The notes beneath the pieces were generated by a model. The model worked only from the letters and a program-made list of their open reading frames with translations. It made no database searches and had not been told where the DNA came from. Positions 1 through 64,000 of a stretch of DNA of 64,000 nt are shown here, one piece after another. The translations under genes and the position numbers were made by a program. Origin of the DNA: Bacteroidota bacterium (GTDB lineage Bacteria > Bacteroidota > Bacteroidia > Flavobacteriales > Weeksellaceae); contig JAFDZI010000022.1 of the NCBI GenBank assembly GCA_018266955.1, forward strand, positions 62,001 to 126,000. The letters are read 5' to 3'. Every line of letters begins with the position of its first letter. The stretch's first letter is position 1.

Positions 1-179
1 TTAGTGATGGACAAACCATACAGCAAGCATTTCATAAAACATTTAATGAACTTTTGCCATTTGATGGTTTTGCGGGCGCAATCGGAATAGATCAACTAGG
101 AAACATCTGTCACCAAAACTCGCATCCCACCATGGTTTTTGCATCATTTGACGGTGATATCTACGAGATTTTCAATTAA
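1..179 (+). CDS. C-terminal end of an Ntn-hydrolase asparaginase-like protein (partial)
   Basis: An open frame enters from the left edge (first full codon at base 3) and stops with TAA at 177-179, giving 59 visible residues. The part reading G-A-I-G-I-D-x-x-G-N resembles the last beta strands of isoaspartyl peptidase/L-asparaginase (T2) enzymes, which hydrolyse beta-aspartyl bonds. The catalytic threonine would lie outside the window, so activity cannot be judged. A glycosylasparaginase of the same fold lies at 5156-6142. The family call rests on a short C-terminal match and is moderate. Confidence 0.5.
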   Translation, partial: SDGQTIQQAFHKTFNELLPFDGFAGAIGIDQLGNICHQNSHPTMVFASFDGDIYEIFN

Positions 180-298
180 CTTATCGCTCAAAAATATCAA
201 ACAATCTGAGATCATTTTATTATTATTAATAACTTATTTAACCTCCACATTAAGGTTTTTTCGCAGTCAATAAAAAAAGATTAGCACATATACTAAGC

Positions 299-325
299 AA
301 AAAACGCCACGATTTCTCGTGGCGT
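299..325 (-). terminator. intrinsic terminator of the small RNA
   Basis: Perfect 9-bp stem (304-312 with 317-325), loop TTTC, followed on the minus strand by five T. It is well placed to end the transcript from the promoter at 418-448 and could also stop read-through from the gene ending at 543. Confidence 0.75.
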
Positions 326-413
326 ACTCGTCTTCTCTGTTGTTGTTACCAACAACCATTTACTTCATACTTACTAACCATTAAAAGCAAGCAATACTAT
401 CAAATAGTTTAGC
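299..413 (-). ncRNA. candidate small RNA (or 11-aa peptide mRNA) with its own promoter and terminator
   Basis: A good promoter at 418-448 should start a minus-strand transcript near 413. It would end at the perfect 9-bp hairpin 304-325, which is followed on that strand by a T run (303-299). The transcript of about 115 nt has a second small hairpin (GTTGTT/AACAAC, about 341-356) and one short frame at 346-381 encoding 11 residues that end N-G-C-W. No gene follows on this strand, so it is not an obvious attenuator. It is either a stand-alone sRNA or a tiny peptide gene. I do not recognise the family. Confidence 0.45.
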
Positions 414-417
414 AAAA

Positions 418-448
418 CAAATATATACTTTCTATTGTAATAATCCAA
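418..448 (-). promoter_or_regulatory. Bacteroidota-type promoter for the candidate small RNA
   Basis: On the minus strand TTG (448-446) is followed after 20 bases by TATATTTG (425-418), a full match to the TAnnTTTG -7 element used by the major sigma factor of Bacteroidota. The predicted start is near 413. No long reading frame follows; the only product would be the short transcript ending at 299. Confidence 0.6.
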
Positions 449-542
449 AAAAAATATTAATAAATATCAAATATTAATCGCTTTAACAAAAAAACAATAA
501 AATATTATTATTAAATAGATTAATTTTTAAAAATTCTGTACA

Positions 543-1469
543 TTAGTTTGATTTTGGCAAGAAAACCTCTGCAAGCATACAACGAGCCGAGCCTCCTCCA
601 TTCACTTCTATGGTATGCAAATCCGAATAGATTATTTCTGAATAATTTTCTATTTTTTGTATTTGGTCATTCGTTAATGACTGATATGCTGTTTGGCTCA
701 TGATAAGAAAAGTTTGCCCATCTTCATTGTTGAGTTGCAACATATTTCCGGCAAAATTTTGCATTTGAGTTTCGCTTATTTCTACAATTTCTTTCCCGGA
801 ATTCACCAAAGTAGTTTTCACCATATTTCTTTCAGCCTCATCATCAATGCAATCCAAACAGATGACAGCAAAACGATCGGCAACACACATCATAACATTG
901 GTATGATAAATGGGCAGTCTTTCTTTCCCTGCACTTTGAAAACTATGAAAAACCACCGGTTGGTAGCCAATTTTTTTACAAAAACTTCGGAATAAACCCT
1001 CGTCCAAACGCAAGGATACAGATCCGTATGCAATTTTATTTTCATGATCGAAAATCATAGAACCGGTACCCTCTAAAAATAAATTTTCTTTTTCTGAAGC
1101 TGATAAATCGACAATTTCATCAATGACAAAACCTTCGTTTTTCACAGCTTCTAGGATATCCATTCTTCTTTCATCTCTACGATTGGGTGCAAACATGGGG
1201 TAAAGGAATACTTTACCGTCACTCCCGAAACTCACCCAATTGTTTGGAAAAATAGAATCTGGGGTGTGGGGCTCTAGGGTGTCCTTTATGGTTATTACGA
1301 CAATTCCTTTGGCTTTTAATTTTTCAACAAAAGAATGAAACTCTTGCAAGGCTTTCTTTTGAGTTTCTTCCCCTTCTTGGTTAACTTGGAAATAATTATT
1401 CTCGGCCGTTTGCGCATTGTATCCAAAAGCAATAGGCTCTATCATCAGGACAGTTTGGGTTGTTTGCAT
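543..1469 (-). CDS. ctlX: CtlX-type arginine/citrulline-related hydrolase
   Basis: This 308-residue protein belongs to the amidinotransferase/deiminase fold group of citrulline- or arginine-related hydrolases (CtlX type). Visible motifs are FPNNW at 74-78, EGTGS at 133-137, a His in HTN at 189 and a C-terminal Cys in GGGSARC at 297. These match the Asp/Glu-His-Cys active-site layout of the family. The start at 1469 is preferred over an upstream ATG at 1574 because the upstream frame runs through a terminator (1503-1533). A -7-like TATTTTTG (1499-1492) follows that terminator directly. There is no signal peptide, so a cytosolic enzyme of amino-acid catabolism is expected. The exact substrate is not certain. 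Confidence 0.8.
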   Translation of the reverse strand: MQTTQTVLMIEPIAFGYNAQTAENNYFQVNQEGEETQKKALQEFHSFVEKLKAKGIVVITIKDTLEPHTPDSIFPNNWVSFGSDGKVFLYPMFAPNRRDERRMDILEAVKNEGFVIDEIVDLSASEKENLFLEGTGSMIFDHENKIAYGSVSLRLDEGLFRSFCKKIGYQPVVFHSFQSAGKERLPIYHTNVMMCVADRFAVICLDCIDDEAERNMVKTTLVNSGKEIVEISETQMQNFAGNMLQLNNEDGQTFLIMSQTAYQSLTNDQIQKIENYSEIIYSDLHTIEVNGGGSARCMLAEVFLPKSN

Positions 1470-1502
1470 GGTATTTTCAAAAATTAAATCACAAAAATAA
1501 AG

Positions 1503-1533
1503 AAAAAAAACTCCACTAGAGCAGTGGAGTTTT
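1503..1533 (-). terminator. terminator downstream of the small lipoprotein gene
   Basis: An 11-bp perfect stem (1507-1517 with 1523-1533) with a 5-base loop, followed on the minus strand by a run of T. It separates the lipoprotein gene from ctlX and supports the downstream ctlX start. Confidence 0.8.
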
Positions 1534-1600
1534 GAATCGTATGTTTCAGCTGAAAAGTTGGGATTTTTTATCAAAAATAAAACTAAATTTTTAGCTATTT

Positions 1601-1972
1601 TTAATTATCCCAAGCCAGTGGAATAACATTTCCATTTTGTTCAACTATCAGAGAATCACCTTTGGCAACGGCTTTTATCCCTGCTCTTTCGTATTGTACT
1701 TCGCCCTTAGATTCGGACTTTTTATCCAGTTGAAATCGATTATTATTCGCCTGAATGGTTACGGTATTGGCTTTTTCGGTATTTTCGAAAATCACCTTAG
1801 CTCTTACTCCTTCTAATCCTCGATAAGTATAGGTGTTGGCTCCTGGAATTAAAGCCTTTTCCATATTTTCCGTTGTTGGTTGATCTTGTTTCAACACTCC
1901 TTTGTTGCCTTCTTCTTTGGTGCAAGAAGCCAAACCAATCATTACCAATAAGGCAAAAGCAAATTTTTTCAT
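1601..1972 (-). CDS. small lipoprotein of unknown function
   Basis: A 123-residue protein with a lipoprotein signal peptide: a hydrophobic stretch from residue 3, then L-A-S-C with the lipidated Cys at position 17. The acidic, Lys-rich start of the mature part (C-T-K-E-E) is usual for exported Bacteroidota lipoproteins. The remaining part is polar with regular beta-strand-like alternation. I do not recognise a named domain. It is a single-gene unit closed by the terminator at 1503-1533. Confidence 0.7.
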   Translation of the reverse strand: MKKFAFALLVMIGLASCTKEEGNKGVLKQDQPTTENMEKALIPGANTYTYRGLEGVRAKVIFENTEKANTVTIQANNNRFQLDKKSESKGEVQYERAGIKAVAKGDSLIVEQNGNVIPLAWDN

Positions 1973-2012
1973 AATATTTTGAATTTAATGTTTTTTTTAT
2001 TGTGATGATGTA

Positions 2013-2663
2013 TTACTTCAACTTTTTAATTTCTTCAACATTAACAAAACTCTCATAAGGCAAAATTGCTGCGGAATGATAACGATTACCTTTTGTTATT
2101 TCTCGTAGTTTCTCAATATTATTGGATCGTACGCCACCACCGATGAGAATATTAATTTTATCTCCAAATCGAGATTGCATTTCTTTCAGTTTTTCTTTGC
2201 CTTCCATGGCTGTGTTTTCGCCACCCGAAGTAAGGACTTCCGAAAATCCAATAGAAATCAAATCCTCTAAAGCCTTCTCAATATCTGGCGATCTGTCAAT
2301 GGCTCTATGGAAAACACATGGCAAACCTCCTGCCAACTGAACCAAAATAGAATTTCTTTCTTTGTCTATTTCATTATTAACAGTTAAAATTCCGAATACA
2401 AAACCATCGGCACCAGCATCTTTAAAAGCCAGCAATTCTATTTTCATTTGTTCAAATTCTGCATCAGAATAGCGAAATCCTCCTCCCACAGGTCGAATCA
2501 TAACATGAATAGGCTTGTTGTATTTCGATTTTAGATAGCGCAATTCCTCCAAGTCCGGAGTAAGACCTCCTTGGGATTGTTCAGAACAGAATTCTATTCT
2601 ATCGGCTACGGATTGAAGGGCCAGTTCGGCCGAAGTCATTTCAAAACAAGCTATTTCTAACAT
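2013..2663 (-). CDS. cutC: CutC family protein
   Basis: A 216-residue TIM-barrel protein of the CutC family, first linked to copper homeostasis, though its biochemical role is still debated. Family hallmarks are the N-terminal L-E-I-A-C-F segment, R-I-E-F-C, the H-V-M-I-R-P strand and the L-T-S-G-G motif near the C-terminus. The start at 2663 gives the usual family N-terminus; the upstream ATG at 2708 would overlap the GH2 gene. It is the last gene of a minus-strand run of glycan-degradation genes, 25 bases after the beta-mannosidase stop, so co-transcription is likely. CutC is often found next to exoglycosidases in Bacteroidota (recollection, not checked here). Confidence 0.88.
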   Translation of the reverse strand: MLEIACFEMTSAELALQSVADRIEFCSEQSQGGLTPDLEELRYLKSKYNKPIHVMIRPVGGGFRYSDAEFEQMKIELLAFKDAGADGFVFGILTVNNEIDKERNSILVQLAGGLPCVFHRAIDRSPDIEKALEDLISIGFSEVLTSGGENTAMEGKEKLKEMQSRFGDKINILIGGGVRSNNIEKLREITKGNRYHSAAILPYESFVNVEEIKKLK

Positions 2664-2688
2664 TTTATTAAAGATATTCGTATTACTA

Positions 2689-5154
2689 TTATTTTTTTTG
2701 AATGTCAAATAAGGATTTTACCTCAGTGATTTCTATTTCTGAATCAGAAGTAATGATCTTTTTTTCACCCGCTTCCAGGTCGAAATAATTATCCGATAAA
2801 TTTCCGAAAATATTTTTTAAATAAACATTTTTTGCCATAAAATCGGTGGACACCTCTATTTTTTTCTTATTCAATTGTTTAACCTTAATATTTGGTTGCA
2901 CTAAAGCCAAGTCTTTGGGTGCCTTAAAGAAATAAAAAGCTTTCACACTTTCTTTCCCCATCCACTCCAAGGAGAGATAGGTATTTTTTCCATCCCATTC
3001 CTTACATTCTGTTTTAGAAAGTTGAAGAATGCTTTGAGCAGAGAAATTCCCAATTTCGACTTTGGCATTCCATGTTTTTAAAATAGAACCCTTCCAATCT
3101 TTCAACTGGATAATTAAATTCCCATTTTCGGATTTTGGTAAGTCATTCACCATGATGACTTCATAATCTTGTTCTTGCTCTTTAACAGACAATAGTATCG
3201 GTTGAAAAGCTTTTTTAATTTCATAATGAGCGGCTTTTCTTCGTCCAAAATAATCTAGGGAACTCCAAGAAGTTACTGGCCAAACATCATTTAATTGCCA
3301 ATACAATGTTCCCATATTGTAGGGTTTGGCTGTACGATGAGCTTCTATGGCAATTTGCATTCCTCTAGCTTGTAGCAGTTGAGAAACATAAATAAAATCT
3401 TCAAATTTATCTGGAACTGGAAAATCCCTTTCCATATAGGTACGAATCGTTTGATAGCCAATTTTATGCTTTTGATGGTTGATAACCCCTGGATCTTCAA
3501 AATTGATATTCTCGGTAAACGATTGGAAAGATTCCCAATTGGGCATACTTTGAAAGCCATATTCAGATACAAATCTTCCTACTTTCTCTCTGTATTTTTC
3601 GAAGGGCTCCATTCCCCACCAAACGCCCCAATAATGGACATCGCCTTCGGTATAAGCTTGTTTCCTGCCCCAACCATTTGATGGTGAGCTTTGCCAATAG
3701 ATAGATTTTTGTCCGGAAACTGAATCCAAAGTTGTAGGAATAATATTTCTAAAAAGCTGAACATAGTCTTTCCAAATTTTGGCAGAATCGGTTTTGGAAT
3801 ACCCCAATTGTTTTTGCCAACCCCAATTGTGCCAGCCTTCATCGTTTTCATTATTCCCACACCATATTGCCAGACTCGGATGATTTTGAAGTCGATTAAC
3901 ATTATCCTCCGCTTCGTGTTTTACATTATCCAAAAAATCCTGATCGCCAGGATACATGGCGCAAGCAAAAGGAAAATCTTGCCACACCAAAATTCCCTTT
4001 TCATCACAAAGATTGTAGAATTCATCCGCTTCATACAAGCCACCACCCCATACTCTCAGCATATTCATTTGAGCAAATAAGGCTTCATTGACCATGGTTT
4101 TGTACCTACCATGATGTTCTTCCGTAGGAAAACTATGAATAGGTATGGTATTGCTTCCTCTGATGTATAATGGCTTTCCGTTGAGTTTAAAATAAAAACT
4201 TTTGCCAAATTTATCTTTATCTTGAACCAATTCTACAGATCGAATCCCGATTTTTTGTGTTTTATCAGCAATAATTTTTCTATCCTTGAGCAACAAAATA
4301 GAAAAGGAATATTGATAGGGCATTCCCATATCATGAGTCCACCAAAGTTTAGGATTTTTTATTTCAAATGGGAATTGAACTGTATTCAACCCTTTTTTTA
4401 ACGCTAAATTTTTACTTTTTTGATTGATGAACAACTGATAATCACCCTCGTCTTCCGCTATTATGGTCAACATAAAATTGACGGTAGCTTTATTGGATTC
4501 AATTTTTTGTTGATGTTTTACCTCTTGTATTTGTGCTGTGCTCCATGAGTTTAGATAAATAGGTTTCCAAATTCCACTGGCCACCAATCTTGGCCCCCAA
4601 TCCCAACCGAACTGATACTGAGGTTTTCGCACAAAAACTCTTTCGTTTTCAGGAAGTGCATAGGGCAAAAGTGAGGCTGCCTTTTTCCCTTCTTTTACGG
4701 AAGATTGAAATGTAATTTCTAAAGAATTTCTCCCTATTAATAATTCATTTTTTACATCTACTTTCCAGGTTCTGAAGGCATTGTTGGCATTTAAAATTAT
4801 ACGACCATTCAATTTTACTTCGGCATAGGTATCCAAACCTTCAAAAACCAAATCGATATGTTCCTGCTTTAATTCTTTTTCATGAACATTAAACGAAGAA
4901 CGATAAGTCCAACTTTCATTTTCAATCCATTGTACTTTTTTCTCGTTGTCGCCCCAAAAAGGATCCTCAATTTTTTTATTTTTCAACAAATCGGTTGTGA
5001 CATACCCTGGAATTTTGGCTGGGTACCAATCATTTTTATTTTCCTGAGAAAACTCCCAAGACTCTTTATTTAAACTTCTTTTAACTGTTTGAGCCAGAGG
5101 ATTGGAAAGGTAAAAAAGAAAAAAGAAAAGAGAAAAAAATATCTTCATCATCAT
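2689..5154 (-). CDS. GH2 beta-mannosidase, exported
   Basis: An 821-residue glycoside hydrolase family 2 protein. It has a signal peptide (residues 1-21, ending L-A-Q), a sugar-binding jelly-roll domain, an Ig-like domain and a TIM barrel. G-N-N-E places the likely acid/base at Glu436; S-E-Y-G-F-Q places the likely nucleophile at Glu531. The W-D-W-G-P and V-W-G-G-G motifs are typical of beta-mannosidases rather than beta-galactosidases or glucuronidases. Three ATG codons in a row (5154, 5151, 5148) follow the asparaginase stop by one base, so translation is probably coupled. Expected role: removal of the beta-1,4-linked mannose from the chitobiose core of N-glycans in the periplasm. Confidence 0.88.
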   Translation of the reverse strand: MMMKIFFSLFFFLFYLSNPLAQTVKRSLNKESWEFSQENKNDWYPAKIPGYVTTDLLKNKKIEDPFWGDNEKKVQWIENESWTYRSSFNVHEKELKQEHIDLVFEGLDTYAEVKLNGRIILNANNAFRTWKVDVKNELLIGRNSLEITFQSSVKEGKKAASLLPYALPENERVFVRKPQYQFGWDWGPRLVASGIWKPIYLNSWSTAQIQEVKHQQKIESNKATVNFMLTIIAEDEGDYQLFINQKSKNLALKKGLNTVQFPFEIKNPKLWWTHDMGMPYQYSFSILLLKDRKIIADKTQKIGIRSVELVQDKDKFGKSFYFKLNGKPLYIRGSNTIPIHSFPTEEHHGRYKTMVNEALFAQMNMLRVWGGGLYEADEFYNLCDEKGILVWQDFPFACAMYPGDQDFLDNVKHEAEDNVNRLQNHPSLAIWCGNNENDEGWHNWGWQKQLGYSKTDSAKIWKDYVQLFRNIIPTTLDSVSGQKSIYWQSSPSNGWGRKQAYTEGDVHYWGVWWGMEPFEKYREKVGRFVSEYGFQSMPNWESFQSFTENINFEDPGVINHQKHKIGYQTIRTYMERDFPVPDKFEDFIYVSQLLQARGMQIAIEAHRTAKPYNMGTLYWQLNDVWPVTSWSSLDYFGRRKAAHYEIKKAFQPILLSVKEQEQDYEVIMVNDLPKSENGNLIIQLKDWKGSILKTWNAKVEIGNFSAQSILQLSKTECKEWDGKNTYLSLEWMGKESVKAFYFFKAPKDLALVQPNIKVKQLNKKKIEVSTDFMAKNVYLKNIFGNLSDNYFDLEAGEKKIITSDSEIEITEVKSLFDIQKK

Positions 5155-5155
5155 G

Positions 5156-6142
5156 TTATAATAAACTTTTGGAAGCAAGTAAAGTACTCCCTTTTTCGTG
5201 TTGAACGGCATAACTGAAACCAGGTTGTAAGCAAAAAGCACCGGTTTCTCCATTTTTATCTAGCGCAATAAAACCGATTTGTATGTCTTTAGGATTTTTT
5301 CCTCTTTTCAAAATTGAATGATAAATTCTTTTTACCGCCTCTTCACAAGCTTTTTGTGGCGACTTTCCTTGTCGCATCAGTTCCACGACAAGATGGGTAC
5401 CACAAGTCCGGAGTACTTCTTCGCCATGCCCTGTAGCGGTAGCGGCTCCTACTTCATTATCCACAAACAAACCAGCACCAATAATGGGGGAATCGCCCAC
5501 TCGGCCATGCATCTTGTACGCCATTCCGGATGTGGTACAAGCACCAGAAAGATTCCCATTTGCATCCAAAGCAACCATACCAATGGTATCGTGATTTTCG
5601 ATATTCACCACGGGTTTGTATTCAGATTTTTTCAACCATTCTTTCCATTCTTTTTCAGATTCGGGGGTGAGTAAATTGGTTTTGGTAAACCCTTGAGATA
5701 AGGCAAATTCCAAAGCTCCTTCTCCCACCAATAGTACATGTGGGGTTTTTTCCATCACAGCTCTTGCAACAGAAATGGGATGCATGATGTGCTCCAAACA
5801 AGCTACAGAACCTATATTGGCATTTTCGTCCATAATACAAGCATCCAAAGTAACTTTGCCATCTCTATCGGGTCTTCCACCATAGCCTACCGATCTTTCT
5901 GTAGGATCTGCCTCTGTATATTGTACCCCTTTTTCCACAGCATCTAAGGCTGTACCTCCTTGGCTAAGGACTTTCCAAGCCTCTTGATTGGCTAATTTTC
6001 CAAAATCCCAAGTGGAAATAACGATGGGTTTTCGGGAAACTTTTATTTCCTTTGGCAGGTAGTCTTCTGCTTTCCATGGGTTAAATGCGAAAAGAGCAGA
6101 AAGCAAACCTGCTTTTTTTATAAATTTTCTTCTGTTTTCCAT
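5156..6142 (-). CDS. N4-(beta-N-acetylglucosaminyl)-L-asparaginase (glycosylasparaginase)
   Basis: A 328-residue Ntn hydrolase that cleaves the GlcNAc-Asn bond of N-glycans. The H-D-T-I-G motif at 184-188 holds the predicted self-cleavage site (Asp185/Thr186) and frees Thr186 as nucleophile. G-D-S-P-I-I-G-A-G and the A-T-G-x-G-E segment complete the active site. The N-terminus N-R-R-K-F-I-K-K-A-G followed by a hydrophobic stretch looks like a twin-arginine signal, so the folded enzyme is probably exported to the periplasm. It lies 2 bases after the GH20 gene and 1 base before the GH2 gene. The well-studied Elizabethkingia glycosylasparaginase has the same architecture. Confidence 0.92.
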   Translation of the reverse strand: MENRRKFIKKAGLLSALFAFNPWKAEDYLPKEIKVSRKPIVISTWDFGKLANQEAWKVLSQGGTALDAVEKGVQYTEADPTERSVGYGGRPDRDGKVTLDACIMDENANIGSVACLEHIMHPISVARAVMEKTPHVLLVGEGALEFALSQGFTKTNLLTPESEKEWKEWLKKSEYKPVVNIENHDTIGMVALDANGNLSGACTTSGMAYKMHGRVGDSPIIGAGLFVDNEVGAATATGHGEEVLRTCGTHLVVELMRQGKSPQKACEEAVKRIYHSILKRGKNPKDIQIGFIALDKNGETGAFCLQPGFSYAVQHEKGSTLLASKSLL

Positions 6143-6144
6143 GA

Positions 6145-8391
6145 TTAATCAACTTGAATTTCATCTACAAAAAGCCATGCAGGATATCCAGCACCCGCAA
6201 AACCTGATGGTATTTTGGTGGTATTTTCTGCCATTACTTTTACATATCTTGCCTCTTGAGGTTTTATTTGCAAATTAAGTTTACCCAATTGTTTCGCTAC
6301 ATACGATTGATTAACTTCTTGTACAAGATTAAAATTAGTTCCGTCTTTAGACACCCAAACACTTACCTTTTGTGGTAGATGAATCCAGTTTTCGTTGGAT
6401 TTAATAAAATTAATCTTTACCTGAGCAATTGTCATTATTTGCCCCAAATCCACTGTAGCCACCAAATTATCTCCAGAAAAACCAAGCCAATCGGTACCGA
6501 ACTTTGCAGGATCGCCCACGATTCCATCGGTAAGCGTTTGCGCTCCCATTCCAGAATATTTTTCTTTGGGTTGAAATTCTAAATTTACCTTTTTTCCTGT
6601 GGCTTTAGAAACAAAAATATCTTGTGTGAAAACTTTACTTTTTTCTTTTCCTTGTTCAAAATAAATAGCTTGAACTGTTGCAGACTTATCCAATGTAAAA
6701 GTTCCGGTGTAAGGTGTAGAATGCACGGAAGGCAATGTGCCATCTAAAGTATAATAAATTCCATTGGCTCCGTCAAAACCTTTTAATGAGTAGGTAACTG
6801 CATTTTTACCATTGGGTAATTGGGATTTACCCACCACTTCATAAATGGCTTTACTATAATTAATCCCTAATCGATCCAAGAGGGAAAAATGGTTGAATAA
6901 TCTTTTTTGAAATTCATCATACGAAGATTTCTTGCCCCACAAAACTTCTGATAAAGCAGCTATTCTAGGGAAAACCATGTATTCTACATGCTTGGAATCC
7001 AAAATATATTCGGTCCAAAGATTTGCTTGTGCGCCTAAAATATAGGGCTTCTCCTCAATGGTTAATTCTTTTGGAATTGGATTAAAAGAATAGACTTTTT
7101 CAACTGTTGTATTGCCTCCAAAGGCAAAAGGTTCGTTTATAGGATTTCCCTGATAATGGTCGAAGTAGCAATAATCTCCGGGCGTCATCACCACAGGATG
7201 GTGTTGTTTTGCCGCTTCAATCCCGCCTTCAAAGCCTCTCCAGGACATCACAGCAGCATTTGGAGCCAGTCCACCTTCCAAAATTTCGTCCCACCCAATT
7301 ATGTTTCTACCTTTAGAGTTTAGGAATTTTTCAATTCTTTGGATAAAATAACTTTGCAATCCATGTTCATCTTTCAGATTGTATTTTTTAATTAAATCTT
7401 GGCAATGGGCACATTTCTTCCAACTTTCTTTAGGACATTCATCACCACCGATATGGATGATTTTGGAAGGAAATAAGTCCATTACTTCCGTTAAAACATT
7501 TTCTAAAAAGGTAAAAGTTTCATCTTTAGGACAAAAAACATCTTCAAATACGCCCCATTTTTTTTCAACATCAATTTGCTTTCCACTACAGCCCAATTCA
7601 GGATAAGAAGCTATGGCAGCCACCGCATGTCCAGGCATTTCTATTTCCGGGACTATAGTAATATGCCTGTCTTTAGCATATTGTACAATTTCTTTAATTT
7701 CTTTTTGCGTATAATAACCGCCATATTTTTTATTATCAAATTCTTGATTGCTGTAAGCACCAATCATAGAGCCACTTCTCCAAGCACCAACCGAGGTAAG
7801 TTTAGGATATTTTTTTATTTCGATTCGCCAACCTTGGTCATCGGTAAGATGCCAATGAAAGCTATTCATTTTGTACATCGCGATAAAATCGATGTATTTT
7901 TTCACAAAGTCAGCAGAAAAGAAATGCCTAGAGCAATCCAAATGCATTCCTCTCCAAGAAAAATCTCCTGCTTGATCGTCAATTGTTAGGAACGGAAGTT
8001 TTCCTTTATCATCATTTTCGTTCAGTAACTGAATTAATGTTTGAATACCAAAAAAAACACCTTTTTCGTTTCGGGCTTCTATGGATATTGTTTTTGCTAT
8101 AGTTAGCTTATACGCATTTTCAGGAATATTTTTATTTAATTTTAAATAAATAGCAGGAATACCCGTAATCGCTTGCTTAGCAACATTTGTTTTCCATTTG
8201 AATTTTTCATTCAGAAAATCTTTTAAATAAACAGCTTCTTTGGATTTTTGGTCAACCACAATGGTCCATTGTTTCGAAAACGGAAGCGTTCCATTGTTTA
8301 TTTTCAGTGATTTAGGTTGTGGGATTAAGGCATTTTGGGCAGATAAAACTTGACCACTTAAGGCAAATAATAGAAAGAGATATCTTAACAT
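6145..8391 (-). CDS. GH20 beta-N-acetylhexosaminidase with C-terminal carbohydrate-binding domains
   Basis: A 748-residue exported enzyme: signal peptide (1-18), GH20b domain, then the GH20 TIM barrel. H-I-G-G-D-E places the catalytic Asp-Glu pair at 317-318. After the barrel come a chitobiase-like domain (Y-Y-T-L-D-G-T-x-P) and an F5/8-type discoidin domain near the C-terminus, which probably binds glycan. It removes terminal GlcNAc or GalNAc. The start at 8391 is chosen because a signal peptide follows it and a promoter lies at 8415-8443. It is the first gene of the run GH20-asparaginase-GH2-CutC. Confidence 0.92.
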   Translation of the reverse strand: MLRYLFLLFALSGQVLSAQNALIPQPKSLKINNGTLPFSKQWTIVVDQKSKEAVYLKDFLNEKFKWKTNVAKQAITGIPAIYLKLNKNIPENAYKLTIAKTISIEARNEKGVFFGIQTLIQLLNENDDKGKLPFLTIDDQAGDFSWRGMHLDCSRHFFSADFVKKYIDFIAMYKMNSFHWHLTDDQGWRIEIKKYPKLTSVGAWRSGSMIGAYSNQEFDNKKYGGYYTQKEIKEIVQYAKDRHITIVPEIEMPGHAVAAIASYPELGCSGKQIDVEKKWGVFEDVFCPKDETFTFLENVLTEVMDLFPSKIIHIGGDECPKESWKKCAHCQDLIKKYNLKDEHGLQSYFIQRIEKFLNSKGRNIIGWDEILEGGLAPNAAVMSWRGFEGGIEAAKQHHPVVMTPGDYCYFDHYQGNPINEPFAFGGNTTVEKVYSFNPIPKELTIEEKPYILGAQANLWTEYILDSKHVEYMVFPRIAALSEVLWGKKSSYDEFQKRLFNHFSLLDRLGINYSKAIYEVVGKSQLPNGKNAVTYSLKGFDGANGIYYTLDGTLPSVHSTPYTGTFTLDKSATVQAIYFEQGKEKSKVFTQDIFVSKATGKKVNLEFQPKEKYSGMGAQTLTDGIVGDPAKFGTDWLGFSGDNLVATVDLGQIMTIAQVKINFIKSNENWIHLPQKVSVWVSKDGTNFNLVQEVNQSYVAKQLGKLNLQIKPQEARYVKVMAENTTKIPSGFAGAGYPAWLFVDEIQVD

Positions 8392-8414
8392 TTTTACTTT
8401 TTTATAAGAGTTGC

Positions 8415-8443
8415 TAAAGATACAATTTCTTAAGGTAAACCAA
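8415..8443 (-). promoter_or_regulatory. promoter of the glycan-degradation operon
   Basis: Minus-strand TTG (8443-8441), 18-base spacer, then TATCTTTA (8422-8415), one base off the TAnnTTTG consensus. It would start transcription near 8410, giving a leader of about 20 bases for the GH20 gene. Confidence 0.5.
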
Positions 8444-8603
8444 AACAATTCTATTGACAACCAACGGAGAATAAGCTAAAAAGACCAGTAAATTAGACCT
8501 ATAATAAAACACTTCAATATTCAACTAGACCTGTGATTCAAAATGAAATCAAAAGGTGAATTTGGTTAAATTTTGAATTTTTTTTAAAAAAAATAATGAT
8601 TTA

Positions 8604-8636
8604 TTTGGAGTTTATGAAAATTTTACATTTAATTTG
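8604..8636 (+). promoter_or_regulatory. promoter of the SAM riboswitch / metY transcript
   Basis: TTTG (8604-8607), 21-base spacer, then TTAATTTG (8629-8636), one mismatch to TAnnTTTG. The start would fall near 8641, about 22 bases before the riboswitch. Confidence 0.5.
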
Positions 8637-8662
8637 CAGTGTCATTTAGAAATAAATGAACA

Positions 8663-10209
<1,547 letters not shown>

Positions 10210-10226
10210 AACAGATGATACCAAAA

Positions 10227-10263
10227 AAAACACAGCCATACCTTAATAGTATCGCTGTGTTTT
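10227..10263. terminator. bidirectional terminator between metY and the GH35 gene
   Basis: Arms AAAACACAGC (10227-10236) and GCTGTGTTTT (10254-10263) are perfect complements, with an inner ATAC/GTAT pair. There is an A run on the left and a T-rich run on the right, suiting both converging genes. Confidence 0.85.
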
Positions 10264-10286
10264 GTGTTTTATTTTAATATTAAAAA

Positions 10287-12152
10287 TTACTTCCTATTGA
10301 CCAATTCATCTACGATGTGTTCTTTAGTGGCTGAGATTTCTGTATTGTCCACATCATTAATTTGCTCGAAAACCTGAATAGTATTTTTACCTTTCTTCAA
10401 CCACACTCCAGGCACATAGAGGGTTAGCTGAGGACCAACTTTACTCCAATATCTTCCAATATTTTTACCATTAACAAAGACAATTCCTTTACCAAAATGA
10501 CGCATATCCAAGAAGGTATCCCCTGTTTTCTCTAAGTTGAAATGAGCTTCTTTGATGATGGGCTGGTATTTTTGAAATGTTTTGATGGGTTCTTTTATCT
10601 TAGGCATCTCATTAAAAGGCAAACGATAATGTTCCCATTGACCTACCAAAGCTACATCGTTAATGGTAACAGGAGAAATGATCCCCTTTAAATTATGAAC
10701 AATCTCTGCGCCCCAATTTATTCTTCCCATATTTTCGACTAAAATATCTAATTGAGCATTAGCAGGAATATCAACATCCAAATCATATTTTTTATAATAA
10801 CGGTTGAGTTCTCCCACCCATTTTCCGTTTACATAAATATTGGCATAGTCTCTAAGTCCATTGATCAACAATTTTCCTTTTACAGGATTCGAAATGGTTG
10901 TTCTGTATAAAACATAACCAAAACCTTGTTTCAAGTCTTCAAAAGTCATAGGTTGAGGATGTACAACTGGTTTTAATTGTTTGACCCAATCAAAAATGGA
11001 TAATGAATGGGTAAAAGGCACATGAGAAAAATCAATCAAAGGAATTGCATCTGGAATAGGAGGTAATTTTTCTTTCTTTTTAGACTGAAATAATGCTCTT
11101 AGAGCTTTATACTTAGGAGTTGCCCAACCAGCTTCGGAAATAGGTGCATCATAATCATAACTGGTGAGGTCGGGTTGTATATCGTGGTTATTATCGTAGT
11201 TTGCACCGGCCCAAAACGCAAAATTAGTTCCTCCATGCACCATATAATAATTAAAAGACACATCATTGTCTAAATATTTTTCGGACTGAGCGACCACTTT
11301 TTCTGTTGACACTCTGGGAAATGGTTCAGCCCAGTGATCCAGCCAACCCGGGTAATACTCAGCCACCATATAGGGACCTTGTCCATTGTGGTACTCATCT
11401 ACTGATTTTTTTAAACGATTAATATCATCTTCCCCATTTGCCGTTGGTAAGGCTCCTATAACAGAACCTTCTTTGAACAAAGATGAAGCATCGGAAGTAA
11501 ATAATTTTGACTGAATCCCTGCATCTACAATCATCTGCTTAATCTTATGAGAATAACTACGATGCTGTGCTAATGAAATTTCAGGTCGCTGTACAGCATA
11601 AGATCCAAATTCATTTTCAACTTGCACCATAATGACAGGCCCTCCATTTTGTATCTCGAAAGGTTTTATTTGCTTTGCAAGTTGATGGATGTATTGTGTA
11701 CATTCTTTGAGGAAAGCCTGATTTTCCGTTCGTACTTCTATAGAATTGTCCGTTGAAATCCACCAAGGATACCCTCCAAAATCCCATTCAGCACAAACAT
11801 AGGGGCCAGGTCGGATAATAACCCACAAACCGACTTCTTGTGCTGTTTTTATAAAATCTTTTAGACTTTTCTCTCCTGACCAATTCCATTTACCGGGGCT
11901 TTCTTCGTGGTAATTCCAAAATACATAAGTAGTAACGGTATTCAGTCCCATTGCCTTCATCATTTGCATACGGTGTTTCCAGTAGGCTTTTGGAACTCTA
12001 GGGTAATGTAATTCGCCTGAATGTATTTGTTGAATTTTGTTATTCAAATAAAAGTGACCATCTTTTAATTCGAAGGTAGATTTCTTCTGTTGTGCATTCA
12101 AAAAAGAAAAACACGATAAAATAAATATTAACGATAGTTTTGGTAAATTCAT
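10287..12152 (-). CDS. GH35 beta-galactosidase, exported
   Basis: A 621-residue glycoside hydrolase family 35 enzyme with a signal peptide (1-20, ending L-N-A). V-Q-V-E-N-E-F-G-S-Y holds the likely acid/base Glu181; V-A-E-Y-Y-P-G-W holds the likely nucleophile Glu265. The G-P-Y-V-C-A-E-W-D-F-G-G-Y-P-W segment is the family signature. Two beta-rich domains follow the barrel. It removes terminal beta-galactose and, with the GH20, GH2 and asparaginase enzymes upstream, could trim complex N-glycans. It follows rplQ but lies behind a terminator. A -7 element TATTTTTG (12174-12167) right after that terminator probably drives it. Confidence 0.9.
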   Translation of the reverse strand: MNLPKLSLIFILSCFSFLNAQQKKSTFELKDGHFYLNNKIQQIHSGELHYPRVPKAYWKHRMQMMKAMGLNTVTTYVFWNYHEESPGKWNWSGEKSLKDFIKTAQEVGLWVIIRPGPYVCAEWDFGGYPWWISTDNSIEVRTENQAFLKECTQYIHQLAKQIKPFEIQNGGPVIMVQVENEFGSYAVQRPEISLAQHRSYSHKIKQMIVDAGIQSKLFTSDASSLFKEGSVIGALPTANGEDDINRLKKSVDEYHNGQGPYMVAEYYPGWLDHWAEPFPRVSTEKVVAQSEKYLDNDVSFNYYMVHGGTNFAFWAGANYDNNHDIQPDLTSYDYDAPISEAGWATPKYKALRALFQSKKKEKLPPIPDAIPLIDFSHVPFTHSLSIFDWVKQLKPVVHPQPMTFEDLKQGFGYVLYRTTISNPVKGKLLINGLRDYANIYVNGKWVGELNRYYKKYDLDVDIPANAQLDILVENMGRINWGAEIVHNLKGIISPVTINDVALVGQWEHYRLPFNEMPKIKEPIKTFQKYQPIIKEAHFNLEKTGDTFLDMRHFGKGIVFVNGKNIGRYWSKVGPQLTLYVPGVWLKKGKNTIQVFEQINDVDNTEISATKEHIVDELVNRK

Positions 12153-12175
12153 AGTTTAATTTTATACAAAAATAG

Positions 12176-12203
12176 AAAAAGCCATCCAAATATGGATGGC
12201 TTT
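12176..12203 (-). terminator. terminator of the ribosomal alpha cluster
   Basis: Perfect 10-bp stem (12178-12187 with 12194-12203), 6-base loop and a short T run on the minus strand, 22 bases after the rplQ stop. Confidence 0.8.
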
Positions 12204-12224
12204 AATATAGTAAGAATAAATATT

Positions 12225-12713
12225 TTATTCTTCAGTAGAAGCTTCAGTTGTTTCTTCAGTAGAAGTTTCTGCCACTGGAGCAGCTTCTTTTTTAGCAGCT
12301 GGTTTTCTAGATCTTCTAGTCGTTTTCTTTTCTTCTGCTTTAGGGTTATAAAGCTCGTTGAAATCAACCAATTCTATCATTGCCATATCTGCAGCATCAC
12401 CTAATCTGAAACCAGTTTTGATGATTCTTGTATAACCTCCGTTTCTTTCAGCAATTTTTGGAGCAATAGTTCTGAAAAGTTCTGTTACCGCTTCTTTATC
12501 TTGCAAATAAGAAAAAACAGTTCTTCTGTTGTGTGTTGTATCTTCTTTAGACTTCGTTAAAAGAGGTTCAATATAAACTCTAAGTGCTTTAGCTTTAGCT
12601 ACTGTAGTATTGATTCTTTTATGAAGAATGAGAGAACAAGCCATATTGGAAAGCATTGCTTTTCTGTGAGAAGCAGTTCTTCCTAAGTGATTTATTTTTT
12701 TACCGTGTCTCAT
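12225..12713 (-). CDS. rplQ: 50S ribosomal protein L17
   Basis: A 162-residue L17 protein of the large subunit. The core (residues 1-115: [21 protein letters not shown]) is standard. A Lys/Ala-rich then Glu/Thr-rich tail of about 45 residues extends beyond the usual bacterial length, as seen in Bacteroidota L17. Last gene of the cluster, 9 bases after rpoA, followed by the terminator at 12176-12203. Confidence 0.97.
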
Positions 12714-12722
12714 TGTTTTGTA

Positions 12723-13718
12723 TTAATTATCTGTGTCTAACTTATATTTTGCTACATCAAAACCGAAGTTTAGACCTTTTGAATGTACTAATTCTTCTAA
12801 TTCTGTCAAAGATTTCTTACCGAAATTTCTGAATTTCATCAAATCAGACTTACTGAAAGAAACCAATTCACCAAGAGTTTCAACTTCTGCAGCCTTCAAA
12901 CAGTTAAGGGCTCTTACGGAAAGATCCATATCGGTAAGTTTAGACTTGAGTAATTGTCTTGTATGTAAAGTTTCTTCGTCGTATTGTACTGAAGCTTTCA
13001 CGGCTTCTGTTTCCAGAGTAATTCTTTCATCAGAGAACAACATGAAGTGATAGATTAAGATCTTAGAAGCTTCTGTTAAAGCATTCTGAGGGGTGATAGA
13101 TCCATCGGTTTCAATATCTAATACAAGTTTTTCGTAGTCTGTTTTTTGCTCTACACGATAGTTTTCGACTGCATATTTTACTTTTTTAATTGGGGTAAAA
13201 ATAGAGTCGATGGCGATGGTTCCTACAGGTGCATTGTGAGATTTATTTTGTTCGCTTGGCACATAACCTCTTCCTTTTTCAATATTGAAAGTGATTTCGA
13301 ATTTCACATCTTTTGTTAAGTTGCAAATGACCAAATCAGGGTTAAGAACTTCAAAACCATTGATTGCTTTACCAAGATCTCCTGCTGTAATAACAGTTTG
13401 TCCGGAAATTTTAGCGATTACTTGTTCGTTGGCTTGATTTTCTGCTTTTGCTTTTAATCTCAATTGCTTAAGGTTAAGAATAATTTCAGTTACATCTTCA
13501 ATTACTCCAGGCATTGTAGAAAACTCGTGCTCTACACCTTCAATTTTGATAGATGAAATTGCATATCCTTCAAGAGAAGAAAGTAATACTCTTCTCAATG
13601 CATTTCCGATAGTAAGTCCGAAACCAGGCTCTAGAGGTCTGAATTCAAATTGACCTTTGAAATCGTCTGAGTTCAGTAAAATTACTTTATCGGGTTTTAT
13701 GAATTGTAATATTGCCAT
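12723..13718 (-). CDS. rpoA: RNA polymerase alpha subunit
   Basis: A 331-residue alpha subunit: N-terminal dimerisation domain with [11 protein letters not shown], a linker, and a C-terminal domain with the helix-hairpin-helix motif L-N-C-L-K-A-A-E-V-x-T-L-G-E-L that contacts DNA and activators. Full family length. Located between rpsD (30 bases) and rplQ (9 bases). Confidence 0.98.
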
Positions 13719-13748
13719 ATTGTTGGGTTGAGCAAAAATTTGATTAGA

Positions 13749-14357
13749 TTATTTAGAGTAAAGTTCGACGATTAAGTTCTCCTTAATGTCTTCAGGGATC
13801 TGAATTCTTTCTGGAGCAGAGATGAAAGTAGCTTCTTTCTTCTCATCGTTAAACTGAATCCACTCGTAGTTAGCTTTTGCTGCTAAAGAGTCAGTAACCA
13901 CTTCTAGAGATTTAGATTTTTCTCTTACTGCAATTACATCACCTGCTTTCAACTGGTAAGATGGGATGTTTACCAAAGCACCATTTACTGTTATATGTCT
14001 GTGAGAAACTAATTGTCTAGCTGCAGCTCTAGTTTTTGCAAAACCAATTCTATAAACTACATTGTCTAATCTGGATTCGCACAATTGAAGTAAAACTTCA
14101 CCGGTAACTCCTTTAGCTCTTTGTGCTTTTTCGTAAAGATTAGCAAATTGTCTTTCAAGAATACCGTAAGTGTATTTAGCTTTTTGCTTTTCAGTTAACT
14201 GGTTAGCATATTCGGATTTCTTAGCACCTCTTCTTTTGTTAGGGCCATGTTGTCCTGGTGGTTGGTTTTTTCTTTTTTCGAAGTATTTATCGTCTCCGTA
14301 AATTGCAGCACCAAATTTACGCGCAATTTTAGTTTTAGGTCCTATATATCTTGCCAT
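13749..14357 (-). CDS. rpsD: 30S ribosomal protein S4
   Basis: A 202-residue S4 with an N-terminal domain lacking the Zn-binding Cys cluster and an S4 RNA-binding domain ([17 protein letters not shown]-x-V-N-G). It binds 16S rRNA early in assembly and is a translational regulator in other bacteria. The gap to rpsK is 71 bases, much longer than most junctions here, and holds a degenerate heptad hairpin. Confidence 0.97.
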
Positions 14358-14428
14358 AATTTTTTAAGATTTTAGATTTTGTTTTTGAAAATAGAATGCA
14401 TAATTCTGAATCAAAAATCAAAATTTTA
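14358..14428. repeat. degenerate heptad-periodic hairpin between rpsK and rpsD
   Basis: The 71-base gap reads in seven-base steps (AAGATTT, TAGATTT, TGTTTTT ... GAATCAA, AAATCAA), with the second half roughly complementary to the first and an inner AGAAT/ATTCT stem. It resembles the clearer elements at 17428-17510, 19611-19676, 22156-22250 and 24541-24597 but is more decayed. Confidence 0.5.
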
Positions 14429-14818
14429 TTATACTCTTCTTCTTTTTGGTGGTCTACATCCGTTGTGTGGCATTGGAGTCACATCTACGATTTCGCTAAC
14501 TTCGATACCTGAATTGTGGATAGATCTGATGGCAGATTCTCTTCCTTGTCCAGGTCCTTTCACGAATACTTTCACTCTTCTAAGACCAGCTTCGTGTGCA
14601 ACAGCAGCACAGTTTTCTGCTGCCATTTGAGCTGCAAAAGGAGTGTTCTTTTTAGAACCTCTAAAGCCCATTTTTCCAGCGGAAGCCCAAGAAATAACCT
14701 CTCCGTTTTTATTTGTCAAAGAAATGATGATGTTATTGAAAGACGCTTGAATGTGCGCTTCACCAATAGCTTCAACTTTTACTTTTCTCTTTTTTACTAC
14801 TTTTGTTTGTTTTGCCAT
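14429..14818 (-). CDS. rpsK: 30S ribosomal protein S11
   Basis: A 129-residue S11 that forms part of the 30S platform near the mRNA exit. The N[11 protein letters not shown] C-terminus and the G-x-G-x-G-R-E segment are family marks. It starts 16 bases after rpsM. Confidence 0.97.
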
Positions 14819-14834
14819 AATTCTAATCTAAAGA

Positions 14835-15212
14835 TTATTTACTTGCTTTTTTCTTGTTAGCAACAGTTTTTCTTCTTCCTTTTCGGGTTCTAGAATTGTT
14901 TTTCGTTCTTTGGCCTCTTAAAGGTAATCCTAGTCTGTGACGTATTCCTCGTTGACATCCAATATCCATCAATCGTTTGATGTTTAATTGGATTTCAGAA
15001 CGCAATTCTCCTTCTACTTTTACATTTTCGGAGATGTAAGTTCTGATTGCTGCCAATTCATCGTCATTCCATTCGTTGACTTTCTTGTCTTCGCTGATAC
15101 CGGCTGCTTTAAGGATTTCTGAAGAAGTACTTCTTCCAATTCCATAAATGTAAGTAAGGCCGATAACGCCTCTTTTGTTTTTTGGTAAATCAATACCTGA
15201 AATTCTCGCCAT
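14835..15212 (-). CDS. rpsM: 30S ribosomal protein S13
   Basis: A 125-residue S13 of the 30S head, contacting P-site tRNA and the large subunit. It begins A-R-I-S-G-I-D-L-P, has the R-G-I-R-H-R-x-G-L-P-x-R-G-Q-R-T motif and a basic C-terminal tail. It follows rpmJ by 10 bases. Confidence 0.97.
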
Positions 15213-15222
15213 AATTTAATTC

Positions 15223-15339
15223 TTAGCCTTGTCTTTGTTTAAATTTTGGGTTCTTCTTGTTGATCACGAAAAGTACTCCTTTTCTTCGTACGATTTTGCA
15301 ATCAGCACTTCTTTTTTTAATAGATGCTCTAACTTTCAT
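15223..15339 (-). CDS. rpmJ: 50S ribosomal protein L36
   Basis: A 38-residue protein read directly from the sequence: start ATG at 15339, TAA at 15225-15223. It begins [10 protein letters not shown] and has only one Cys, so it is the zinc-free form of L36. It sits between infA (15 bases) and rpsM (10 bases), the usual place for L36. Confidence 0.93.
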
Positions 15340-15354
15340 TATAGTTACTTATAA

Positions 15355-15570
15355 TTAATATCTGAATGTAATTCTCCCTTTGGTTAAGTCATACGGAGAC
15401 ATCTCCAATTTCACTTTATCTCCTGGGAGTAGTTTAATGTAATGCATGCGCATCTTACCAGAAATATGGGCAATAAGTACATGCCCATTTTCTAATTCTA
15501 CACGAAACATGGCGTTAGATAGTGACTCCACTATAACGCCATCTTGTTCTATATGTTTTTGTTTTGCCAT
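15355..15570 (-). CDS. infA: translation initiation factor IF-1
   Basis: A 71-residue OB-fold protein ([24 protein letters not shown]) that binds the A site of the 30S subunit during initiation. It lies 4 bases after secY and before rpmJ. Confidence 0.97.
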
Positions 15571-15574
15571 ACGA

Positions 15575-16954
15575 TTATAATCCGCTAGTTCTAGACAATT
15601 TTGATTTCATCAAGCCATCATAATGGTGATTCAATAAATAAGTATTGATTTGTTGTACAGTATCCAATACTACACCCACCATAATCAAAAGTGATGTACC
15701 CCCGAAAAACAGGGCAAAACCATCTGTCTGAACAATACTTCCATGCACAAATGCAGGAAGGACTGCAAAGATAGCTAAAAATACTGAACCTGGCAAAGTA
15801 ATTTTTGATAAAATATCATCAAGATAATCTGCAGTGTCTTTTCCTGGTCTAACTTTAGGTACTAATCCTCCATTTCTTTTCAAGTCATCAGCCATTTGAT
15901 TAACCGGAATGGTAATCGCAGTATAGAAGAAAGAAAATACAATAATAAGGATGGCATACAACAAATTATACTGCCAAGAGAAAACATTTTTAAATCCAGC
16001 TAGGAAGGTATTCGACTCGTCGAATTTCGTTAATAATCCTGGAACAAACATTAATGCTTGTGCAAAGATGATTGGCATAACCCCTGCTGCATTTACTTTT
16101 AGAGGAATCCATTGTCTGGCTCCTTGCATAAGGTTTTTGTTTACCCCACCTCTTGCTTGCGCACGACTGACATATTGAATTGGGATTTTACGAACTGCAA
16201 CGGATAAAATAATTGCTAAAAGTACCACCAACATCCAGAAAAGAACTTCAACCAAAATCATGATTGTACCAAGTCCTCCTTTACCAGTTTGTGTTGCTAC
16301 TTCTTGCATAAAAGATTCAGGCAATCTTGAAAGTATCCCTACCATAATGAGAATAGAAATACCATTTCCGATACCTTTATCTGTAATTTTTTCACCTAAC
16401 CACATAGCAAAAACCGACCCGGCAGTTAGGATGACAATACTTGGCAACCAGAACATAATGGAATTGGGTTCTACATAATATGCTGATGAAAATTGTGCAT
16501 ATGGTAAAAATAACTGAGTGATAGAAGTAAGATACGATGGTGCTTGTACAAGACATACACCAATAGTAAGCCATCTCGTTATCTGGTTCAATGTATTTCT
16601 ACCCGATTCTCCATCTTTTTGCAATTTTTGAAGATATGGAATTGCCATTCCCATTAGCTGCACTATGATGGATGCAGAAATATATGGCATAATTCCTAGA
16701 GCCATTACAGAGGCGTGACTAAATGCACCACCTGTAAATGACGAAAGCAAGCCAAGAAGTCCTGCTCCTTGCTTGTTGCCTCCATTATCTTTGTAATGTT
16801 CTAATAAATCTCCAACTTCCGCCAAATTAATTGCCGGAAGTGAGATATAAGATGCGAATCTATACACTAATATGATGCCTAAGGTAAAGATGATTTTTTC
16901 TCTCAATTCCTTTAGGCTCCAAATGTTGTTTAGTGTTTGTATAAATCCTTTCAT
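15575..16954 (-). CDS. secY: protein translocase subunit SecY
   Basis: A 459-residue inner-membrane channel of the Sec translocon with about ten hydrophobic segments. Family motifs include [10 protein letters not shown] (plug/TM2 region) and V-R-P-G-K-D-T in the cytosolic loop near residue 355. It sits between rplO and infA, the usual bacterial position, without adk or map, which follow it in many other phyla. Confidence 0.97.
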
Positions 16955-16963
16955 GGGTTAATT

Positions 16964-17413
16964 TTAAAGAGTAATTGCTTTACCTCCTGCTTTTTCGATT
17001 AGTTCTTCAGCAGACTTAGTGAATTTATCCGCAGTAATAGATACTCCAGATTTCAATTCTCCTCTACCCATGATTTTTACTAATTCGTTTTTAGAAGCCA
17101 AACCATTAGCTACTAATACATCTTTGGTGATATCACCACTAATGTTTTTAGTATCAATTAAAGTTTGGATACTGTCTAGGTTGATTGCTCTAAATTCTTT
17201 TCTGTTTACATTTTTGAAACCGAATTTAGGTAATCTTCTTTGCAAAGGCATTTGTCCACCTTCAAAACCGATTTTCTGAGAATAACCTGCTCTTGATTTT
17301 TGACCTTTATGACCTTTTGTAGAAGTTCCGCCTTTTCCGCTTCCCTGTCCTCTACCAATTCTTTTGGAATTGTGGGTAGCACCTGATGCTGGTCTTATAT
17401 TATTTAAATTCAT
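16964..17413 (-). CDS. rplO: 50S ribosomal protein L15
   Basis: A 149-residue L15 with the Gly-rich N-terminal extension (G-R-G-Q-G-S-G-K-G-G-T-S-T-K-G-H-K-G) that reaches into the 23S rRNA. The start at 17413 (M-N-L-N-N-I) matches the family; an in-frame ATG 30 bases upstream lies inside the repeat element. The 100-base gap to rpmD holds a heptad hairpin. Confidence 0.95.
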   Translation of the reverse strand: MNLNNIRPASGATHNSKRIGRGQGSGKGGTSTKGHKGQKSRAGYSQKIGFEGGQMPLQRRLPKFGFKNVNRKEFRAINLDSIQTLIDTKNISGDITKDVLVANGLASKNELVKIMGRGELKSGVSITADKFTKSAEELIEKAGGKAITL

Positions 17414-17427
17414 TTCTTTAAGATTTA

Positions 17428-17510
17428 AGATGTTAGAAGGCAAAAGATAGGTAAAAATCAGATTATGTGAAAATCAATAATCTGATTTCTAACTTTTAAC
17501 TTCTATATTA
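17428..17510. repeat. heptad-periodic hairpin between rpmD and rplO
   Basis: The 100-base junction contains a perfect 10-bp inverted repeat (17457-17466 with 17477-17486, loop 10). The flanks read in sevens: GATTTAA, GATGTTA, GAAGGCA, AAAGATA, GGTAAAA on the left; CTAACTT, TTAACTT on the right. The arms are partly complementary beyond the core, so the mRNA would form a long imperfect stem. Confidence 0.75.
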
Positions 17511-17513
17511 AAA

Positions 17514-17690
17514 TTATTTTTGAACCTCTAATAAGTGGCTTACAGAAGCAATCATACCTAAGATAGAAGGTGTTGCTTCATGTTCTACAACTTGGTGAAG
17601 TTTTTTGAATCCTAATGCTTCAAGCGTTCTTTTTTGGGTTTTTGTTCTCCCAATAGCGCTTCTTACTTGTTTTACTTTAATTGTTGCCAT
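17514..17690 (-). CDS. rpmD: 50S ribosomal protein L30
   Basis: A 58-residue protein read from the sequence: ATG at 17690, TAA at 17516-17514. It has the L30 pattern K-V-x-Q-V-R-S-A-I-G-R ... L-G-F-K-K-L-H and is of normal length. It is 11 bases after rpsE. Confidence 0.95.
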   Translation of the reverse strand: MATIKVKQVRSAIGRTKTQKRTLEALGFKKLHQVVEHEATPSILGMIASVSHLLEVQK

Positions 17691-17701
17691 TGAAATAAAT
17701 A

Positions 17702-18223
17702 TTAACCGTTAAACACTTTACTTAAAGAAATACCTCTCATTCTTGCAATTTCTTCTGGTCTTCTAATATCCAATAATGCTTTGAAAGTTGCTTTCACTAC
17801 ATTGTGAGGGTTAGAAGAACCTTTAGATTTGGATAGAATATCTTTAATACCAGCAGACTCTACCACGATACGAACGGTGTTACCAGCGATAACCCCAGTA
17901 CCATGAGATGCAGGTCTTAAGAAAACATCAGCTCCACCATATCTTGCAGATACTTGGTGGTGAATTGTTCCATTGACTACAGGTACTTTTACCAAATTCT
18001 TTTTAGCTTCTTCTACTGCTTTAGAAATTGCAGAAGCAACTTCTTTAGATTTTCCAAGACCATAGCCGATTACTCCTTCTTCGTCACCAACTACAACGAT
18101 AGCTGAAAATCCGAAAGCACGACCACCTTTGGTTACTTTGGTTACTCTATTAACGGCTACGAGACGATCTTTTAATTCTAATCCTCCCGGTTTTACTTTT
18201 TCTATATTATCTAGTCCTAACAT
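17702..18223 (-). CDS. rpsE: 30S ribosomal protein S5
   Basis: A 173-residue S5 involved in decoding accuracy and mRNA unwinding. The N-terminal dsRNA-binding-like domain has the V-N-R-V-T-K-V-x-K-G-G-R-x-F-G-F motif. Gaps: 18 bases from rplR, 11 to rpmD. Confidence 0.97.
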
Positions 18224-18241
18224 ATTCCGAAATTTTATTGA

Positions 18242-18589
18242 TTAGAATTTTAATCCACCTTCTCTTGCACCATCCGCTAGAGCTTTTACTCTACCATGGT
18301 AAACAAAACCATTTCTATCAAAAACTACAGTTTCAATACCTGCAGCCTTCGCTTTTTCAGCGATTGCTTTTCCAACTTCTGTAGATATTTCTACTTTTGT
18401 TCCTTTAGCGTTTAGTCCTCTTGAAGAAGCAGAAGCTAAAGTTTTACCGTCTTTATCATTAATCAACTGTGCGTAAATTTCCTTATTACTTTTGTAAACG
18501 GATAATCTTGGCAATTCAGCAGAGCCAGAGATTTTCCCTCTTACTCTTCTTTTGATTCTTATTCTTTTTTGTACTTTATTTAATGCCAT
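18242..18589 (-). CDS. rplR: 50S ribosomal protein L18
   Basis: A 115-residue L18 that binds 5S rRNA in the central protuberance. It has the basic N-terminus [10 protein letters not shown] and the C-terminal F-D-R-N-G-F[14 protein letters not shown] motif. It starts 15 bases after rplF. Confidence 0.97.
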
Positions 18590-18604
18590 TTTTCTTAAAT
18601 TTTA

Positions 18605-19150
18605 TTAAGCAGATTTACCAGCTTTACGTCTTAAAATTTCACCTACGAACTTGATTCCTTTTCCTTTGTACGGTTCAGGTTTTCTGAAAGAGCGGATTTT
18701 AGCAACCACCATTCCTAAAAGTTGTTTGTCGTGAGATGAAAGAGTAATAATTGGATTTTTACCTTTTTCAGTTAATGTATCTAAAGTAATTTCTTTTGGA
18801 AGATCTACTACGATACCGTGAGAAAAACCTAGAGATAATTCTAGTCTTTGTCCAGCATGAGAAGCTCTGTACCCAACCCCTACCAATTCAAGTTTCTTTT
18901 CGAAACCTTGAGAAGTACCTACCACCATATTGTTGATAAGTGCTCTGTAAAGACCGTGCAGTGCTTTATGTTGTTTTGAATCTGATGGACGATTTACTGT
19001 AAGTACACCATCATTTTGTTCAATTGTAATTCCTTCGGAAAGTTGTTGCGTAAGTTCACCTTTCGCTCCTTTTACTGTAACCAAGCCATCTTTCTCAGTG
19101 ATGGTTACTCCCGCAGGAATGTTGATAATTGCTTTACCAATTCTTGACAT
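18605..19150 (-). CDS. rplF: 50S ribosomal protein L6
   Basis: A 181-residue L6 with two similar domains, near the GTPase-associated centre. It begins M-S-R-I-G-K, has V-G-V-G-Y-R-A and ends with P-E-P-Y-K-G-K-G-I-K and a basic tail. It follows rpsH by 17 bases. Confidence 0.97.
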   Translation of the reverse strand: MSRIGKAIINIPAGVTITEKDGLVTVKGAKGELTQQLSEGITIEQNDGVLTVNRPSDSKQHKALHGLYRALINNMVVGTSQGFEKKLELVGVGYRASHAGQRLELSLGFSHGIVVDLPKEITLDTLTEKGKNPIITLSSHDKQLLGMVVAKIRSFRKPEPYKGKGIKFVGEILRRKAGKSA

Positions 19151-19167
19151 TTTCCTTTGATTAAAAA

Positions 19168-19566
19168 TTAATAAATATAGCAGATTACTTCGCCACCTAC
19201 TTTTTCTTCTCTAGCTTTCTTATCCGTCATTACACCTTTAGATGTAGAGATGATTGCGATACCCAAACCGTTTAATACTCTTGGTAGTTCTGCAGAACCA
19301 GCATAGTATCTCAAACCTGGCTTAGAAGCTCTTTGAATAGACTTAATTGCTGGTTTGTTGGTTTGTTTGTCGTACTTCAATGCGATTTTAATGGATCCTT
19401 GTACCGCGTTATCCTCAAACTTATAGTTCAAGATATACCCTTGGTCGAATAGGATTTTTGTAATCTCCTTTTTGATTTTTGATGCAGGAATTTCCACCAC
19501 TTTGTGGCCTGCGCTTTGTGCGTTCCTTACTCTAGTTAGGAAATCTGAAATTGGATCTGTTACCAT
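19168..19566 (-). CDS. rpsH: 30S ribosomal protein S8
   Basis: A 132-residue S8, a primary 16S rRNA binder (in E. coli also the spc operon repressor). It begins [13 protein letters not shown] and ends with G[18 protein letters not shown]. A 146-base gap before it (the largest within the block) carries a heptad hairpin. Confidence 0.97.
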
Positions 19567-19610
19567 TTTTCTATTTTAAATTATTGGTTTATAATAATCA
19601 GTTTTGAGAA

Positions 19611-19676
19611 GTGGAAAGAGAAAAGATTAAAGAGTAAAGATCGAAATCTTTTCTCTTTATTCTTTTTCTTTTATCT
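19611..19676. repeat. heptad-periodic hairpin between rpsN and rpsH
   Basis: Perfect 14-bp inverted repeat (19615-19628 with 19645-19658), loop 16 bases. The whole element reads in sevens: GGAAAGA, GAAAAGA, TTAAAGA, GTAAAGA on the left; CTTTTCT, CTTTATT, CTTTTTC on the right. It lies in the 146-base rpsN-rpsH junction; most neighbouring junctions are under 20 bases. Confidence 0.8.
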
Positions 19677-19712
19677 ACTAATCAACTTGATTATCTCGAT
19701 TGTACAAAATTG

Positions 19713-19982
19713 TTACCAACTTGCTTTTTTAACTCCTGGGATAAGTCCATTGTTGGCCATTTCACGGAAAGTTACTCTGGAAATACCGAATGTTCTCATA
19801 TATCCTCTTGGTCTTCCTGTTAGTTTGCATCTATTATGCAATCTTACAGGAGAAGCGTTTTTTGGCAAATGTTGCAAAGCTTCATAATCTCCAGCTTCTT
19901 TCAAAGCTTTTCTTTTTGCAGCATATTTAGCAACTAGTGCTTCTCTTTTGCGCTCTCGCGCTTTCATTGATTCTTTAGCCAT
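19713..19982 (-). CDS. rpsN: 30S ribosomal protein S14
   Basis: An 89-residue S14, the long form without the CxxC zinc ribbon (a single Cys in [12 protein letters not shown]). It stabilises the 30S head. Three bases after rplE. Confidence 0.97.
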
Positions 19983-19985
19983 TTC

Positions 19986-20537
19986 TTAGTTCTTTTTGAA
20001 AGGTAAACCTAAGTGAGTTAATAAAGCTTTTGCTTCTTTGTCTGTGTTAGCAGAAGTTACAAAAGTGATGTCCATCCCTTGAATTTTTTTCACTTTATCG
20101 ATTACGATTTCAGGAAAAATAATTTGTTCAGTAATCCCTAAGTTGTAGTTACCTCTACCGTCGAAACCATCGGCTTTGATACCGTTGAAGTCTCTAACTC
20201 TAGGCAAAGCTGAAGAAGTTAATCTGTCTAAGAATTCATACATTTTTGTATCTCTTAGGGTTACTCTAGCTCCTACTGGCATTCCTTTTCTTAGTTTGAA
20301 AGCCGCTTCATCTTTTTTAGAAATAGTTCCAACTGCTTTTTGACCTGTGATCGCAGTAAGTTCTTCTACGGCATAATCAACGATTTTTTTATCAGCAGTT
20401 GCTGCTCCTAAACCTTGGGAAACAACGATTTTCAACAATTTAGGTACTTGCATTACTGAAGTGTACCCGAATTCTTCCATCATTGCTGGAACAATCTTCT
20501 CTTTATAATTTTTTTTGGGTCTTGCTATAAATTCCAT
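19986..20537 (-). CDS. rplE: 50S ribosomal protein L5
   Basis: A 183-residue L5 that binds 5S rRNA and P-site tRNA. Motifs: I-T-G-Q-K-A, R[12 protein letters not shown] and R-V-R-D-F-N-G-I. Ten bases after rplX. Confidence 0.97.
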
Positions 20538-20547
20538 GTTTGTTTAA

Positions 20548-20868
20548 TTATATAGATTTTCCGGTGGTTTTAGCAACTCTTACTTTTTTGTCCCCTTCCA
20601 TTTTGATGGCAACTTTAGTTGCTTTTCCTTTGTCGTCCATTAAGGATACATTGGAAATATGGATAGAAGCTTCTTTCTCTACAATACCACCTTGAGGGTT
20701 AGCGGCAGAAGGTTTCGTATGTTTTTTAACAATATTTACCCCTGCAACGATTACTCTAGGATCTTTTCCTTCTTTTTTAATCACTTCTAGTACTTCACCT
20801 TTACTACCTTTGTTTTTTCCGGTAGTAACCAGTACATTATCTCCTCTTTTTATTTTAACTTTTGTCAT
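20548..20868 (-). CDS. rplX: 50S ribosomal protein L24
   Basis: A 106-residue L24 with a KOW motif near the N-terminus (V-K-I-K-R-G-D-N-V-L-V-x-x-G-K-N-K-G). It starts 50S assembly at the exit-tunnel side. 19 bases after rplN. Confidence 0.97.
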   Translation of the reverse strand: MTKVKIKRGDNVLVTTGKNKGSKGEVLEVIKKEGKDPRVIVAGVNIVKKHTKPSAANPQGGIVEKEASIHISNVSLMDDKGKATKVAIKMEGDKKVRVAKTTGKSI

Positions 20869-20887
20869 CTTTTTTAAATTTTAAAAA

Positions 20888-21256
20888 TTAAAGTACTTCC
20901 GGAGCTAATGAAATGACTTTCATATATTCTTTGTCTCTCAACTCACGAGCAACAGGTCCGAAAACACGAGTTCCTCTCATATCACCGTTGGCATTAAGTA
21001 ACACACAAGCATTGTCGTCGAATTTGATGTATGAACCATCTTTTCTTCTTACTGCTTTTTTAGTTCTTACCACTACAGCTTTAGAAACTTGTCCTTTCTT
21101 TGCATTACCAGAAGGTGTAGAATCTTTGATGGTTACAACGATTTTATCACCTACTGAAGCATATCTTCTTCTAGTACCTCCTAGAACTCTGATTACTAAT
21201 ACTTCTTTTGCACCAGTATTATCAGCAACTTTTAGTCTTGATTCTGTTTGTAACAT
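20888..21256 (-). CDS. rplN: 50S ribosomal protein L14
   Basis: A 122-residue L14 at the subunit interface. It begins [17 protein letters not shown] and has the G-N-A-K-K-G-Q-V and R-G-T-R-V-F-G-P-V motifs. Its start overlaps the rpsQ stop by one base, suggesting coupled translation. Confidence 0.97.
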
Positions 21257-21510
21257 TATTTAGCTTTTTCAATGATTCTTACTAATCTCCATCTCTTACT
21301 CTTACTCAAAGGTCTTGTCTCTTGGATTAAGACTTTATCTCCTTCTTGGCACTCGTTTTTCTCGTCGTGTGCGGTATATTTTTTCGTTTTCAATACGAAT
21401 TTACCGTACATCGGGTGCTTTATTCTCATAGTCTCGCTTACAACAATGGTTTTTTCCATTTTATTGCTGGAAACTATTCCGATTCTTTCTTTTCTTAAAT
21501 TTCTTTCCAT
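21256..21510 (-). CDS. rpsQ: 30S ribosomal protein S17
   Basis: An 84-residue OB-fold S17 that binds 16S rRNA ([17 protein letters not shown]-x-Y-G-K). Between rpmC (14 bases) and rplN (1-base overlap). Confidence 0.97.
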
Positions 21511-21524
21511 AATTTAAAATGAAA

Positions 21525-21713
21525 TTATTGTTGTTTTGCGGTTAATTCTGTATTAAGTCTAGCGATTGTTCTTCTTAAATCTCTAACTTGGATAGGATTT
21601 TCAATTGGACTGATTTTGTGCGCCAATTTCAACTTATTGTAGTTGGTTGTCGCTTCGGTCAATTGTACTTTTAAATCCTCTATGCTTAAATTTTTGATAT
21701 CAGCTTGTTTCAT
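21525..21713 (-). CDS. rpmC: 50S ribosomal protein L29
   Basis: A 62-residue helical L29 located at the peptide-tunnel exit. It carries the N-P-I-Q-V-R-x-L-R-R-x-I-A-R-L family motif. 11 bases after rplP. Confidence 0.96.
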   Translation of the reverse strand: MKQADIKNLSIEDLKVQLTEATTNYNKLKLAHKISPIENPIQVRDLRRTIARLNTELTAKQQ

Positions 21714-21724
21714 TTTAGTAAAGA

Positions 21725-22150
21725 TTAAAGAGGTTTAACAAAATCGTTAGCAACTACAAACTTAGTTACTACAGGAAGTTTTTGAGCAGCCAATCGAAGA
21801 GCTTCTTTAGCTACATCGTAAGGTACACCTCCTATTTCGAACATTACTTTTCCAGGTTTTACTACGGCTACCCAATATTCTACAGCACCTTTACCTTTAC
21901 CCATCCTTACTTCGGCTGGTTTTTTGGTAATTGGTTTATCTGGGAAAATTTTGATCCATAGCTGACCTTCTCTTTTCATATATCTTGTCGCTGCAATACG
22001 GGCAGCTTCAATTTGTCTTGCTGTGATCCAAGCTCCATCGATTGCTTTGATTCCGAAAGTACCGTAAGCCAATTGATGTCCTCTGTTGGCGTTACCTTTC
22101 ATCTTCATTTTATGAACTCGACGAAACTTAACTCTTTTTGGTTGTAACAT
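21725..22150 (-). CDS. rplP: 50S ribosomal protein L16
   Basis: A 141-residue L16 that helps position A-site tRNA. It begins [10 protein letters not shown] and has [12 protein letters not shown]. It follows rpsC after a 102-base gap filled by a heptad-repeat element. Confidence 0.97.
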
Positions 22151-22155
22151 AATCT

Positions 22156-22250
22156 TTAGATGTTAGATGTTAGATGTTAGATGTTAGATCAATTTTAAAT
22201 CAGTTCTTGTAACGGAAGTTCTAATTTCTAATTTCTCGGTTCTAACTTCT
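22156..22250. repeat. heptad tandem/inverted repeat between rpsC and rplP
   Basis: Four exact tandem copies of TGTTAGA (22161-22188) and a partial one on the left; on the right (about 22218-22252) TTCTAAT, TTCTAAT, TTCTCGG, TTCTAAC, TTCTGAT. GTTAGA is the complement of TCTAAC, so the two arrays can pair as a seven-base-periodic stem around a central segment of about 30 bases. Confidence 0.8.
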
Positions 22251-22252
22251 GA

Positions 22253-22993
22253 TTAATTATTGTTATTATTTCTTCTAGGTCTTCTATCTCCTCCTCTTTC
22301 GTTTCTATCGTTTCTTCCAGAGTTGGATTTTTTCTGTTGTTGTCCTACAAGTGGTGTAAGGTCTCTTTTACCGTACACTTCACCTTTCATGATCCATACT
22401 TTCACACCCAATCTACCATAAGTAGTGTGTGCTTCTGCCCAATGGTAGTCGATATCGGCTCTGAAAGTGGACAATGGGATTCTTCCTTCTTTGAAAGACT
22501 CACTTCTTGCCATTTCTGCTCCGTTCAAACGACCAGAGATCATTACTTTTATTCCTTCTGCTCCCATTCTCATGGTAGATGCAATTGCCATTTTTACAGC
22601 TCTTCTATAAGAGATTCTGTTTTCAATTTGTTTTGCAATACTTTGAGCAACTAGGATGGCGTCTAATTCAGGTCTTTTGATTTCAAAAATGTTGATTTGT
22701 ACTTCCTTACCGGTTAGTTTTTTCAACTCTTCTTTTAACTTATCAACCTCTTGACCACCTTTACCGATGATTAATCCCGGTCTTGCAGTAGTGATGGTTA
22801 CAGTAACTAATTTTAAAGTTCTGTCGATATAAATTCTAGAGATACCTCCTTTAGATAATCTAGCTTCAAGATATCTTCTGATTTTGTAGTCTTCAGCGAT
22901 ACGGTCTCCGTAATCGTTTCCACCAAACCAGTTAGAATCCCAACCTCTGATGATTCCTAATCTGTTTCCAATTGGATTTGTCTTCTGTCCCAT
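22253..22993 (-). CDS. rpsC: 30S ribosomal protein S3
   Basis: A 246-residue S3 with a KH domain ([15 protein letters not shown]) at the mRNA entry, and a C-terminal domain with R-M-G-A-E-G-I-K-V. It ends in an Asn/Arg-rich tail. It is 8 bases after rplV. Confidence 0.97.
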
Positions 22994-23001
22994 ACCTTGA
23001 A

Positions 23002-23403
23002 TTATTTATTATCTTTAGAGTCTAAAATGATTGTTACGTGGTTAGATCTTTTTCTGATTCTATACCCTCTACCTTGTGGTGCAGGTCTTAGTCTCTTTAA
23101 TTGTCTTGCACTATCCACGAAAATTTCTTTTACGATAAGGTTTGCTTCTTCTATATCCTGACCTTCATTTTTCACTTGCCAGTTGGCCATAGCAGAAAGA
23201 AGAAGTTTTTCTAATTTATTAGAAGCATCTTTTTTAGAATACTTTAGGATATAAAGAGCTTTAGCTACATTTTCTCCACGGATGATATCGGCAACCAATC
23301 TCATTTTTCTAGGAGAAGATGGACAATCATTAAGACGAGCTGATACTACATCTCTGTTTGCTTCTTTTCTAGCGAGTGCGCTATCTTGTTTTCTTGATCC
23401 CAT
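23002..23403 (-). CDS. rplV: 50S ribosomal protein L22
   Basis: A 133-residue L22; its beta hairpin lines the exit tunnel ([21 protein letters not shown]). The N-terminal part has [14 protein letters not shown]. Two bases after rpsS. Confidence 0.97.
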
Positions 23404-23405
23404 AA

Positions 23406-23684
23406 TTATCTACTTCCTTTATTTTTATTACCACCGTGACCTCTGAAAGATCTTGTCGGAGAAAATTCGCCTAACTTATGACCCACCATGTTTTCGGTTA
23501 CATAAACAGGGATAAAAGATTTCCCATTGTGTACTGCGATGGTTTGTCCTACAAAGTCCGGAGAGATCATGGATGCTCTGGACCATGTTTTAATAACAGT
23601 CTTTTTGTTTGCTTCTATATTCGCTTGAACCTTCTTATCTAAAGAATGATGGATGAAAGGTCCTTTTTTAAGTGATCTTGCCAT
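23406..23684 (-). CDS. rpsS: 30S ribosomal protein S19
   Basis: A 92-residue S19 of the 30S head ([20 protein letters not shown]). Two bases after rplB. Confidence 0.97.
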
Positions 23685-23686
23685 AA

Positions 23687-24508
23687 TTATTTTCTTTTAG
23701 ATAGGATGTAACGGTTAGATGCTTTGTTTTTCTTTCTTGTTTTGTACCCTTTAGCTGGTTTACCATTTCTGGATCTTGGGTGACCTCCTGAAGATCTACC
23801 TTCACCACCACCCATTGGGTGATCTACTGGGTTCATTACTACAGCTCTGGTTCTTGGTCTTCTACCTAACCATCTGCTTCTACCCGCTTTACCGGATACT
23901 GTTAACTGATGGTCTGAGTTGGAAACCGATCCTATCATCGCCATACATTCTGTAAGGATCATTCTAGATTCTCCAGAAGGCAATTTGATGATGGCGTATT
24001 TACCATCTCTTGAAGTTAATTGTGCAGAAGATCCTGCAGATCTTGCTAGGATAGCTCCTTGCCCTGGCTTCAATTCGATACAAGAAATTACAGTACCCAA
24101 AGGAATATTTTTCAATTTCATTGCATTTCCTACATTCGGCTCTACGCTGTCTCCGGAAACGATTTTTTGATCTACTTTAATTCCGTTTGGAGCGATAATG
24201 TATCGCTTTTCTCCGTCTGCATATTCTACTAATGCGATAAATGCAGTTCTGTTCGGATCGTACTCTACAGTTTTTACAGTCGCTTCAACATTGGCTTTGT
24301 TTCTCTTGAAGTCGATAATTCTGTATTTCTTTTTGTGTCCACCTCCGGTGTAACGCATGGTCATTTTACCTGTTTGGTTACGACCACCTGACTTTTTAAT
24401 ACCAACGGTTAGAGATTTCTCTGGTTTGTTGGTAGTAATTTCTTCAAAGTTGTTTACAACTCTGAATCTCTGTCCTGGGGTGATAGGTTTTAATTTTCTA
24501 ACAGACAT
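23687..24508 (-). CDS. rplB: 50S ribosomal protein L2
   Basis: A 273-residue L2 essential for subunit joining and peptidyl transfer. The [14 protein letters not shown] segment holds the conserved His of the peptidyl-transferase area. It follows rplW after a 91-base gap with a GCTTAAA-type hairpin. Confidence 0.98.
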
Positions 24509-24540
24509 TACTATTGTTTATAATTATAATTAATTTGCTT

Positions 24541-24597
24541 TATGCAGTAAGCTTTAAGCATGAAGCGTAGGACTTCTCGCTTAAAGCTTACTAATTT
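24541..24597. repeat. heptad-periodic hairpin between rplW and rplB, related to the groESL element
   Basis: Perfect 14-bp inverted repeat: arm 24546-24559 pairs with 24579-24592, loop 19 bases with an inner GAAG/CTTC. The element reads in sevens (AAGCTTT, AAGCATG, AAGCGTA ... GCTTAAA, GCTTACT). GCTTAAA and GCTTAC also open the array at 51360-51394 beside the four-helix-bundle gene, linking the two loci. Confidence 0.8.
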
Positions 24598-24599
24598 AT

Positions 24600-24887
24600 T
24601 TATGCTGAAAAAATATCGATTACTTCGCCTTCGGCTAGTTTTACGACTGCTTTTTTCAATTTGTTGGTTTTCCCAACTTGAAGTCCTTTTTTGGTGTATT
24701 TCGAAGAAACCTTTGGTGCATAAACCATAGTATTTACATCGGATACCTTAACACCATAAGCTGCTTCTACCGCGTTTTTGATTTGGATTTTATTCGCTTT
24801 TGTATTAACCAAAAAGCTGTAAGTTCCTCTCAAATCTGTAAGGTAGTTTGCTTTTTCTGAAATTACCGGTTTGATGATTACTGACAT
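24600..24887 (-). CDS. rplW: 50S ribosomal protein L23
   Basis: A 95-residue L23 at the tunnel exit, the docking site for trigger factor and SRP. It begins I-I-K-P-V-I-S-E-K and has the T-K-A-N-K-I-Q-I-K-N-A-V-E motif. Three bases after rplD. Confidence 0.97.
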   Translation of the reverse strand: MSVIIKPVISEKANYLTDLRGTYSFLVNTKANKIQIKNAVEAAYGVKVSDVNTMVYAPKVSSKYTKKGLQVGKTNKLKKAVVKLAEGEVIDIFSA

Positions 24888-24890
24888 GAT

Positions 24891-25520
24891 TTATTTTTTT
24901 AAGATTTCTGTGAATTTATCAACTGCACCTTCAAAGAAAACGATTTCGCCTGCATTCACTAAATCATAAGAAGAAATTTCGTTATAATTTAACACTCTTG
25001 TTTTAGGCAAGTTTCTTGAAGACAAAAATACATTCTGATTAGCTTCTGCTAGGATGAACAAAGACTTCTTACCATTCAGTTCCAATGCATTTAATACATT
25101 GATGAATTCTTTAGTCTTAGGAGCGTTCATGCTCATATCCTCCATAACTTTAATGCTATTTTCTCTCATTTTTTGAGAAAGAACAGATTTTTTTGCTAAT
25201 CTTTTTAATGCTTTATTCAATTTGAATCTGTAATCTCTTGGCTTTGGTCCAAATACTCTACCTCCACCTCTGAAAGTTGGCGATTTAATATCCCCGTATC
25301 TTGCAGATCCAGATCCTTTTTGTTTTTTAAGCTTTTTAGTAGAAGCTGTAATTTCGCTTCTTTCTTTAGACTTATGCGTTCCTTGTCTTTGTGCAGCAAG
25401 GTATTGCTTTACTTCTAAGTAAACCGCGTGTTGGTTAGGCTCAATTCCGAATACAGATGCATCTAACGAAACTTTTCTTCCGGTTTCTTTTCCTAAGGTA
25501 TTTAATACTACTAGTTCCAT
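24891..25520 (-). CDS. rplD: 50S ribosomal protein L4
   Basis: A 209-residue L4. Its loop (residues about 45-95, G-T-H-K-S-K and G-S-G-S-A-R-Y-G) reaches into the exit tunnel. In many bacteria L4 represses its own operon through the leader; here the leader before rplC is strongly structured. The start overlaps rplC by 10 bases. Confidence 0.97.
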
Positions 25521-26134
25521 CTTCTTACAATTACATATGAATTTTTAGCCCCAGGAATAGCCCCTTTTACAATTAAAAGATTTTGTTCCTCATCTACTTT
25601 CAACACTTGAAGATTTTGAACGGTAACTTGCTTACCACCCATTCTTCCTGCCATTCTCATCCCCTTGAATACTCTTGAAGGATCGGAACCCGCACCGATA
25701 GAACCCGGAGCTCTTAATCTGTTGTGCTGTCCATGAGTAGCCTGCATTACACCTCCAAAGTTATGTCTTTTAACAACCCCTTGAAAACCTTTCCCTTTTG
25801 AAGTTCCGGTAACATCAATATATTCTCCTTCGGAGAACAAGTTTACTTTTACTTCGTCTCCTATTTTCAAACCTTCGAATCCGTGGTGGAATTCTACCAA
25901 TTTGGCTTTAGGAGTTGAACCAGCCTTTTTAAAATGACCAGCTAATGCCTTTCCGACATTCTTCTCACTCTTGTCATCGAAACCTAGTTGCACGGCAGTA
26001 TAACCGTCAACCTCTTCGGTTCTGACCTGTAAAACCGAGCATGGACCAGCTTGAATAACGGTACACGGCATATTTTTGCCGTTCTCGTCAAACAGGGAAG
26101 TCATCCCGATTTTTTTTCCAATAATACCTGACAT
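25511..26134 (-). CDS. rplC: 50S ribosomal protein L3
   Basis: A 207-residue L3 with a loop near the peptidyl-transferase centre ([17 protein letters not shown]). First gene of the downstream part of the S10 cluster. In related genomes it usually follows rpsJ directly, but here 6 kb of other genes intervene and it has its own promoter (26239-26269) and a folded leader. Confidence 0.98.
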
Positions 26135-26169
26135 TGTTTATTTAATATAAAATTGTTCGTTTGTTCTTC

Positions 26170-26234
26170 CTCATTTTTAGGGACAAATCCTGATTTCTAA
26201 GTCTGATTTAGGCACAGTATTCCCGTAAAATGAG
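26170..26234 (-). promoter_or_regulatory. structured 5' leader of the rplC transcript
   Basis: CTCATTTT (8 bp) pairs 26170-26177 with 26227-26234 and GGGA/TCCC pairs 26180-26183 with 26221-26224, separated by a symmetric 2x2 internal loop. The outer pair starts at the predicted transcription start. The inner 37 bases can form smaller stems. A folded leader at this place suggests autoregulation by a ribosomal protein. Function inferred only. Confidence 0.5.
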
Positions 26235-26238
26235 TGTG

Positions 26239-26269
26239 CAAATGTATGAATATTTTCTAACATAACAAA
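26239..26269 (-). promoter_or_regulatory. strong promoter of the rplC operon
   Basis: TTTG (26269-26266), exactly 19 bases, then TACATTTG (26246-26239): a full consensus match. Predicted start near 26234, leader about 100 bases. Confidence 0.8.
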
Positions 26270-26318
26270 TTTTCTTACAAAATATTTTGATATTTAATGA
26301 TTTAGAACTTTTTGCCAT

Positions 26319-26347
26319 AAAAAAATCTTCAGGAAATCCTGAAGATT
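26319..26347 (-). terminator. terminator of the T9SS-protein gene
   Basis: Perfect 10-bp stem (26324-26333 with 26338-26347), loop AAAT, and a T run on the minus strand. It insulates the rplC promoter from the island genes. Confidence 0.85.
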
Positions 26348-26369
26348 AGATGACGGTTGAGAATGCATA

Positions 26370-28169
26370 TTATTCTACAATCATCTTGAAAGTTTTCGAA
26401 CTGGTTTTGGAGCTTGACAATACTTCTACCATATAATTTCCTTTGGTTAGCAAATGTTCTAAGGTGATGTATTGCTTGGCGTTTTTGGATAATGGTTGTT
26501 GGTAAACCAGTCTTCCCGAAGCATCATAAATTTTTAGACGGCTGTTTTGCTTTTGCAACAGACTACCCGAAAGATAAAAATTGCCATTGTTGGGATTGTT
26601 GTGCAAAACCAAATCTTGTGAAGCAACAGTTTCCGAAGTGTTCATTTCACCTTTTTTATCGAATCTGGCGACAAAACCTATTGCTTCAGCAATGTTCATA
26701 TTAGGACTTATTATATTGGGTTGAGCAGCACCTTGTGTAGAAAAACCAGTCAACGCATTTGTATTTCCAAAAAGATAAAATGTGTTATTGTCTTTTATTT
26801 TCACATTAATAAACTCTGTTTCGTAACCATTGAATCTATTGGCATCACCATAGTAAGAAGTCCATAATCTATTTCCATTGGTATCAAATTTGGTAAAAAA
26901 CAAATTGGTAATCGCAGTGGATTTTTCTGTTTTATACGCATAAGGGGTAGCTAAATTTTCACCCCCATACTGATTACCTGTAATAATTATCTCAGTACCA
27001 AAAACATCCATCGTATTCATATCATTAGAACCTTCATCGCCATCTCCTCCAAAAAAAGTTCCCCAAATTCTATTACCATTATGATTAAATTTTGTTAGAA
27101 ACAAATCTGTAGAACCTGTCATCACTTCTTTAAAAGAACCAGGCGTGGTGTAATAATTGGAATTAAGCATATTATACGCAGTACCATTAAGAAAAATTCC
27201 ACTTTCATTTACTTTCATTGAAAAAAGTAAGTGAAAAGACTGATTGTTTGGAGCGCCGAAATAAGTTCCCCATACTTGGGTTCCATTTTGAGAATTGAAT
27301 TTCTGCAAAGAAGTTCTTGCTTCTGCTTGCTGGAAAGTATTGGATGTTGCAATAGTAGTGTTTGGTAGAGCGGCACCGCCCCTTAAATAAATATCATCAT
27401 TGTAAAGTTGCAAATCATCAACTCCTGAATATATATATGTACCCCACAATCTTTGACCTTGACTGTTGAGTTTAACAAGATAACCATTTTTCATTAATTG
27501 GTTACTTGGGTCGTAGCGAACCAAAAAATCGGGATTTGAAGTGCCCAATGTTGCAATATTATTTTGAAGCAATGTGTTTCCTAGCACATATACATGGTCT
27601 TGCGAATCCAATTGTATAAAAAAATAATCACTTGGTATATAAGTTGTCCACAAAAGATTGCCAGAACTTGAATACTTAGACAAAGTATTTGTACTCGTGC
27701 TACTTCCAGGAGTAATGTTTATTGGAAGCCAAACATTAGGGGTAGCCGGGAAATTCGGATATGCGTTGGAGGTACTTTTTGAAACATAATAATTACCGGT
27801 ACTGTCATAGAGTATAATATCTTCTGTATTCATTGGTGAAATGCTACCCTTGTAAACCCTGTCAAGAAAACTTCCACTAGGAGAAATTGTCACTTTGTAA
27901 TTATTGATTGGGTTTGCAGAATTGAAACTTTGTGAGTTGGAAGATACAAATTGATTATAATATGAAGCCGAAAAGTTATTATTATTCATTACATTTCCAT
28001 TAACAATAATATTATCGTTTACAAACATCAAAGGCTTCACTTGGTATTGTGCACGCAACTCTGTTGATACCGGCCCTATATAAGTACCCCAAGTTCTAAT
28101 AAAATCGAAATTTTGACTATAAAATAGAGCGAAAAAAATAAGAAATAGTGTGGAAAATAATTTTTTCAT
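26370..28169 (-). CDS. secreted beta-propeller-like protein with T9SS sorting domain
   Basis: A 599-residue secreted protein: signal peptide (M-K-K-L-F-S-T-L-F, cleaved after about residue 18), then repeats around W-G-T-Y-x-G / W-G-T-F-F-G-G-D-G-D-E and F-D-x-x-G-N-R-L-W, typical of SBBP-like beta-propeller repeats. The last ~80 residues (P-N-N-G-N-F-Y-L ... L-K-I-Y-D-A-S-G-R-L-V) form a type A sorting domain for the type IX secretion system. The start at 28169 gives a clean signal peptide; the upstream ATG at 28217 would overlap the preceding gene. It should be displayed on or released from the cell surface. Partner and role are unknown. Confidence 0.8.
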   Translation of the reverse strand: MKKLFSTLFLIFFALFYSQNFDFIRTWGTYIGPVSTELRAQYQVKPLMFVNDNIIVNGNVMNNNNFSASYYNQFVSSNSQSFNSANPINNYKVTISPSGSFLDRVYKGSISPMNTEDIILYDSTGNYYVSKSTSNAYPNFPATPNVWLPINITPGSSTSTNTLSKYSSSGNLLWTTYIPSDYFFIQLDSQDHVYVLGNTLLQNNIATLGTSNPDFLVRYDPSNQLMKNGYLVKLNSQGQRLWGTYIYSGVDDLQLYNDDIYLRGGAALPNTTIATSNTFQQAEARTSLQKFNSQNGTQVWGTYFGAPNNQSFHLLFSMKVNESGIFLNGTAYNMLNSNYYTTPGSFKEVMTGSTDLFLTKFNHNGNRIWGTFFGGDGDEGSNDMNTMDVFGTEIIITGNQYGGENLATPYAYKTEKSTAITNLFFTKFDTNGNRLWTSYYGDANRFNGYETEFINVKIKDNNTFYLFGNTNALTGFSTQGAAQPNIISPNMNIAEAIGFVARFDKKGEMNTSETVASQDLVLHNNPNNGNFYLSGSLLQKQNSRLKIYDASGRLVYQQPLSKNAKQYITLEHLLTKGNYMVEVLSSSKTSSKTFKMIVE

Positions 28170-28203
28170 AGTAAAAGTTTTTAGAATTAATGTAAATAGA
28201 AAA

Positions 28204-28737
28204 CTATGAGTTTTCAATTATAATATAATGATTATTACCAATGCTACCTGAGACAAAGAACCAATTAGCCCGAATTATGCCATCATCATGATACGAAGTT
28301 TGCACACCACAAAGATTTAAACCAGAACCAATAGCACCACCTGCACCACTAATTTGAATATTAGTACCTGCTTGATACATGGTAAATCTGGTATAAGACC
28401 ATTGATTGACTGTTGGGTTTCCATATACAGTATTTAATATTGGATCTACAGATGAATAAATTTGAAAGGGGGCACCAGCGTTTGGACTTACAAACCAACT
28501 ATTAATATCAGAATCTGTACTTGAGAAACTACTAAAGTATTTCGTTGAATTTGATTCTACTACAAGGTTACCACTATTATTAGAAATCGAATTTGGATAA
28601 CAATTGCTACCTGAGGGTTCTTGAGTTGCTAACAAACCATGATAATCATAATCAGAGTAATTATAGATATATAAATTTCCTTGAGAATAATTTTTTATAC
28701 TTATAAAAATAAGAAACAGAAATGCTAAATTTTTCAT
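28204..28737 (-). CDS. secreted protein of unknown function (paralogue A)
   Basis: A 177-residue exported protein with a signal peptide ending near S-Q-G at residues 18-20. The mature part starts G-N-L-Y-I-Y-N-Y-S-D-Y-D and ends with W-F-x-x-x-x-x-I-G-N-N-H-Y-I-I-I. It shares this opening, the mid-protein W-S-x-x-R/K-F and the end with the neighbour at 28748-29275, so the two are diverged paralogues. It has two Cys (the N-C-Y-P and L-C-G-V segments) in positions matched by the neighbour, suggesting a disulfide. I do not recognise the family. Confidence 0.65.
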   Translation of the reverse strand: MKNLAFLFLIFISIKNYSQGNLYIYNYSDYDYHGLLATQEPSGSNCYPNSISNNSGNLVVESNSTKYFSSFSSTDSDINSWFVSPNAGAPFQIYSSVDPILNTVYGNPTVNQWSYTRFTMYQAGTNIQISGAGGAIGSGLNLCGVQTSYHDDGIIRANWFFVSGSIGNNHYIIIENS

Positions 28738-28747
28738 AGTATATTGT

Positions 28748-29275
28748 TTATTGAATTATAAAATACCAATCATTCCCAATAGAAAACCAGTTAACTTCTA
28801 CAGGAAAACCTGAACCAGGAGGACCTCCTACATAGTCTGTAAACGAAGAATTTACTCCACAACCACCATAACCAATGGTAAATCCACCATTTGGTTGATT
28901 TACATTAAACTTTGCACCAGACCATTGTGTATTACTTGCTAATGGACCTGTAGCATTAAATATTGGCGAACTAGCCACAGAATATGCAGGCGAAGGAGGT
29001 GTAGTAGTAAATCTATAATACCATCCATTTATTGGAAAAGAATTTGCTTGGCTATTAGAGTATCCATTATATGCTTCGGACTGACCAGCAGGTATGGTTA
29101 AAAGACCAGCACTTTCAACATGTGGAAAACAATTATTATTGGTGTTATTTTGGTTTGTGCCAAAAATTGTAATATCTGCACTATATGCCGAATTATTAAA
29201 GATATAAAGTGTACCGATTTGAGCACTGATTACTCCTGCACAAAATATTGCTAAGAAAACAACTAAATTTTTCAT
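28748..29275 (-). CDS. secreted protein of unknown function (paralogue B)
   Basis: A 175-residue protein with a signal peptide (V-V-F-L-A-I-F-C-A-G-V-I-S-A-Q). The mature part begins G-T-L-Y-I-F-N-N-S-A-Y and ends N-W-F-S-I-G-N-D-W-Y-F-I-I, parallel to paralogue A. It shares the N-C-F-P and G-C-G-V Cys positions. ATG 29275 is chosen since it directly precedes the signal peptide and lies just after the preceding stop (29277); an ATG four codons upstream is possible. Family not recognised. Confidence 0.65.
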   Translation of the reverse strand: MKNLVVFLAIFCAGVISAQIGTLYIFNNSAYSADITIFGTNQNNTNNNCFPHVESAGLLTIPAGQSEAYNGYSNSQANSFPINGWYYRFTTTPPSPAYSVASSPIFNATGPLASNTQWSGAKFNVNQPNGGFTIGYGGCGVNSSFTDYVGGPPGSGFPVEVNWFSIGNDWYFIIQ

Positions 29276-29276
29276 A

Positions 29277-29513
29277 TTAATTTTCATTTTTAATGGTTTT
29301 ATTTATTCGTGTTATTTTCTCAAAATACAATTTAGTTGCTTTTGAAATTATCATTTCTTTGGCTTCTCGTGTAGTATTATCAGCATCAATTCTTCCTACT
29401 TCTACAGCTAAGAATCGCTTTGATGCATTATACAAAATATCCAAACTGCGTTCATTAAGTTGTCCACCCGTTTTTCTCTGCCCATCAGGAGTCGATCTAT
29501 TCTCAGGCTTCAT
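29277..29513 (-). CDS. small helical protein of unknown function
   Basis: A 78-residue hydrophilic protein without signal peptide. The first 20 residues are polar (P-E-N-R-S-T-P-D-G-Q-R-K-T-G); the rest is predicted helical with regularly spaced Lys/Arg. It begins one base past the stop of the small lipoprotein gene and ends at the start of paralogue B, so all appear to be one transcript. No family recognised. Confidence 0.5.
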   Translation of the reverse strand: MKPENRSTPDGQRKTGGQLNERSLDILYNASKRFLAVEVGRIDADNTTREAKEMIISKATKLYFEKITRINKTIKNEN

Positions 29514-29654
29514 CTAACTTTTCAAAGCACTATCAAAATTTCTCATTTCAGCAGTTTTTAGCGCTTCAACCGTATTGATGGCAACGGTTTCGTTGTTGCA
29601 AGAAGTAACAACCATAGCTCCCGATAGTAAAGAAGCAAAAAGTAATTTTTTCAT
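29514..29654 (-). CDS. very small lipoprotein (46 aa)
   Basis: Read from the sequence: ATG at 29654, TAG at 29516-29514. The 46-residue product has a lipoprotein signal (M-K-K-L-L-F-A-S-L-L, then V-T-S-C with Cys at 19) and a short mature part of 28 residues starting C-N-N-E-T-V. It is the first gene of a compact run of five (29654 down to 26370). Its upstream region has TTTTAG-like sequence as in the other island leaders. Function unknown. Confidence 0.6.
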   Translation of the reverse strand: MKKLLFASLLSGAMVVTSCNNETVAINTVEALKTAEMRNFDSALKS

Positions 29655-29785
29655 AGAATATAGTTTTAATTTTTTATAAAGCTAAAACTATTTTTCATAT
29701 TATACAAATGTTTAACAGAAGACCTGTGTTTTTATGCGATGTTCATCGTTATTGCCAGTAATAGGTCGCAAATTATCAATGGACA

Positions 29786-30298
29786 TTCCTAAGGAACATT
29801 TAACATTCGTCTTTCCAATCAAAATACAAAACAGATACTGTTCCTACGGAAGATTTAGGCTTCGCAACGGAACGCAAAATATCATTTTTATATGCTACAC
29901 AGATATTGTTCCTACGGTACATTAACCATCGCTCCCATATAAAACCATTTGTAAAATCTTTTAGAAAATTAAATATTGTCAAAAGATTGGAATTTGAGTA
30001 AAGCTACTACATCGACAAATGTTCCGTAGGAACAACATCTGCGTAGTAAAAATTGCAGTTGAAGATTTGGTGTTCCGTAGGAACACTATCTACATTGGTG
30101 CCATAAAATTAATCTGTACCAATAGTTGAAAATCCAGTAGTTTATTGCACTAAGAAATTCTCACTTAGAAAATGGTACTGAATTTAACTTTGCCTAAGTT
30201 TGGAACTTTGGCAAAGTTGATACATCGATAAATGTTCCGTAGGAACAACATCTAAGTAGTATTAATTGCAGTTGAAGATTTGGTGTTCCGTAGGAACA
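29786..30298. repeat. array of REP-like palindromes
   Basis: Seven short palindromes share the core TTCC-n3-GGAA: 29787-29797, 29841-29851, 29909-29920 (imperfect), then four perfect copies of TGTTCCGTAGGAACA at 30020-30034, 30071-30085, 30233-30247 and 30284-30298. They lie in a gene-free stretch (29655-30591). Such palindromes are the hallmark of REP elements, usually moved by a RAYT transposase elsewhere; none is in this window. Confidence 0.75.
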
Positions 30299-30433
30299 CT
30301 ATCTACATTGGTGACATAAAATTAATCTGTACTAATAGTTGAAAATCCAGTAGTTTATTGCACTAAGAAATTTTCACTTAGAAAATGGTACTGAATTTAA
30401 CTTTGCCTAAGTTTGGAACTTTGGCAATGTTCA
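30009..30433. repeat. tandem duplication, unit 213 bp, two copies
   Basis: Unit 1 starts at about 30009 and unit 2 at 30222, with only a few differences. Each unit carries two of the REP-like palindromes and ends with the same segment (about 30196-30213 and 30409-30426). No credible reading frame is present. The rest of the 940-base gene-free stretch (29655-30008, 30434-30498) shows nothing else I recognise. Confidence 0.85.
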
Positions 30434-30498
30434 GGTTAACAGCTTGAGGTGAAAGAATCAATTACTTCGTAGTCATCTCTTCTATTTTACTTTAACTG

Positions 30499-30527
30499 AA
30501 AAAATCCCTCTTCTTTCGAAAAGGGAT
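30499..30527 (-). terminator. terminator after the rpsJ fragment
   Basis: Stem 30504-30513 with 30518-30527, one mismatch, loop TTTC, followed by six T on the minus strand. Its layout resembles the terminator after the intact rpsJ (32143-32177). Confidence 0.65.
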
Positions 30528-30591
30528 ATAATATTGAGTTATGGTGGTTAGAAAACATAAGACTTTCGACTGGTGTTTCCTAACTGCATCA

Positions 30592-30723
30592 TCACACTTT
30601 GATTTCTACTTCTACACCAGATGGAAGTTCTAACTTCATTAGAGCATCAACCGTTTTGGAAGAAGAAGAGTAGATGTCCATCAATCTCTTGTGAGCTGAT
30701 AATTGGAAATGCTCTCTTGCTTT
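30592..30723 (-). pseudogene. duplicated 3' end of rpsJ
   Basis: These 132 bases match the last 132 bases of rpsJ (32224-32355) with only two differences: one silent, one changing Gln to His. The reading frame and the TGA stop are kept, but there is no start codon; upstream the match ends abruptly at the gene 30736-31017. It is a truncated copy of the gene end and marks one edge of a 1.6-kb insertion next to rpsJ. Confidence 0.92.
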
Positions 30724-30735
30724 ATTATTTATGAA

Positions 30736-31017
30736 TTATGTAAAAAAAATCAGCACACAATTACAAATATTAATCAAGAGTAAAATAATTCCATATTTTC
30801 TTTTTTGAACCATTGCTATTATAGAATAAATCATTAATAAAAAGGGTAGAATTAAAACTGTAATAAAATTAAAATTTGCAAGAAATGTAATTGCTTGCAT
30901 TAATGCATCTGCAATTTCATTTCCTAATTTATTTTGATAGAAATAATACGCTTGCAAAATAATATTAATAAGAACTAGCAAACTTACTACTATGATAATT
31001 TTATGAAACTTTTCCAT
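30736..31017 (-). CDS. small membrane protein (93 aa)
   Basis: A 93-residue protein with three hydrophobic segments (about residues 7-25, 41-68 and 74-92) and a short charged loop (V-Q-K-R-K-Y-G) before the third. It starts 11 bases after the stop of the Cys-rich lipoprotein gene, so the two are probably co-transcribed. Its 3' end adjoins the rpsJ fragment. No family recognised; it could be an accessory or immunity-type protein, but nothing proves this. Confidence 0.5.
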   Translation of the reverse strand: MEKFHKIIIVVSLLVLINIILQAYYFYQNKLGNEIADALMQAITFLANFNFITVLILPFLLMIYSIIAMVQKRKYGIILLLINICNCVLIFFT

Positions 31018-31028
31018 TATTAATCAAT

Positions 31029-32024
31029 TTAAATGATATTAGTTATTATCTTAACTGGTTTTCCTAGACCGGGTTTACAGCCAGGTCCGCAATACCAGGA
31101 TGGAAGTCCTTTAGGCGGTATACAAGAAGCACATTGAACATCATGAACATAACACGCTAAAGAAGAATAAACACAACATCCTGAATAATTTCCACAGCAA
31201 CCCGTATCTGATCCACATCCAATAAAACACCAACTGGAACACCCCATAGGTTGGTATTGAACATTTTCAATAAAGTTTTCAAATTCTGCCGCACTACCAT
31301 AAAATTCATTTATTACAGTAAATGGTACTTTAGACATACTATTACTTTTAATAAATTCTTTCAAATTTTCATCTTTAGTGCTATGAATATAATTATTAAG
31401 TGTGCTCAAATCAACTAAACTTAAGTCAATGAACTGATCCTCTTGAAACACAAAAAAATCTTTGCCTGCTAAAAAACCAGGGTGTAGGGTTCCATTTAAA
31501 GGACTATTTGAATTTTCTGCTCTCACTAGGGCATCAATACTTGATTGATAATAATATATAGATGAAAATAAATCAACATTTTTTCCTCCATCAACAACAG
31601 ACTTTTGATATATCGCCAGAACATACCCATCAATAAATTCGGACAAATCTCTTAAAACTCCAATATCAATATTTTTTTCTCGCAAATTGTCTGCTAATGC
31701 AAGAACTCTTTCTTTTTGCTTAATTTTCCAATGGGTTTCAGAAGTGTCAAAAGTATAATCTAATTCAAAAAGTTTTGCACTATCATTAACAACAGACAAA
31801 ACCTCTACTATACTTTTAAATTCACTTCCATCAATATCAGAATAAAGCCTCAAAACAAATTGTTCGTCGCTTACTTCGTAATTCAAAGCATTTTCAGACT
31901 GATTACTCATCGTTCTATACATCGAAATTTCGTTTGGAATACCATCTGAAATTTCTTCTACAGAATTAGTACTACAATTTATAAATAGTAGCACCAATGA
32001 AAAATACAAAACAAACTTTTTCAT
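31029..32024 (-). CDS. lipoprotein with a Cys-rich C-terminal domain
   Basis: A 331-residue lipoprotein: signal with lipobox I-N-C (Cys at 17), a mostly helical middle part, and about 55 residues near the C-terminus (about 260-318) with 12 Cys in the pattern G-C-S-S-W-C, G-C-G, G-C-C, G-C-C, C, C-A-S-C, Y-C-G-P-G-C. This suggests a disulfide-locked, bacteriocin-like or toxin-like module. The leader upstream has six copies of the TTTTAG hexamer, as in the GLPGLI modules at 39-43 kb. It lies on the inserted segment next to rpsJ. Function unknown. Confidence 0.6.
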   Translation of the reverse strand: MKKFVLYFSLVLLFINCSTNSVEEISDGIPNEISMYRTMSNQSENALNYEVSDEQFVLRLYSDIDGSEFKSIVEVLSVVNDSAKLFELDYTFDTSETHWKIKQKERVLALADNLREKNIDIGVLRDLSEFIDGYVLAIYQKSVVDGGKNVDLFSSIYYYQSSIDALVRAENSNSPLNGTLHPGFLAGKDFFVFQEDQFIDLSLVDLSTLNNYIHSTKDENLKEFIKSNSMSKVPFTVINEFYGSAAEFENFIENVQYQPMGCSSWCFIGCGSDTGCCGNYSGCCVYSSLACYVHDVQCASCIPPKGLPSWYCGPGCKPGLGKPVKIITNII

Positions 32025-32048
32025 ATTCGATTTTTTTTAATTAGTGCT

Positions 32049-32087
32049 ACTAAAACTAAAACTAAAACTAAAACTAAAACTAAAACT
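32049..32087 (-). repeat. hexanucleotide repeat (6 copies) in the lipoprotein leader
   Basis: ACTAAA is repeated six times plus ACT on the plus strand, i.e. TTTTAG-type on the coding strand, 25 bases before the lipoprotein start. The same repeat occurs with 4, 4 and 2 copies in the leaders at 39829, 41054 and 43111. Confidence 0.95.
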
Positions 32088-32142
32088 GTGCAAGTTTTTG
32101 TGTGAAAAACAATTGAATTTAACAGAATTTAACACTTTTATG

Positions 32143-32177
32143 AAAATAAAAATTCCCTTTTCAATTAAGAAAAGGGA
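32143..32177 (-). terminator. terminator after rpsJ
   Basis: Perfect 9-bp stem TCCCTTTTC/GAAAAGGGA (32154-32162 with 32169-32177), loop 6, T-rich tail on the minus strand. It ends the rpsL-rpsG-fusA-rpsJ transcript, so rplC cannot simply be served by it. Confidence 0.8.
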
Positions 32178-32223
32178 GTTCATATACTAGCAAAATGCTT
32201 TGTTAAGGCCTAAGCCCTGGTTA

Positions 32224-32529
32224 TCACACTTTGATTTCTACTTCTACACCAGAAGGAAGTTCTAACTTCATTAGAGCATCAACCGTTTTGGAAGAAGAAG
32301 AGTAGATGTCCATCAATCTCTTGTGAGCTGATAATTGGAACTGCTCTCTTGCTTTCTTGTTAACATGCGGAGATCTTAGTACAGTAAAGATTCTCTTGTG
32401 GGTTGGCAATGGGATTGGTCCGTTTACTACAGCTCCGGTTGCCTTTACAGTTTTTACGATTTTTTCAGCAGATTTATCCACTAAGTTGTAATCGTAAGAT
32501 TTTAGTTTTATTCTGATTCTTTGTGACAT
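32224..32529 (-). CDS. rpsJ: 30S ribosomal protein S10
   Basis: A 101-residue S10 ([24 protein letters not shown]). It completes the rpsL-rpsG-fusA-rpsJ unit, 18 bases after fusA. It is followed by a terminator and an island, rather than by rplC. Its last 132 bases are duplicated at 30592-30723. Confidence 0.98.
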
Positions 32530-32547
32530 TTTCTTAGTTTTAAAAGA

Positions 32548-34665
32548 TTAACCTTTTGTTTTTTCGATTACTGCTTCAGCAACATTGGTTGGAGCTGCTT
32601 CATATTTTTCGAATTCCATAGAAGACGCTGCTCTACCAGAAGAAAGTGTTCTAAGTGTGGTTACATAACCGAACATTTCAGATAGTGGAACAAATGCTTT
32701 AATTACTTTAGCGTTGTTTCTATCGTCCATCCCGTTTACAGTACCTCTTCTTCTGTTAAGGTCTCCTACGATATCTCCCATGTATTCTTCTGGAGTTACT
32801 ACTTCCAATTTCATAATTGGTTCCATAATAACTGCTTTAGCTTTCTTACCAGATTCTTTGAATCCTAGTTTTGCAGCCAATTCGAATGACAATTGGTCAG
32901 AGTCAACCGCGTGGAAAGAACCATCTTTTAAAGTAACTTTCATTGCATCTACTTCGAAACCAGCCAAAGGACCATTTTTCATGGCTTCTTTAAATCCTTT
33001 CTCTACAGAAGGAATAAATTCTTTAGGAATGTTCCCCCCTTTGATTTCGTTAACGAATTCTAGCCCTGATTTACCTTCATCAGCTGGACCGATTTCAAAT
33101 ACAATGTCAGCAAATTTACCACGACCACCCGATTGTTTTTTGTACACTTCTCTGTGGTTAGCTACCATAGTAAGAGCTTCTTTGTATTCTACCTGAGGTT
33201 GTCCTTGGTTAACTTCTACCTTGAACTCTCTTCTCATACGATCTACAATGATATCTAAGTGAAGTTCACCCATACCAGAAATAATCGTTTGACCAGAAGC
33301 CTCATCAGTTTTTACTTGGAAAGTAGGATCTTCTTCGGCCAATTTAGCCAAAGCATTACCCATTTTATCTTGGTCAGCTTTTGTTTTAGGTTCAACTGCG
33401 ATACCAATTACCGGATCTGGGAATACCATAGATTCCAAAACGATAGGATGTTTCTCATCGCAAAGGGTATCTCCCGTTTTGATGGATTTAAATCCTACTG
33501 CTGCACCAATATCTCCTGCCTCAATAAACTCGATAGGTTCTTGTTTGTTGGCGTGCATTTGGAAAATACGAGAAATTCTTTCTTTACTGTTAGAACGAGT
33601 GTTCAACACATAAGAACCAGCATCTAATCTACCAGAATAAGCTCTAAAGAATGCTAATCTTCCTACGAAAGGGTCAGTAGCAATTTTAAATGCCAATGCT
33701 GCAAATGGTTCAGTTACAGATGGTTTTCTAGAGATAGGCTCATCAGTTCTTGGATCTGTACCGTCGATGGCTTCTTTATCCATTGGTGAAGGAAGGTATC
33801 TACATACGGCATCCAACATAAACTGAACTCCTTTATTTTTAAATGAAGATCCACAAGTCATTGGAATGATACTCATATCCAAAGTTGCAGCTCTTAAAGC
33901 AGCGTGAATTTCCTCTTCTGTAATGGAGTTTTCGTCTTCCATGAATTTCTCCAAAAGATTTTCGTCATAAGCCGCGATTTCTTCGATCAACTGAGCTCTG
34001 AACATTTTCACTTCATCTGCCATTTCTGCAGGAATATCTACGATATCAAAGGTAGAACCATGGTTTTCGTCATGCCAAACCATTGCACGGTTTTTAACCA
34101 AATCTACCACTCCTTTAAAGTCGGCTTCTTCACCAATTGGCAATACAATAGGAACAGCGTTGGAACCAAGCATTTCTTTTACCTGCTTGCAAACATTTAG
34201 GAAGTCAGCACCTTGTCTGTCCATTTTGTTTACAAATCCCATTCTGGCTACTTTATAGTTATCTGCCAATCTCCAGTTGGTTTCAGACTGAGGTTCTACA
34301 CCATCCACTGCGGAGAAAAGGAATACCAAACCATCCAATACTCTTAGGGAACGGTTTACCTCTACGGTAAAGTCAACGTGTCCTGGGGTATCGATGATGT
34401 TAAAGTGGTAATCTTTTGCATCTGGAAGTGCTTTTCCTTGTTCGGTTGGGAATTTCCAATCTACCGTTACAGCAGCAGAAGTAATGGTAATCCCTCTTTC
34501 TGCTTCTTGCTCCATCCAGTCAGTTGTAGCACCACCTTCATGGGTTTCCCCGATTTTGTGGTTTTTCCCTGAGTAGAATAAAATTCTTTCTGTGGTGGTG
34601 GTTTTCCCTGCATCAATGTGAGCAGCGATACCAATGTTTCTTGTTAGTTTAAGATCTCTTGCCAT
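32548..34665 (-). CDS. fusA: elongation factor G
   Basis: A 705-residue translational GTPase that drives ribosome translocation. The N-terminal G domain has [18 protein letters not shown] and N-K-M-D; domains II-V follow with the G-M-G-E-L-H-L motif. It lies 6 bases after rpsG and 18 before rpsJ. It is the ribosome-operon copy, so the housekeeping EF-G. Confidence 0.97.
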
Positions 34666-34671
34666 TTCAGA

Positions 34672-35148
34672 TTAGAATTTAAAGTGAGAGAATGCTTTGT
34701 TTGCTTCAGCCATTTTGTGGGTATCCGATTTCTTTTTGAAAGCAGCACCTTCTTCTTTAGAGGCAGCTAGGATTTCAGCAGAAAGTTTGGAAGCCATGGA
34801 CTTATCATTTCTCAATTTGGCATACTTAATTAACCATTTCATTGCCATAGAGATTTTTCTATCAGCACGGATGGGCATAGGAATTTGGTAGTTAGCACCT
34901 CCTACTCTTCTGGAACGCACTTCTACATGAGGCATTACATTGGTAAGGGCATCTTTCCAAATTTCAAGAGAAGTCTTTTCAGTTTCTCCTTTTTTCGCTT
35001 CTACAACATCAAGAGCATCGTAGAAAATCTTGAACGCGATGGATTTTTTACCATCCAACATCAAGTTATTTACAAATCTTGTTACCAACTGATCATTAAA
35101 TTTCGGATCTGGTAACAACGGTCTTTTTTTTGCTTTTGTCTTTCTCAT
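34672..35148 (-). CDS. rpsG: 30S ribosomal protein S7
   Basis: A 158-residue S7, organiser of the 30S head. It has D[13 protein letters not shown] and [14 protein letters not shown]. 25 bases after rpsL. Confidence 0.97.
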
Positions 35149-35173
35149 TGTTTCGTTTCTTACAATTTAATGA

Positions 35174-35587
35174 TTACTTTTTCTTACCTTTTGCAGGTGC
35201 AGCAGCTGCCTGACCTGGTTTAGGTCTCTTAGCACCATACTTAGATCTTCTTTGAGTTCTTCCGTTTACTCCTGCGGTATCCAAAGCTCCACGAACAATG
35301 TGATATCTTACTCCCGGTAGGTCTTTCACCCTTCCGCCTCTTACCAATACTATCGAGTGCTCTTGAAGATTGTGTCCTTCGCCCGGGATGTAGGCGTTAA
35401 CTTCTTTTCCGTTAGAAAGTCTTACCCTTGCCACTTTTCTAAGTGCAGAGTTCGGTTTCTTTGGAGTTGTCGTATATACTCTAGTACATACTCCTCGTCT
35501 TTGTGGACAGGAATCAAGTGCAGCCGATTTGCTCTTCTTGGCAAGCGTGGCTCTTCCTTTTCTTACTAATTGTTGAATAGTAGGCAT
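35174..35587 (-). CDS. rpsL: 30S ribosomal protein S12
   Basis: A 137-residue S12, part of the decoding centre. [12 protein letters not shown] holds the residue linked to streptomycin resistance (Lys in K-P-N-S), here wild type. It has a Pro/Ala/Lys-rich tail. First gene of the unit, preceded by a consensus promoter. Confidence 0.98.
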
Positions 35588-35616
35588 TTGATTGCTTTAT
35601 AATTAATTTTAGGGTG

Positions 35617-35646
35617 CAAAAGTAAGTCTTTTTTTTCATTCTCCAA
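35617..35646 (-). promoter_or_regulatory. promoter of the rpsL-rpsG-fusA-rpsJ operon
   Basis: TTG (35646-35644), 19 bases, TACTTTTG (35624-35617): full consensus match; predicted start about 35612, leader about 25 bases. The rest of the intergenic region to dps (35647-35996) is AT-rich and shows no further feature I can support. Confidence 0.8.
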
Positions 35647-35996
35647 TACTTTTTACAAATATTTTTCAGTAAATCACCACTTTAACTTTTATACATCACA
35701 TGAAAACTCTATCCAGATTAGCTTTATTTCCTATATTGCCATAAAATACTTTTTCTAAACTCTTCTTTTCCACCGAAAAAATACAAATCTTTAACGCCAA
35801 AAGATGAATTAAAATACGATCAACTTATCCTCCACCCTATACACATTGCCTATCAAATATATTATAACAATAGATTATTTCAACATCAGTTATAAACAAT
35901 ATCATCATCTATAATTGGCTTACCAACCATGGAACCCCTATCTTTACCTATAGAAATTATAGCGCTAATTAATAATAACTTATAAATATATTAATA

Positions 35997-36473
35997 ATGA
36001 AAAAATCAAATTTAATTGGTCTTAAAAAAGAAGACTGTAGTAAAATTGCAGAAAAACTTAATGTATTACTGTCCAATTATTCTATTTTCTACCAGAACAC
36101 TCGTGGCGCACATTGGAATATTACGGGTGATCAGTTCTTTACTTTGCATCCGAAATTTGAGGAATTGTACGACAACCTCATCTTGAAAATTGATGCAATT
36201 GCCGAAAGAATATTAACATTAGGTGCTACGCCTACACACAATTACAGTGATTATCTTAAAAAATCCACCATCAAAGAAAGCAAAGAAGTAAGTGATGGTA
36301 TAAAATGTGTGGAAAATATCCTTGAATCTTTTGGCATCGTCATCGCACTACAAAGAGAACTCTTAGATCTTACCAGTGAATATGGCGACGAGGGTACCAA
36401 CTCTCTAATGAGCGACTATATTACTGAGCAAGAAAAAGAAATCTGGATGTATTCCGCCTATTTAGGAAAATAA
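35997..36473 (+). CDS. dps: Dps-family ferritin-like protein
   Basis: A 158-residue DNA-protecting protein of starved cells that oxidises and stores iron. The ferroxidase residues fit the Dps spacing exactly: His39, His51, Asp66, Glu70 (in R-G-A-H-W-N-I-T-G, L-H-P-K-F-E-E-L-Y and D-A-I-A-E-R-I). It is one of few plus-strand genes here and is a single-gene unit closed by the terminator at 36486-36515. Confidence 0.92.
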   Translation: MKKSNLIGLKKEDCSKIAEKLNVLLSNYSIFYQNTRGAHWNITGDQFFTLHPKFEELYDNLILKIDAIAERILTLGATPTHNYSDYLKKSTIKESKEVSDGIKCVENILESFGIVIALQRELLDLTSEYGDEGTNSLMSDYITEQEKEIWMYSAYLGK

Positions 36474-36485
36474 AAATTAAATAAA

Positions 36486-36515
36486 AGAGCGTGAACAATT
36501 TTCACGCTCTTTTTT
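36486..36515 (+). terminator. terminator of dps
   Basis: Perfect 10-bp stem (36486-36495 with 36501-36510), loop CAATT, followed by T5. Confidence 0.85.
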
Positions 36516-36608
36516 GATACCCTTATCAATTCAATTTTTGAACAAAAGACCTCTCGTCACTTTTTATTCAACAAACACTACTCGTTTTTGAATGATGTTT
36601 AAGACAAA

Positions 36609-36824
36609 TCAAGCATATTGTTTTTTGAACTTTTGCAACAAAATATCCAATTCATGTCTTTGTACGAAAACCGATTTCAATTCACTGTATTTTGGTGATT
36701 GATAAAATATTTCATGAAAATCCATACTTCCATTGCCCACTTTAACAATTTTGGTTACTTCTATGTCCAATTTTTTTAGTTCGTTTTTGAAATTTTGAAA
36801 CTCTATCTGTATCGTATTCTCCAT
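36609..36824 (-). CDS. small conserved-looking protein of unknown function
   Basis: A 71-residue protein, mainly helical and polar, without signal or membrane segments. It starts two bases after the ABC transporter stop, so the two genes should be co-transcribed. No family recognised. Confidence 0.5.
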   Translation of the reverse strand: MENTIQIEFQNFKNELKKLDIEVTKIVKVGNGSMDFHEIFYQSPKYSELKSVFVQRHELDILLQKFKKQYA

Positions 36825-36826
36825 GG

Positions 36827-38587
36827 TTAATGTTGTTTGTTTTTTCCTTTAAGTTGTGCATTGTATAAAGCAGCATAATACCCATCTTGTAGCAATAAGT
36901 CTTTGTGTTTGCCTATTTCTACTATTTCACCTTTGTCCATAACTATGATTTTGTCGGCTTTTTCTATGGTGGACAGTCGATGGGCAATGATGATGGAGGT
37001 CCGGTTTTGGGTAATTTTTTCCGTAGCTTGCTGTATGAGCTTTTCGCTTTCGTCATCAATGGAAGAGGTGGCTTCGTCCAGAATAAGTATTTGTGGTTTT
37101 GCTAAATAAGCCCGAAGAAAAGAAAGCAATTGTCGCTGTCCCAAAGACATGGAAGCACCTCGCTCACTCACCACATAATTATATCCATTGGGAAGTGACA
37201 TAATAAAATCATCTACATCAATTTCCTTAGCTGCTTTTCTAATGGCCTCCAACGGGATGGTTTCGCCAAAGGTTAAATTTTCTAAAATGCTACCGTGAAA
37301 AAGAAAAACATCTTGCAAAACGACCCCAACATGACTTCGAAGTTGGTGTACCTCGTATTCGGGCAAAGCAATATCATCAATAAATATTTTACCAGAATTT
37401 ATTTCATACAAACGGGTGATAAGAGAAATAATGGTGGATTTCCCGGCACCTGTTGCGCCAACAATAGCAACCATTTCTCCAGGATTTGCAATGAAACTAA
37501 TTCCTTTCAAGACTTCTTGTTTGTCATCATAGGCAAAATGGACATTTTGAAATTCAATCTTCCCCTGGAAATGTTCTTTTTGTATTGTGCCCTCATTTTT
37601 TATGGCAGAATCTTCGTCCATGATCCCCAACACCCTTTCGGCACCCACAATACCTCTTTGTATGTTATTGAAGCGATCGGCAATTTGCCGTAGGGGGCGA
37701 ATGAGCATGGAAATAAAGGTAACGAAAGCCACGATGGTGCCTGGACTAACCTCGATAAAACCGGCATAAAAAAGAATTAATCCCAAGAAAACAGAGGAAA
37801 TAAGTTCGACCACCGGAAAAAATAAAGAGAAAACAAATACTGTTTTCAGCAAGGCTGACTCCAGTGTTTTGTTGATGGATTCGAACTTCTCAAACTCAGC
37901 CTGTTGTCGGTTGAATACTTGTATGAGCGTCATTCCGGCTAATCGTTCTTGCACAAAGGAATTTTGATTGGCTACCCAAGCTCTTTCGTCACCAAATGCT
38001 TTTTTGAGTCTTTTCTGGAAAAAACGAGTGCTCCAAAGCATGATGGGCAAAATGGCGAGGGTGATAAAACTTAAATTAAGATCCGTCTGAAACATGGCAA
38101 ATACCACCATTGCCACCCGCAATACATCCCCAAAAACCATGAGAAAACCATCGGTATAAACGGTGGCTATGGTTTCTACATCGCCCACGGCACGGGTAAC
38201 CAACTGTCCTATGGGCGTTTTGTCGAAAAAGGAAGTGCGAAAATAGATGAGTTTTTTATAGAGTCTTTCCCGAATATCGCGAATGACATTTTGTGAAATA
38301 AAATTGGAGAAATAGACCAAAAAAAGATTGAGCACGCTTTCTGCAAATACCAATGCCACCAATATATAAACCTGATGCATCAGTTGCTCTCTGCTTTTGT
38401 GTTGAATGATAGCAATATCCACCACTTCTTTGGTAAGAATAGGCCGATAGGTGGACACCAATGCCAAGACAATGGATACGGCTAGGGTAAATAGAAACCA
38501 GCTTCTAAACTTCATGCCAATGGCAAAAAGTCTTTTGATAATGGACCAGGTTTTGTCTTTTTCGGAATTTTTGGAATGCTCTTTCAT
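36827..38587 (-). CDS. ABC transporter, fused permease and ATPase (exporter type)
   Basis: A 586-residue half-transporter: six membrane segments (about residues 30-320) and an ATPase domain. ATPase motifs: Walker A G-A-T-G-A-G-K-S-T, Q-loop L-Q-D-V-F, signature S-L-G-Q-R-Q, Walker B I-L-I-L-D-E-A-T-S and the H-loop A-H-R-L-S. The type matches lipid/drug exporters (MsbA/LmrA-like). It acts as a dimer in the inner membrane. Substrate unknown. A 71-residue gene follows in the same operon. Confidence 0.85.
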   Translation of the reverse strand: MKEHSKNSEKDKTWSIIKRLFAIGMKFRSWFLFTLAVSIVLALVSTYRPILTKEVVDIAIIQHKSREQLMHQVYILVALVFAESVLNLFLVYFSNFISQNVIRDIRERLYKKLIYFRTSFFDKTPIGQLVTRAVGDVETIATVYTDGFLMVFGDVLRVAMVVFAMFQTDLNLSFITLAILPIMLWSTRFFQKRLKKAFGDERAWVANQNSFVQERLAGMTLIQVFNRQQAEFEKFESINKTLESALLKTVFVFSLFFPVVELISSVFLGLILFYAGFIEVSPGTIVAFVTFISMLIRPLRQIADRFNNIQRGIVGAERVLGIMDEDSAIKNEGTIQKEHFQGKIEFQNVHFAYDDKQEVLKGISFIANPGEMVAIVGATGAGKSTIISLITRLYEINSGKIFIDDIALPEYEVHQLRSHVGVVLQDVFLFHGSILENLTFGETIPLEAIRKAAKEIDVDDFIMSLPNGYNYVVSERGASMSLGQRQLLSFLRAYLAKPQILILDEATSSIDDESEKLIQQATEKITQNRTSIIIAHRLSTIEKADKIIVMDKGEIVEIGKHKDLLLQDGYYAALYNAQLKGKNKQH

Positions 38588-38639
38588 GTTGAAGCTCCAA
38601 AATTAGTGAATTTTGAATAAAAGGGACTTCAATAAAAAA

Positions 38640-38668
38640 TAAAATCCCCAAACTTTATGGGTTTGGGA
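38640..38668 (-). terminator. terminator of GLPGLI module 3
   Basis: CCCAAAC/GTTTGGG stem around 38646-38667 with T-rich tail on the minus strand. The same hairpin type ends modules 2 and 1 (39910-39941, 41135-41168), showing the modules were duplicated with their terminators. Confidence 0.7.
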
Positions 38669-38674
38669 ATAATG

Positions 38675-39511
38675 TTATTCTAACTCCAATGGAGCATAAA
38701 GATTCTTATTAATGGGTATAGAGATTATTTTTCCTGTATCATCATACGCTTTTCCTGACATGAAAATACCGGGATTTTCAAAATAATTTCTTTGAATTTT
38801 CCTGAAATTTTCCCTACTTACTGTTTCTATACCGCTTTCGTTTCTCCAGTAAATATCCATTTTCTTTTTTACGATACCCACAGCTGTAAAATCATACTGA
38901 CCATGTTCATCGGTTATTTTCAAAATTAACCCTGGTAAACCTTGGAAAATGTACGGTCCATCGTTTTTTGGAATTTCCTCGGTGTACCATGCTTTATATT
39001 TTCTTCCTCTAAAAGTAAGAGTTGCAGATTTACAGAGATAACCCAGTAGATATTTTTTTTCATTCGTTAAAACCCAATGTTGTACAGGCATCGCTTCTGA
39101 ATACTGATAAACAGTCTTAGATATTCGTTCTTGGCAAAAAAGAATATTGGAAACAAAGTCTTTAAGAATATTTTTTTTATAATGGATATTGTATCTCCCT
39201 AAGTCGTTCAATTCTTTTGCACCAACCGATTCTAATAGGCTATGTGCTTTGATAAGTGAATCTCTACTCATAGCATTAATATCCGAAAATTTGGAATACT
39301 TATCGCCTAACTGCAATATCGTTTTCAACTCTAACTTTTTATCTTTACCATCAGTAAAAGTTAAATTATACTGAACCACCAAATTGGATTGGTCTTTTAC
39401 TTCTTGACTATATTTTGGTGCCACAAATCGCTTATCAACTTCGATCTGTTGGGCATAAGAAAAAGAAATTAAAAACAGAATCAATAAAAAAAGAAATTTT
39501 TTCATCATCAT
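38675..39511 (-). CDS. GLPGLI family exported protein (module 3)
   Basis: A 278-residue protein with signal peptide (F-L-F-L-L-I-L-F-L-I-S-F-S-Y-A-Q). It has the family motif G-L-P-G-L-I followed by L-K-I, and Y-K-A-W-Y-T-E-E-I-P before it. GLPGLI proteins are periplasmic or envelope proteins of Bacteroidota with unknown function. The start is one of three consecutive ATGs (39511, 39508, 39505), directly after the stop of the broken peptide gene. A frame upstream to 39616 exists but crosses that gene. Confidence 0.8.
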   Translation of the reverse strand: MMMKKFLFLLILFLISFSYAQQIEVDKRFVAPKYSQEVKDQSNLVVQYNLTFTDGKDKKLELKTILQLGDKYSKFSDINAMSRDSLIKAHSLLESVGAKELNDLGRYNIHYKKNILKDFVSNILFCQERISKTVYQYSEAMPVQHWVLTNEKKYLLGYLCKSATLTFRGRKYKAWYTEEIPKNDGPYIFQGLPGLILKITDEHGQYDFTAVGIVKKKMDIYWRNESGIETVSRENFRKIQRNYFENPGIFMSGKAYDDTGKIISIPINKNLYAPLELE

Positions 39512-39512
39512 A

Positions 39513-39794
39513 TTAATATGGCACTTCGAATCCTTCACCTTTACCGCATTGTGCATCGGTAAATTTCCTTGCATCTTCCTGTAGGCATTCATAACAATCT
39601 GTGTAATCACTTCCATTCAAATAAAAAACTTTACCACAACTTGTAGTTACTTTTACCCAATCATACACAATAGGAAATTTTATAAAATTGAGTACTGAAT
39701 TCTGTGGTTATAAATCTAGTAATTTTTTATCACTGGTTTTCCCACTTACCATACCTGCCACCACCAATGCGGCTACGAACATTAATTTTTTCAT
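39513..39794 (-). pseudogene. small secreted peptide gene of module 3, broken by an in-frame stop
   Basis: The frame opens with the same signal peptide as its two paralogues (M-K-K-L-M-F-V-A-A-L-V-V-A-G-M-V-S-G). After 28 codons there is a TAA (39710-39708). The same frame then continues with good coding character for 64 residues containing four Cys (T-S-C-G-K, T-D-C-Y-E-C-L, A-Q-C-G-K) to a stop at 39515-39513. The total of 93 residues equals the intact paralogue in module 1. It is a pseudogene, a truncated 28-residue product, or a sequencing error. Confidence 0.75.
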
Positions 39795-39828
39795 TGTGTT
39801 ATTTTTTTAAATTGTTTAACACAACGAA

Positions 39829-39855
39829 ACTAAAACTAAAACTAAAACTAAAACT
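39829..39855 (-). repeat. hexanucleotide repeat (4 copies) in module 3 leader
   Basis: Four copies of ACTAAA plus ACT (coding strand TTTTAG type), 35 bases before the peptide start. The flanking leader is almost identical to that of module 2. Confidence 0.95.
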
Positions 39856-39909
39856 ATGCAAATTTTTCTTTAAAAAAATAAGAAAAGTACAGTATTTTAG
39901 AATGATTAT

Positions 39910-39941
39910 AAACAAAATCCCCAAACTTTGAGGGTTTGGGA
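39910..39941 (-). terminator. terminator of GLPGLI module 2
   Basis: Stem between about 39918-39926 and 39933-39941 (CCCAAAC/GTTTGGG with one bulged C), near-identical to the terminators at 38640-38668 and 41135-41168. Confidence 0.7.
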
Positions 39942-39949
39942 ATAAAAAA

Positions 39950-40765
39950 TCATTCGAGTTCGATGGGGTTGTTGTTTCTACGATATCTTCTTTCTAAATT
40001 CTTTGTAGCCTCTGGATCGAGAAAAACTCCATCAGCATTCATTATAGAAATAATATTTTCATTAAAATGGTTTAACGCCTGAACAAACTTCAATTTTGTA
40101 GTTTCAGTGGATACGAGTGATGACTCTTTAATTTTCAGCATCTCGCCCGCTTTTGCCATACGGTAGTTTTCCAACTGAAAAACAAAATACTTTTTTTCGT
40201 CTTGCAACTTGACAATCAAACCAGGGAGTCCACCAAATTTGTAGGGCCCTTCTTGTATCGGAATAGAATGAGCAAACCAAGCCGTCCATTTTCTACCACC
40301 AAAATTTAGAGAGGCTTGGGTGCAAGGTATATTATTAACCATTTCCTTTTGGTTAGAAATTGCCCAATTTAAGTTTAAATTCTCAAGAAAGGAAAATTTA
40401 TTTTTTTGAATTACATCAATGTATTTTATCTTTATAAATTCCGAATTTCTACTTTTTATAATGGTGTAGCTATAATTAGATTTAGGCATTCCCATTAAAT
40501 TAATTGATGTGATGGGTTTCTGTAATTGTTGAGAAATAATAGAATCTCGTTCAAATGAGCCTTCGCTGTAATAAACAGAGGTATTATTTTTTCCTACATC
40601 CAATACAAATCTCTCTGCATCAGAAGATTTGTAGTCTATAGAATCAGATTGAGTTTGTACCCAATATCGAATTTTATACTGCAAAGGTTCGATTTCTTTG
40701 TACTGCCCATGACAATAAAAACAACCCAACATAAAAACGCAAACATAAAAAAGTATTGGTTTCAT
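39950..40765 (-). CDS. GLPGLI family exported protein (module 2)
   Basis: A 271-residue exported protein (signal peptide about 1-20). The motif G-G-L-P-G-L-I-V-K-L lies in the middle, after W-T-A-W-F-A-H-S-I-P and G-P-Y-K-F. It follows the peptide gene of its module by 7 bases. It ends N-N-P-I-E-L-E, like other members of the array. Function unknown. Confidence 0.82.
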   Translation of the reverse strand: MKPILFYVCVFMLGCFYCHGQYKEIEPLQYKIRYWVQTQSDSIDYKSSDAERFVLDVGKNNTSVYYSEGSFERDSIISQQLQKPITSINLMGMPKSNYSYTIIKSRNSEFIKIKYIDVIQKNKFSFLENLNLNWAISNQKEMVNNIPCTQASLNFGGRKWTAWFAHSIPIQEGPYKFGGLPGLIVKLQDEKKYFVFQLENYRMAKAGEMLKIKESSLVSTETTKLKFVQALNHFNENIISIMNADGVFLDPEATKNLERRYRRNNNPIELE

Positions 40766-40772
40766 TTCACAA

Positions 40773-41018
40773 TTAATTCATTTCAAAACTTTTATTTTTT
40801 GGACAGATTAGATTATCCCACCACAAAAGTTTATTTCCGATTTCCTCAGTATCTTTTCCACAAACAATTCCTTTTTCTCCACATGAGAAAGTTACAGAGA
40901 CGCAAGCCGATACTATTTTTTTACTTTGTTTGGCTATTTTGTTCTCTTTAATAATTCCAGACTTCCCACTTACCATACCTGCCACCACCAAGGCGGCTAG
41001 GAACATTAATTTTTTCAT
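40773..41018 (-). CDS. small secreted Cys-containing peptide (module 2)
   Basis: An 81-residue product with a signal peptide (M-K-K-L-M-F-L-A-A-L-V-V-A-G-M-V-S-G, cleaved about residue 18-20) and a mature part with Cys in S-A-C-V, F-S-C-G-E, V-C-G-K and L-I-C-P. Paralogues lie at 42793-43074 and, broken, at 39513-39794; only the leader peptide is well conserved while mature parts differ. Partner of the following GLPGLI gene. Function unknown. Confidence 0.65.
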   Translation of the reverse strand: MKKLMFLAALVVAGMVSGKSGIIKENKIAKQSKKIVSACVSVTFSCGEKGIVCGKDTEEIGNKLLWWDNLICPKNKSFEMN

Positions 41019-41053
41019 TGTGTTATTTTTTTTAAATTGTTTAACACAACGAA

Positions 41054-41080
41054 ACTAAAACTAAAACTAAAACTAAAACT
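41054..41080 (-). repeat. hexanucleotide repeat (4 copies) in module 2 leader
   Basis: Four copies of ACTAAA plus ACT, placed 36 bases before the peptide start. The coding strand reads TTTTAG repeats just downstream of a -7-like AAAATTTG. Confidence 0.95.
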
Positions 41081-41134
41081 ATGCAAATTTTTCTTTAAAA
41101 AAATAAGAAAAGCACAGTATTTTAGAATGATTAT

Positions 41135-41168
41135 AAACAAAATCCCCAAACTTTATGAGTTTGGGGAT
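41135..41168 (-). terminator. terminator of GLPGLI module 1
   Basis: Perfect 11-bp stem (41142-41152 with 41158-41168), loop TTATG, T-rich tail on the minus strand. Confidence 0.8.
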
Positions 41169-41212
41169 AGTTTAAGAATTTGTTAACCGAAAAGTATTTA
41201 GAAGAACCAACA

Positions 41213-42028
41213 TTATTTGAGCCAAACTTTATCCATTTCTATTGGATTGTTATGGTCTTTCATCCATTTCCAGTAAATTTTATTTAGGCTATCAAAATAA
41301 TTTTTATCTGTTTTGAATTCTTTACCATCGAAACTTGATTTAGATTTGTATGAACTGTTTAACATTAAATTCCTACTATTAAAGGAGGGGTCTTTTACTA
41401 TCTGATTTTGAAGTTTTTTAAATTTATTTTCATCAACAGAAATAGAATTAGGCAAATTTACTATAGAATTAGTTGTTGTCTTCTTTATTTCCATCACTTT
41501 AAAATGATAATCTCCATCTGCTGATATTATCTCTAAAATTAAACCTGGGAGTCCAAAAAATTTATACGGTCCATCGTTTATAGGGATTTTTGTAGTAAAC
41601 CAAGCAGTCCATTTTCTATTTCCAAAATCAATGGTCGCCTTTTGACATAGATAATCCAAAATAATCTTTGATTCTTGTTGTAATTGCCAATTATGAGAAG
41701 GAAAAGTAAATCTATGTTGATAGTATTCTTCGTCTATAGAGGATAACTGGGTATATTGGGATGGTTTGAAATTTTTTAAAATAATATCATGAAAATGAGT
41801 TTCATTTTGCTTTCTAAAATTTTCTAAAAAATCTTTCCCTCTGGAAGCGATATTTACATCAAGGTAAATAGAGCTTTCTGTAACAACATTGTAAGACAAA
41901 ATTGCTTGGTCGATTGATTTTTGTTCTTTCTCCTTGTTGTGTTTTCCTATTATCTCATAGGTAATTTCATATCCTTGCGCTTGTACTACATAAGTTAGAA
42001 AGCAGAAAATAAATACTATTTTTCCCAT
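41213..42028 (-). CDS. GLPGLI family exported protein (module 1, second copy)
   Basis: A 271-residue exported protein (signal peptide about 1-17, V-Q-A-Q). G-L-P-G-L-I-L-E-I sits after W-T-A-W-F-T-T-K-I-P. It overlaps the end of the preceding GLPGLI gene by 13 bases, so translation is probably coupled. Near its C-terminus it has N-N-P-I-E-M-D, close to the ends of other members. Function unknown. Confidence 0.82.
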   Translation of the reverse strand: MGKIVFIFCFLTYVVQAQGYEITYEIIGKHNKEKEQKSIDQAILSYNVVTESSIYLDVNIASRGKDFLENFRKQNETHFHDIILKNFKPSQYTQLSSIDEEYYQHRFTFPSHNWQLQQESKIILDYLCQKATIDFGNRKWTAWFTTKIPINDGPYKFFGLPGLILEIISADGDYHFKVMEIKKTTTNSIVNLPNSISVDENKFKKLQNQIVKDPSFNSRNLMLNSSYKSKSSFDGKEFKTDKNYFDSLNKIYWKWMKDHNNPIEMDKVWLK

Positions 42029-42762
42029 TCAAACAGTATTTCCAATCCATTTCTTTCTTGCTTCATTGCTAAAAACTCTCCGAATTCATTAGGATTAAAC
42101 ACGATACCATATTTTAAATCGGGATAACTCCGAAACGCCTGCATATCGCTTTTTGAAACTTTTACAAAAGGATTTATTGGGGTTGCAGTACCAAGGTTTT
42201 CAATGGACTTTAACTTCCAAGAAAACTGTTTATTTTCATCGTACATTTCATATACCAAGCCTTCTATTCCGTTAAATTTCCAAGGTGCTAATGACAACGC
42301 AACTTTTTCATCATACCATGCAATATAGGTTCTGCCTCTAAACTTTGTTGTAGCTTTGGATAAAACTTTTTGGTTTACTTCTTTGGTTTCGGACTCAATT
42401 TCCCATTTCATGGGTTTTACATCATCAAAAAAAATATAATTATTCCCTCTAATATTGTCCCAAATATACATTTCAGGAGTAGATTTTGAATAAATAATAT
42501 AGTTAGATTTCACATTACTTTTATATGTAGAAAGAATGTTTTCCTTTGGATTAATGGCTTTTAAATTAGCATCCGATATACCATACCTAACTGTGTATAA
42601 TTTCTCTAACGACTGATTATTATAAATTACTTCAGCAGGAAAATTATACACAGTATTGGTATCATATCTGTAAACATTAAAATCATAAGTAACTTTAATA
42701 GTCTGAGCAGTAAAAAAACTTTGGAGAAAAACCCCAAATAAAGAGGCTAAATAAATTCGCAT
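42016..42762 (-). CDS. GLPGLI-like exported protein (module 1, first copy)
   Basis: A 248-residue exported protein with a signal peptide (about 1-19). Its key motif is altered: F-N-G-I-E-G-L-V instead of G-L-P-G-L-I. The surrounding pattern (Y-I-A-W-Y-D-E-K-V, A-P-W-K-F) fits the family. It follows the peptide gene at 42793 by 30 bases. The divergence in the defining motif may mean a changed partner. Confidence 0.72.
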   Translation of the reverse strand: MRIYLASLFGVFLQSFFTAQTIKVTYDFNVYRYDTNTVYNFPAEVIYNNQSLEKLYTVRYGISDANLKAINPKENILSTYKSNVKSNYIIYSKSTPEMYIWDNIRGNNYIFFDDVKPMKWEIESETKEVNQKVLSKATTKFRGRTYIAWYDEKVALSLAPWKFNGIEGLVYEMYDENKQFSWKLKSIENLGTATPINPFVKVSKSDMQAFRSYPDLKYGIVFNPNEFGEFLAMKQERNGLEILFEWEK

Positions 42763-42792
42763 ACCATTTTTTCTGTAAAACTATTATTTTTT

Positions 42793-43074
42793 TTACAATT
42801 GGTTATCAAATGCATATTTCACTTTTTGTTTATTCAATTTTACACAATCTTCTTTTGATTCCATAGGAACATCCTCGGAAAGCACCAAAGTAAAAGTACC
42901 ATCATGATTATCCCTATAAATCCTAATATAACAAATTCCCGAAAGCACTTTGGAATTTGTAAAATAATTAGTTGAAGTTTCAGAATTTAATTCAATCAAA
43001 TCTACCTTCTTCAACGAATTGGCACTTACCATACCTGCCACCACCAAGGCGGCTAGGAACATTAATTTTTTCAT
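42793..43074 (-). CDS. small secreted peptide (module 1)
   Basis: A 93-residue product beginning with the signal peptide shared with modules 2 and 3. The mature part has two Cys (G-I-C-Y and K-E-D-C-V) and is otherwise unlike its paralogues. The start at 43074 matches the paralogues; an upstream in-frame ATG at 43131 lies within the repeat leader. First gene of the three-gene module 1. Confidence 0.65.
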   Translation of the reverse strand: MKKLMFLAALVVAGMVSANSLKKVDLIELNSETSTNYFTNSKVLSGICYIRIYRDNHDGTFTLVLSEDVPMESKEDCVKLNKQKVKYAFDNQL

Positions 43075-43110
43075 TGTGTTATTTTTTTTTAAATTGTTTA
43101 ACACAACGAA

Positions 43111-43125
43111 ACTAAAACTAAAACT
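43111..43125 (-). repeat. hexanucleotide repeat (2 copies) in module 1 leader
   Basis: Two copies of ACTAAA plus ACT, against four in the otherwise near-identical leaders of modules 2 and 3, and six in the leader at 32049. Copy number varies between loci. Confidence 0.9.
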
Positions 43126-43180
43126 ATGCAAATTTTTCTTTAAAAAAATAAGAAAAAAAGCTATTTTAGAATGATGATAA

Positions 43181-43209
43181 ACAAAAACCGAACGATTACT
43201 CGTTCGGTT
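43181..43209 (-). terminator. terminator of typA
   Basis: Perfect 10-bp stem (43186-43195 with 43200-43209), loop TTAC, T run on the minus strand. Confidence 0.85.
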
Positions 43210-43233
43210 GTATGGTTAAAGAAGAGAATAAGT

Positions 43234-45039
43234 TTAGCCTTTAGCTCCTCTTTCTAATCTTTTTCTTTCGTTTTCCGTAAGTACTTTTTTACGCATTCTG
43301 ATGAAATTAGGAGTAACCTCTATCGCTTCATCTCCTTGTATGTATTCCATACACTCTTCTAGTGACAAAAGGATTTTAGGAGCAATATTACCATCTTTAT
43401 CTTTTCCGGAGGCACGCATGTTATTCAGCTGTTTGGCTTCAACGATATTCACCACCAAATCCCCTGGTTTGTTTTGCTCGCCTACGATCATTCCTTCATA
43501 GATTTCTTCTCCTGGATCTACAAAAAACTTACCTCTATCTTGTAATTTTGCAATGGAGTACTCAGTAGCTGGACCTTGACTTTTACTCACCAATACCCCC
43601 ACCAATCGACCCGGAATAGCACCTTTATAAGGTTTGTATTCGCTAAAACGATGAGCCATAATAGCTTCTCCGGCAGTTGCTGTAAGCATTTGAGATCTTA
43701 ATCCGATAAGTCCTCTGGAAGGAATTTCGAACTCCAAATGCTGCATTTCTCCCTTGGTTTCCATAATATGCAAATCTCCTTTTCTTTGGGTCGCCAAATC
43801 AATTACCCTAGAAGCATACTCTTCAGGCACATCTACTACCATGGATTCGTAAGGTTCGCATTTTTCACCGTCAATTTCTCGAACGATTACTTGTGGCTGC
43901 CCAATCGTCATTTCGTACCCTTCTCTTCTCATGGTTTCTATCAAAACAGAAAGGTGTAAGATTCCTCTACCAAAAACCAAAAATGTATTGGCATCATCGG
44001 TTGTTTCCACACGCAAAGCCAAATTTTTCTCCAACTCTTTCATCAATCTATCTTTCAAATGGTTAGAGGTAACATACTTACCATCTTTACCAAAGAAAGG
44101 CGAATTATTAATAGAGAATGTCATGTTTAGTGTAGGTTCGTCTATGGCAGTTCTTGGCAATGGATCCGGGTTTTCTAAATCCACAAAAGAATCACCAATT
44201 TGAAATTTGTCAAATCCTACAATGGCACAAATATCACCCGCTTTTACTTCTTGAACTTTTTTCTTACCAAGTCCTTCGAAGACATATAATTCTTTTACTT
44301 TTCCTTTGATGATGTTTCCATCTTCCTGAGCCAAACCTATCCATTCGGATTCCTTTACAGAACCTTGTGTAATTTTACCAATGGCAATTCTACCCAAAAA
44401 TGAAGAAAAATCCAAAGAAGTAATTTGCATTCTTAAAGATCCTTCTTTAGCATCAGGAGCTGGTACATATTGTAATATCCCATCCAATAATGGTAAAATA
44501 CTGTCAGCAGGTTCTAAACTTGTATTGAACCAACCTTGCTTAGAGGATCCGTAAAAAGTAGGGAAATCCAATTGTTCTTCAGTGGCATCTAAATTAAAGA
44601 ACAAATCAAATACCGCATCGTGCACCTCATCGGGTCTGCAGTTTTCTTTATCCACTTTATTAATAACCACTATGGGTTTCAAACCTAATTCTAATGCTTT
44701 ATGCAAAACGAAACGAGTTTGAGGCATTGGTCCCTCAAAGGCATCAACCAGAAGGATAACCCCATCGGCCATTTTCAGAACTCGCTCCACTTCTCCACCG
44801 AAATCGGCGTGTCCGGGAGTGTCAATAACATTAATTTTGGTGTCTTTATAAGTTACTGATATGTTTTTAGAAAGAATGGTAATTCCTCTTTCTCTTTCCA
44901 AATCGTTGTTATCCATAATCAACTCACCATTTTCTTGATTTTCTCTAAAAATACTCGTTGCATGGATGATTTTATCGACCAAAGTGGTTTTTCCATGATC
45001 GACATGCGCGATAATCGCAATGTTTCTAATGTTTTGCAT
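43234..45039 (-). CDS. typA: ribosome-associated GTPase TypA/BipA
   Basis: A 601-residue translational GTPase involved in ribosome assembly and stress response. The G domain shows [23 protein letters not shown] and N-K-V-D; the C-terminal TypA-specific part has [10 protein letters not shown]. The start at 45039 gives the typical M-Q-N-I-R-N-I-A-I; an upstream ATG at 45069 is unlikely. Confidence 0.96.
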
Positions 45040-45120
45040 ATATAAATTTTCGTTTGCAAAAATACACAATTCTAAAAAAAATGTATGCTTTTTTTTAAAA
45101 AAAATACTTTTAAAGATTGA

Positions 45121-45182
45121 TTCACAACACTTAAGTGAATTTCCTCTAAAAAAAATAGCATAAAAAAACGCTTATCTAAGAT
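45121..45182. repeat. 62-bp direct repeat, distal copy
   Basis: These 62 bases are identical to 46446-46507. This copy includes only the first arm of the tRNA-Gln terminator and then diverges, so it looks like a displaced junction. The two copies enclose the Abi gene. Confidence 0.95.
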
Positions 45183-45355
45183 GAGAGCACTGAAAAATCG
45201 ACAGCTCACCTACCAAAGAACTTACAAACATGACGAATTTTAAGAAATACCCCGCAGGAATTAGGTTTGAAAAATTGTTCGTATTACTGAAACAATATCC
45301 TGCAATTTCACCTTTTCCGCTTGATTATAAGTACAAGAGAGAAAACTGGCAACAT

Positions 45356-45385
45356 AAAAAAAACCTGGAGCATAAAAGTCCAGGT
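45356..45385 (-). terminator. terminator after the Abi gene
   Basis: ACCTGGA (45363-45369) pairs with TCCAGGT (45379-45385), followed on the minus strand by a run of T. Confidence 0.75.
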
Positions 45386-45449
45386 CGAATATTCTTATTT
45401 TAGAGTGCTCAACAATAGCGTAAATGTATCATCGGGCACTTTTGTTCTG

Positions 45450-45457
45450 CAAAGGTA
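45450..45457 (-). promoter_or_regulatory. possible -7 element just past the Abi stop codon
   Basis: TACCTTTG matches TAnnTTTG fully; a TTG lies only 15 bases upstream, which is short. A transcript from here would run about 90 bases to the terminator at 45356-45385 with no reading frame longer than seven codons. A small RNA is possible but weakly supported. Confidence 0.3.
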
Positions 45458-45464
45458 AGACTAT

Positions 45465-46337
45465 TTATAAATCAAACATAATTTTCTCTGAAATTATTTT
45501 ACTGATTTTCGGATTTCGTTGAATCCCTTTAAATAAATCGTGTAAATCCCGTTCCAAATCTTGCGCTCTATTCTTTGAAATCTTGCTCAAAATAAACAAA
45601 ATCAACCGTATGGAAGCATTCATATTGGTATTGTTATGAGTCTTGTTTCGGTAGTATTTATTGGGAATTCTTCTAATACCAATAGGCTGGTTAAAATCGT
45701 ACAAAACAGCATTATGCGAACAAATATTTCGGATGTTTATGATGGCCCTGAAGTAATTATCAAGCAACTTGTAATCTCTGAAGCCATAAACATTAGTTAT
45801 ACTTTCTTTTAAATGCGATTCTTTAAGGTTTGAGTAAATCTTATAAATCTGTCCAAAAGTTAAAAACTCAAATGTTTTCCAAGTGGGTGCGTGTGTGTCT
45901 GCAGGATATTTTATATGGTGCTTTTTAAGAATGTTTGTATTTTGACCCAAAGTGTAGTAAATAGTATTCAGGTCTTTCAGAATGTGGTTATTTACTTTTG
46001 CACTATCGGTGTACCAAGTAATATCGTTTGGATAATAGTTTGAAACAATATACACAACCTGTGTTCTAAAGTGAACCTCTATTCTGTAAATATACCTTGC
46101 AAGTAAACATTTCAGGTCAAAATCAAAATAATATAAATCCACTATGTCGTCTAATGAAATATTAGGTTCAAACTGATGTCCTTTTTTTTCGTTCTGAAAG
46201 TAATACCAATAGAATCCAAGCCGATAATAACCAATATCTAGCAAGATTTCTTCTGCTTTTATATCGTCATTTATTACAAGACCTCTTTGCTTTAATTGTT
46301 CTATTTGGTCGGTAACTGTAAATACTTTTCTACCCAT
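45465..46337 (-). CDS. Abi family (AbiD/AbiF-like) HEPN protein
   Basis: A 290-residue protein of the Abi_2 family, known from abortive-infection phage defence. The N-terminus T-V-T-D-Q-I-E-Q-L-K-Q-R-G-L and L-L-D-I-G-Y-Y-R-L-G-F-Y-W-Y-Y are family marks. R-N-I-C-S-H at 203-208 is an R-x4-H motif of HEPN ribonucleases. It is flanked by perfect 62-bp direct repeats beside a tRNA, as expected for an acquired gene. A -7 element (TAAATTTG, 46384-46377) precedes it. No partner gene is adjacent. Ribonuclease activity is inferred from the motif only. Confidence 0.85.
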   Translation of the reverse strand: MGRKVFTVTDQIEQLKQRGLVINDDIKAEEILLDIGYYRLGFYWYYFQNEKKGHQFEPNISLDDIVDLYYFDFDLKCLLARYIYRIEVHFRTQVVYIVSNYYPNDITWYTDSAKVNNHILKDLNTIYYTLGQNTNILKKHHIKYPADTHAPTWKTFEFLTFGQIYKIYSNLKESHLKESITNVYGFRDYKLLDNYFRAIINIRNICSHNAVLYDFNQPIGIRRIPNKYYRNKTHNNTNMNASIRLILFILSKISKNRAQDLERDLHDLFKGIQRNPKISKIISEKIMFDL

Positions 46338-46376
46338 ATCTTTTTAGCGTTTCCACAATTCAAATTTCTATAAATT

Positions 46377-46384
46377 CAAATTTA
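46377..46384 (-). promoter_or_regulatory. -7 element of the Abi gene promoter
   Basis: TAAATTTG, full match to TAnnTTTG, 40 bases before the start codon. No clear TTG at the usual distance upstream. Confidence 0.45.
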
Positions 46385-46445
46385 GCAAATAATTATGTAT
46401 CGCCACACTTACACAACTGGTTATAAACCTTATCAATTTTGATCC

Positions 46446-46507
46446 TTCACAACACTTAAGTGAATTTCCTCTAAAAAAAATAGCATAAAAAAACGCTTAT
46501 CTAAGAT
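46446..46507. repeat. 62-bp direct repeat, copy next to tRNA-Gln
   Basis: Identical to 45121-45182. Here the repeat runs into the complete tRNA-Gln terminator (46487-46514), so this is likely the original context. Confidence 0.95.
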
Positions 46508-46514
46508 AAGCGTT
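46487..46514 (-). terminator. terminator of tRNA-Gln
   Basis: Perfect 10-bp stem (46492-46501 with 46505-46514), loop TAA, T run on the minus strand. Confidence 0.85.
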
Positions 46515-46519
46515 TTAAG

Positions 46520-46590
46520 TAGACCCACAGGGATTCGAACCCCAACAAACGGTACCAAAAACCGGTGTGCTACCGTTACACCATGGGTCT
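46520..46590 (-). tRNA. tRNA-Gln (anticodon TTG)
   Basis: The cloverleaf folds: acceptor AGACCCA/TGGGTCT, D arm GTG/CAC with GGTAG in the loop, anticodon arm with loop TTTTGGT giving TTG, and T loop TTCGAAT. CCA is not encoded. One C-T mismatch closes the anticodon stem. A 62-bp repeat and terminator follow. Confidence 0.92.
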
Positions 46591-46662
46591 ATGTTTGTTT
46601 TCAGTGGTGCAAATGTACAACTTTTTTCTTTCCCCACAATACCTTATCCAAAAAAAATGCTG

Positions 46663-46670
46663 TAAATTTG
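46663..46670 (+). promoter_or_regulatory. -7 element upstream of menE
   Basis: TAAATTTG, full consensus. It overlaps an alternative TTG start (46668), which argues for ATG 46689 with a very short leader. Confidence 0.5.
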
Positions 46671-46688
46671 AAAAAAAATAGAGTCCCA

Positions 46689-47732
46689 ATGCTAGCTATC
46701 GACTTTAATTTATTCAATATAAATAACTTATCTCCAAAAACAGATTTTGAAAAAAAAGTTCTTTTTTTTTGTGAAGAATGGTTTTCAAATTCAAAAACCG
46801 TAGAGGTGCAGACATCAGGATCTACAGGTAGTCCAAAAAAAATGGAAATTGAAAAAGAAAAAATGATATTTTCCGCTAAGGAAACTTGTCAGTTTTTAGG
46901 TTTAAACAAAAAATCTACCGCTCTTCTGGCTTTACCAGTCGAATATATTTCTGGAAAAATGATGGTGGTGCGTGCCATGGAATATAAAATGAAACTCTCT
47001 ATTGCTCCACCGAGCTTGAAGCCGTTGTCTCAGTTGGATTTCCCGATTGATTTTTGTGCTTTAACCCCCTTGCAAGTAGAAAATTCTTTGGACAATATAT
47101 TCCTAATTCAAAATCTGATTATTGGTGGAGCTGCCATTTCCGAAAATTTAAAAAAGAAAATACAAAAAGCAATTCCTCACAATACTAAGACTAAGGTTTT
47201 TGAAACTTATGGCATGACAGAAACGCTGTCCCATATTGCATTGAAGCAAATATTCCCTTCGAACGAAGATAATTTTACTTTATTCGATGGCATTTCAATT
47301 TCGGTTGATGAAAGAAATTGCTTGAGAATAGACGCTCCTTATTTATCCTCCACTCCTATTCAAACCAATGATGTTGTAGAGATTATCCCTCCAAAACAGT
47401 TTAAATTTTTGGGAAGAGCCGATTTTGTAATTAATTCTGGAGGCGCCAAAATTCATCCTGAAGAAATTGAAAGGAAACTAAAATCCTTTTTAGACCTCGA
47501 AATGGTTTGCCTTGGGGTAACGGACGAAATCTTGGGTGAAAAGTTGGTATTACTGATAGAATACAACCCCACAGTAGAAGAAAAGAAAAATTTGATCCAA
47601 AGAATTAACACCTTTCCATTTGAAAAATCATTTCACAAACCGAAAGAAATCCACTTCACGAAGCAACTTGCAAGAACTGAAAACGGCAAAATTAATCGGC
47701 TACAAATTAAAAAAGATTTTACAATAAGATAA
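46689..47732 (+). CDS. menE: o-succinylbenzoate-CoA ligase-like AMP-binding enzyme
   Basis: A 347-residue, short adenylate-forming enzyme. P-loop-like Q-T-S-G-S-T-G-S-P-K near residue 40, Y-G-M-T-E-T and the G-R-A-D-F-V-I-N-S-G-G hinge are visible; the catalytic Lys is in E-N-G-K-I-N-R-L. The length and reduced N-terminal domain are typical of flavobacterial MenE of menaquinone synthesis, which makes OSB-CoA. The last 14 bases overlap the convergent truA gene. No other men genes are in the window. Confidence 0.8.
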   Translation: MLAIDFNLFNINNLSPKTDFEKKVLFFCEEWFSNSKTVEVQTSGSTGSPKKMEIEKEKMIFSAKETCQFLGLNKKSTALLALPVEYISGKMMVVRAMEYKMKLSIAPPSLKPLSQLDFPIDFCALTPLQVENSLDNIFLIQNLIIGGAAISENLKKKIQKAIPHNTKTKVFETYGMTETLSHIALKQIFPSNEDNFTLFDGISISVDERNCLRIDAPYLSSTPIQTNDVVEIIPPKQFKFLGRADFVINSGGAKIHPEEIERKLKSFLDLEMVCLGVTDEILGEKLVLLIEYNPTVEEKKNLIQRINTFPFEKSFHKPKEIHFTKQLARTENGKINRLQIKKDFTIR

Positions 47733-48468
47733 ATTTTTCCCAGTCATAGCCCACATCCACCAAAAACAACCCTTGCGCCGGTGCTGAAGTTCCTGCCGCA
47801 TTTCTGTTTTTTTCTTCAATAATTCGCCTTACATCGTTGGGATTAATTTTTCCTGTTCCTACATCAACCATGGTTCCTACGATAGAACGAACCATATTTC
47901 TCAGGAAACGATCGGCAGAGATCGTCATCATCATGCCTCCTTCTATTTCTTGCCAAAAAGCTTTATAAATGGTACATAGGTTGGTTTTATTGTCGCTTCC
48001 TATTTTGGCAAAACTGGTAAAATCATTGTATTCAAACAAAATAGAACAAGCTTCATTCATGCGATCAATAGCCAAGTTTCTGCGCCACATAGACCAAGAC
48101 AAGTCTGCATTGAATGGATTTTTGGATGTAGAAATATAATATTCATAAGTTCTGTAAGTCGCCGAAAATCGTGCATGGAAATCATCTTTCACAGGGAAAA
48201 GCTTGTGTACTGCAATGTCCGATGGGAGAAAGGCATTTAGCCTTCGGCAAAACGCTTCATTAACTTCCTGTTGGGTTTCGAAATGGGCCACTATTTTCTT
48301 GGCATGAACTCCCGTATCCGTTCTACCCGCACCAATCGTTTTAATCTCCTCTCGAAGTAATATGGACAAGGCTTTTTCTAATTCTTCTTGTACTGAAATT
48401 TGTTTGGGTTGAATTTGATAGCCAAAATAATTTTTCCCATTATATGAAAACTCAAGACAATATTTCAC
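47719..48468 (-). CDS. truA: tRNA pseudouridine(38-40) synthase TruA
   Basis: A 249-residue TruA that converts uridines 38-40 in the anticodon stem to pseudouridine. The catalytic Asp is in G-A-G-R-T-D-T-G-V-H-A; F-L-R-N-M-V-R-S-I-V-G-T-M is a further family motif. Its stop overlaps menE tail to tail. Confidence 0.95.
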   Translation of the reverse strand: MKYCLEFSYNGKNYFGYQIQPKQISVQEELEKALSILLREEIKTIGAGRTDTGVHAKKIVAHFETQQEVNEAFCRRLNAFLPSDIAVHKLFPVKDDFHARFSATYRTYEYYISTSKNPFNADLSWSMWRRNLAIDRMNEACSILFEYNDFTSFAKIGSDNKTNLCTIYKAFWQEIEGGMMMTISADRFLRNMVRSIVGTMVDVGTGKINPNDVRRIIEEKNRNAAGTSAPAQGLFLVDVGYDWEKFILL

Positions 48469-48610
48469 AGTTTATTTTTTGCAAAAATAATTAATATTTT
48501 AAATCCTTTCTATACTGACTTTTGACTACTTTTTATTAAGTATTTATCTAATTCGAATAACACTTTCTGTACCAGAACTTGCTAATAGTTTACTATTTTC
48601 AAAGTGTAGC

Positions 48611-48643
48611 CAAAAAAAATCCGTACAGCTTAACCATACGGAT
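48611..48643 (-). terminator. terminator of slyD
   Basis: ATCCGTA (48619-48625) pairs with TACGGAT (48637-48643), followed by eight T on the minus strand. Confidence 0.8.
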
Positions 48644-48665
48644 TATAAATTTGAAAAATAGCGCA

Positions 48666-49166
48666 TTAGTGCCCTAAATGCCCATCAGCACCATGTGCAT
48701 GACCATGAGAAAGTTCTTCTTCTGTTGCTGGTCTGGTTGCTACCACTTCGATATCAAACGCCAAAGTTTTCCCTGCCATTGGGTGATTTAAATCTACAGT
48801 AACCAATTCTGGGTTTACTTCTAATACGGTAGCATTCACCATATTCCCATCTTGATCTTGTAATGGAAGCATTGCACCTACAGGTGGCATACCCGATTGT
48901 TCAAACATTTCTACAGGAAGTTGGGTGGTTGCGTTTTCGAATCGCTCGCCATATCCTTCTTGTGGGTGAACAGAGAATGATTTTTTATCTCCAGAAGTTA
49001 GTCCTGCGATTTCTTGTTCGAATTTTGGCAACATCATTCCAACGCCATATAAAAATACAAGAGGCTGTTCTGGATTGGTTTGCTCGATAAATGTTTTCTC
49101 TCCATTAGCTTCTACTGAATGGAGTGTGTAGTGTACACTTACTACATGGTTTTTGTCAATGTTCAT
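48666..49166 (-). CDS. slyD: SlyD-type FKBP peptidyl-prolyl isomerase
   Basis: A 166-residue FKBP-fold PPIase/chaperone of the SlyD group: the FKBP core is interrupted by an insert-in-flap domain (about residues 65-120, Q-E-G-Y-G-E-R-F). The His-rich C-terminus (H-G-H-A-H-G-A-D-G-H-L-G-H) suggests nickel or other metal binding. It lies downstream of groL, separated by the groL terminator. Confidence 0.9.
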   Translation of the reverse strand: MNIDKNHVVSVHYTLHSVEANGEKTFIEQTNPEQPLVFLYGVGMMLPKFEQEIAGLTSGDKKSFSVHPQEGYGERFENATTQLPVEMFEQSGMPPVGAMLPLQDQDGNMVNATVLEVNPELVTVDLNHPMAGKTLAFDIEVVATRPATEEELSHGHAHGADGHLGH

Positions 49167-49237
49167 AAGATTGTTATTTATATTAAATATTCGATTGTTG
49201 CGTAGTTTTTTTGCTTCTACTCTGTAAAGTTTAAGCC

Positions 49238-49271
49238 AAAAAAAGCTTCGCTCTGAATTACAGAACGAAGC
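49238..49271 (-). terminator. terminator of the groESL operon
   Basis: GCTTCG (49245-49250) pairs with CGAAGC (49266-49271) with an inner CTG/CAG; T run on the minus strand. Confidence 0.8.
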
Positions 49272-49328
49272 CTGAATTATGTTGATTCAACGGATAAAAC
49301 CGTTTTAAAATTTATTGATTGATCGGCA

Positions 49329-51001
<1,673 letters not shown>

Positions 51002-51008
<7 letters not shown>

Positions 51009-51358
51009 AGATTTATTTTTTGTTTTAATTTATATATTTTGCTTTTGATGTGATTTATTTTCTCAAAAAGCTGAACCGAATCAGTTTCATTAATTAAATT
51101 CAAATCCTGACATAGCATCAACAAATATTCTGTTTCGCAGGCCGAACCTAATGCTATATTGAGAAAATGATTAAACTCTTTATCTGAAGCTCTTCCACAT
51201 CCTTCACTAATATTGGTTGGAATTGATGTACAAGCTCTACGCAACTGAGAAGTGATAGTAAATTGCTCTTCTTTCGGAAAAAGTTTAGAAATAGTATAAA
51301 TCTCCAAAACCAATTGGTGACTTAATTGCCATACTTCGTATTTTCTAAAGTCTCTCAT
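51002..51358 (-). CDS. four-helix-bundle protein of the S23/IVP family
   Basis: A 118-residue all-helical protein of the family first found in intervening sequences of 23S rRNA and related to Avd of diversity-generating retroelements. Marks: Y-E-V-W-Q-L-S-H-Q-L-V near the N-terminus, Q-L-R-R-A-C-T-S-I-P-T-N-I-S-E-G-C-G-R, and A-L-G-S-A-C-E-T-E-Y-L. The family forms basic pentamers thought to bind nucleic acids; a cellular role is not established. It lies between groS and groL, bracketed by inverted heptad arrays. Confidence 0.88.
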
Positions 51359-51359
51359 T

Positions 51360-51394
51360 GCTTAAAGCTTACGGCTTAACGCATAATGTGTTAT
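51360..51394 (+). repeat. heptad array on the groS side of the four-helix-bundle gene
   Basis: Plus-strand reading: GCTTAAA, GCTTACG, GCTTAAC, GCATAAT, GTGTTAT, four to five heptads directly before the start codon of the inserted gene; the last one runs into the groS stop. GCTTAAA and GCTTAC recur in the hairpin between rplW and rplB. Confidence 0.8.
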
Positions 51395-51669
51395 CCAATA
51401 ATTCCTAAAAGGTCACCTTCTTTTACAATAAGATAATCTTTACCTTCTAATTTTAGTTCGGTGCCTGCATATTTTCCATAAAGCACTTTGTCTCCTACTT
51501 TTACCGTTGTTGGTTCATCTTTTTTTCCAGGACCTACAGCTACTACAGTTCCTTCTTGTGGTTTTTCTTTAGCTGTATCTGGGATAATAATTCCTGAAGC
51601 GGTTTTGGTTTCCGCAGCCATTGGTTCTACCAATACTCTATCGGCTAATGGTTTAAAATTTACTGACAT
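51391..51669 (-). CDS. groS: 10 kDa co-chaperonin GroES
   Basis: A 92-residue co-chaperonin that caps Gro[11 protein letters not shown], the mobile loop ([12 protein letters not shown]) and Y-G-K-Y-A-G-T-E are present. Its stop codon touches the heptad array that opens the inserted element. Confidence 0.97.
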
Positions 51670-51797
51670 ATATTATTATTTTTTAAATTTCTGAACTACA
51701 TTCCTCGAAATGTATGCCAATTTGATTGTGTCTAATTTTCTAACGAATCTTGTAAGTATTGTCAGTTTTTTCAAATAAAATACTGAAATTTTGGCAG

Positions 51798-51830
51798 AAA
51801 AAAATCTTTTACTCAAAAGAATAAAAGATT
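51798..51830 (-). terminator. terminator of the M1 peptidase gene
   Basis: AATCTTTTA (51803-51811) pairs with TAAAAGATT (51822-51830); T run on the minus strand. It also separates this gene from groS. Confidence 0.75.
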
Positions 51831-51850
51831 AGTTTTTGTTTTTGCTCAGT

Positions 51851-54223
51851 TTACTTTTTCCCTGCTTGCATAGGATTAATTTTCCCATTGGACGCTCCTC
51901 TTATGCTCTGTTTTTGTGCTTGCTTAAAGAGCTGGAATTTGGAAGGCACTGCAGCATTATTGTCGCTACTCCAAATATTATTGGAAGTATCGATATCTGC
52001 CGTTTCCTTCATTGGATCTAGTTGTATGGATTTTAGCTTTTTGTCAAAATAATAAGTTTTAGATACTTTTTGTTCATTGTGTCGCCAAATTTGCGCCGAT
52101 GACTTGTCATACAATGTACTTCCGTCCTCAAAAGTAAATTCTAAAATAATGGGCATCACCATGCCACCTTTATTTACAAAATCTATCTGATAGGCCGTAA
52201 TATTTTCTAGTTTCTTTTTGTCATGTTCCGTTAAAGGCTCGGTTGCATCACTTTCAAAACTATACTCTTTGTTTTTGTTAATTGTTGTTTTCCCTCGTAC
52301 ATATTGATAATAAAAATCTTGAAGTTGCTTATCTTTATCAACGAAATAACGGAAGTTTTTATTTTCAGCATTTCGTTTTTTAGAGAGGTCAACAAATTCA
52401 TTTCTCAGAGGTTCATCTACTTTATAGTTTATTTTTTGTGATTTTTTTGCCGGGGTTTCAAAATCTGGGGTAGCGATTGTTACTTTATCTATGGCAATAT
52501 CCACAGGATCGGTACCGAAAAACCAACCTCTCCAAAACCAATCTAAATCTTCGCCACTCGCATCTTCCATGGTTCTGAAGAAATCTGCGGGTTCTGGGTG
52601 TTTGAAAGCCCATCTTTTGGCGTAAGTCTTAAAGGCAGTATCAAAAAGATCTCTTCCCATAATGGTTTCCCTAAGAATATTAAGTCCTGTTGCTGGTTTA
52701 GCATAAGCATTAGGTCCAAATTGTGCTAAATTTTCTGAATTCGACATAATGGGCTCTAACTGATTTTTGGGAAGTTTCATATAATCGACAATAGCCCAAG
52801 CCGGCCCTCTTCTTGAAGGGAATTCCGGATCCCAAGATGATTCGGTTAGGTATTGCACAAAAGTATTGAGCCCCTCATCCATCCAACTCCATTGTCTTTC
52901 ATCGGAATTGATGATCATAGGAAAAAAATTATGTCCCACTTCGTGGATGATGACCCCGATCATTCCGTTTTTGGTCGCTTCGGAGTAGGTTCCGTCTTTT
53001 TCTGTTCTACCATAATTAAAGCAAATCATCGGGTACTCCATACCATTAGCAGCTTCCACAGATTGAGCTACGGGATAAGGATAAGGGATGGTAAATTCCG
53101 AATAAGTTTTAATGGTGTGTGCCACTGCTTTGGTGGAGAATTTACGATAGAGTCCATAAGCTTCTTTTGGGTAAAGACTCATTGCCATAACTTGATTGTT
53201 ATTTTCAGGGATGCTGACCTTCATGGCATCCCAAACAAATTTTCTAGAAGAAGTCCAAGCGAAATCTCTGACTTCATTGGCTTTAAATTTCCAAATTTTT
53301 CTAGCTTTGGATTTTTGTTTTTCTGCCTTTATGGCTTCCTCCAAAAGAACAACCTCTATGGGTTCGGTTGACTTTTCTGCCTGTTGATAACGGGTATATT
53401 GAGCTGGGCTCAGTACCTGAACATAATTTATACATTCTCCAGTCCCAGCAACAATATGGTCTGCCGGCACATCCATTTCAACTTCAAAATTGCCAAAGGC
53501 CAATGCAAACTCTCCTCTACCCGTAAACTGATGATTTTGCCAACCCTGAAAATCGCTGTACACACACATTCTGGGATACCATTGAGTTATGGTAAAAAGA
53601 TCGTTGCCGTCTTCAGGAAAATTCTCATAGCCGCCTCTTCCTCCTTTTGCAATTCGATTGGGTATGTTGTAATTCCATTGAATTGTGAATTCCAATTTCT
53701 CTCCCCGTTTTAAAGGTTGAGGCAAATCGATACGCATCATGGTTTTATTCATTACATAAGGAAGCGCTTTCCCATTAGCATCGGTTACTTTACCTAAATT
53801 GACACCATAGCCATTGTCTTTAACAGGCAATTCTGTGGTTTTTAGTTTATCGGTAGTCGTTTCTTTGGGTAAAAAAGAAGAGAAACCAAAATCAGCGCTT
53901 TTTGTGTTGGATTGTTGGTTTTCATCCAATTGTAACCACAAGTAATCCAATGGATCGGGTGAATTATTGTAATAGGTGATGGTTTCTTCCCCTCTGAGGT
54001 TTCTTTTACCCTCGTCTAAATACGCTTTTATTTTGTAGTCGGCTTTATTTTGCCAATACCCTTGTCCAGGAGCTCCAGATGCAGTTCTGTACACATTAGG
54101 CGTTGGGAGTATGATGCCTAATTGTTCAAATTTATTTCCGTGATTACTTCCTGGATTATTTTGTATATTTTGTGCCGAAAAAAACACAGAGGCAAGGAGA
54201 AAAGATGCGTATAAGGCTTTCAT
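51851..54223 (-). CDS. exported M1-family metallopeptidase
   Basis: A 790-residue zinc peptidase with a signal peptide (1-17, F-F-S-A-Q). Zinc site H-E-V-G-H at 427-431 and Glu450 (W-M-D-E-G-L-N); G-M-E-Y-P at 394-398 is in place of the G-x-M-E-N exopeptidase motif. The N-terminal beta domain binds the peptide amino end in this family. It is a periplasmic or surface aminopeptidase. Upstream follow a HupE-like and a DUF6702 protein, a set I recall together in other Bacteroidota. Confidence 0.85.
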   Translation of the reverse strand: MKALYASFLLASVFFSAQNIQNNPGSNHGNKFEQLGIILPTPNVYRTASGAPGQGYWQNKADYKIKAYLDEGKRNLRGEETITYYNNSPDPLDYLWLQLDENQQSNTKSADFGFSSFLPKETTTDKLKTTELPVKDNGYGVNLGKVTDANGKALPYVMNKTMMRIDLPQPLKRGEKLEFTIQWNYNIPNRIAKGGRGGYENFPEDGNDLFTITQWYPRMCVYSDFQGWQNHQFTGRGEFALAFGNFEVEMDVPADHIVAGTGECINYVQVLSPAQYTRYQQAEKSTEPIEVVLLEEAIKAEKQKSKARKIWKFKANEVRDFAWTSSRKFVWDAMKVSIPENNNQVMAMSLYPKEAYGLYRKFSTKAVAHTIKTYSEFTIPYPYPVAQSVEAANGMEYPMICFNYGRTEKDGTYSEATKNGMIGVIIHEVGHNFFPMIINSDERQWSWMDEGLNTFVQYLTESSWDPEFPSRRGPAWAIVDYMKLPKNQLEPIMSNSENLAQFGPNAYAKPATGLNILRETIMGRDLFDTAFKTYAKRWAFKHPEPADFFRTMEDASGEDLDWFWRGWFFGTDPVDIAIDKVTIATPDFETPAKKSQKINYKVDEPLRNEFVDLSKKRNAENKNFRYFVDKDKQLQDFYYQYVRGKTTINKNKEYSFESDATEPLTEHDKKKLENITAYQIDFVNKGGMVMPIILEFTFEDGSTLYDKSSAQIWRHNEQKVSKTYYFDKKLKSIQLDPMKETADIDTSNNIWSSDNNAAVPSKFQLFKQAQKQSIRGASNGKINPMQAGKK

Positions 54224-54552
54224 AGGAGTCCGTTGGCTTTATATTGGTCTAAAAGAAAAGTTCACTTCAAAGAAGATTGCCACTTCAAACAATTAGCCCA
54301 AAACGATTAAAAAAAATTATCATTTATTAAATTCTTAACCGTTATTTTGGGTAGAATTAATATTAATTGGTACAAATTTATTAATTCCTTTGACTAAAAT
54401 GGATTAAAAACCTAAAAATACACTTATTTTATTTCTTGACATTCTAAAAAAGACGAGAATATTAATCCCAATAACGCTATCTATATAAGTTTTCGATTGA
54501 GATCACAGAAATTTAGTTTGATTTTTTAATACTTCGAATAAATAAGGACAAA

Positions 54553-55131
54553 TTAAGCTGGTAATCTTTCCAAACACATTTGCATAGCCAATGCAAAAAC
54601 TCCTGAAGACACAAACAAAATCCAGTCTTTTCTATTTACTTTAAACAAATTGAGTAAAATAAAAATAAGCAGCAATATAACAGCAACTACAACAATTTGA
54701 CCTAGCTCCAATCCTATATTAAATCCTAATAGTGGTAAAAAAATACTTTGTTCTTTGGCCAACATCATTCTTGCCGTATTGGCAAATCCCATCCCATGGA
54801 TTAATCCAAAGATTAGTGCGAGATAATAATTAATTTTAACGAGTTGGTTTTGCTTGTTCTTCAACAAAATATTATCCAATGCCGTTAGTGCAATGGTGAG
54901 TGGAATAAGAAATTCTACCCATTGGGAGGAAACCCGCAAAATATCCAGTGTGGAAAGTGCCAAAGTAATGGAATGACCAATGGTAAAAGCCGTGATTAGA
55001 ATGAAGACTTTTTTTAAATCCTGAAAAGAATACACAGCAACCAATGCCAAAACAAAAAGCTGATGGTCCAGTGCATCCATTGAAATTATATGCTCCCAGC
55101 CGACTTGTAAAAAGAGTAGAAAATCTTGCAT
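54553..55131 (-). CDS. HupE/UreJ-like membrane protein
   Basis: A 192-residue protein with about six membrane segments. The N-terminal G-W-E-H-I and D-A-L-D-H-Q, the G-H-S-I-T-L and the G-L-I-H-G-M-G-F-A motifs with conserved His match HupE/UreJ proteins, which transport or bind nickel or cobalt. The 329-base region between it and the M1 gene (54224-54552) is AT-rich with nothing else I can name. Confidence 0.8.
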   Translation of the reverse strand: MQDFLLFLQVGWEHIISMDALDHQLFVLALVAVYSFQDLKKVFILITAFTIGHSITLALSTLDILRVSSQWVEFLIPLTIALTALDNILLKNKQNQLVKINYYLALIFGLIHGMGFANTARMMLAKEQSIFLPLLGFNIGLELGQIVVVAVILLLIFILLNLFKVNRKDWILFVSSGVFALAMQMCLERLPA

Positions 55132-55314
55132 TATTGTATCTTATTTTTGAAATGCGATAATACAAATTTTATTTTAACTTTGCTTATCCCTAAGGGTTCA
55201 TAACAGAATCGATACTAAGAAAATGAATTTTTGCTCAATATTTTTTAATAAATTTTAAAAAGTAAAACTCATTTCACAGTTCCGTTTTACACTATCAATC
55301 ACACGCTTTACTAA

Positions 55315-55848
55315 ATGAAAAAAATATTAAAAAACATCAAATCTTTTTACTGGTTTGGGTTAATTACATTCTCTATCATTATGCTCAGTTCTTTTCGTAT
55401 GCCAATGATGCATCCTTACCATGTAGGTTCTGTAGAGATGAATTACAACAAGACTTCCAAAACAATGGAAATAACGGGGCGTTTTTTTATTGATGATTTG
55501 GAAAATGCACTCAGCAAGTTTGGTAAACAACGAGTGAAATTTGACAAAGCAAGTGACAAAAACAAAATTATTGACTTATTGAAAAACTATAGCAAGACTT
55601 GTCTTCAATTAAAAATCAATGGGCAAACCATTCCAATACAATTTTTAGGATATGAAGTGGATAAAGAGAGTGTGGATATTTACCTAGAAACCGCTACAAT
55701 ACAAAAACCTAAAGTAGTAGAAACCACAGTCCAATTTATTTACAATTTATACGATGACCAAATGAACATTGTCCACATCATCGTCGATGGAAACAGAAAA
55801 AGCAACAAGCTAAGCTCCCCGAGCTCTTATTTGAAAACGAATTTTTAA
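55315..55848 (+). CDS. DUF6702-like exported protein
   Basis: A 177-residue protein with a membrane/signal segment (about 12-27). The mature start H-P-Y-H-V-G-S-V-E-M-N-Y-N and the pattern of beta strands (F-x-D-D-L-E, Y-E-V-D-K-E-S-V) fit the DUF6702 family near M1 peptidases and HupE proteins. Role unknown. The end overlaps the convergent AcpH-like gene by 4 bases. Confidence 0.7.
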   Translation: MKKILKNIKSFYWFGLITFSIIMLSSFRMPMMHPYHVGSVEMNYNKTSKTMEITGRFFIDDLENALSKFGKQRVKFDKASDKNKIIDLLKNYSKTCLQLKINGQTIPIQFLGYEVDKESVDIYLETATIQKPKVVETTVQFIYNLYDDQMNIVHIIVDGNRKSNKLSSPSSYLKTNF

Positions 55849-56426
55849 AACTTTTCATTTTCTTCTTGAATATAGTTTCGTAAATCGGGAAAAAACTCTT
55901 GATAACATTCCTGCAAAAAGGACTTATGCTGCAAGAATAAATCAAAAACAGGTAGATTTTTGTCCAAATATTTGGCTTTATTCAGTACATTTTTCATGCT
56001 GAATTCAATACCCCAATCGTAACGATAATTGTACAACCAGTCGTCTTTTTTCATGTGGAACAAAATTTTTTGAAAGCTTTCTGGGAAAAGATCAAGATGA
56101 TTTTCCAACACTTGATAAACATGTTGTGCATGCGTTTTCCAAGCCTCGTGGGAATTAACAGTAGCATCATTGGCAAGAAAAAAATCCATGGCGACATCTA
56201 CAAAAGCACCGGCGTACAACCGAACGAGAGGCGAAAAAACCGTTTTGGCTTCATGAATTTTTGGATGACTGTCCGTAAATGAATCAATGGCACGATGCAA
56301 AATAATTCCATGTAAAATATTTTCTTGCTGCAATAGTCTTTCCTTATTGGGGATAAAATCATTCAGAAATTGACCGACGATTTGTTCATCGGAAAAAGAT
56401 AAAAAGCTATGGGCTAAGTAGTTCAT
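55845..56426 (-). CDS. acyl carrier protein phosphodiesterase-like (AcpH)
   Basis: A 193-residue all-helical HD-like protein of the ACP phosphodiesterase family, which removes phosphopantetheine from ACP. M-N-Y-L-A-H-S, F-L-N-D-F-I, H-R-A-I-D-S-F-T-D-S-H and Y-A-G-A-F-V-D-V-A-M-D-F-F-L are the family motifs. It starts 6 bases after pncB. Confidence 0.85.
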   Translation of the reverse strand: MNYLAHSFLSFSDEQIVGQFLNDFIPNKERLLQQENILHGIILHRAIDSFTDSHPKIHEAKTVFSPLVRLYAGAFVDVAMDFFLANDATVNSHEAWKTHAQHVYQVLENHLDLFPESFQKILFHMKKDDWLYNYRYDWGIEFSMKNVLNKAKYLDKNLPVFDLFLQHKSFLQECYQEFFPDLRNYIQEENEKF

Positions 56427-56432
56427 TATTTT

Positions 56433-57608
56433 TTAATCGTGGATGTTGAGGAATGCTTTGGCTAGTTGTATCATTGTAGGGTCTCCTGTGTATTTACCTT
56501 TTTCGTCAGAAAGTTTCACCGTGGGTATCCAATCTTCGTCATGAGATTGTATAGCAGTCATTTTCATAACAATATTCATAGGTTCCAAACCTACATCATT
56601 GGTCAGATGAGTCCCAATACCGAAAGAAATTCCAATTTTTCCTTTACAATATTGAGTGATTTCTTTCACTTTTTCAATATTTAAGCCATCAGAAAAAATA
56701 ATGTATTTAAATAAAGGATTGATACCGTTTTGTTGATAATGTTTGGTTGTTTTATCGGCAAATAACAGCGGATCTCCACTATCGTGTCTTACGCCATCAA
56801 ATAATTTGGCAAATTTCTTATCAAATTGTTTAAAAAAAACATCGGTGGTATAGGTATCGGATAAAGCCACACCTAAGTCACCTCGATAGACATCTACCCA
56901 ATGTTCTAAGGCGAGTTGATTGGCCATTTTAAATCCGAAAGCAGCTCCGTGAAACATAAACCATTCGTGTGCATGGGTTCCTATGGGTTTTACACCGTAC
57001 TTCATAGCCAAATAAACATTGGACGATCCTATGAAAAAATGGTTTTTCTCTTGGCACAATGCTTCTAAAACCAAATCATGCACCTTAAATGAATGTCTCC
57101 TTCTCGTGCCAAACTCAGCAAAAGTTACCCCAAGACTTTCCATGATCTCGGCTTTTTGGTGGGTAATTTTCAATACCTCATCATCCTGAAATCGCTGTTG
57201 TCCTGTCAATTCATAATAAATTTCGCTGATGAGTGATAAGAGTGGGACTTCCCACAAAATAGTTCTGTACCATAATCCTTGTACCGAAACCTCCAATGCT
57301 CCATTTTTTTGCGAAATATTCACCTCGTCTGGATCATAGCGATAGCCCTCCAAAAAATCGATGTAGGGTAAATCTAAATAGGGACAAGTCTCTTGCAGGT
57401 ATTTTTTTTCTTTTTTGGTTAATTGTAATTCAGCCATAGCTGCTACAGCCTTTCGAAGTTGCTCAGAAAAACCATCAGGAAACTGATGTGCCCCACGATT
57501 AATGAATTGGTATCGTACCACTTCATTAGGAAAACATCGGATAACAGCGCATTGCATGGTAATTTTGTAAAAATCGTTATCGAGAATAGAGTGTAGATAA
57601 GAAGACAT
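56433..57608 (-). CDS. pncB: nicotinate phosphoribosyltransferase
   Basis: A 391-residue enzyme of NAD salvage, joining nicotinate and PRPP. D-N-D-F-Y-K-I-T-M-Q at the N-terminus, F-G-T-R-R-R-H-S in the middle with the catalytic His, and V-R-H-D-S-G-D-P near residue 280 are typical. Followed by the AcpH-like gene in the same direction. Confidence 0.93.
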   Translation of the reverse strand: MSSYLHSILDNDFYKITMQCAVIRCFPNEVVRYQFINRGAHQFPDGFSEQLRKAVAAMAELQLTKKEKKYLQETCPYLDLPYIDFLEGYRYDPDEVNISQKNGALEVSVQGLWYRTILWEVPLLSLISEIYYELTGQQRFQDDEVLKITHQKAEIMESLGVTFAEFGTRRRHSFKVHDLVLEALCQEKNHFFIGSSNVYLAMKYGVKPIGTHAHEWFMFHGAAFGFKMANQLALEHWVDVYRGDLGVALSDTYTTDVFFKQFDKKFAKLFDGVRHDSGDPLLFADKTTKHYQQNGINPLFKYIIFSDGLNIEKVKEITQYCKGKIGISFGIGTHLTNDVGLEPMNIVMKMTAIQSHDEDWIPTVKLSDEKGKYTGDPTMIQLAKAFLNIHD

Positions 57609-57636
57609 GAGGGACTTATTTTAAATATTAAAGATA

Positions 57637-57670
57637 TAAAAAAAACCTTTCAGCAAGGAGCCGAAAGGTT
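57637..57670 (-). terminator. terminator of the sdh operon
   Basis: AACCTTTC (57644-57651) pairs with GAAAGGTT (57663-57670); T run on the minus strand. Confidence 0.8.
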
Positions 57671-57692
57671 TATATATCGTATCAACTAGATT

Positions 57693-58460
57693 TTATCCTC
57701 TATCTACAAAGGCAGAAAGATATTCTCTGTTCATTCTAGCGATATTTTCTAGAGAAATTCCTTTAGGGCATTCTACTTCACAAGCACCTGTATTGGAACA
57801 AGCTCCGAAACCTTCTTCGTCCATTTGTTTCACCATATTCAGTACTCTTCGTTTGGCTTCTACCCTACCTTGAGGTAAAAGGGCAAACTGAGAAACTTTG
57901 GCACCCACAAATAATGCAGCAGATCCGTTTTTACAAGTAGCAACACAAGCTCCACATCCGATACAAGCCGCAGCATCCATTGCTTTATCGGCATCTTCTT
58001 TAGGAACTGGGATGGCGTTAGCATCCAAGGTGTTTCCTGAAGTATTTACCGATACGAAACCACCCGCAGCCATAATTCTGTCGAATGCACTTCTGTCCAC
58101 CACCAAGTCACGAATAACAGGGAAAGCAGCAGATCTCCAAGGTTCTATGGTAATGGTTTCGCCATCTTTAAACATTCTCATGTGAAGTTGGCAAGTAGTA
58201 ATTCCGGTATCGGGTCCGTGTGCTCTACCATTGATGTAGAGTGAACACATTCCGCAGATACCTTCTCTACAATCGTGGTCAAAAGCGATAGGTTCTTTAC
58301 CTTCGTTCACTAGGTTTTCGTTCAGGATATCCAACATTTCTAGGAATGAAGAATCGGTAGAAATATCGGACACTTTATACACTTCAAACTGTCCTTTTGA
58401 TTTATTATTTTTCTGTCTCCAAATTTTTAGAGTCAGATTAAGTCCTTTTTTTGCACTCAT
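57693..58460 (-). CDS. sdhB: succinate dehydrogenase/fumarate reductase iron-sulfur subunit
   Basis: A 255-residue subunit with three iron-sulfur clusters. C-R-E-G-I-C-G-M-C...C binds [2Fe-2S]; C-I-G-C-G-A-C and C-x(3)-C-P (E-V-E-C-P) bind the [4Fe-4S] and [3Fe-4S] clusters. It links the flavoprotein to the membrane subunit. 20 bases after sdhA. Confidence 0.94.
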
Positions 58461-58480
58461 TTTCTTACTGGTTTTGGAGA

Positions 58481-60493
58481 TTATTTATAACTTCTTGTTT
58501 TCACTTCGATGTTTTCGTAGATCAAATCTTCCTTGTGCATGGTTTCAGCATTAATGTCCTCACCTTTATATTCCCAAGCGGCAACATATTTAAAGTTAAC
58601 ATCATCTCTTTCTGCTTCCCCTTCTTCGGTAGCATGATCCCAACGGAAATGTCCACCACAAGATTCTTTTCTATTCAAAGCATCAATCGCCATAAGTTGC
58701 CCAAGTTCTAAGAAATCGGCTACTCTACCTGCTTTTTCCAATTCCATGTTCATTTCATTGGCTTCTCCAGGAACACGAACATTTTGCCAGAAATCTTTTC
58801 TAACTTCTTCGATTTCTTTAATGGCTTCTTGCAAACCTTCCGGAGTTCTTCCCATTCCAACTTTGTTCCACATGATGTGTCCCAATTTTTTATGGAAATA
58901 ATCTACTGAATGTGTTCCTTTGTTGTTGATAAAGAAGTTGATTCTATCATTTACCGATTTCTCAGCTTCATCAAAAGCTGCGGAATTGGTTGGGATGCTT
59001 CCTGTACGAATATCTGCTGACAAATAATCGGCTATGGTGTAAGGCAATACGAAATACCCATCTGCCAAACCTTGCATTAATGCAGATGCTCCCAAACGGT
59101 TGGCTCCATGATCGGAGAAGTTGGCTTCACCGATAACAAAACATCCAGGTATGGTGGATTGTAAGTTATAATCTACCCAAACGCCACCCATGGTATAATG
59201 CACGGCAGGATAAATTTTCATAGGAGTCACATAAGGATTGTCGGCCGTAATTTTCTCGTACATCACGAAAAGGTTACCATATTTCTCTTCAACCCAAGCT
59301 TTTCCTAAATCATAGATTTGTTGTTCCGAAGGATTATGAATATTTTTTTCAATAGCTGCTTCTTTACCTTTTTTCAAAATTTCGGTAGAGAAATCCAAAT
59401 ATACACCTTCTTTAGTATCGTTATTTTCGATTCCAAATCCGGCATCACATCTTTCCTTAGCCGCTCTGGAAGCTACATCTCTAGGCACTAGGTTACCGAA
59501 AGCAGGGTATCTTCTTTCCAAGTAATAATCTCTATCCTCTGCTTTGATGTTTTCTGGTTTTAATTTCCCTTCTCTAATGGCCACTGCGTCTTCTATCTTT
59601 TTAGGCACCCAGATTCTTCCGGAGTTTCTTAAAGACTCGGACATCAGCGTTAATTTAGATTGTTGTGTCCCATGTACAGGAATACAAGTTGGGTGGATTT
59701 GTACATAACAAGGATTGGCAAAAAACGCTCCTTTTTTATGAATTTTCCAAGCGGCAGATGAGTTGGATCCCATAGCGTTGGTGGAAAGGAAATAAACATT
59801 TCCGTACCCTCCAGAAGCGATTACCACTGCATGTGCGGAATGTCTTTCTATTTCTCCAGTGACTAGATTTCTTGCGATAATCCCTCTAGCTTTACCATCC
59901 ACCATTACTAATTCCATCATTTCGTGACGGTTGTACATTTTTATTCTCCCTTTACCAATTTGTCGGCTCATGGCAGAATAAGCTCCGAGTAATAATTGCT
60001 GGCCGGTTTGACCTTTAGCATAGAAAGTTCTTTTTACTTGGACTCCACCAAAAGAACGGTTATCCAATTGTCCACCATATTCTCTTCCAAATGGAACCCC
60101 TTGTGCTACACATTGGTCGATGATATTAGCAGAAACCTCAGCCAAACGATAAACATTGGCTTCTCTAGCTCTGTAATCGCCTCCTTTAATGGTATCATAA
60201 AACAAACGATAAGTAGAATCACCGTCTCCTTGGTAATTTTTCGCCGCATTAATTCCCCCTTGAGCAGCAATAGAGTGTGCTCTTCTTGGAGAATCTTGGT
60301 AGCAAAATGCTTTTACATTATAGCCTTGTTCGGCAAGCGTTGCTGCTGCAGAACCACCAGCCAAACCAGTACCTACAACAATAATGTCGATTTTGTCACG
60401 GTTATTCGGTGCAACCAAATTCATGTGGTCTTTATGATTGGTCCATTTGTCCTTCAATGGACCTGCTGGAATTTTTGAATCTAATATTCCCAT
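58481..60493 (-). CDS. sdhA: succinate dehydrogenase/fumarate reductase flavoprotein subunit
   Basis: A 670-residue FAD protein oxidising succinate in the citric acid cycle and respiratory chain. The N-terminal [13 protein letters not shown] motif, the [13 protein letters not shown] region (FAD linkage usually via a nearby His) and H-P-T catalytic motif are readable. The length matches the three-subunit Bacteroidota type. Confidence 0.95.
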
Positions 60494-60508
60494 ATCTATA
60501 AATGGATA

Positions 60509-61171
60509 TTAATGAGTAAAAAAGTGAAATAATGCAACAATGACAAAACCTGCTGGGATAAGGATAGAATACCATTTCCCAAAGTTTTTGATGCATGGAG
60601 TGTACTTAGGATGTCTTGCACCAATCGATTGGAAAGAAGACTGAAACCCATGAGCTAAGTGCATTCCTAATAATACGAAAGAAATACAATAAAATACAAC
60701 TCGAACTGGGTTTGCAAAACTCTCATGCAATTCTTCCCAGAAACGATCTGGATTTGGAGCTAATCCTTCTACATACTTGTAATTCATTTCGTGAGCCCAG
60801 AAATCATACATGTGTAATGCCAAAAACGCCAAAATTACCAACCCTGAAATCGCCATGTTTCTGGAAAACCAAGTTGAATTTGCCGCTGCTCCAGACACGG
60901 CATATTTTACCGGTCTTGCTTTGTTGTTTTTCATTTCCAAAATCATCCCCATTACAAAATGAAAAATAACTGCAAACATAAGCACAGGCTGCATAACAAA
61001 CTGAATCAAAGGATTATATCCCATGAATGTTGAAGCTTCGTTGAAAGCTGCTGGACTGAATACAGAAATTAAATTCACTGAAAGGTGCATAACCAGGAAG
61101 ATGAGCAAAAACATTGCAGACAATGCCATTGCGTACTTTCTACCAATGGTAGAACTCGTTAATCCCGCCAT
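60509..61171 (-). CDS. sdhC: succinate dehydrogenase cytochrome b subunit
   Basis: A 220-residue membrane protein with five hydrophobic segments and conserved His residues for two haem groups (type B enzyme). It anchors SdhAB and passes electrons to menaquinone. First gene of the operon sdhC-sdhA-sdhB; promoter -7 element at 61206-61213. Confidence 0.93.
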   Translation of the reverse strand: MAGLTSSTIGRKYAMALSAMFLLIFLVMHLSVNLISVFSPAAFNEASTFMGYNPLIQFVMQPVLMFAVIFHFVMGMILEMKNNKARPVKYAVSGAAANSTWFSRNMAISGLVILAFLALHMYDFWAHEMNYKYVEGLAPNPDRFWEELHESFANPVRVVFYCISFVLLGMHLAHGFQSSFQSIGARHPKYTPCIKNFGKWYSILIPAGFVIVALFHFFTH

Positions 61172-61205
61172 AATTTTTTGAATTTTTATTTGATTTTATA
61201 TCCTA

Positions 61206-61213
61206 CAAAGTTA
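61206..61213 (-). promoter_or_regulatory. -7 element of the sdh operon
   Basis: TAACTTTG, full match to TAnnTTTG; no clear TTG at the usual distance. Predicted start about 61201, leader about 30 bases. Confidence 0.5.
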
Positions 61214-61373
61214 AAAAATTGTTAATTTTAATAAAGAAGAAATCCAACAAAGAGCACAGTTTGGAATGTTTCTAAATAAGAACCAATGAAATAATCGTTA
61301 AATTGAAAAAAGAAACCTCTTCTTTTCACTGGCAAGAAAATCGACTTATCATTCTACTTTACAACCACTTATA

Positions 61374-63113
61374 TTAATCCGATAATTTTTTAACAATTTT
61401 GTATTGACTAATTCTTCTGGACGAAAGATAGGGATTGAGTATATATTTTTTTAATGGTTCTATTTCTGTATTATCCTCCACAAAAACATATACAATCGTA
61501 TTTTTCTTCTCTAATATGATGTTTTGTTTTTTATTTTGAAGAGAAATCGTTTCATTCATTTGTTCGTAATTCCAATTAAGTCCCATTCGTAAGAACAGAA
61601 AAAAAAGCAATACCCAAGACATGTGGATAAAACTTCTGGATTCTTTCTTTAACAAAGCAAATCTTAGGAAGTATAGGGCAAAAAAGAGAAGGATAACTTC
61701 AATAAAAAACATTGGAATATTTTCCTGAAAAGCCCAATCTTTTGTTGCAAAAAAATGTATTACCTTCAATAAAACACCAATAACCCAATCGAAAATAATA
61801 TTGACTATTGACAACTCTATACCCAAACCCAATAAGCACGCAATCCCTAGAGAAAAGAGAATGATGACCTCCGAAAAAGGAACAATAAACAAATTGGCCA
61901 ATAAAGAAAGATATGAAAATTGATGAAAATAATAGAGTACCAACGGTAAGGTAGCCAACTGAGCGCTCAAACTAACCGTCAACAAAGAATATAAAAACTT
62001 TTTGACAGGATGGTGGGTCATCGGAAAAAGTGACTGGAAAGCAGGATTGAGCCAAAATATCCCCAAAACTGCCACAAAGCTCAACTGAAAACCAACATCA
62101 AACAACGCATACGAATCAAATAATAAAATTATAATTGCCGCCAAAGCCATGGCATGTAACAAATCTGGCTTCCGATGGATGAGTTCATAAATATAATACA
62201 CCGAAATCATGATTGAACTTCTAACCACCGAATTTCCGAAGTCGATAAACAAAGTAAATATCCAAATAAAAAGTAAAGCCAATACAATGGCTAATTTTCT
62301 GTACTTATTGGGTAAAATTTTCTTCAACAAAAACATAATACTCCAAAAAATAATGACCATGTGGGTGCCGGAAATCGCTAAAAAATGAACCAATCCTGTT
62401 TTATTAAAATCCTGAACCAAATCCGCATCCATATCGGTTCTATCTGCCAATATTATCCCTTTTGTAAATTCTTTAGTTCTAGCACTTAAACCGCTATTAT
62501 TGATGTTTTCCAACACCTGCCATCTTAACTGTTTTAGTTTTTCCCAAAAAGACATTTCTTTTTCGTCTTGCTCCAAAGCACCAACCATCCATGCTTGATG
62601 AGAAATTCCTTTTCTTGCCAAATAAAGAGAATAATCAAATAGAAAATTATGTCTTGGCGTCTGTACTTGCTTTAACGATAAATTGGCTTTATAAAAATGC
62701 TTAAAATCCAAAGAAGGATAACGAAAAGGAACCGACAAAACTACTTTTGAGGGCACAATCTCTTTTATTTTATTTCCTTTTACTAAAATAATTTCATACT
62801 TTTTAAAATCCTTATTGCTATTGAGTTTTTGCTTGATATGAAACACATATTCTCCAGAATTTAGTTTTGTTTGGTGGTTATTTTGCATTTTATTCATTTC
62901 ATGAAACCCAGCTCCCAATCCAACACATGAGATAAAACAGAGGAATAAATACCATCGTTTGAATCTTATTTTTTTTAAAGCCATCAAAAAGAAAAAACCA
63001 ACACTGCTGACTAAAAACAACCCCCACCCCAAAGTATTTATCTGAAAAAATTCAGATAATAAAATTCCAGCCATGAAAAACAGACTCAGCAAAAGCAATG
63101 GTTGACGATTCAT
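61374..63113 (-). CDS. comEC: ComEC/Rec2-family DNA-uptake channel protein
   Basis: A 579-residue polytopic membrane protein. An N-terminal DUF4131-like OB part is followed by the Competence domain (H-F-L-A-I-S-G-T-H-M-V, G-N-S-V-V-R-S-S-I-M). It lacks the C-terminal beta-lactamase-like domain found in Gram-positive ComEC, as is common in flavobacteria. Likely role: passage of single-stranded DNA through the inner membrane in natural transformation. Confidence 0.85.
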   Translation of the reverse strand: MNRQPLLLLSLFFMAGILLSEFFQINTLGWGLFLVSSVGFFFLMALKKIRFKRWYLFLCFISCVGLGAGFHEMNKMQNNHQTKLNSGEYVFHIKQKLNSNKDFKKYEIILVKGNKIKEIVPSKVVLSVPFRYPSLDFKHFYKANLSLKQVQTPRHNFLFDYSLYLARKGISHQAWMVGALEQDEKEMSFWEKLKQLRWQVLENINNSGLSARTKEFTKGIILADRTDMDADLVQDFNKTGLVHFLAISGTHMVIIFWSIMFLLKKILPNKYRKLAIVLALLFIWIFTLFIDFGNSVVRSSIMISVYYIYELIHRKPDLLHAMALAAIIILLFDSYALFDVGFQLSFVAVLGIFWLNPAFQSLFPMTHHPVKKFLYSLLTVSLSAQLATLPLVLYYFHQFSYLSLLANLFIVPFSEVIILFSLGIACLLGLGIELSIVNIIFDWVIGVLLKVIHFFATKDWAFQENIPMFFIEVILLFFALYFLRFALLKKESRSFIHMSWVLLFFLFLRMGLNWNYEQMNETISLQNKKQNIILEKKNTIVYVFVEDNTEIEPLKKYILNPYLSSRRISQYKIVKKLSD

Positions 63114-63198
63114 CTTATGGTTTTTTGGAATATCTAAATTAAAAAAAAATCATAACCTACTGATTATGATTTATTAAAAAATATTTTCTAAAAAAAAA

Positions 63199-64000
63199 TT
63201 ACATAGCAACAATTATTTCGGCAGCTTTTTCACTTGCCCCATGATTGCCAAGTTTGTTTTTAAGTTCTAGATAATCTGCCATTATTTTATTCCTATTTTC
63301 ATGAAGAATAAGATTCAGTTCTTTGACAATATTTTCGGTATTCAAATCGTGTTGAATGAGCTCTTTCACCACTTCTCTATCCATAATTAAATTAACCAAT
63401 GAAATAAAACGGATATTCTTAACCAATCGTTTTCCAATTTCATAAGAAATGGTACTTGCCTTATAGCAAACTACTTCCGGCACCTGCAACAATGCAGTTT
63501 CCAAAGTGGCAGTACCACTTGTCACCAAGGCAGCACGGGCACAACGGAGCAAATCATAGGTTTCGTTGGAGACAAAATGAACTTGTGCATTAACAAACTG
63601 TTGGTAAAAATCTTTTGTCAAACTAGGTGCACCAGCAATCACGAATTGATAATTAGGAAAAAAAGGCATCACAGAAAGCATAATCGCCAGCATTTTTTCC
63701 ACTTCTTGTTTTCTAGAGCCAGGCAATAATGCGATAATCTCTCGATGATCTAATTGATGTTTCTTTTTAAACTCATCTTCAGAAATGGGTTGAAGTTTCT
63801 CTATGGCATCCAATAACGGATGGCCTACAAAATGAGCTTGCACTTTGTGTTTTGCATAAAAATCTTTTTCAAACGGAAGAATCACCAACATTTCATCTAC
63901 ATATTTTTGGATGGTTTTTACTCTTCCTTCCTTCCAAGCCCAAAGCTGAGGAGAAATATAATACGCTACTTTTATTCCATTTTCTTTTGCAAATTTTGCA
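63199..64000 (-). CDS. lpxB: lipid-A-disaccharide synthase, C-terminal part (5' end outside the window)
   Basis: The frame continues to the right edge without a start (Y-Y-I-S-P-Q-L-W-A-W-K is readable beyond 63891), so this is the C-terminal about 266 residues of a protein truncated by the window. L-P-F-E-K, F-V-G-H-P-L-L-D, L-L-P-G-S-R-K-Q-E-V and S-G-T-A-T-L-E are LpxB (GT19) motifs. It joins UDP-diacylglucosamine and lipid X in lipid A synthesis on the inner membrane. comEC follows after 85 bases. Confidence 0.92.
   Translation of the reverse strand, partial: AKFAKENGIKVAYYISPQLWAWKEGRVKTIQKYVDEMLVILPFEKDFYAKHKVQAHFVGHPLLDAIEKLQPISEDEFKKKHQLDHREIIALLPGSRKQEVEKMLAIMLSVMPFFPNYQFVIAGAPSLTKDFYQQFVNAQVHFVSNETYDLLRCARAALVTSGTATLETALLQVPEVVCYKASTISYEIGKRLVKNIRFISLVNLIMDREVVKELIQHDLNTENIVKELNLILHENRNKIMADYLELKNKLGNHGASEKAAEIIVAM

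Follow-up and report, generated by a model that had tools for sequence, protein, structure and literature searches.

The hairpin in the gap between the ribosomal protein genes rplW and rplB probably represents the gene-less form of an element that recurs inside operons across the Bacteroidota. Elements of this class have inverted short-word arms (mostly 7 nt) and would be transcribed to give a stem resembling that of an rRNA intervening sequence (IVS). In the gene-carrying form, the predicted loop holds a gene for a four-helix-bundle protein of the TIGR02436/S23p family. That these elements form one class, whose members may or may not contain the gene, is well supported. Genome comparison establishes how they are built and polarised, links the arm word to the protein clade, and reveals gene-carrying, decayed and gene-less states alternating at a single site. 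The window analysed is a stretch of 64,000 nt from a Bacteroidota bacterium of the family Weeksellaceae (contig JAFDZI010000022.1, positions 62,001 to 126,000); all coordinates refer to this window unless another contig is given, and genomes and loci used in the comparisons carry G and L numbers.

The hairpin occupies 24537..24592 on the minus strand. It is preceded by rplW (L23; 24600..24887, minus strand), a 95-aa open frame named from gene order and sequence, and followed by rplB (L2; 23687..24508, minus strand), a 273-aa open frame. The pairing arms lie at 24546-24565 (AGTAAGCTTTAAGCATGAAG) and 24573-24592 (CTTCTCGCTTAAAGCTTACT), with an extra heptad at 24537-24545; 18 of the 20 arm positions are paired across a loop of 7 nt, and folding as RNA gives -27.9 kcal/mol (z = -6.05). 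The gap was located in relatives using the conserved rplB start MSVRKLKP as a landmark, and rplW is single-copy in 146 of 148 family genomes. Six other genomes folded at this site have differing sequences of comparable stability (z -4.1 to -5.4), giving a range of -4.1 to -6.1 over the seven genomes. Additional arrays are present in the gap of G014, G028, G005 and G011, while a short leader alone joins rplW to rplB in most family genomes, including 22 further genomes. The gene-carrying form was not seen at this site in relatives, and the hairpin contains no ORF, has no second copy in the genome, and shows no clear target-site duplication at its ends when its sequence and the empty sites of relatives are inspected. 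Readings of the hairpin as a terminator or as a known Rfam family were dropped after searching, as no intrinsic terminator (GC-rich stem plus T run) was found in 23600-25000 and the Rfam search returned one tRNA and sub-threshold microRNA matches only, with no family for the hairpin.

The same heptads appear in the insert between groES and groEL. This insert contains a TIGR02436/PF05635 (S23p, 23S_rRNA_IVP) four-helix-bundle gene (51002..51358, minus strand) encoding 118 aa (TIGR02436, E 6e-38; PF05635, E 9e-39). Solved relatives of the protein are 2gsc and 2rld, and 2GSC is described in the sources cited as a pentamer of four-helix bundles homologous to Avd (PMC10053308, PMC4990558). In the sense of the gene, the 5' arm lies on the groES side (51357..51386, minus strand) and holds GCTTAAA-GCTTACG, starting at 51360; the 3' arm on the groEL side (about 50963..50996, minus strand) has 80% pairing with 51357-51386 over 30 nt. 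The initial annotation had pointed to two heptads common to this groES-side arm and the rplW-rplB hairpin, and this observation is confirmed. The 13-nt word GCTTAAAGCTTAC occurs three times in the window, in both arms of the hairpin and in the groES-side arm, where 0.12 occurrences are expected with at most one mismatch, and it is found at no further locus of the genome. Similarly, exact copies of the 12-mer GCTTAAAGCTTA are confined genome-wide to the hairpin and the groESL insert, and counts allowing one mismatch show only a slight excess over a reversed-pattern control (20 vs 14).

The meaning given to this sharing is another matter. The annotation had taken the exact match as a sign that the hairpin is a gene-less form of the groESL element; membership of one class stands, whereas the match as proof of a particular link does not. 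Stretches of 10-16 nt are identical between GC-type arms even where both the sites and the genera differ, with 16 nt in common between the rplW-rplB hairpin of G026 and the groESL arm of G007, which belong to different genera, and such sharing indicates a common vocabulary instead of a copy event. Exact word sharing was consequently rejected as a lineage marker. In the four genomes that have both kinds of arm, within-genome sharing takes rank 5 among 24 permutations. Gene-less hairpins, of which 56 were compared, match the gene arms of their own genome no better than expected (p = 0.20), so that no signal of general within-genome matching was obtained. The own-genome arm match at two curated sites gives p = 0.02, a value that includes the discovery case. 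The two shared heptads thus reflect class membership and common vocabulary, and they do not establish copying from, or service by, the groESL element.

Inverted arrays are a general property of the gene family. All five PF05635 genes of the genome sit between protein-coding genes and are bounded by inverted short-word arrays, with a different word each time (TTTATTC, GCTTAAA, GTTTGGT, the six-base AATCTT, and GTAAAAA). Among 96 unique Flavobacteriales genes, the match between a gene's own left and right flanks has a median of 20, compared with 10 for mismatched flanks. Using a null in which the left flank is compared with the reverse complement of other loci's right flanks, the match exceeds the 95% point in 80 of the 96 loci and the 99% point in 62. 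The arms mainly have a period of 7: matches reach 0.553 and 0.540 at lags 7 and 14, whereas most other lags give about 0.27-0.31. Some arms have a period of 8 or 6. A phylum-wide sample gives the same pattern, with 20 of 27 loci above the 95% point of the null. Thus, the possibility that other four-helix-bundle genes lack such arrays, which the annotation had named as grounds for abandoning its proposal, is not borne out, as nearly all have arrays, each with its own word. The arms are also polar: a G-rich 5' arm is combined with a C-rich 3' arm at 77 loci vs 3 in the Flavobacteriales set and 18 vs 0 in the phylum sample, and both neighbours are co-oriented with the four-helix-bundle gene in 77 of 87 loci, although the loci are related and the counts are not independent. 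No published description of heptad-armed TIGR02436 loci was found in the openly searchable literature.

The arm word follows the protein clade. Protein pairs of less than 40% identity have an arm similarity of about 0.205, which rises to 0.30, 0.37 and 0.45 at 50-60, 60-70 and more than 70% protein identity for pairs with no flanking gene in common. The mean arm similarity of 48 different-site pairs with at least 55% identity is 0.362 (p = 0.0005, arms permuted among loci). Over all pairs, arm word and protein identity are only weakly related by a Mantel test (rho 0.096, p 0.014), since the signal is confined to pairs above about 50% identity; below 60% identity the test is not significant. 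In the protein tree, whose resolution is limited as the proteins are short, the groESL genes, all GC-armed, fall in one clade with two other GC-armed genes, from G031 and G013, whose loci do not adjoin groES, and a single member of this clade, in G029, has a different word. Other protein clades have other words, such as TGTACAATGTA, AAGAACCAAGA and GTTTAAAG. The agreement between word and clade at different sites, together with the GC arms found with one clade away from groESL, indicates that arms and gene travel as a unit.

Gene-carrying, decayed and gene-less states occur at the same site. In the groES-groEL gap, a gene with GC arms is present in G000, G005, G007, G026, G033, G034, G035, G097 and G151, the last two being judged by gap length and first codons only. 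The GC-armed gene of G018 has a broken frame, and in G004 a gene remnant without its N-terminal half lies between GC arms. In G012, G031 and G071 the GC arms enclose no gene; G001, G002, G028, G074 and others also lack the gene but have arms of the word TACAT; and several genomes have no arrays in this gap. Both gene-carrying and gene-less states are found within three genera (G000 vs G001/G002; G033 vs G074; G097/G151 vs G071/G027). The thiolase gap behaves similarly, with an AAAGA-type-armed gene in G000, G006 and G010 and gene-less hairpins of the same AAAGA word class in G038 and G036. These orthologous sites, the remnant in G004 and the shared vocabulary bear out the part of the original proposal that placed hairpin and gene-carrying insert in one class. 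Several further arrangements were observed at these and other gaps. The groES-groEL gaps L090 and L101 (G013 and G020) are framed by inverted CCCCCTTTCCCCCAAAGGGG-type repeats, a further kind of stem at this site. At thiolase loci L180, L182 and L183 (G006, G020 and G008), four-helix-bundle genes flank the acetyl-CoA acetyltransferase gene on both sides, each with its own arm word, and the thiolase site is also occupied in other families of the order (L193, L200). The metH gap contains a four-helix-bundle gene in G000 and G008; in G002 and G013 (L204, L205) the frame present there begins with MGQSLNKIYVHLVFS, resembles a Y1 transposase and has its own palindromes.

Gene-less hairpins are also present elsewhere in the ribosomal protein operons of the window, all on the minus strand. 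The rpsC-rplP gap holds one with the word TTAGATG / TCTAACT (22146..22254; RNA fold z -2.45), the next S10/spc gap, rpsN-rpsH by gene order, holds one with the word AAAGA / TCTTT (19603..19680; z -2.96), and a hairpin with a TTAGAAATCAGATTAT stem lies near rplO, in the rpmD-rplO gap by gene order (17415..17512; z -5.98). Lag-7 arrays number 69 in 502 kb of the genome, compared with 19-33 at control lags, and 155 in the S10 region of 45 genomes, compared with 25-51; array number rises with PF05635 gene number (rho 0.42, p = 0.004, phylogeny ignored). Gene-less words resemble the gene arms of the family (0.689 vs 0.572 +/- 0.011 with heptad columns permuted; 60 permutations, p at its floor). Read in the operon sense, gene-less hairpins of the S10 region have the polarity of gene arms in 38 cases vs 7, many of which represent one conserved site and are non-independent. 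Relatives throughout the family, even those without a PF05635 gene, have the rpsC-rplP hairpin (TTAGATG / TCTAACA) at the same position and with the same class of word, and it may have a host function. Long arrays of other kinds were also noted. On contig C57 of the same genome, L241 (157-527) has a very long GGTGAATGGTGAGT array, some 174 nt in length, whose inverted partner is about 110 nt off, and no four-helix-bundle gene noted. On its contigs C14 and C32, L229 (38-170) and L237 (10717-10893) have long direct heptad arrays of TTACCAT and GGAAAAG, respectively, with no inverted partner close by.

These observations suggest a mechanism in which the element is a transcribed stem that would be tolerated between co-transcribed genes by folding away, and that is probably cut or trimmed by RNase III by analogy with the IVSs of 23S rRNA. 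Gene-less copies may arise by loss of the gene from the loop or by re-arming of the site, after which slippage and replacement of heptads would cause the arms to drift. The protein's likely binding target is the stem that carries the word of its clade. The polarity of the arms relative to the gene alone does not separate RNA from DNA, but both forms are found in operons and begin with the G-rich arm, which makes RNA the likely level of action, as for the 23S rRNA IVSs. It is unlikely, though conceivable, that this goes further, with each S23p clade reading its stem's heptad word at the RNA level, maintaining the match between the arms, and acting on gene-less hairpins of that word elsewhere.

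The reading of the rplW-rplB hairpin as a gene-less member of this class has to be weighed against the retention of rpsC-rplP heptad hairpins, upstream of rplP, in G015, G023 and G024, all of which are without a PF05635 gene, as well as against the lack of a gene-carrying form at rplW-rplB and of an above-chance match between gene-less and gene arms of one genome. Heptad hairpins might instead have come first, with tandem heptads born by slippage and inverted by template switching in tolerated operon gaps, and the gene as a passenger. This scenario accommodates hairpins in genomes without the gene, the many heptad arrays of the genome that have no inverted partner, and a report that heptads are the commonest short repeats of many bacterial genomes (PMC4679880). 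It is rather unlikely, since the arm word tracks the protein clade at different sites and GC arms accompany one clade in G031 and G013 away from groESL. Alternatively, the hairpin could be a host RNA element that serves in processing of the mRNA or insulates translation of rplW and rplB from each other, with its link to the gene family arising only from convergent repeat growth. At this site, seven genomes maintain pairing despite differing sequences, which is consistent with such a role, as is the hairpin upstream of rplP, whose position and word are conserved family-wide with or without PF05635 genes. However, most family genomes are without a rplW-rplB hairpin, arguing against a conserved function at that site, and the words match the gene-arm vocabulary; a host element is accordingly given a low probability.

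A strict MITE relationship, in which the hairpin is a copy of the groESL element that is mobilised or bound in trans by the GC-armed protein of the same genome, is the strict form of the initial proposal. The restriction of the exact 13-nt word to these two loci fits this relationship, as does the pairing of a GC rplW-rplB hairpin with an intact, broken or remnant GC-armed groESL gene in G000, G004, G007, G018 and G026. It is nevertheless improbable: sharing of 10-16 nt occurs between genera and within-genome sharing is unremarkable, G001 and G002 have a GC-type rplW-rplB hairpin yet a gene-less TACAT groESL gap, and G005, G033, G034, G035, G097 and G151 have the GC-armed gene with no GC hairpin in their rplW-rplB gap. 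As a rule, there is also no support for trans action of the genome's own protein, given that the 56 gene-less hairpins show no own-genome excess and that hairpins persist in G015, G023 and G024, which lack PF05635. Finally, it is very improbable that the hairpin is of the REP/REPIN type, a DNA element mobilised by a Y1 (RAYT) transposase. The genome does contain two Y1_Tnp genes, one beside the thiolase locus, but their flanks carry a different palindrome (TTCCGTAGGAA / GCTCCGTAGGAGC; CCGTAGG) and not heptad arms. A cluster of TTCCGTAGGAA / TTCCTACGGAA palindromes, of the class flanking the two Y1 (RAYT-like) genes (L376, L377), lies at 29823-30304 of the window and draws sub-threshold Rfam microRNA matches.

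Membership of the heptad-armed class offers a route to the function of the TIGR02436/S23p proteins, which are widespread and structurally solved and whose best-known home is an rRNA intervening sequence usually deemed a selfish curiosity. In Bacteroidota, nearly all sampled genes of this family lie in repeat-armed stems within ordinary operons, and gene-less stems of the gene-arm vocabulary occupy ribosomal-protein operons. As the word also follows the protein lineage, the protein's own stem is the obvious candidate ligand, making function testable by binding and RNA-cleavage assays.

Several known systems share features with these elements. For a comparison with MITEs, the rplW-rplB hairpin has the exact 13-nt match to the groESL element in this genome, sharing is equal between genera, and there is no general within-genome excess; the encoded protein belongs to no known catalytic family, and TIGR02436 carries no functional assignment. 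REP/REPIN sequences and their RAYTs (PMC3116915) are likewise small intergenic inverted-repeat hairpins with a sequence class tied to a protein clade and gene-less copies elsewhere; in contrast, the heptad-armed element has no Y1 transposase and a low copy number per word. The TAACTGA heptamers of Beggiatoaceae, cyanobacteria and some Bacteroidetes are also intergenic 7-nt repeats near start codons, but as presented in that account they are direct repeats of one fixed word with no associated four-helix-bundle gene (PMC4679880). The Avd protein of diversity-generating retroelements is described as homologous to the PF05635 structure 2GSC (PMC10053308), and no reverse transcriptase or template/variable repeats were seen in the flanking frames beside the genome's five PF05635 genes.

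The heptad-armed elements share with the 23S rRNA IVSs the terminal inverted repeats that form a stem, and the groESL insert resembles the long form of the IVS in having an S23p/PF05635 ORF within the loop. There are also short IVSs, of the Salmonella type, that contain no ORF. In Coxiella burnetii, the 23S rRNA IVS is described as a PF05635-type ORF between stem-forming terminal inverted repeats that decays in place, and as being cut by RNase III (PMC4990558). In contrast to the IVSs, the heptad-armed elements lie between protein-coding operon genes and not in the 23S rRNA gene, and their arms are tandem heptads with a clade-specific word. By location, the heptad-armed element is not a member of the 23S rRNA IVS family. 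The rplW-rplB hairpin is best filed as a gene-less member of the heptad-armed class, whose gene-carrying form resembles an IVS that has moved out of rRNA.

Follow-up and report, generated by a model that had tools for sequence, protein, structure and literature searches.

Organization of the modules

Three modules, A, B and C, lie in tandem on the minus strand of the 64,000-nucleotide stretch of DNA analysed (the window), where they span 38644-43186. Each consists of a leader, a peptide gene, the GLPGLI gene or genes (two in module A, one in B and in C) and a terminator, in this order.

43075..43186, minus strand: leader of module A (75-95% identity to the other leaders; 88-90% in the head, -90..+57)
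42793..43074, minus strand: peptide A, 93 aa, Sec signal peptide and mature part with 2 Cys
42016..42762, minus strand: GLPGLI A1, 248 aa, TIGR01200 97.9 bits, cognate of the type A peptide
41213..42028, minus strand: GLPGLI A2, 271 aa, second in the type A module, TIGR01200 151.9 bits
41142..41168, minus strand: terminator of module A, CCCAAAC/GTTTGGG hairpin
41019..41141, minus strand: leader of module B
40773..41018, minus strand: peptide B, 81 aa, Sec signal peptide and beta-beta-alpha core, SCG motif, 4 Cys
39950..40765, minus strand: GLPGLI B, 271 aa, TIGR01200 143.5 bits
39917..39943, minus strand: terminator of module B, CCCAAAC/GTTTGGG hairpin
39795..39916, minus strand: leader of module C, 98% identity to leader B
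39513..39794, minus strand: peptide C, type 'WITV-SCG-YxL', interrupted by TAA at 39708-39710
38675..39511, minus strand: GLPGLI C, 278 aa, open reading frame, TIGR01200 176.4 bits
38644..38670, minus strand: terminator of module C, CCCAAAC/GTTTGGG hairpin

The initial annotation had described near-identical leaders with a shared signal peptide and near-identical terminators, and both descriptions were borne out. The DNA identity among the three leaders with their signal peptides was 85-98%, and the CCCAAAC/GTTTGGG hairpins were nearly the same in all modules. Terminator-like sites across the region numbered 8, compared with 1.8 expected. Exact copies of ATGAAAAAATTAATGTTC start at 43074, 41018 and 39794 (minus strand); with up to 3 mismatches it was found 5 times in the window versus 0.7 expected from shuffles. 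No known RNA in Rfam was matched by the leaders. The comparison shows that the head of a module (promoter, leader and signal peptide) has been exchanged or converted between neighbouring modules of an array.

Peptides

A small peptide gene had been proposed for each module. This holds for A and B, which are open, but not for C, where an in-frame stop occurs after 28 codons and the same frame then resumes to 39513; since the TAA only interrupts the frame, peptide C was regarded as a nonsense allele. Beyond the shared signal peptide the three modules differ in their mature peptides. These, previously called often Cys-rich, contain 2 to 4 Cys and are better described as Cys-containing. The Sec peptides matched no family among the Pfam and NCBIfam profiles; peptides A and B, having no NCBIfam match, also gave none to the double-glycine leader NF047798 and carry a Sec signal instead. 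The peptide model (pLDDT 72.5, core about 87) was beta-beta-alpha. No fold is claimed for the peptide, because nothing in the PDB exceeded Z 2.7 among the candidates of Foldseek. A further tblastn match in the same genome, L050, was rejected as a peptide because it lies on the strand opposite a long gene (an ORF of 592 aa).

GLPGLI proteins

All four GLPGLI proteins of the window passed the TIGR01200 cut-off of 50 bits (97.9-176.4 bits), in agreement with the one or two GLPGLI genes annotated per module. Their pairwise identity was only 21-33%. In the tree, the clade of GLPGLI A1 also held the partners of three other type A peptides, plus one GLPGLI that lacks a peptide; A2 grouped with the second GLPGLIs of type A modules from two other genomes. 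The family is widespread in Bacteroidota; it was present in 54 of the 60 sampled genomes of the Weeksellaceae, often in 10-28 copies. To our knowledge, no function has been assigned to it (TIGR01200, PF09697 Porph_ging). In the portions of the open literature available, GLPGLI proteins appeared in regulon lists only, with no peptide partner mentioned, and a literature search on Porph_ging, PF09697 and TIGR01200 found nothing.

The AlphaFold model, determined for GLPGLI C only, had a pLDDT of 91.4 and resembled the N-terminal domain of PNGase F-II (PF22252; PDB 4r4z, 4r4x, 7zgn) with Z 16-16.6; two window GLPGLI proteins also exceeded the Pfam cut-off of the PF22252 profile. Unlike PNGase F-II, the GLPGLI proteins are free-standing and have no glycosidase domain. 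Over residues 42-235 the model matched the half-barrel carriers LolA, LolB and RseB, among them the LolA and LolB proteins of Porphyromonas gingivalis, with Z about 8-10. This likeness is one of fold alone, as the identity was 6-12% and the GLPGLI proteins, in contrast to these carriers, are expanded into paralogs and paired with peptides. The model shows GLPGLI to have a predicted LolA-like half-barrel fold. LolA-like half-barrels bind ligands. Searched by sequence, GLPGLI matched a single PDB entry, which was judged to be due to chance.

Co-inheritance of peptides and GLPGLI proteins

The initial annotation had suggested that each peptide is matched to its GLPGLI protein and that the two should co-vary. 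Both points gained strong support across genera. For 66 pairs, which leave out a different gene, the small secreted Prevotellaceae genes that precede GLPGLI and resemble TonB C-terminal domains, the similarity of mature peptides followed that of the GLPGLI proteins with a Mantel r of 0.566, versus a mean of 0.119 and a maximum of 0.338 in 2000 within-genome shuffles. The clades of the GLPGLI tree corresponded to peptide types across genera. When the search was started from the peptide, an open GLPGLI gene was located directly downstream in 30/30 best loci. That a peptide never occurs without GLPGLI was disproved by four weaker orthologous double-glycine loci of a single genus (L339, L340, L342, L343), where no GLPGLI is adjacent. 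These comparative data show the peptide and its GLPGLI protein to be a co-inherited, cognate pair.

From the side of GLPGLI the pairing was less frequent. In the automatic test of nine genomes a peptide gene directly preceded 38/146 GLPGLI genes versus 6/185 control genes (p 1e-9), and hand curation of nine genomes resulted in about 50/148. Relatives in which GLPGLI genes mostly lack an upstream peptide had been named as evidence against the proposal; read literally, this is what the 38/146 amount to, but the pairing itself stands for part of the genes. The share, low but above that of the controls, therefore marks peptide pairing as a property of a GLPGLI subset, not of the whole family. Orphan GLPGLI genes were common (80/148); many are conserved orthologs, some of them adjoining an outer-membrane protein of about 880 aa.

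A broken peptide beside an open GLPGLI was detected in module C of the window and in L092, L095, L140, L165, L316, L318 and L324, and the reverse, an open peptide with a broken GLPGLI, was not seen among the loci examined. Comparison of close species indicated purifying selection on both genes, and the peptide core was conserved, not fast-evolving.

TonB-receptor-like outer-membrane protein

The outer-membrane protein of about 880 aa is TonB-receptor-like and co-occurred with GLPGLI (49/5/1/5, Fisher p 3e-4). It often follows modules and was directly beside them in L104, L123, L167, L100, L183, L192 and L010. Its N-terminal CarbopepD_reg_2 domain reached 41.2 bits in L270, over the cut-off, and stayed below it in the others; Plug scored 17.0 bits in L291, below the cut-off. 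Genomes of this genus have 1-3 such proteins compared with about 6-17 peptides. In Prevotellaceae loci (e.g. L251, L262, L266), small secreted proteins, by eye resembling TonB C-terminal domains, lie beside GLPGLI and the outer-membrane protein. In Myxococcus, PopC secretion depends on the TonB-dependent transporter Oar (PMC6434023). The GLPGLI-linked protein may resemble such Oar-type transporters in size, in a putative N-terminal CarboxypepD_reg domain and in a weak Plug match, but its beta-barrel matched no Pfam or NCBIfam model.

Possible relation to bacteriocins and RiPPs

One mature domain was found to carry either a Sec signal or the double-glycine leader that NCBI terms 'bacteriocin-like'. 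The latter was present in 6/30 best loci (L319, L321, L323, L324, L329, L330); with the NF047798 'bacteriocin-like protein' profile (cut-off 23.5), four such loci scored 33.7, 33.3 and, just under the cut-off, twice 23.3. The mature domain of module C is common to L319, L321, L323, L329 and L330. Chryseobacterium double-glycine peptides (NF047798 leader_Chryseo) have the same mature domain and a GLPGLI neighbour (L319/L332, L321/L333, L323/L334, L329/L336, L330/L337, L338), whereas the window peptides bear a Sec signal peptide.

Some GLPGLI genes of Bacteroidales are part of radical-SAM RiPP clusters, where they come after TIGR04149 RiPP precursors; in L232, L269 and L296 the TIGR04148 radical SAM, TIGR04150 and/or an ABC exporter stand beside TIGR04149 and GLPGLI. 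As in the window, a Cys peptide is directly 5' of GLPGLI, but the mature peptide differs. No TIGR04148 match was obtained in the window's genome, and the reciprocal test from TIGR04148 radical-SAM loci resulted in 0/395 sampled genomes over the cut-off.

Discussion

The reading we tentatively prefer, whose probability we put a little short of even, is that a module encodes an exported bacteriocin-like effector peptide together with GLPGLI as its cognate periplasmic immunity or binding partner; the function is one we infer. The effector or ligand role proposed in the initial annotation is thus plausible for the peptide. It would leave the producer to affect related cells, with the TonB-receptor-like protein that accompanies GLPGLI as its probable route across the outer membrane. 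Secreted GLPGLI would trap its own peptide within the half-barrel in the periplasm and so confer immunity, and orphan GLPGLI genes would protect against the peptides of other cells. Bacteriocin or polymorphic-toxin cassettes with immunity genes similarly combine a shared export head, a variable mature part, tandem arrays, an adjacent co-inherited cognate partner downstream and orphan partners; the window partner differs in its predicted LolA-like fold. The NF047798 leader and the RiPP-cluster loci point to a possible bacteriocin link, and the broken peptides beside open GLPGLI genes are an immunity-like asymmetry. Against immunity count the conserved orphan GLPGLIs, which look as if they were housekeeping genes, the four loci with peptides and no adjacent GLPGLI, and the peptide core, which is conserved rather than fast-evolving. 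An outer-membrane receptor is also unnecessary for immunity, and no LolA-fold immunity protein is known to us.

The cognate pairing and the ligand binding of LolA-like half-barrels would also suit a scavenger or signal peptide that leaves by Sec or ABC export and returns via the TonB-receptor-like protein, with GLPGLI as its peptide-specific periplasmic receiver; orphan GLPGLIs would then pirate the peptides of others, as with siderophores. The outer-membrane protein adjoining the modules and the TonB-C-terminal-like proteins of Prevotellaceae are consistent with such re-uptake, which we nevertheless consider unlikely. Unlike in siderophore systems, GLPGLI would have to supply all of the specificity, since few outer-membrane proteins face many peptides; a cofactor or metal site was not found, and the bacteriocin leader is left unexplained. 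Traffic in the outward direction appears more doubtful still. Here GLPGLI would be a periplasmic chaperone that receives the peptide after Sec export and delivers it to the outer-membrane protein, to be released or displayed on the surface, cf. Oar/PopC; the LolA/LolB fold, the putative CarboxypepD_reg domain, as in Oar-type receptors (PMC6434023), and the need of Sec-type peptides to cross the outer membrane speak for it. However, double-glycine peptides, with a leader of a class that points to ABC export, are paired with GLPGLI equally, GLPGLI is kept open beside broken peptides, and orphans are common. That the pairing has no function, a GLPGLI neighbourhood having been duplicated in tandem with an incidental small secreted gene, would agree with the majority of GLPGLI genes lacking a peptide; it is contradicted by the co-inheritance across genera relative to within-genome shuffles, by the peptide-first loci and by the enrichment over controls, and is highly improbable.

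The window modules are an example of a two-gene cassette found across Bacteroidota, the peptide resembling a bacteriocin. The orphan GLPGLI family thereby gains a concrete hypothesis, as the peptide's dedicated partner, owing to the peptide link (with two leader types labelled bacteriocin-like or RiPP by NCBI), the LolA-like fold and the linked outer-membrane protein. In its broadest form, which is possible although the balance lies somewhat against it, GLPGLI proteins would be phylum-wide LolA-fold periplasmic partners, each for one small exported peptide and all sharing the TonB-receptor-like protein, in a peptide antagonism or traffic unlike the described bacteriocin/immunity pairs and with swappable Sec and double-glycine leaders. 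A large unannotated pool of Sec-leader bacteriocin-like peptides, missed by leader-based genome mining, is suggested.

Promoter repeats

43109..43132, minus strand: promoter element TTTGCA(TAGTTT)3, module A
41052..41087, minus strand: promoter element TTTGCA(TAGTTT)5, module B
39827..39862, minus strand: promoter element TTTGCA(TAGTTT)5, module C
32049..32090, minus strand: fourth copy of the element, TTGCACAG(TTTTAG)6
31029..32024, minus strand: ORF of 331 aa downstream of the fourth copy, lipoprotein-like, Cys-rich at the C-terminus
30736..31017, minus strand: 93-aa hydrophobic ORF, directly after the 331-aa ORF

Beside TTTGCA, modules A, B and C have 3, 5 and 5 TAGTTT units. Among paralogs and species the element is TTTGCA(TARTTT)n with n = 2-5, about 21-34 nt 5' of the ATG where the start was readable; differences in repeat number were seen between paralogs and between species, and none within a population or strain. 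Given the position of TTTGCA(TAGTTT)n, n = 3-5, at the promoter, expression of the modules may be phase variable. In the preferred mechanism the repeats would switch the modules on and off; from 4 units upward, a TAnnTTT box would come to lie some 20 nt downstream of TTTG. A sigma-70 promoter scan of the region gave matches at the level of shuffles, as expected for this phylum, and the literature searched yielded no report of phase variation driven by repeats in Bacteroidetes. Neither the 331-aa nor the 93-aa ORF matched a family in Pfam or NCBIfam. The fourth copy of the element precedes a secreted gene different from those of the modules.

Organization and spread of the modules

The window lies on contig C14 of its genome (G000), a 2.45-Mb draft. 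Three consecutive modules were found there:

38644-43186, minus strand: modules A, B and C, each consisting of a promoter-bearing leader, a signal-peptide gene, one GLPGLI gene (TIGR01200; two in module A) and a terminator

The heads of the modules (promoter element, leader and signal peptide; -90 to +57 relative to the peptide gene) were 88-97% identical, which agrees with the tandem units with cloned leaders described in the initial annotation. The mutual identity of the four GLPGLI proteins was 21-33%. A peptide gene was present in all three modules as annotated, but the module C copy is disrupted by an in-frame TAA following codon 28.

The genome contains 16 GLPGLI genes, 12 of them outside the modules, and at least 4 of these 12 (L004, L010, L012, L015) are likewise preceded by a small secreted-peptide gene. 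In nine genomes of the family, a signal-peptide gene of 35-170 aa was detected automatically directly before 38 of 146 GLPGLI genes. Both controls scored lower, at 6 of 185 for genes of other kinds (p 1e-9) and 3 of 50 for genes with a signal peptide (p 0.002). Curation by eye resulted in about 50 paired genes of 148, including five with broken peptides. The pairing, enriched over both controls, is therefore a trait of a subset of the GLPGLI family. Tandem arrays with cloned heads were also found at L104 (three modules) and at L097, L123 and L157 (two each). Paired peptides sharing an SCG core occurred in Chryseobacterium, Empedobacter, Porphyromonas loveana, Prevotella, Arcicella and further Bacteroidales, with three tandem copies at the Bacteroidales locus L264.

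GLPGLI/peptide modules adjoin the rpsL-rpsG-fusA-rpsJ operon in several genera (L348, L349, L350, L341 and the window at 32-43 kb), and this site may be a conserved insertion site for modules. At L154, a secreted 63-aa peptide with a very Thr/Ser-rich mature part is encoded just upstream of the GLPGLI gene 1178-2011 (minus strand).

Peptide types and export leaders

When aligned type C peptides (the mature-part class of module C) were used to search 246 family genomes, 84 of these gave matches, many covering the signal peptide only. An open GLPGLI gene was located directly downstream in all of the 30 best peptide loci. However, in four further loci, orthologous to each other and from a single genus (L339, L340, L342, L343), the type C mature domain follows a double-glycine leader and the adjacent genes do not include GLPGLI, so the link is very strong, not absolute. 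At two of these four, the neighbours are other double-glycine peptide genes.

The leaders are interchanged on one mature domain: in 6 of the 30 best loci the mature domain is unchanged and the Sec signal is replaced by a double-glycine leader of the 'bacteriocin-like' NF047798 class; of four of these six peptides scanned with NF047798, two scored just below the cut-off. At some Bacteroidales loci, TIGR04149 radical-SAM RiPP precursors are followed by GLPGLI; a TIGR04148 maturase, a TIGR04150 protein or an ABC exporter is also present, in varying combination, at L232, L269 and L296. The link of GLPGLI to exported peptides thus holds irrespective of how they are exported. Both the bacteriocin-like leaders and GLPGLI proteins are already known by name; no paper joining them was found in the open literature covered by the search. 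The passages on GLPGLI examined in open papers are regulon lists.

Inheritance of peptide-GLPGLI pairs

In a FastTree phylogeny of 148 GLPGLI proteins, in which many forks are open, the clades corresponded to peptide types across genera. Type A modules contain two GLPGLIs each, and the first and the second form separate clades across genomes. The predicted co-variation of peptide and GLPGLI protein was borne out: the similarities of mature peptides and GLPGLIs between genomes were correlated with r 0.566 for 66 pairs, a few of which involve disrupted peptides that were read across the break or pieced together manually, while 2000 shuffles of peptides inside each genome gave a mean r of 0.119 and a maximum of 0.338. 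The closest cross-genome GLPGLI match also carried the closest peptide in 26 of 66 cases (about 1 by chance). Heads of unlike modules inside one array shared 85-97%, in contrast to at most 73% between same-type modules of different genomes. The head is therefore homogenised locally, whereas the mature part and its GLPGLI gene move together.

Predicted folds

The AlphaFold model of GLPGLI C, built with 60 homologs, reached a pLDDT of 91.4. Its closest solved structure was the PNGase F-II N-terminal domain (Z 16.6), followed by LolA, LolB, VioE and RseB (Z about 8-11), and the modelled fold is a half-barrel with a concave face. In other families this face binds lipids, small molecules or peptides. 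The peptide was modelled with moderate confidence as beta-beta-alpha, and its comparison with the PDB gave no useful match.

Associated outer-membrane protein

Of 80 loci across the Bacteroidota, about 45 encode, close to GLPGLI, a protein of about 880 aa with a signal peptide, a CarboxypepD_reg match and a weak Plug match; five of the about 45 were seeds of the search model. The protein directly adjoins peptide/GLPGLI modules at L010, L100, L104, L123, L167, L183 and L192. The two co-occur: among 60 family genomes, 54 contained GLPGLI and 49 of these encoded the protein, compared with 1 of the 6 GLPGLI-free genomes (p 3e-4). Its barrel, at L231, L270, L228, L287, L291 and some 40 other loci, matched nothing in Pfam or NCBIfam. 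The arrangement of domains resembles that of TonB-dependent transporters of the Oar type, which include one required for protein secretion in Myxococcus (PMC6434023). In Prevotellaceae and relatives (L251, L262, L266, L272, L281, L286, L295), the gene directly before GLPGLI encodes a small secreted protein that looks like a TonB C-terminal domain.

Role of GLPGLI

Disrupted peptides beside open GLPGLI genes were observed in eight cases, and the reverse in none. This asymmetry is better fitted by a partner outliving its peptide, such as an immunity protein or a receptor for the peptides of others, than by a dedicated export carrier, and the carrier reading is considered improbable. That the pair serves re-uptake of the peptide is rather doubtful, if somewhat less so. 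We tentatively favour GLPGLI as the immunity partner of the peptide, which has a somewhat less than even chance of being correct. As such a partner, GLPGLI would capture within its half-barrel a peptide of putative antibacterial or signalling activity, which might enter via the outer-membrane protein.

Promoter repeats and other elements of the window

All three leaders contain TTTGCA followed by (TAGTTT)n, with n = 3, 5 and 5, and the ATG about 31 nt further. Peptide genes of the two other same-genus genomes and of a second genus have the element in front of them as well, there with n = 2-5 and some units reading TAATTT. Three perfect hexamer units occurred at four sites in the window's genome and at five in the same-genus genome G011, and the reversed control pattern at none. 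The promoter pattern of Bacteroidota is TTTG plus TAnnTTTG; with n >= 4 hexamers, a TAnnTTT box is placed about 20 nt downstream of TTTG. The repeat number varied between modules and between species, with no variation observed inside one strain, and the modules may undergo phase variation via their promoters.

Further elements were noted in the window:

30736-32090, minus strand, directly behind rpsJ: six-unit hexamer element followed by the genes of a lipoprotein-like protein of 331 aa, Cys-rich at its C-terminus, and of a hydrophobic protein of 93 aa
22156-22183: perfect heptamer array TTAGATG x4
28204-28737 and 28748-29287, minus strand: adjacent secreted proteins of 177-179 aa

A near-identical copy of the 30736-32090 segment is located just upstream of the two peptide modules of L097, in a same-genus genome. 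The heptamer array is the only other perfect array in the window (unit of 5-9 nt, three or more units). The mature parts of both 177-179-aa proteins begin with G(T/N)LYI(F/Y)N, and the pair is followed by a secreted protein of 615 aa whose C-terminal domain resembles a sorting domain.
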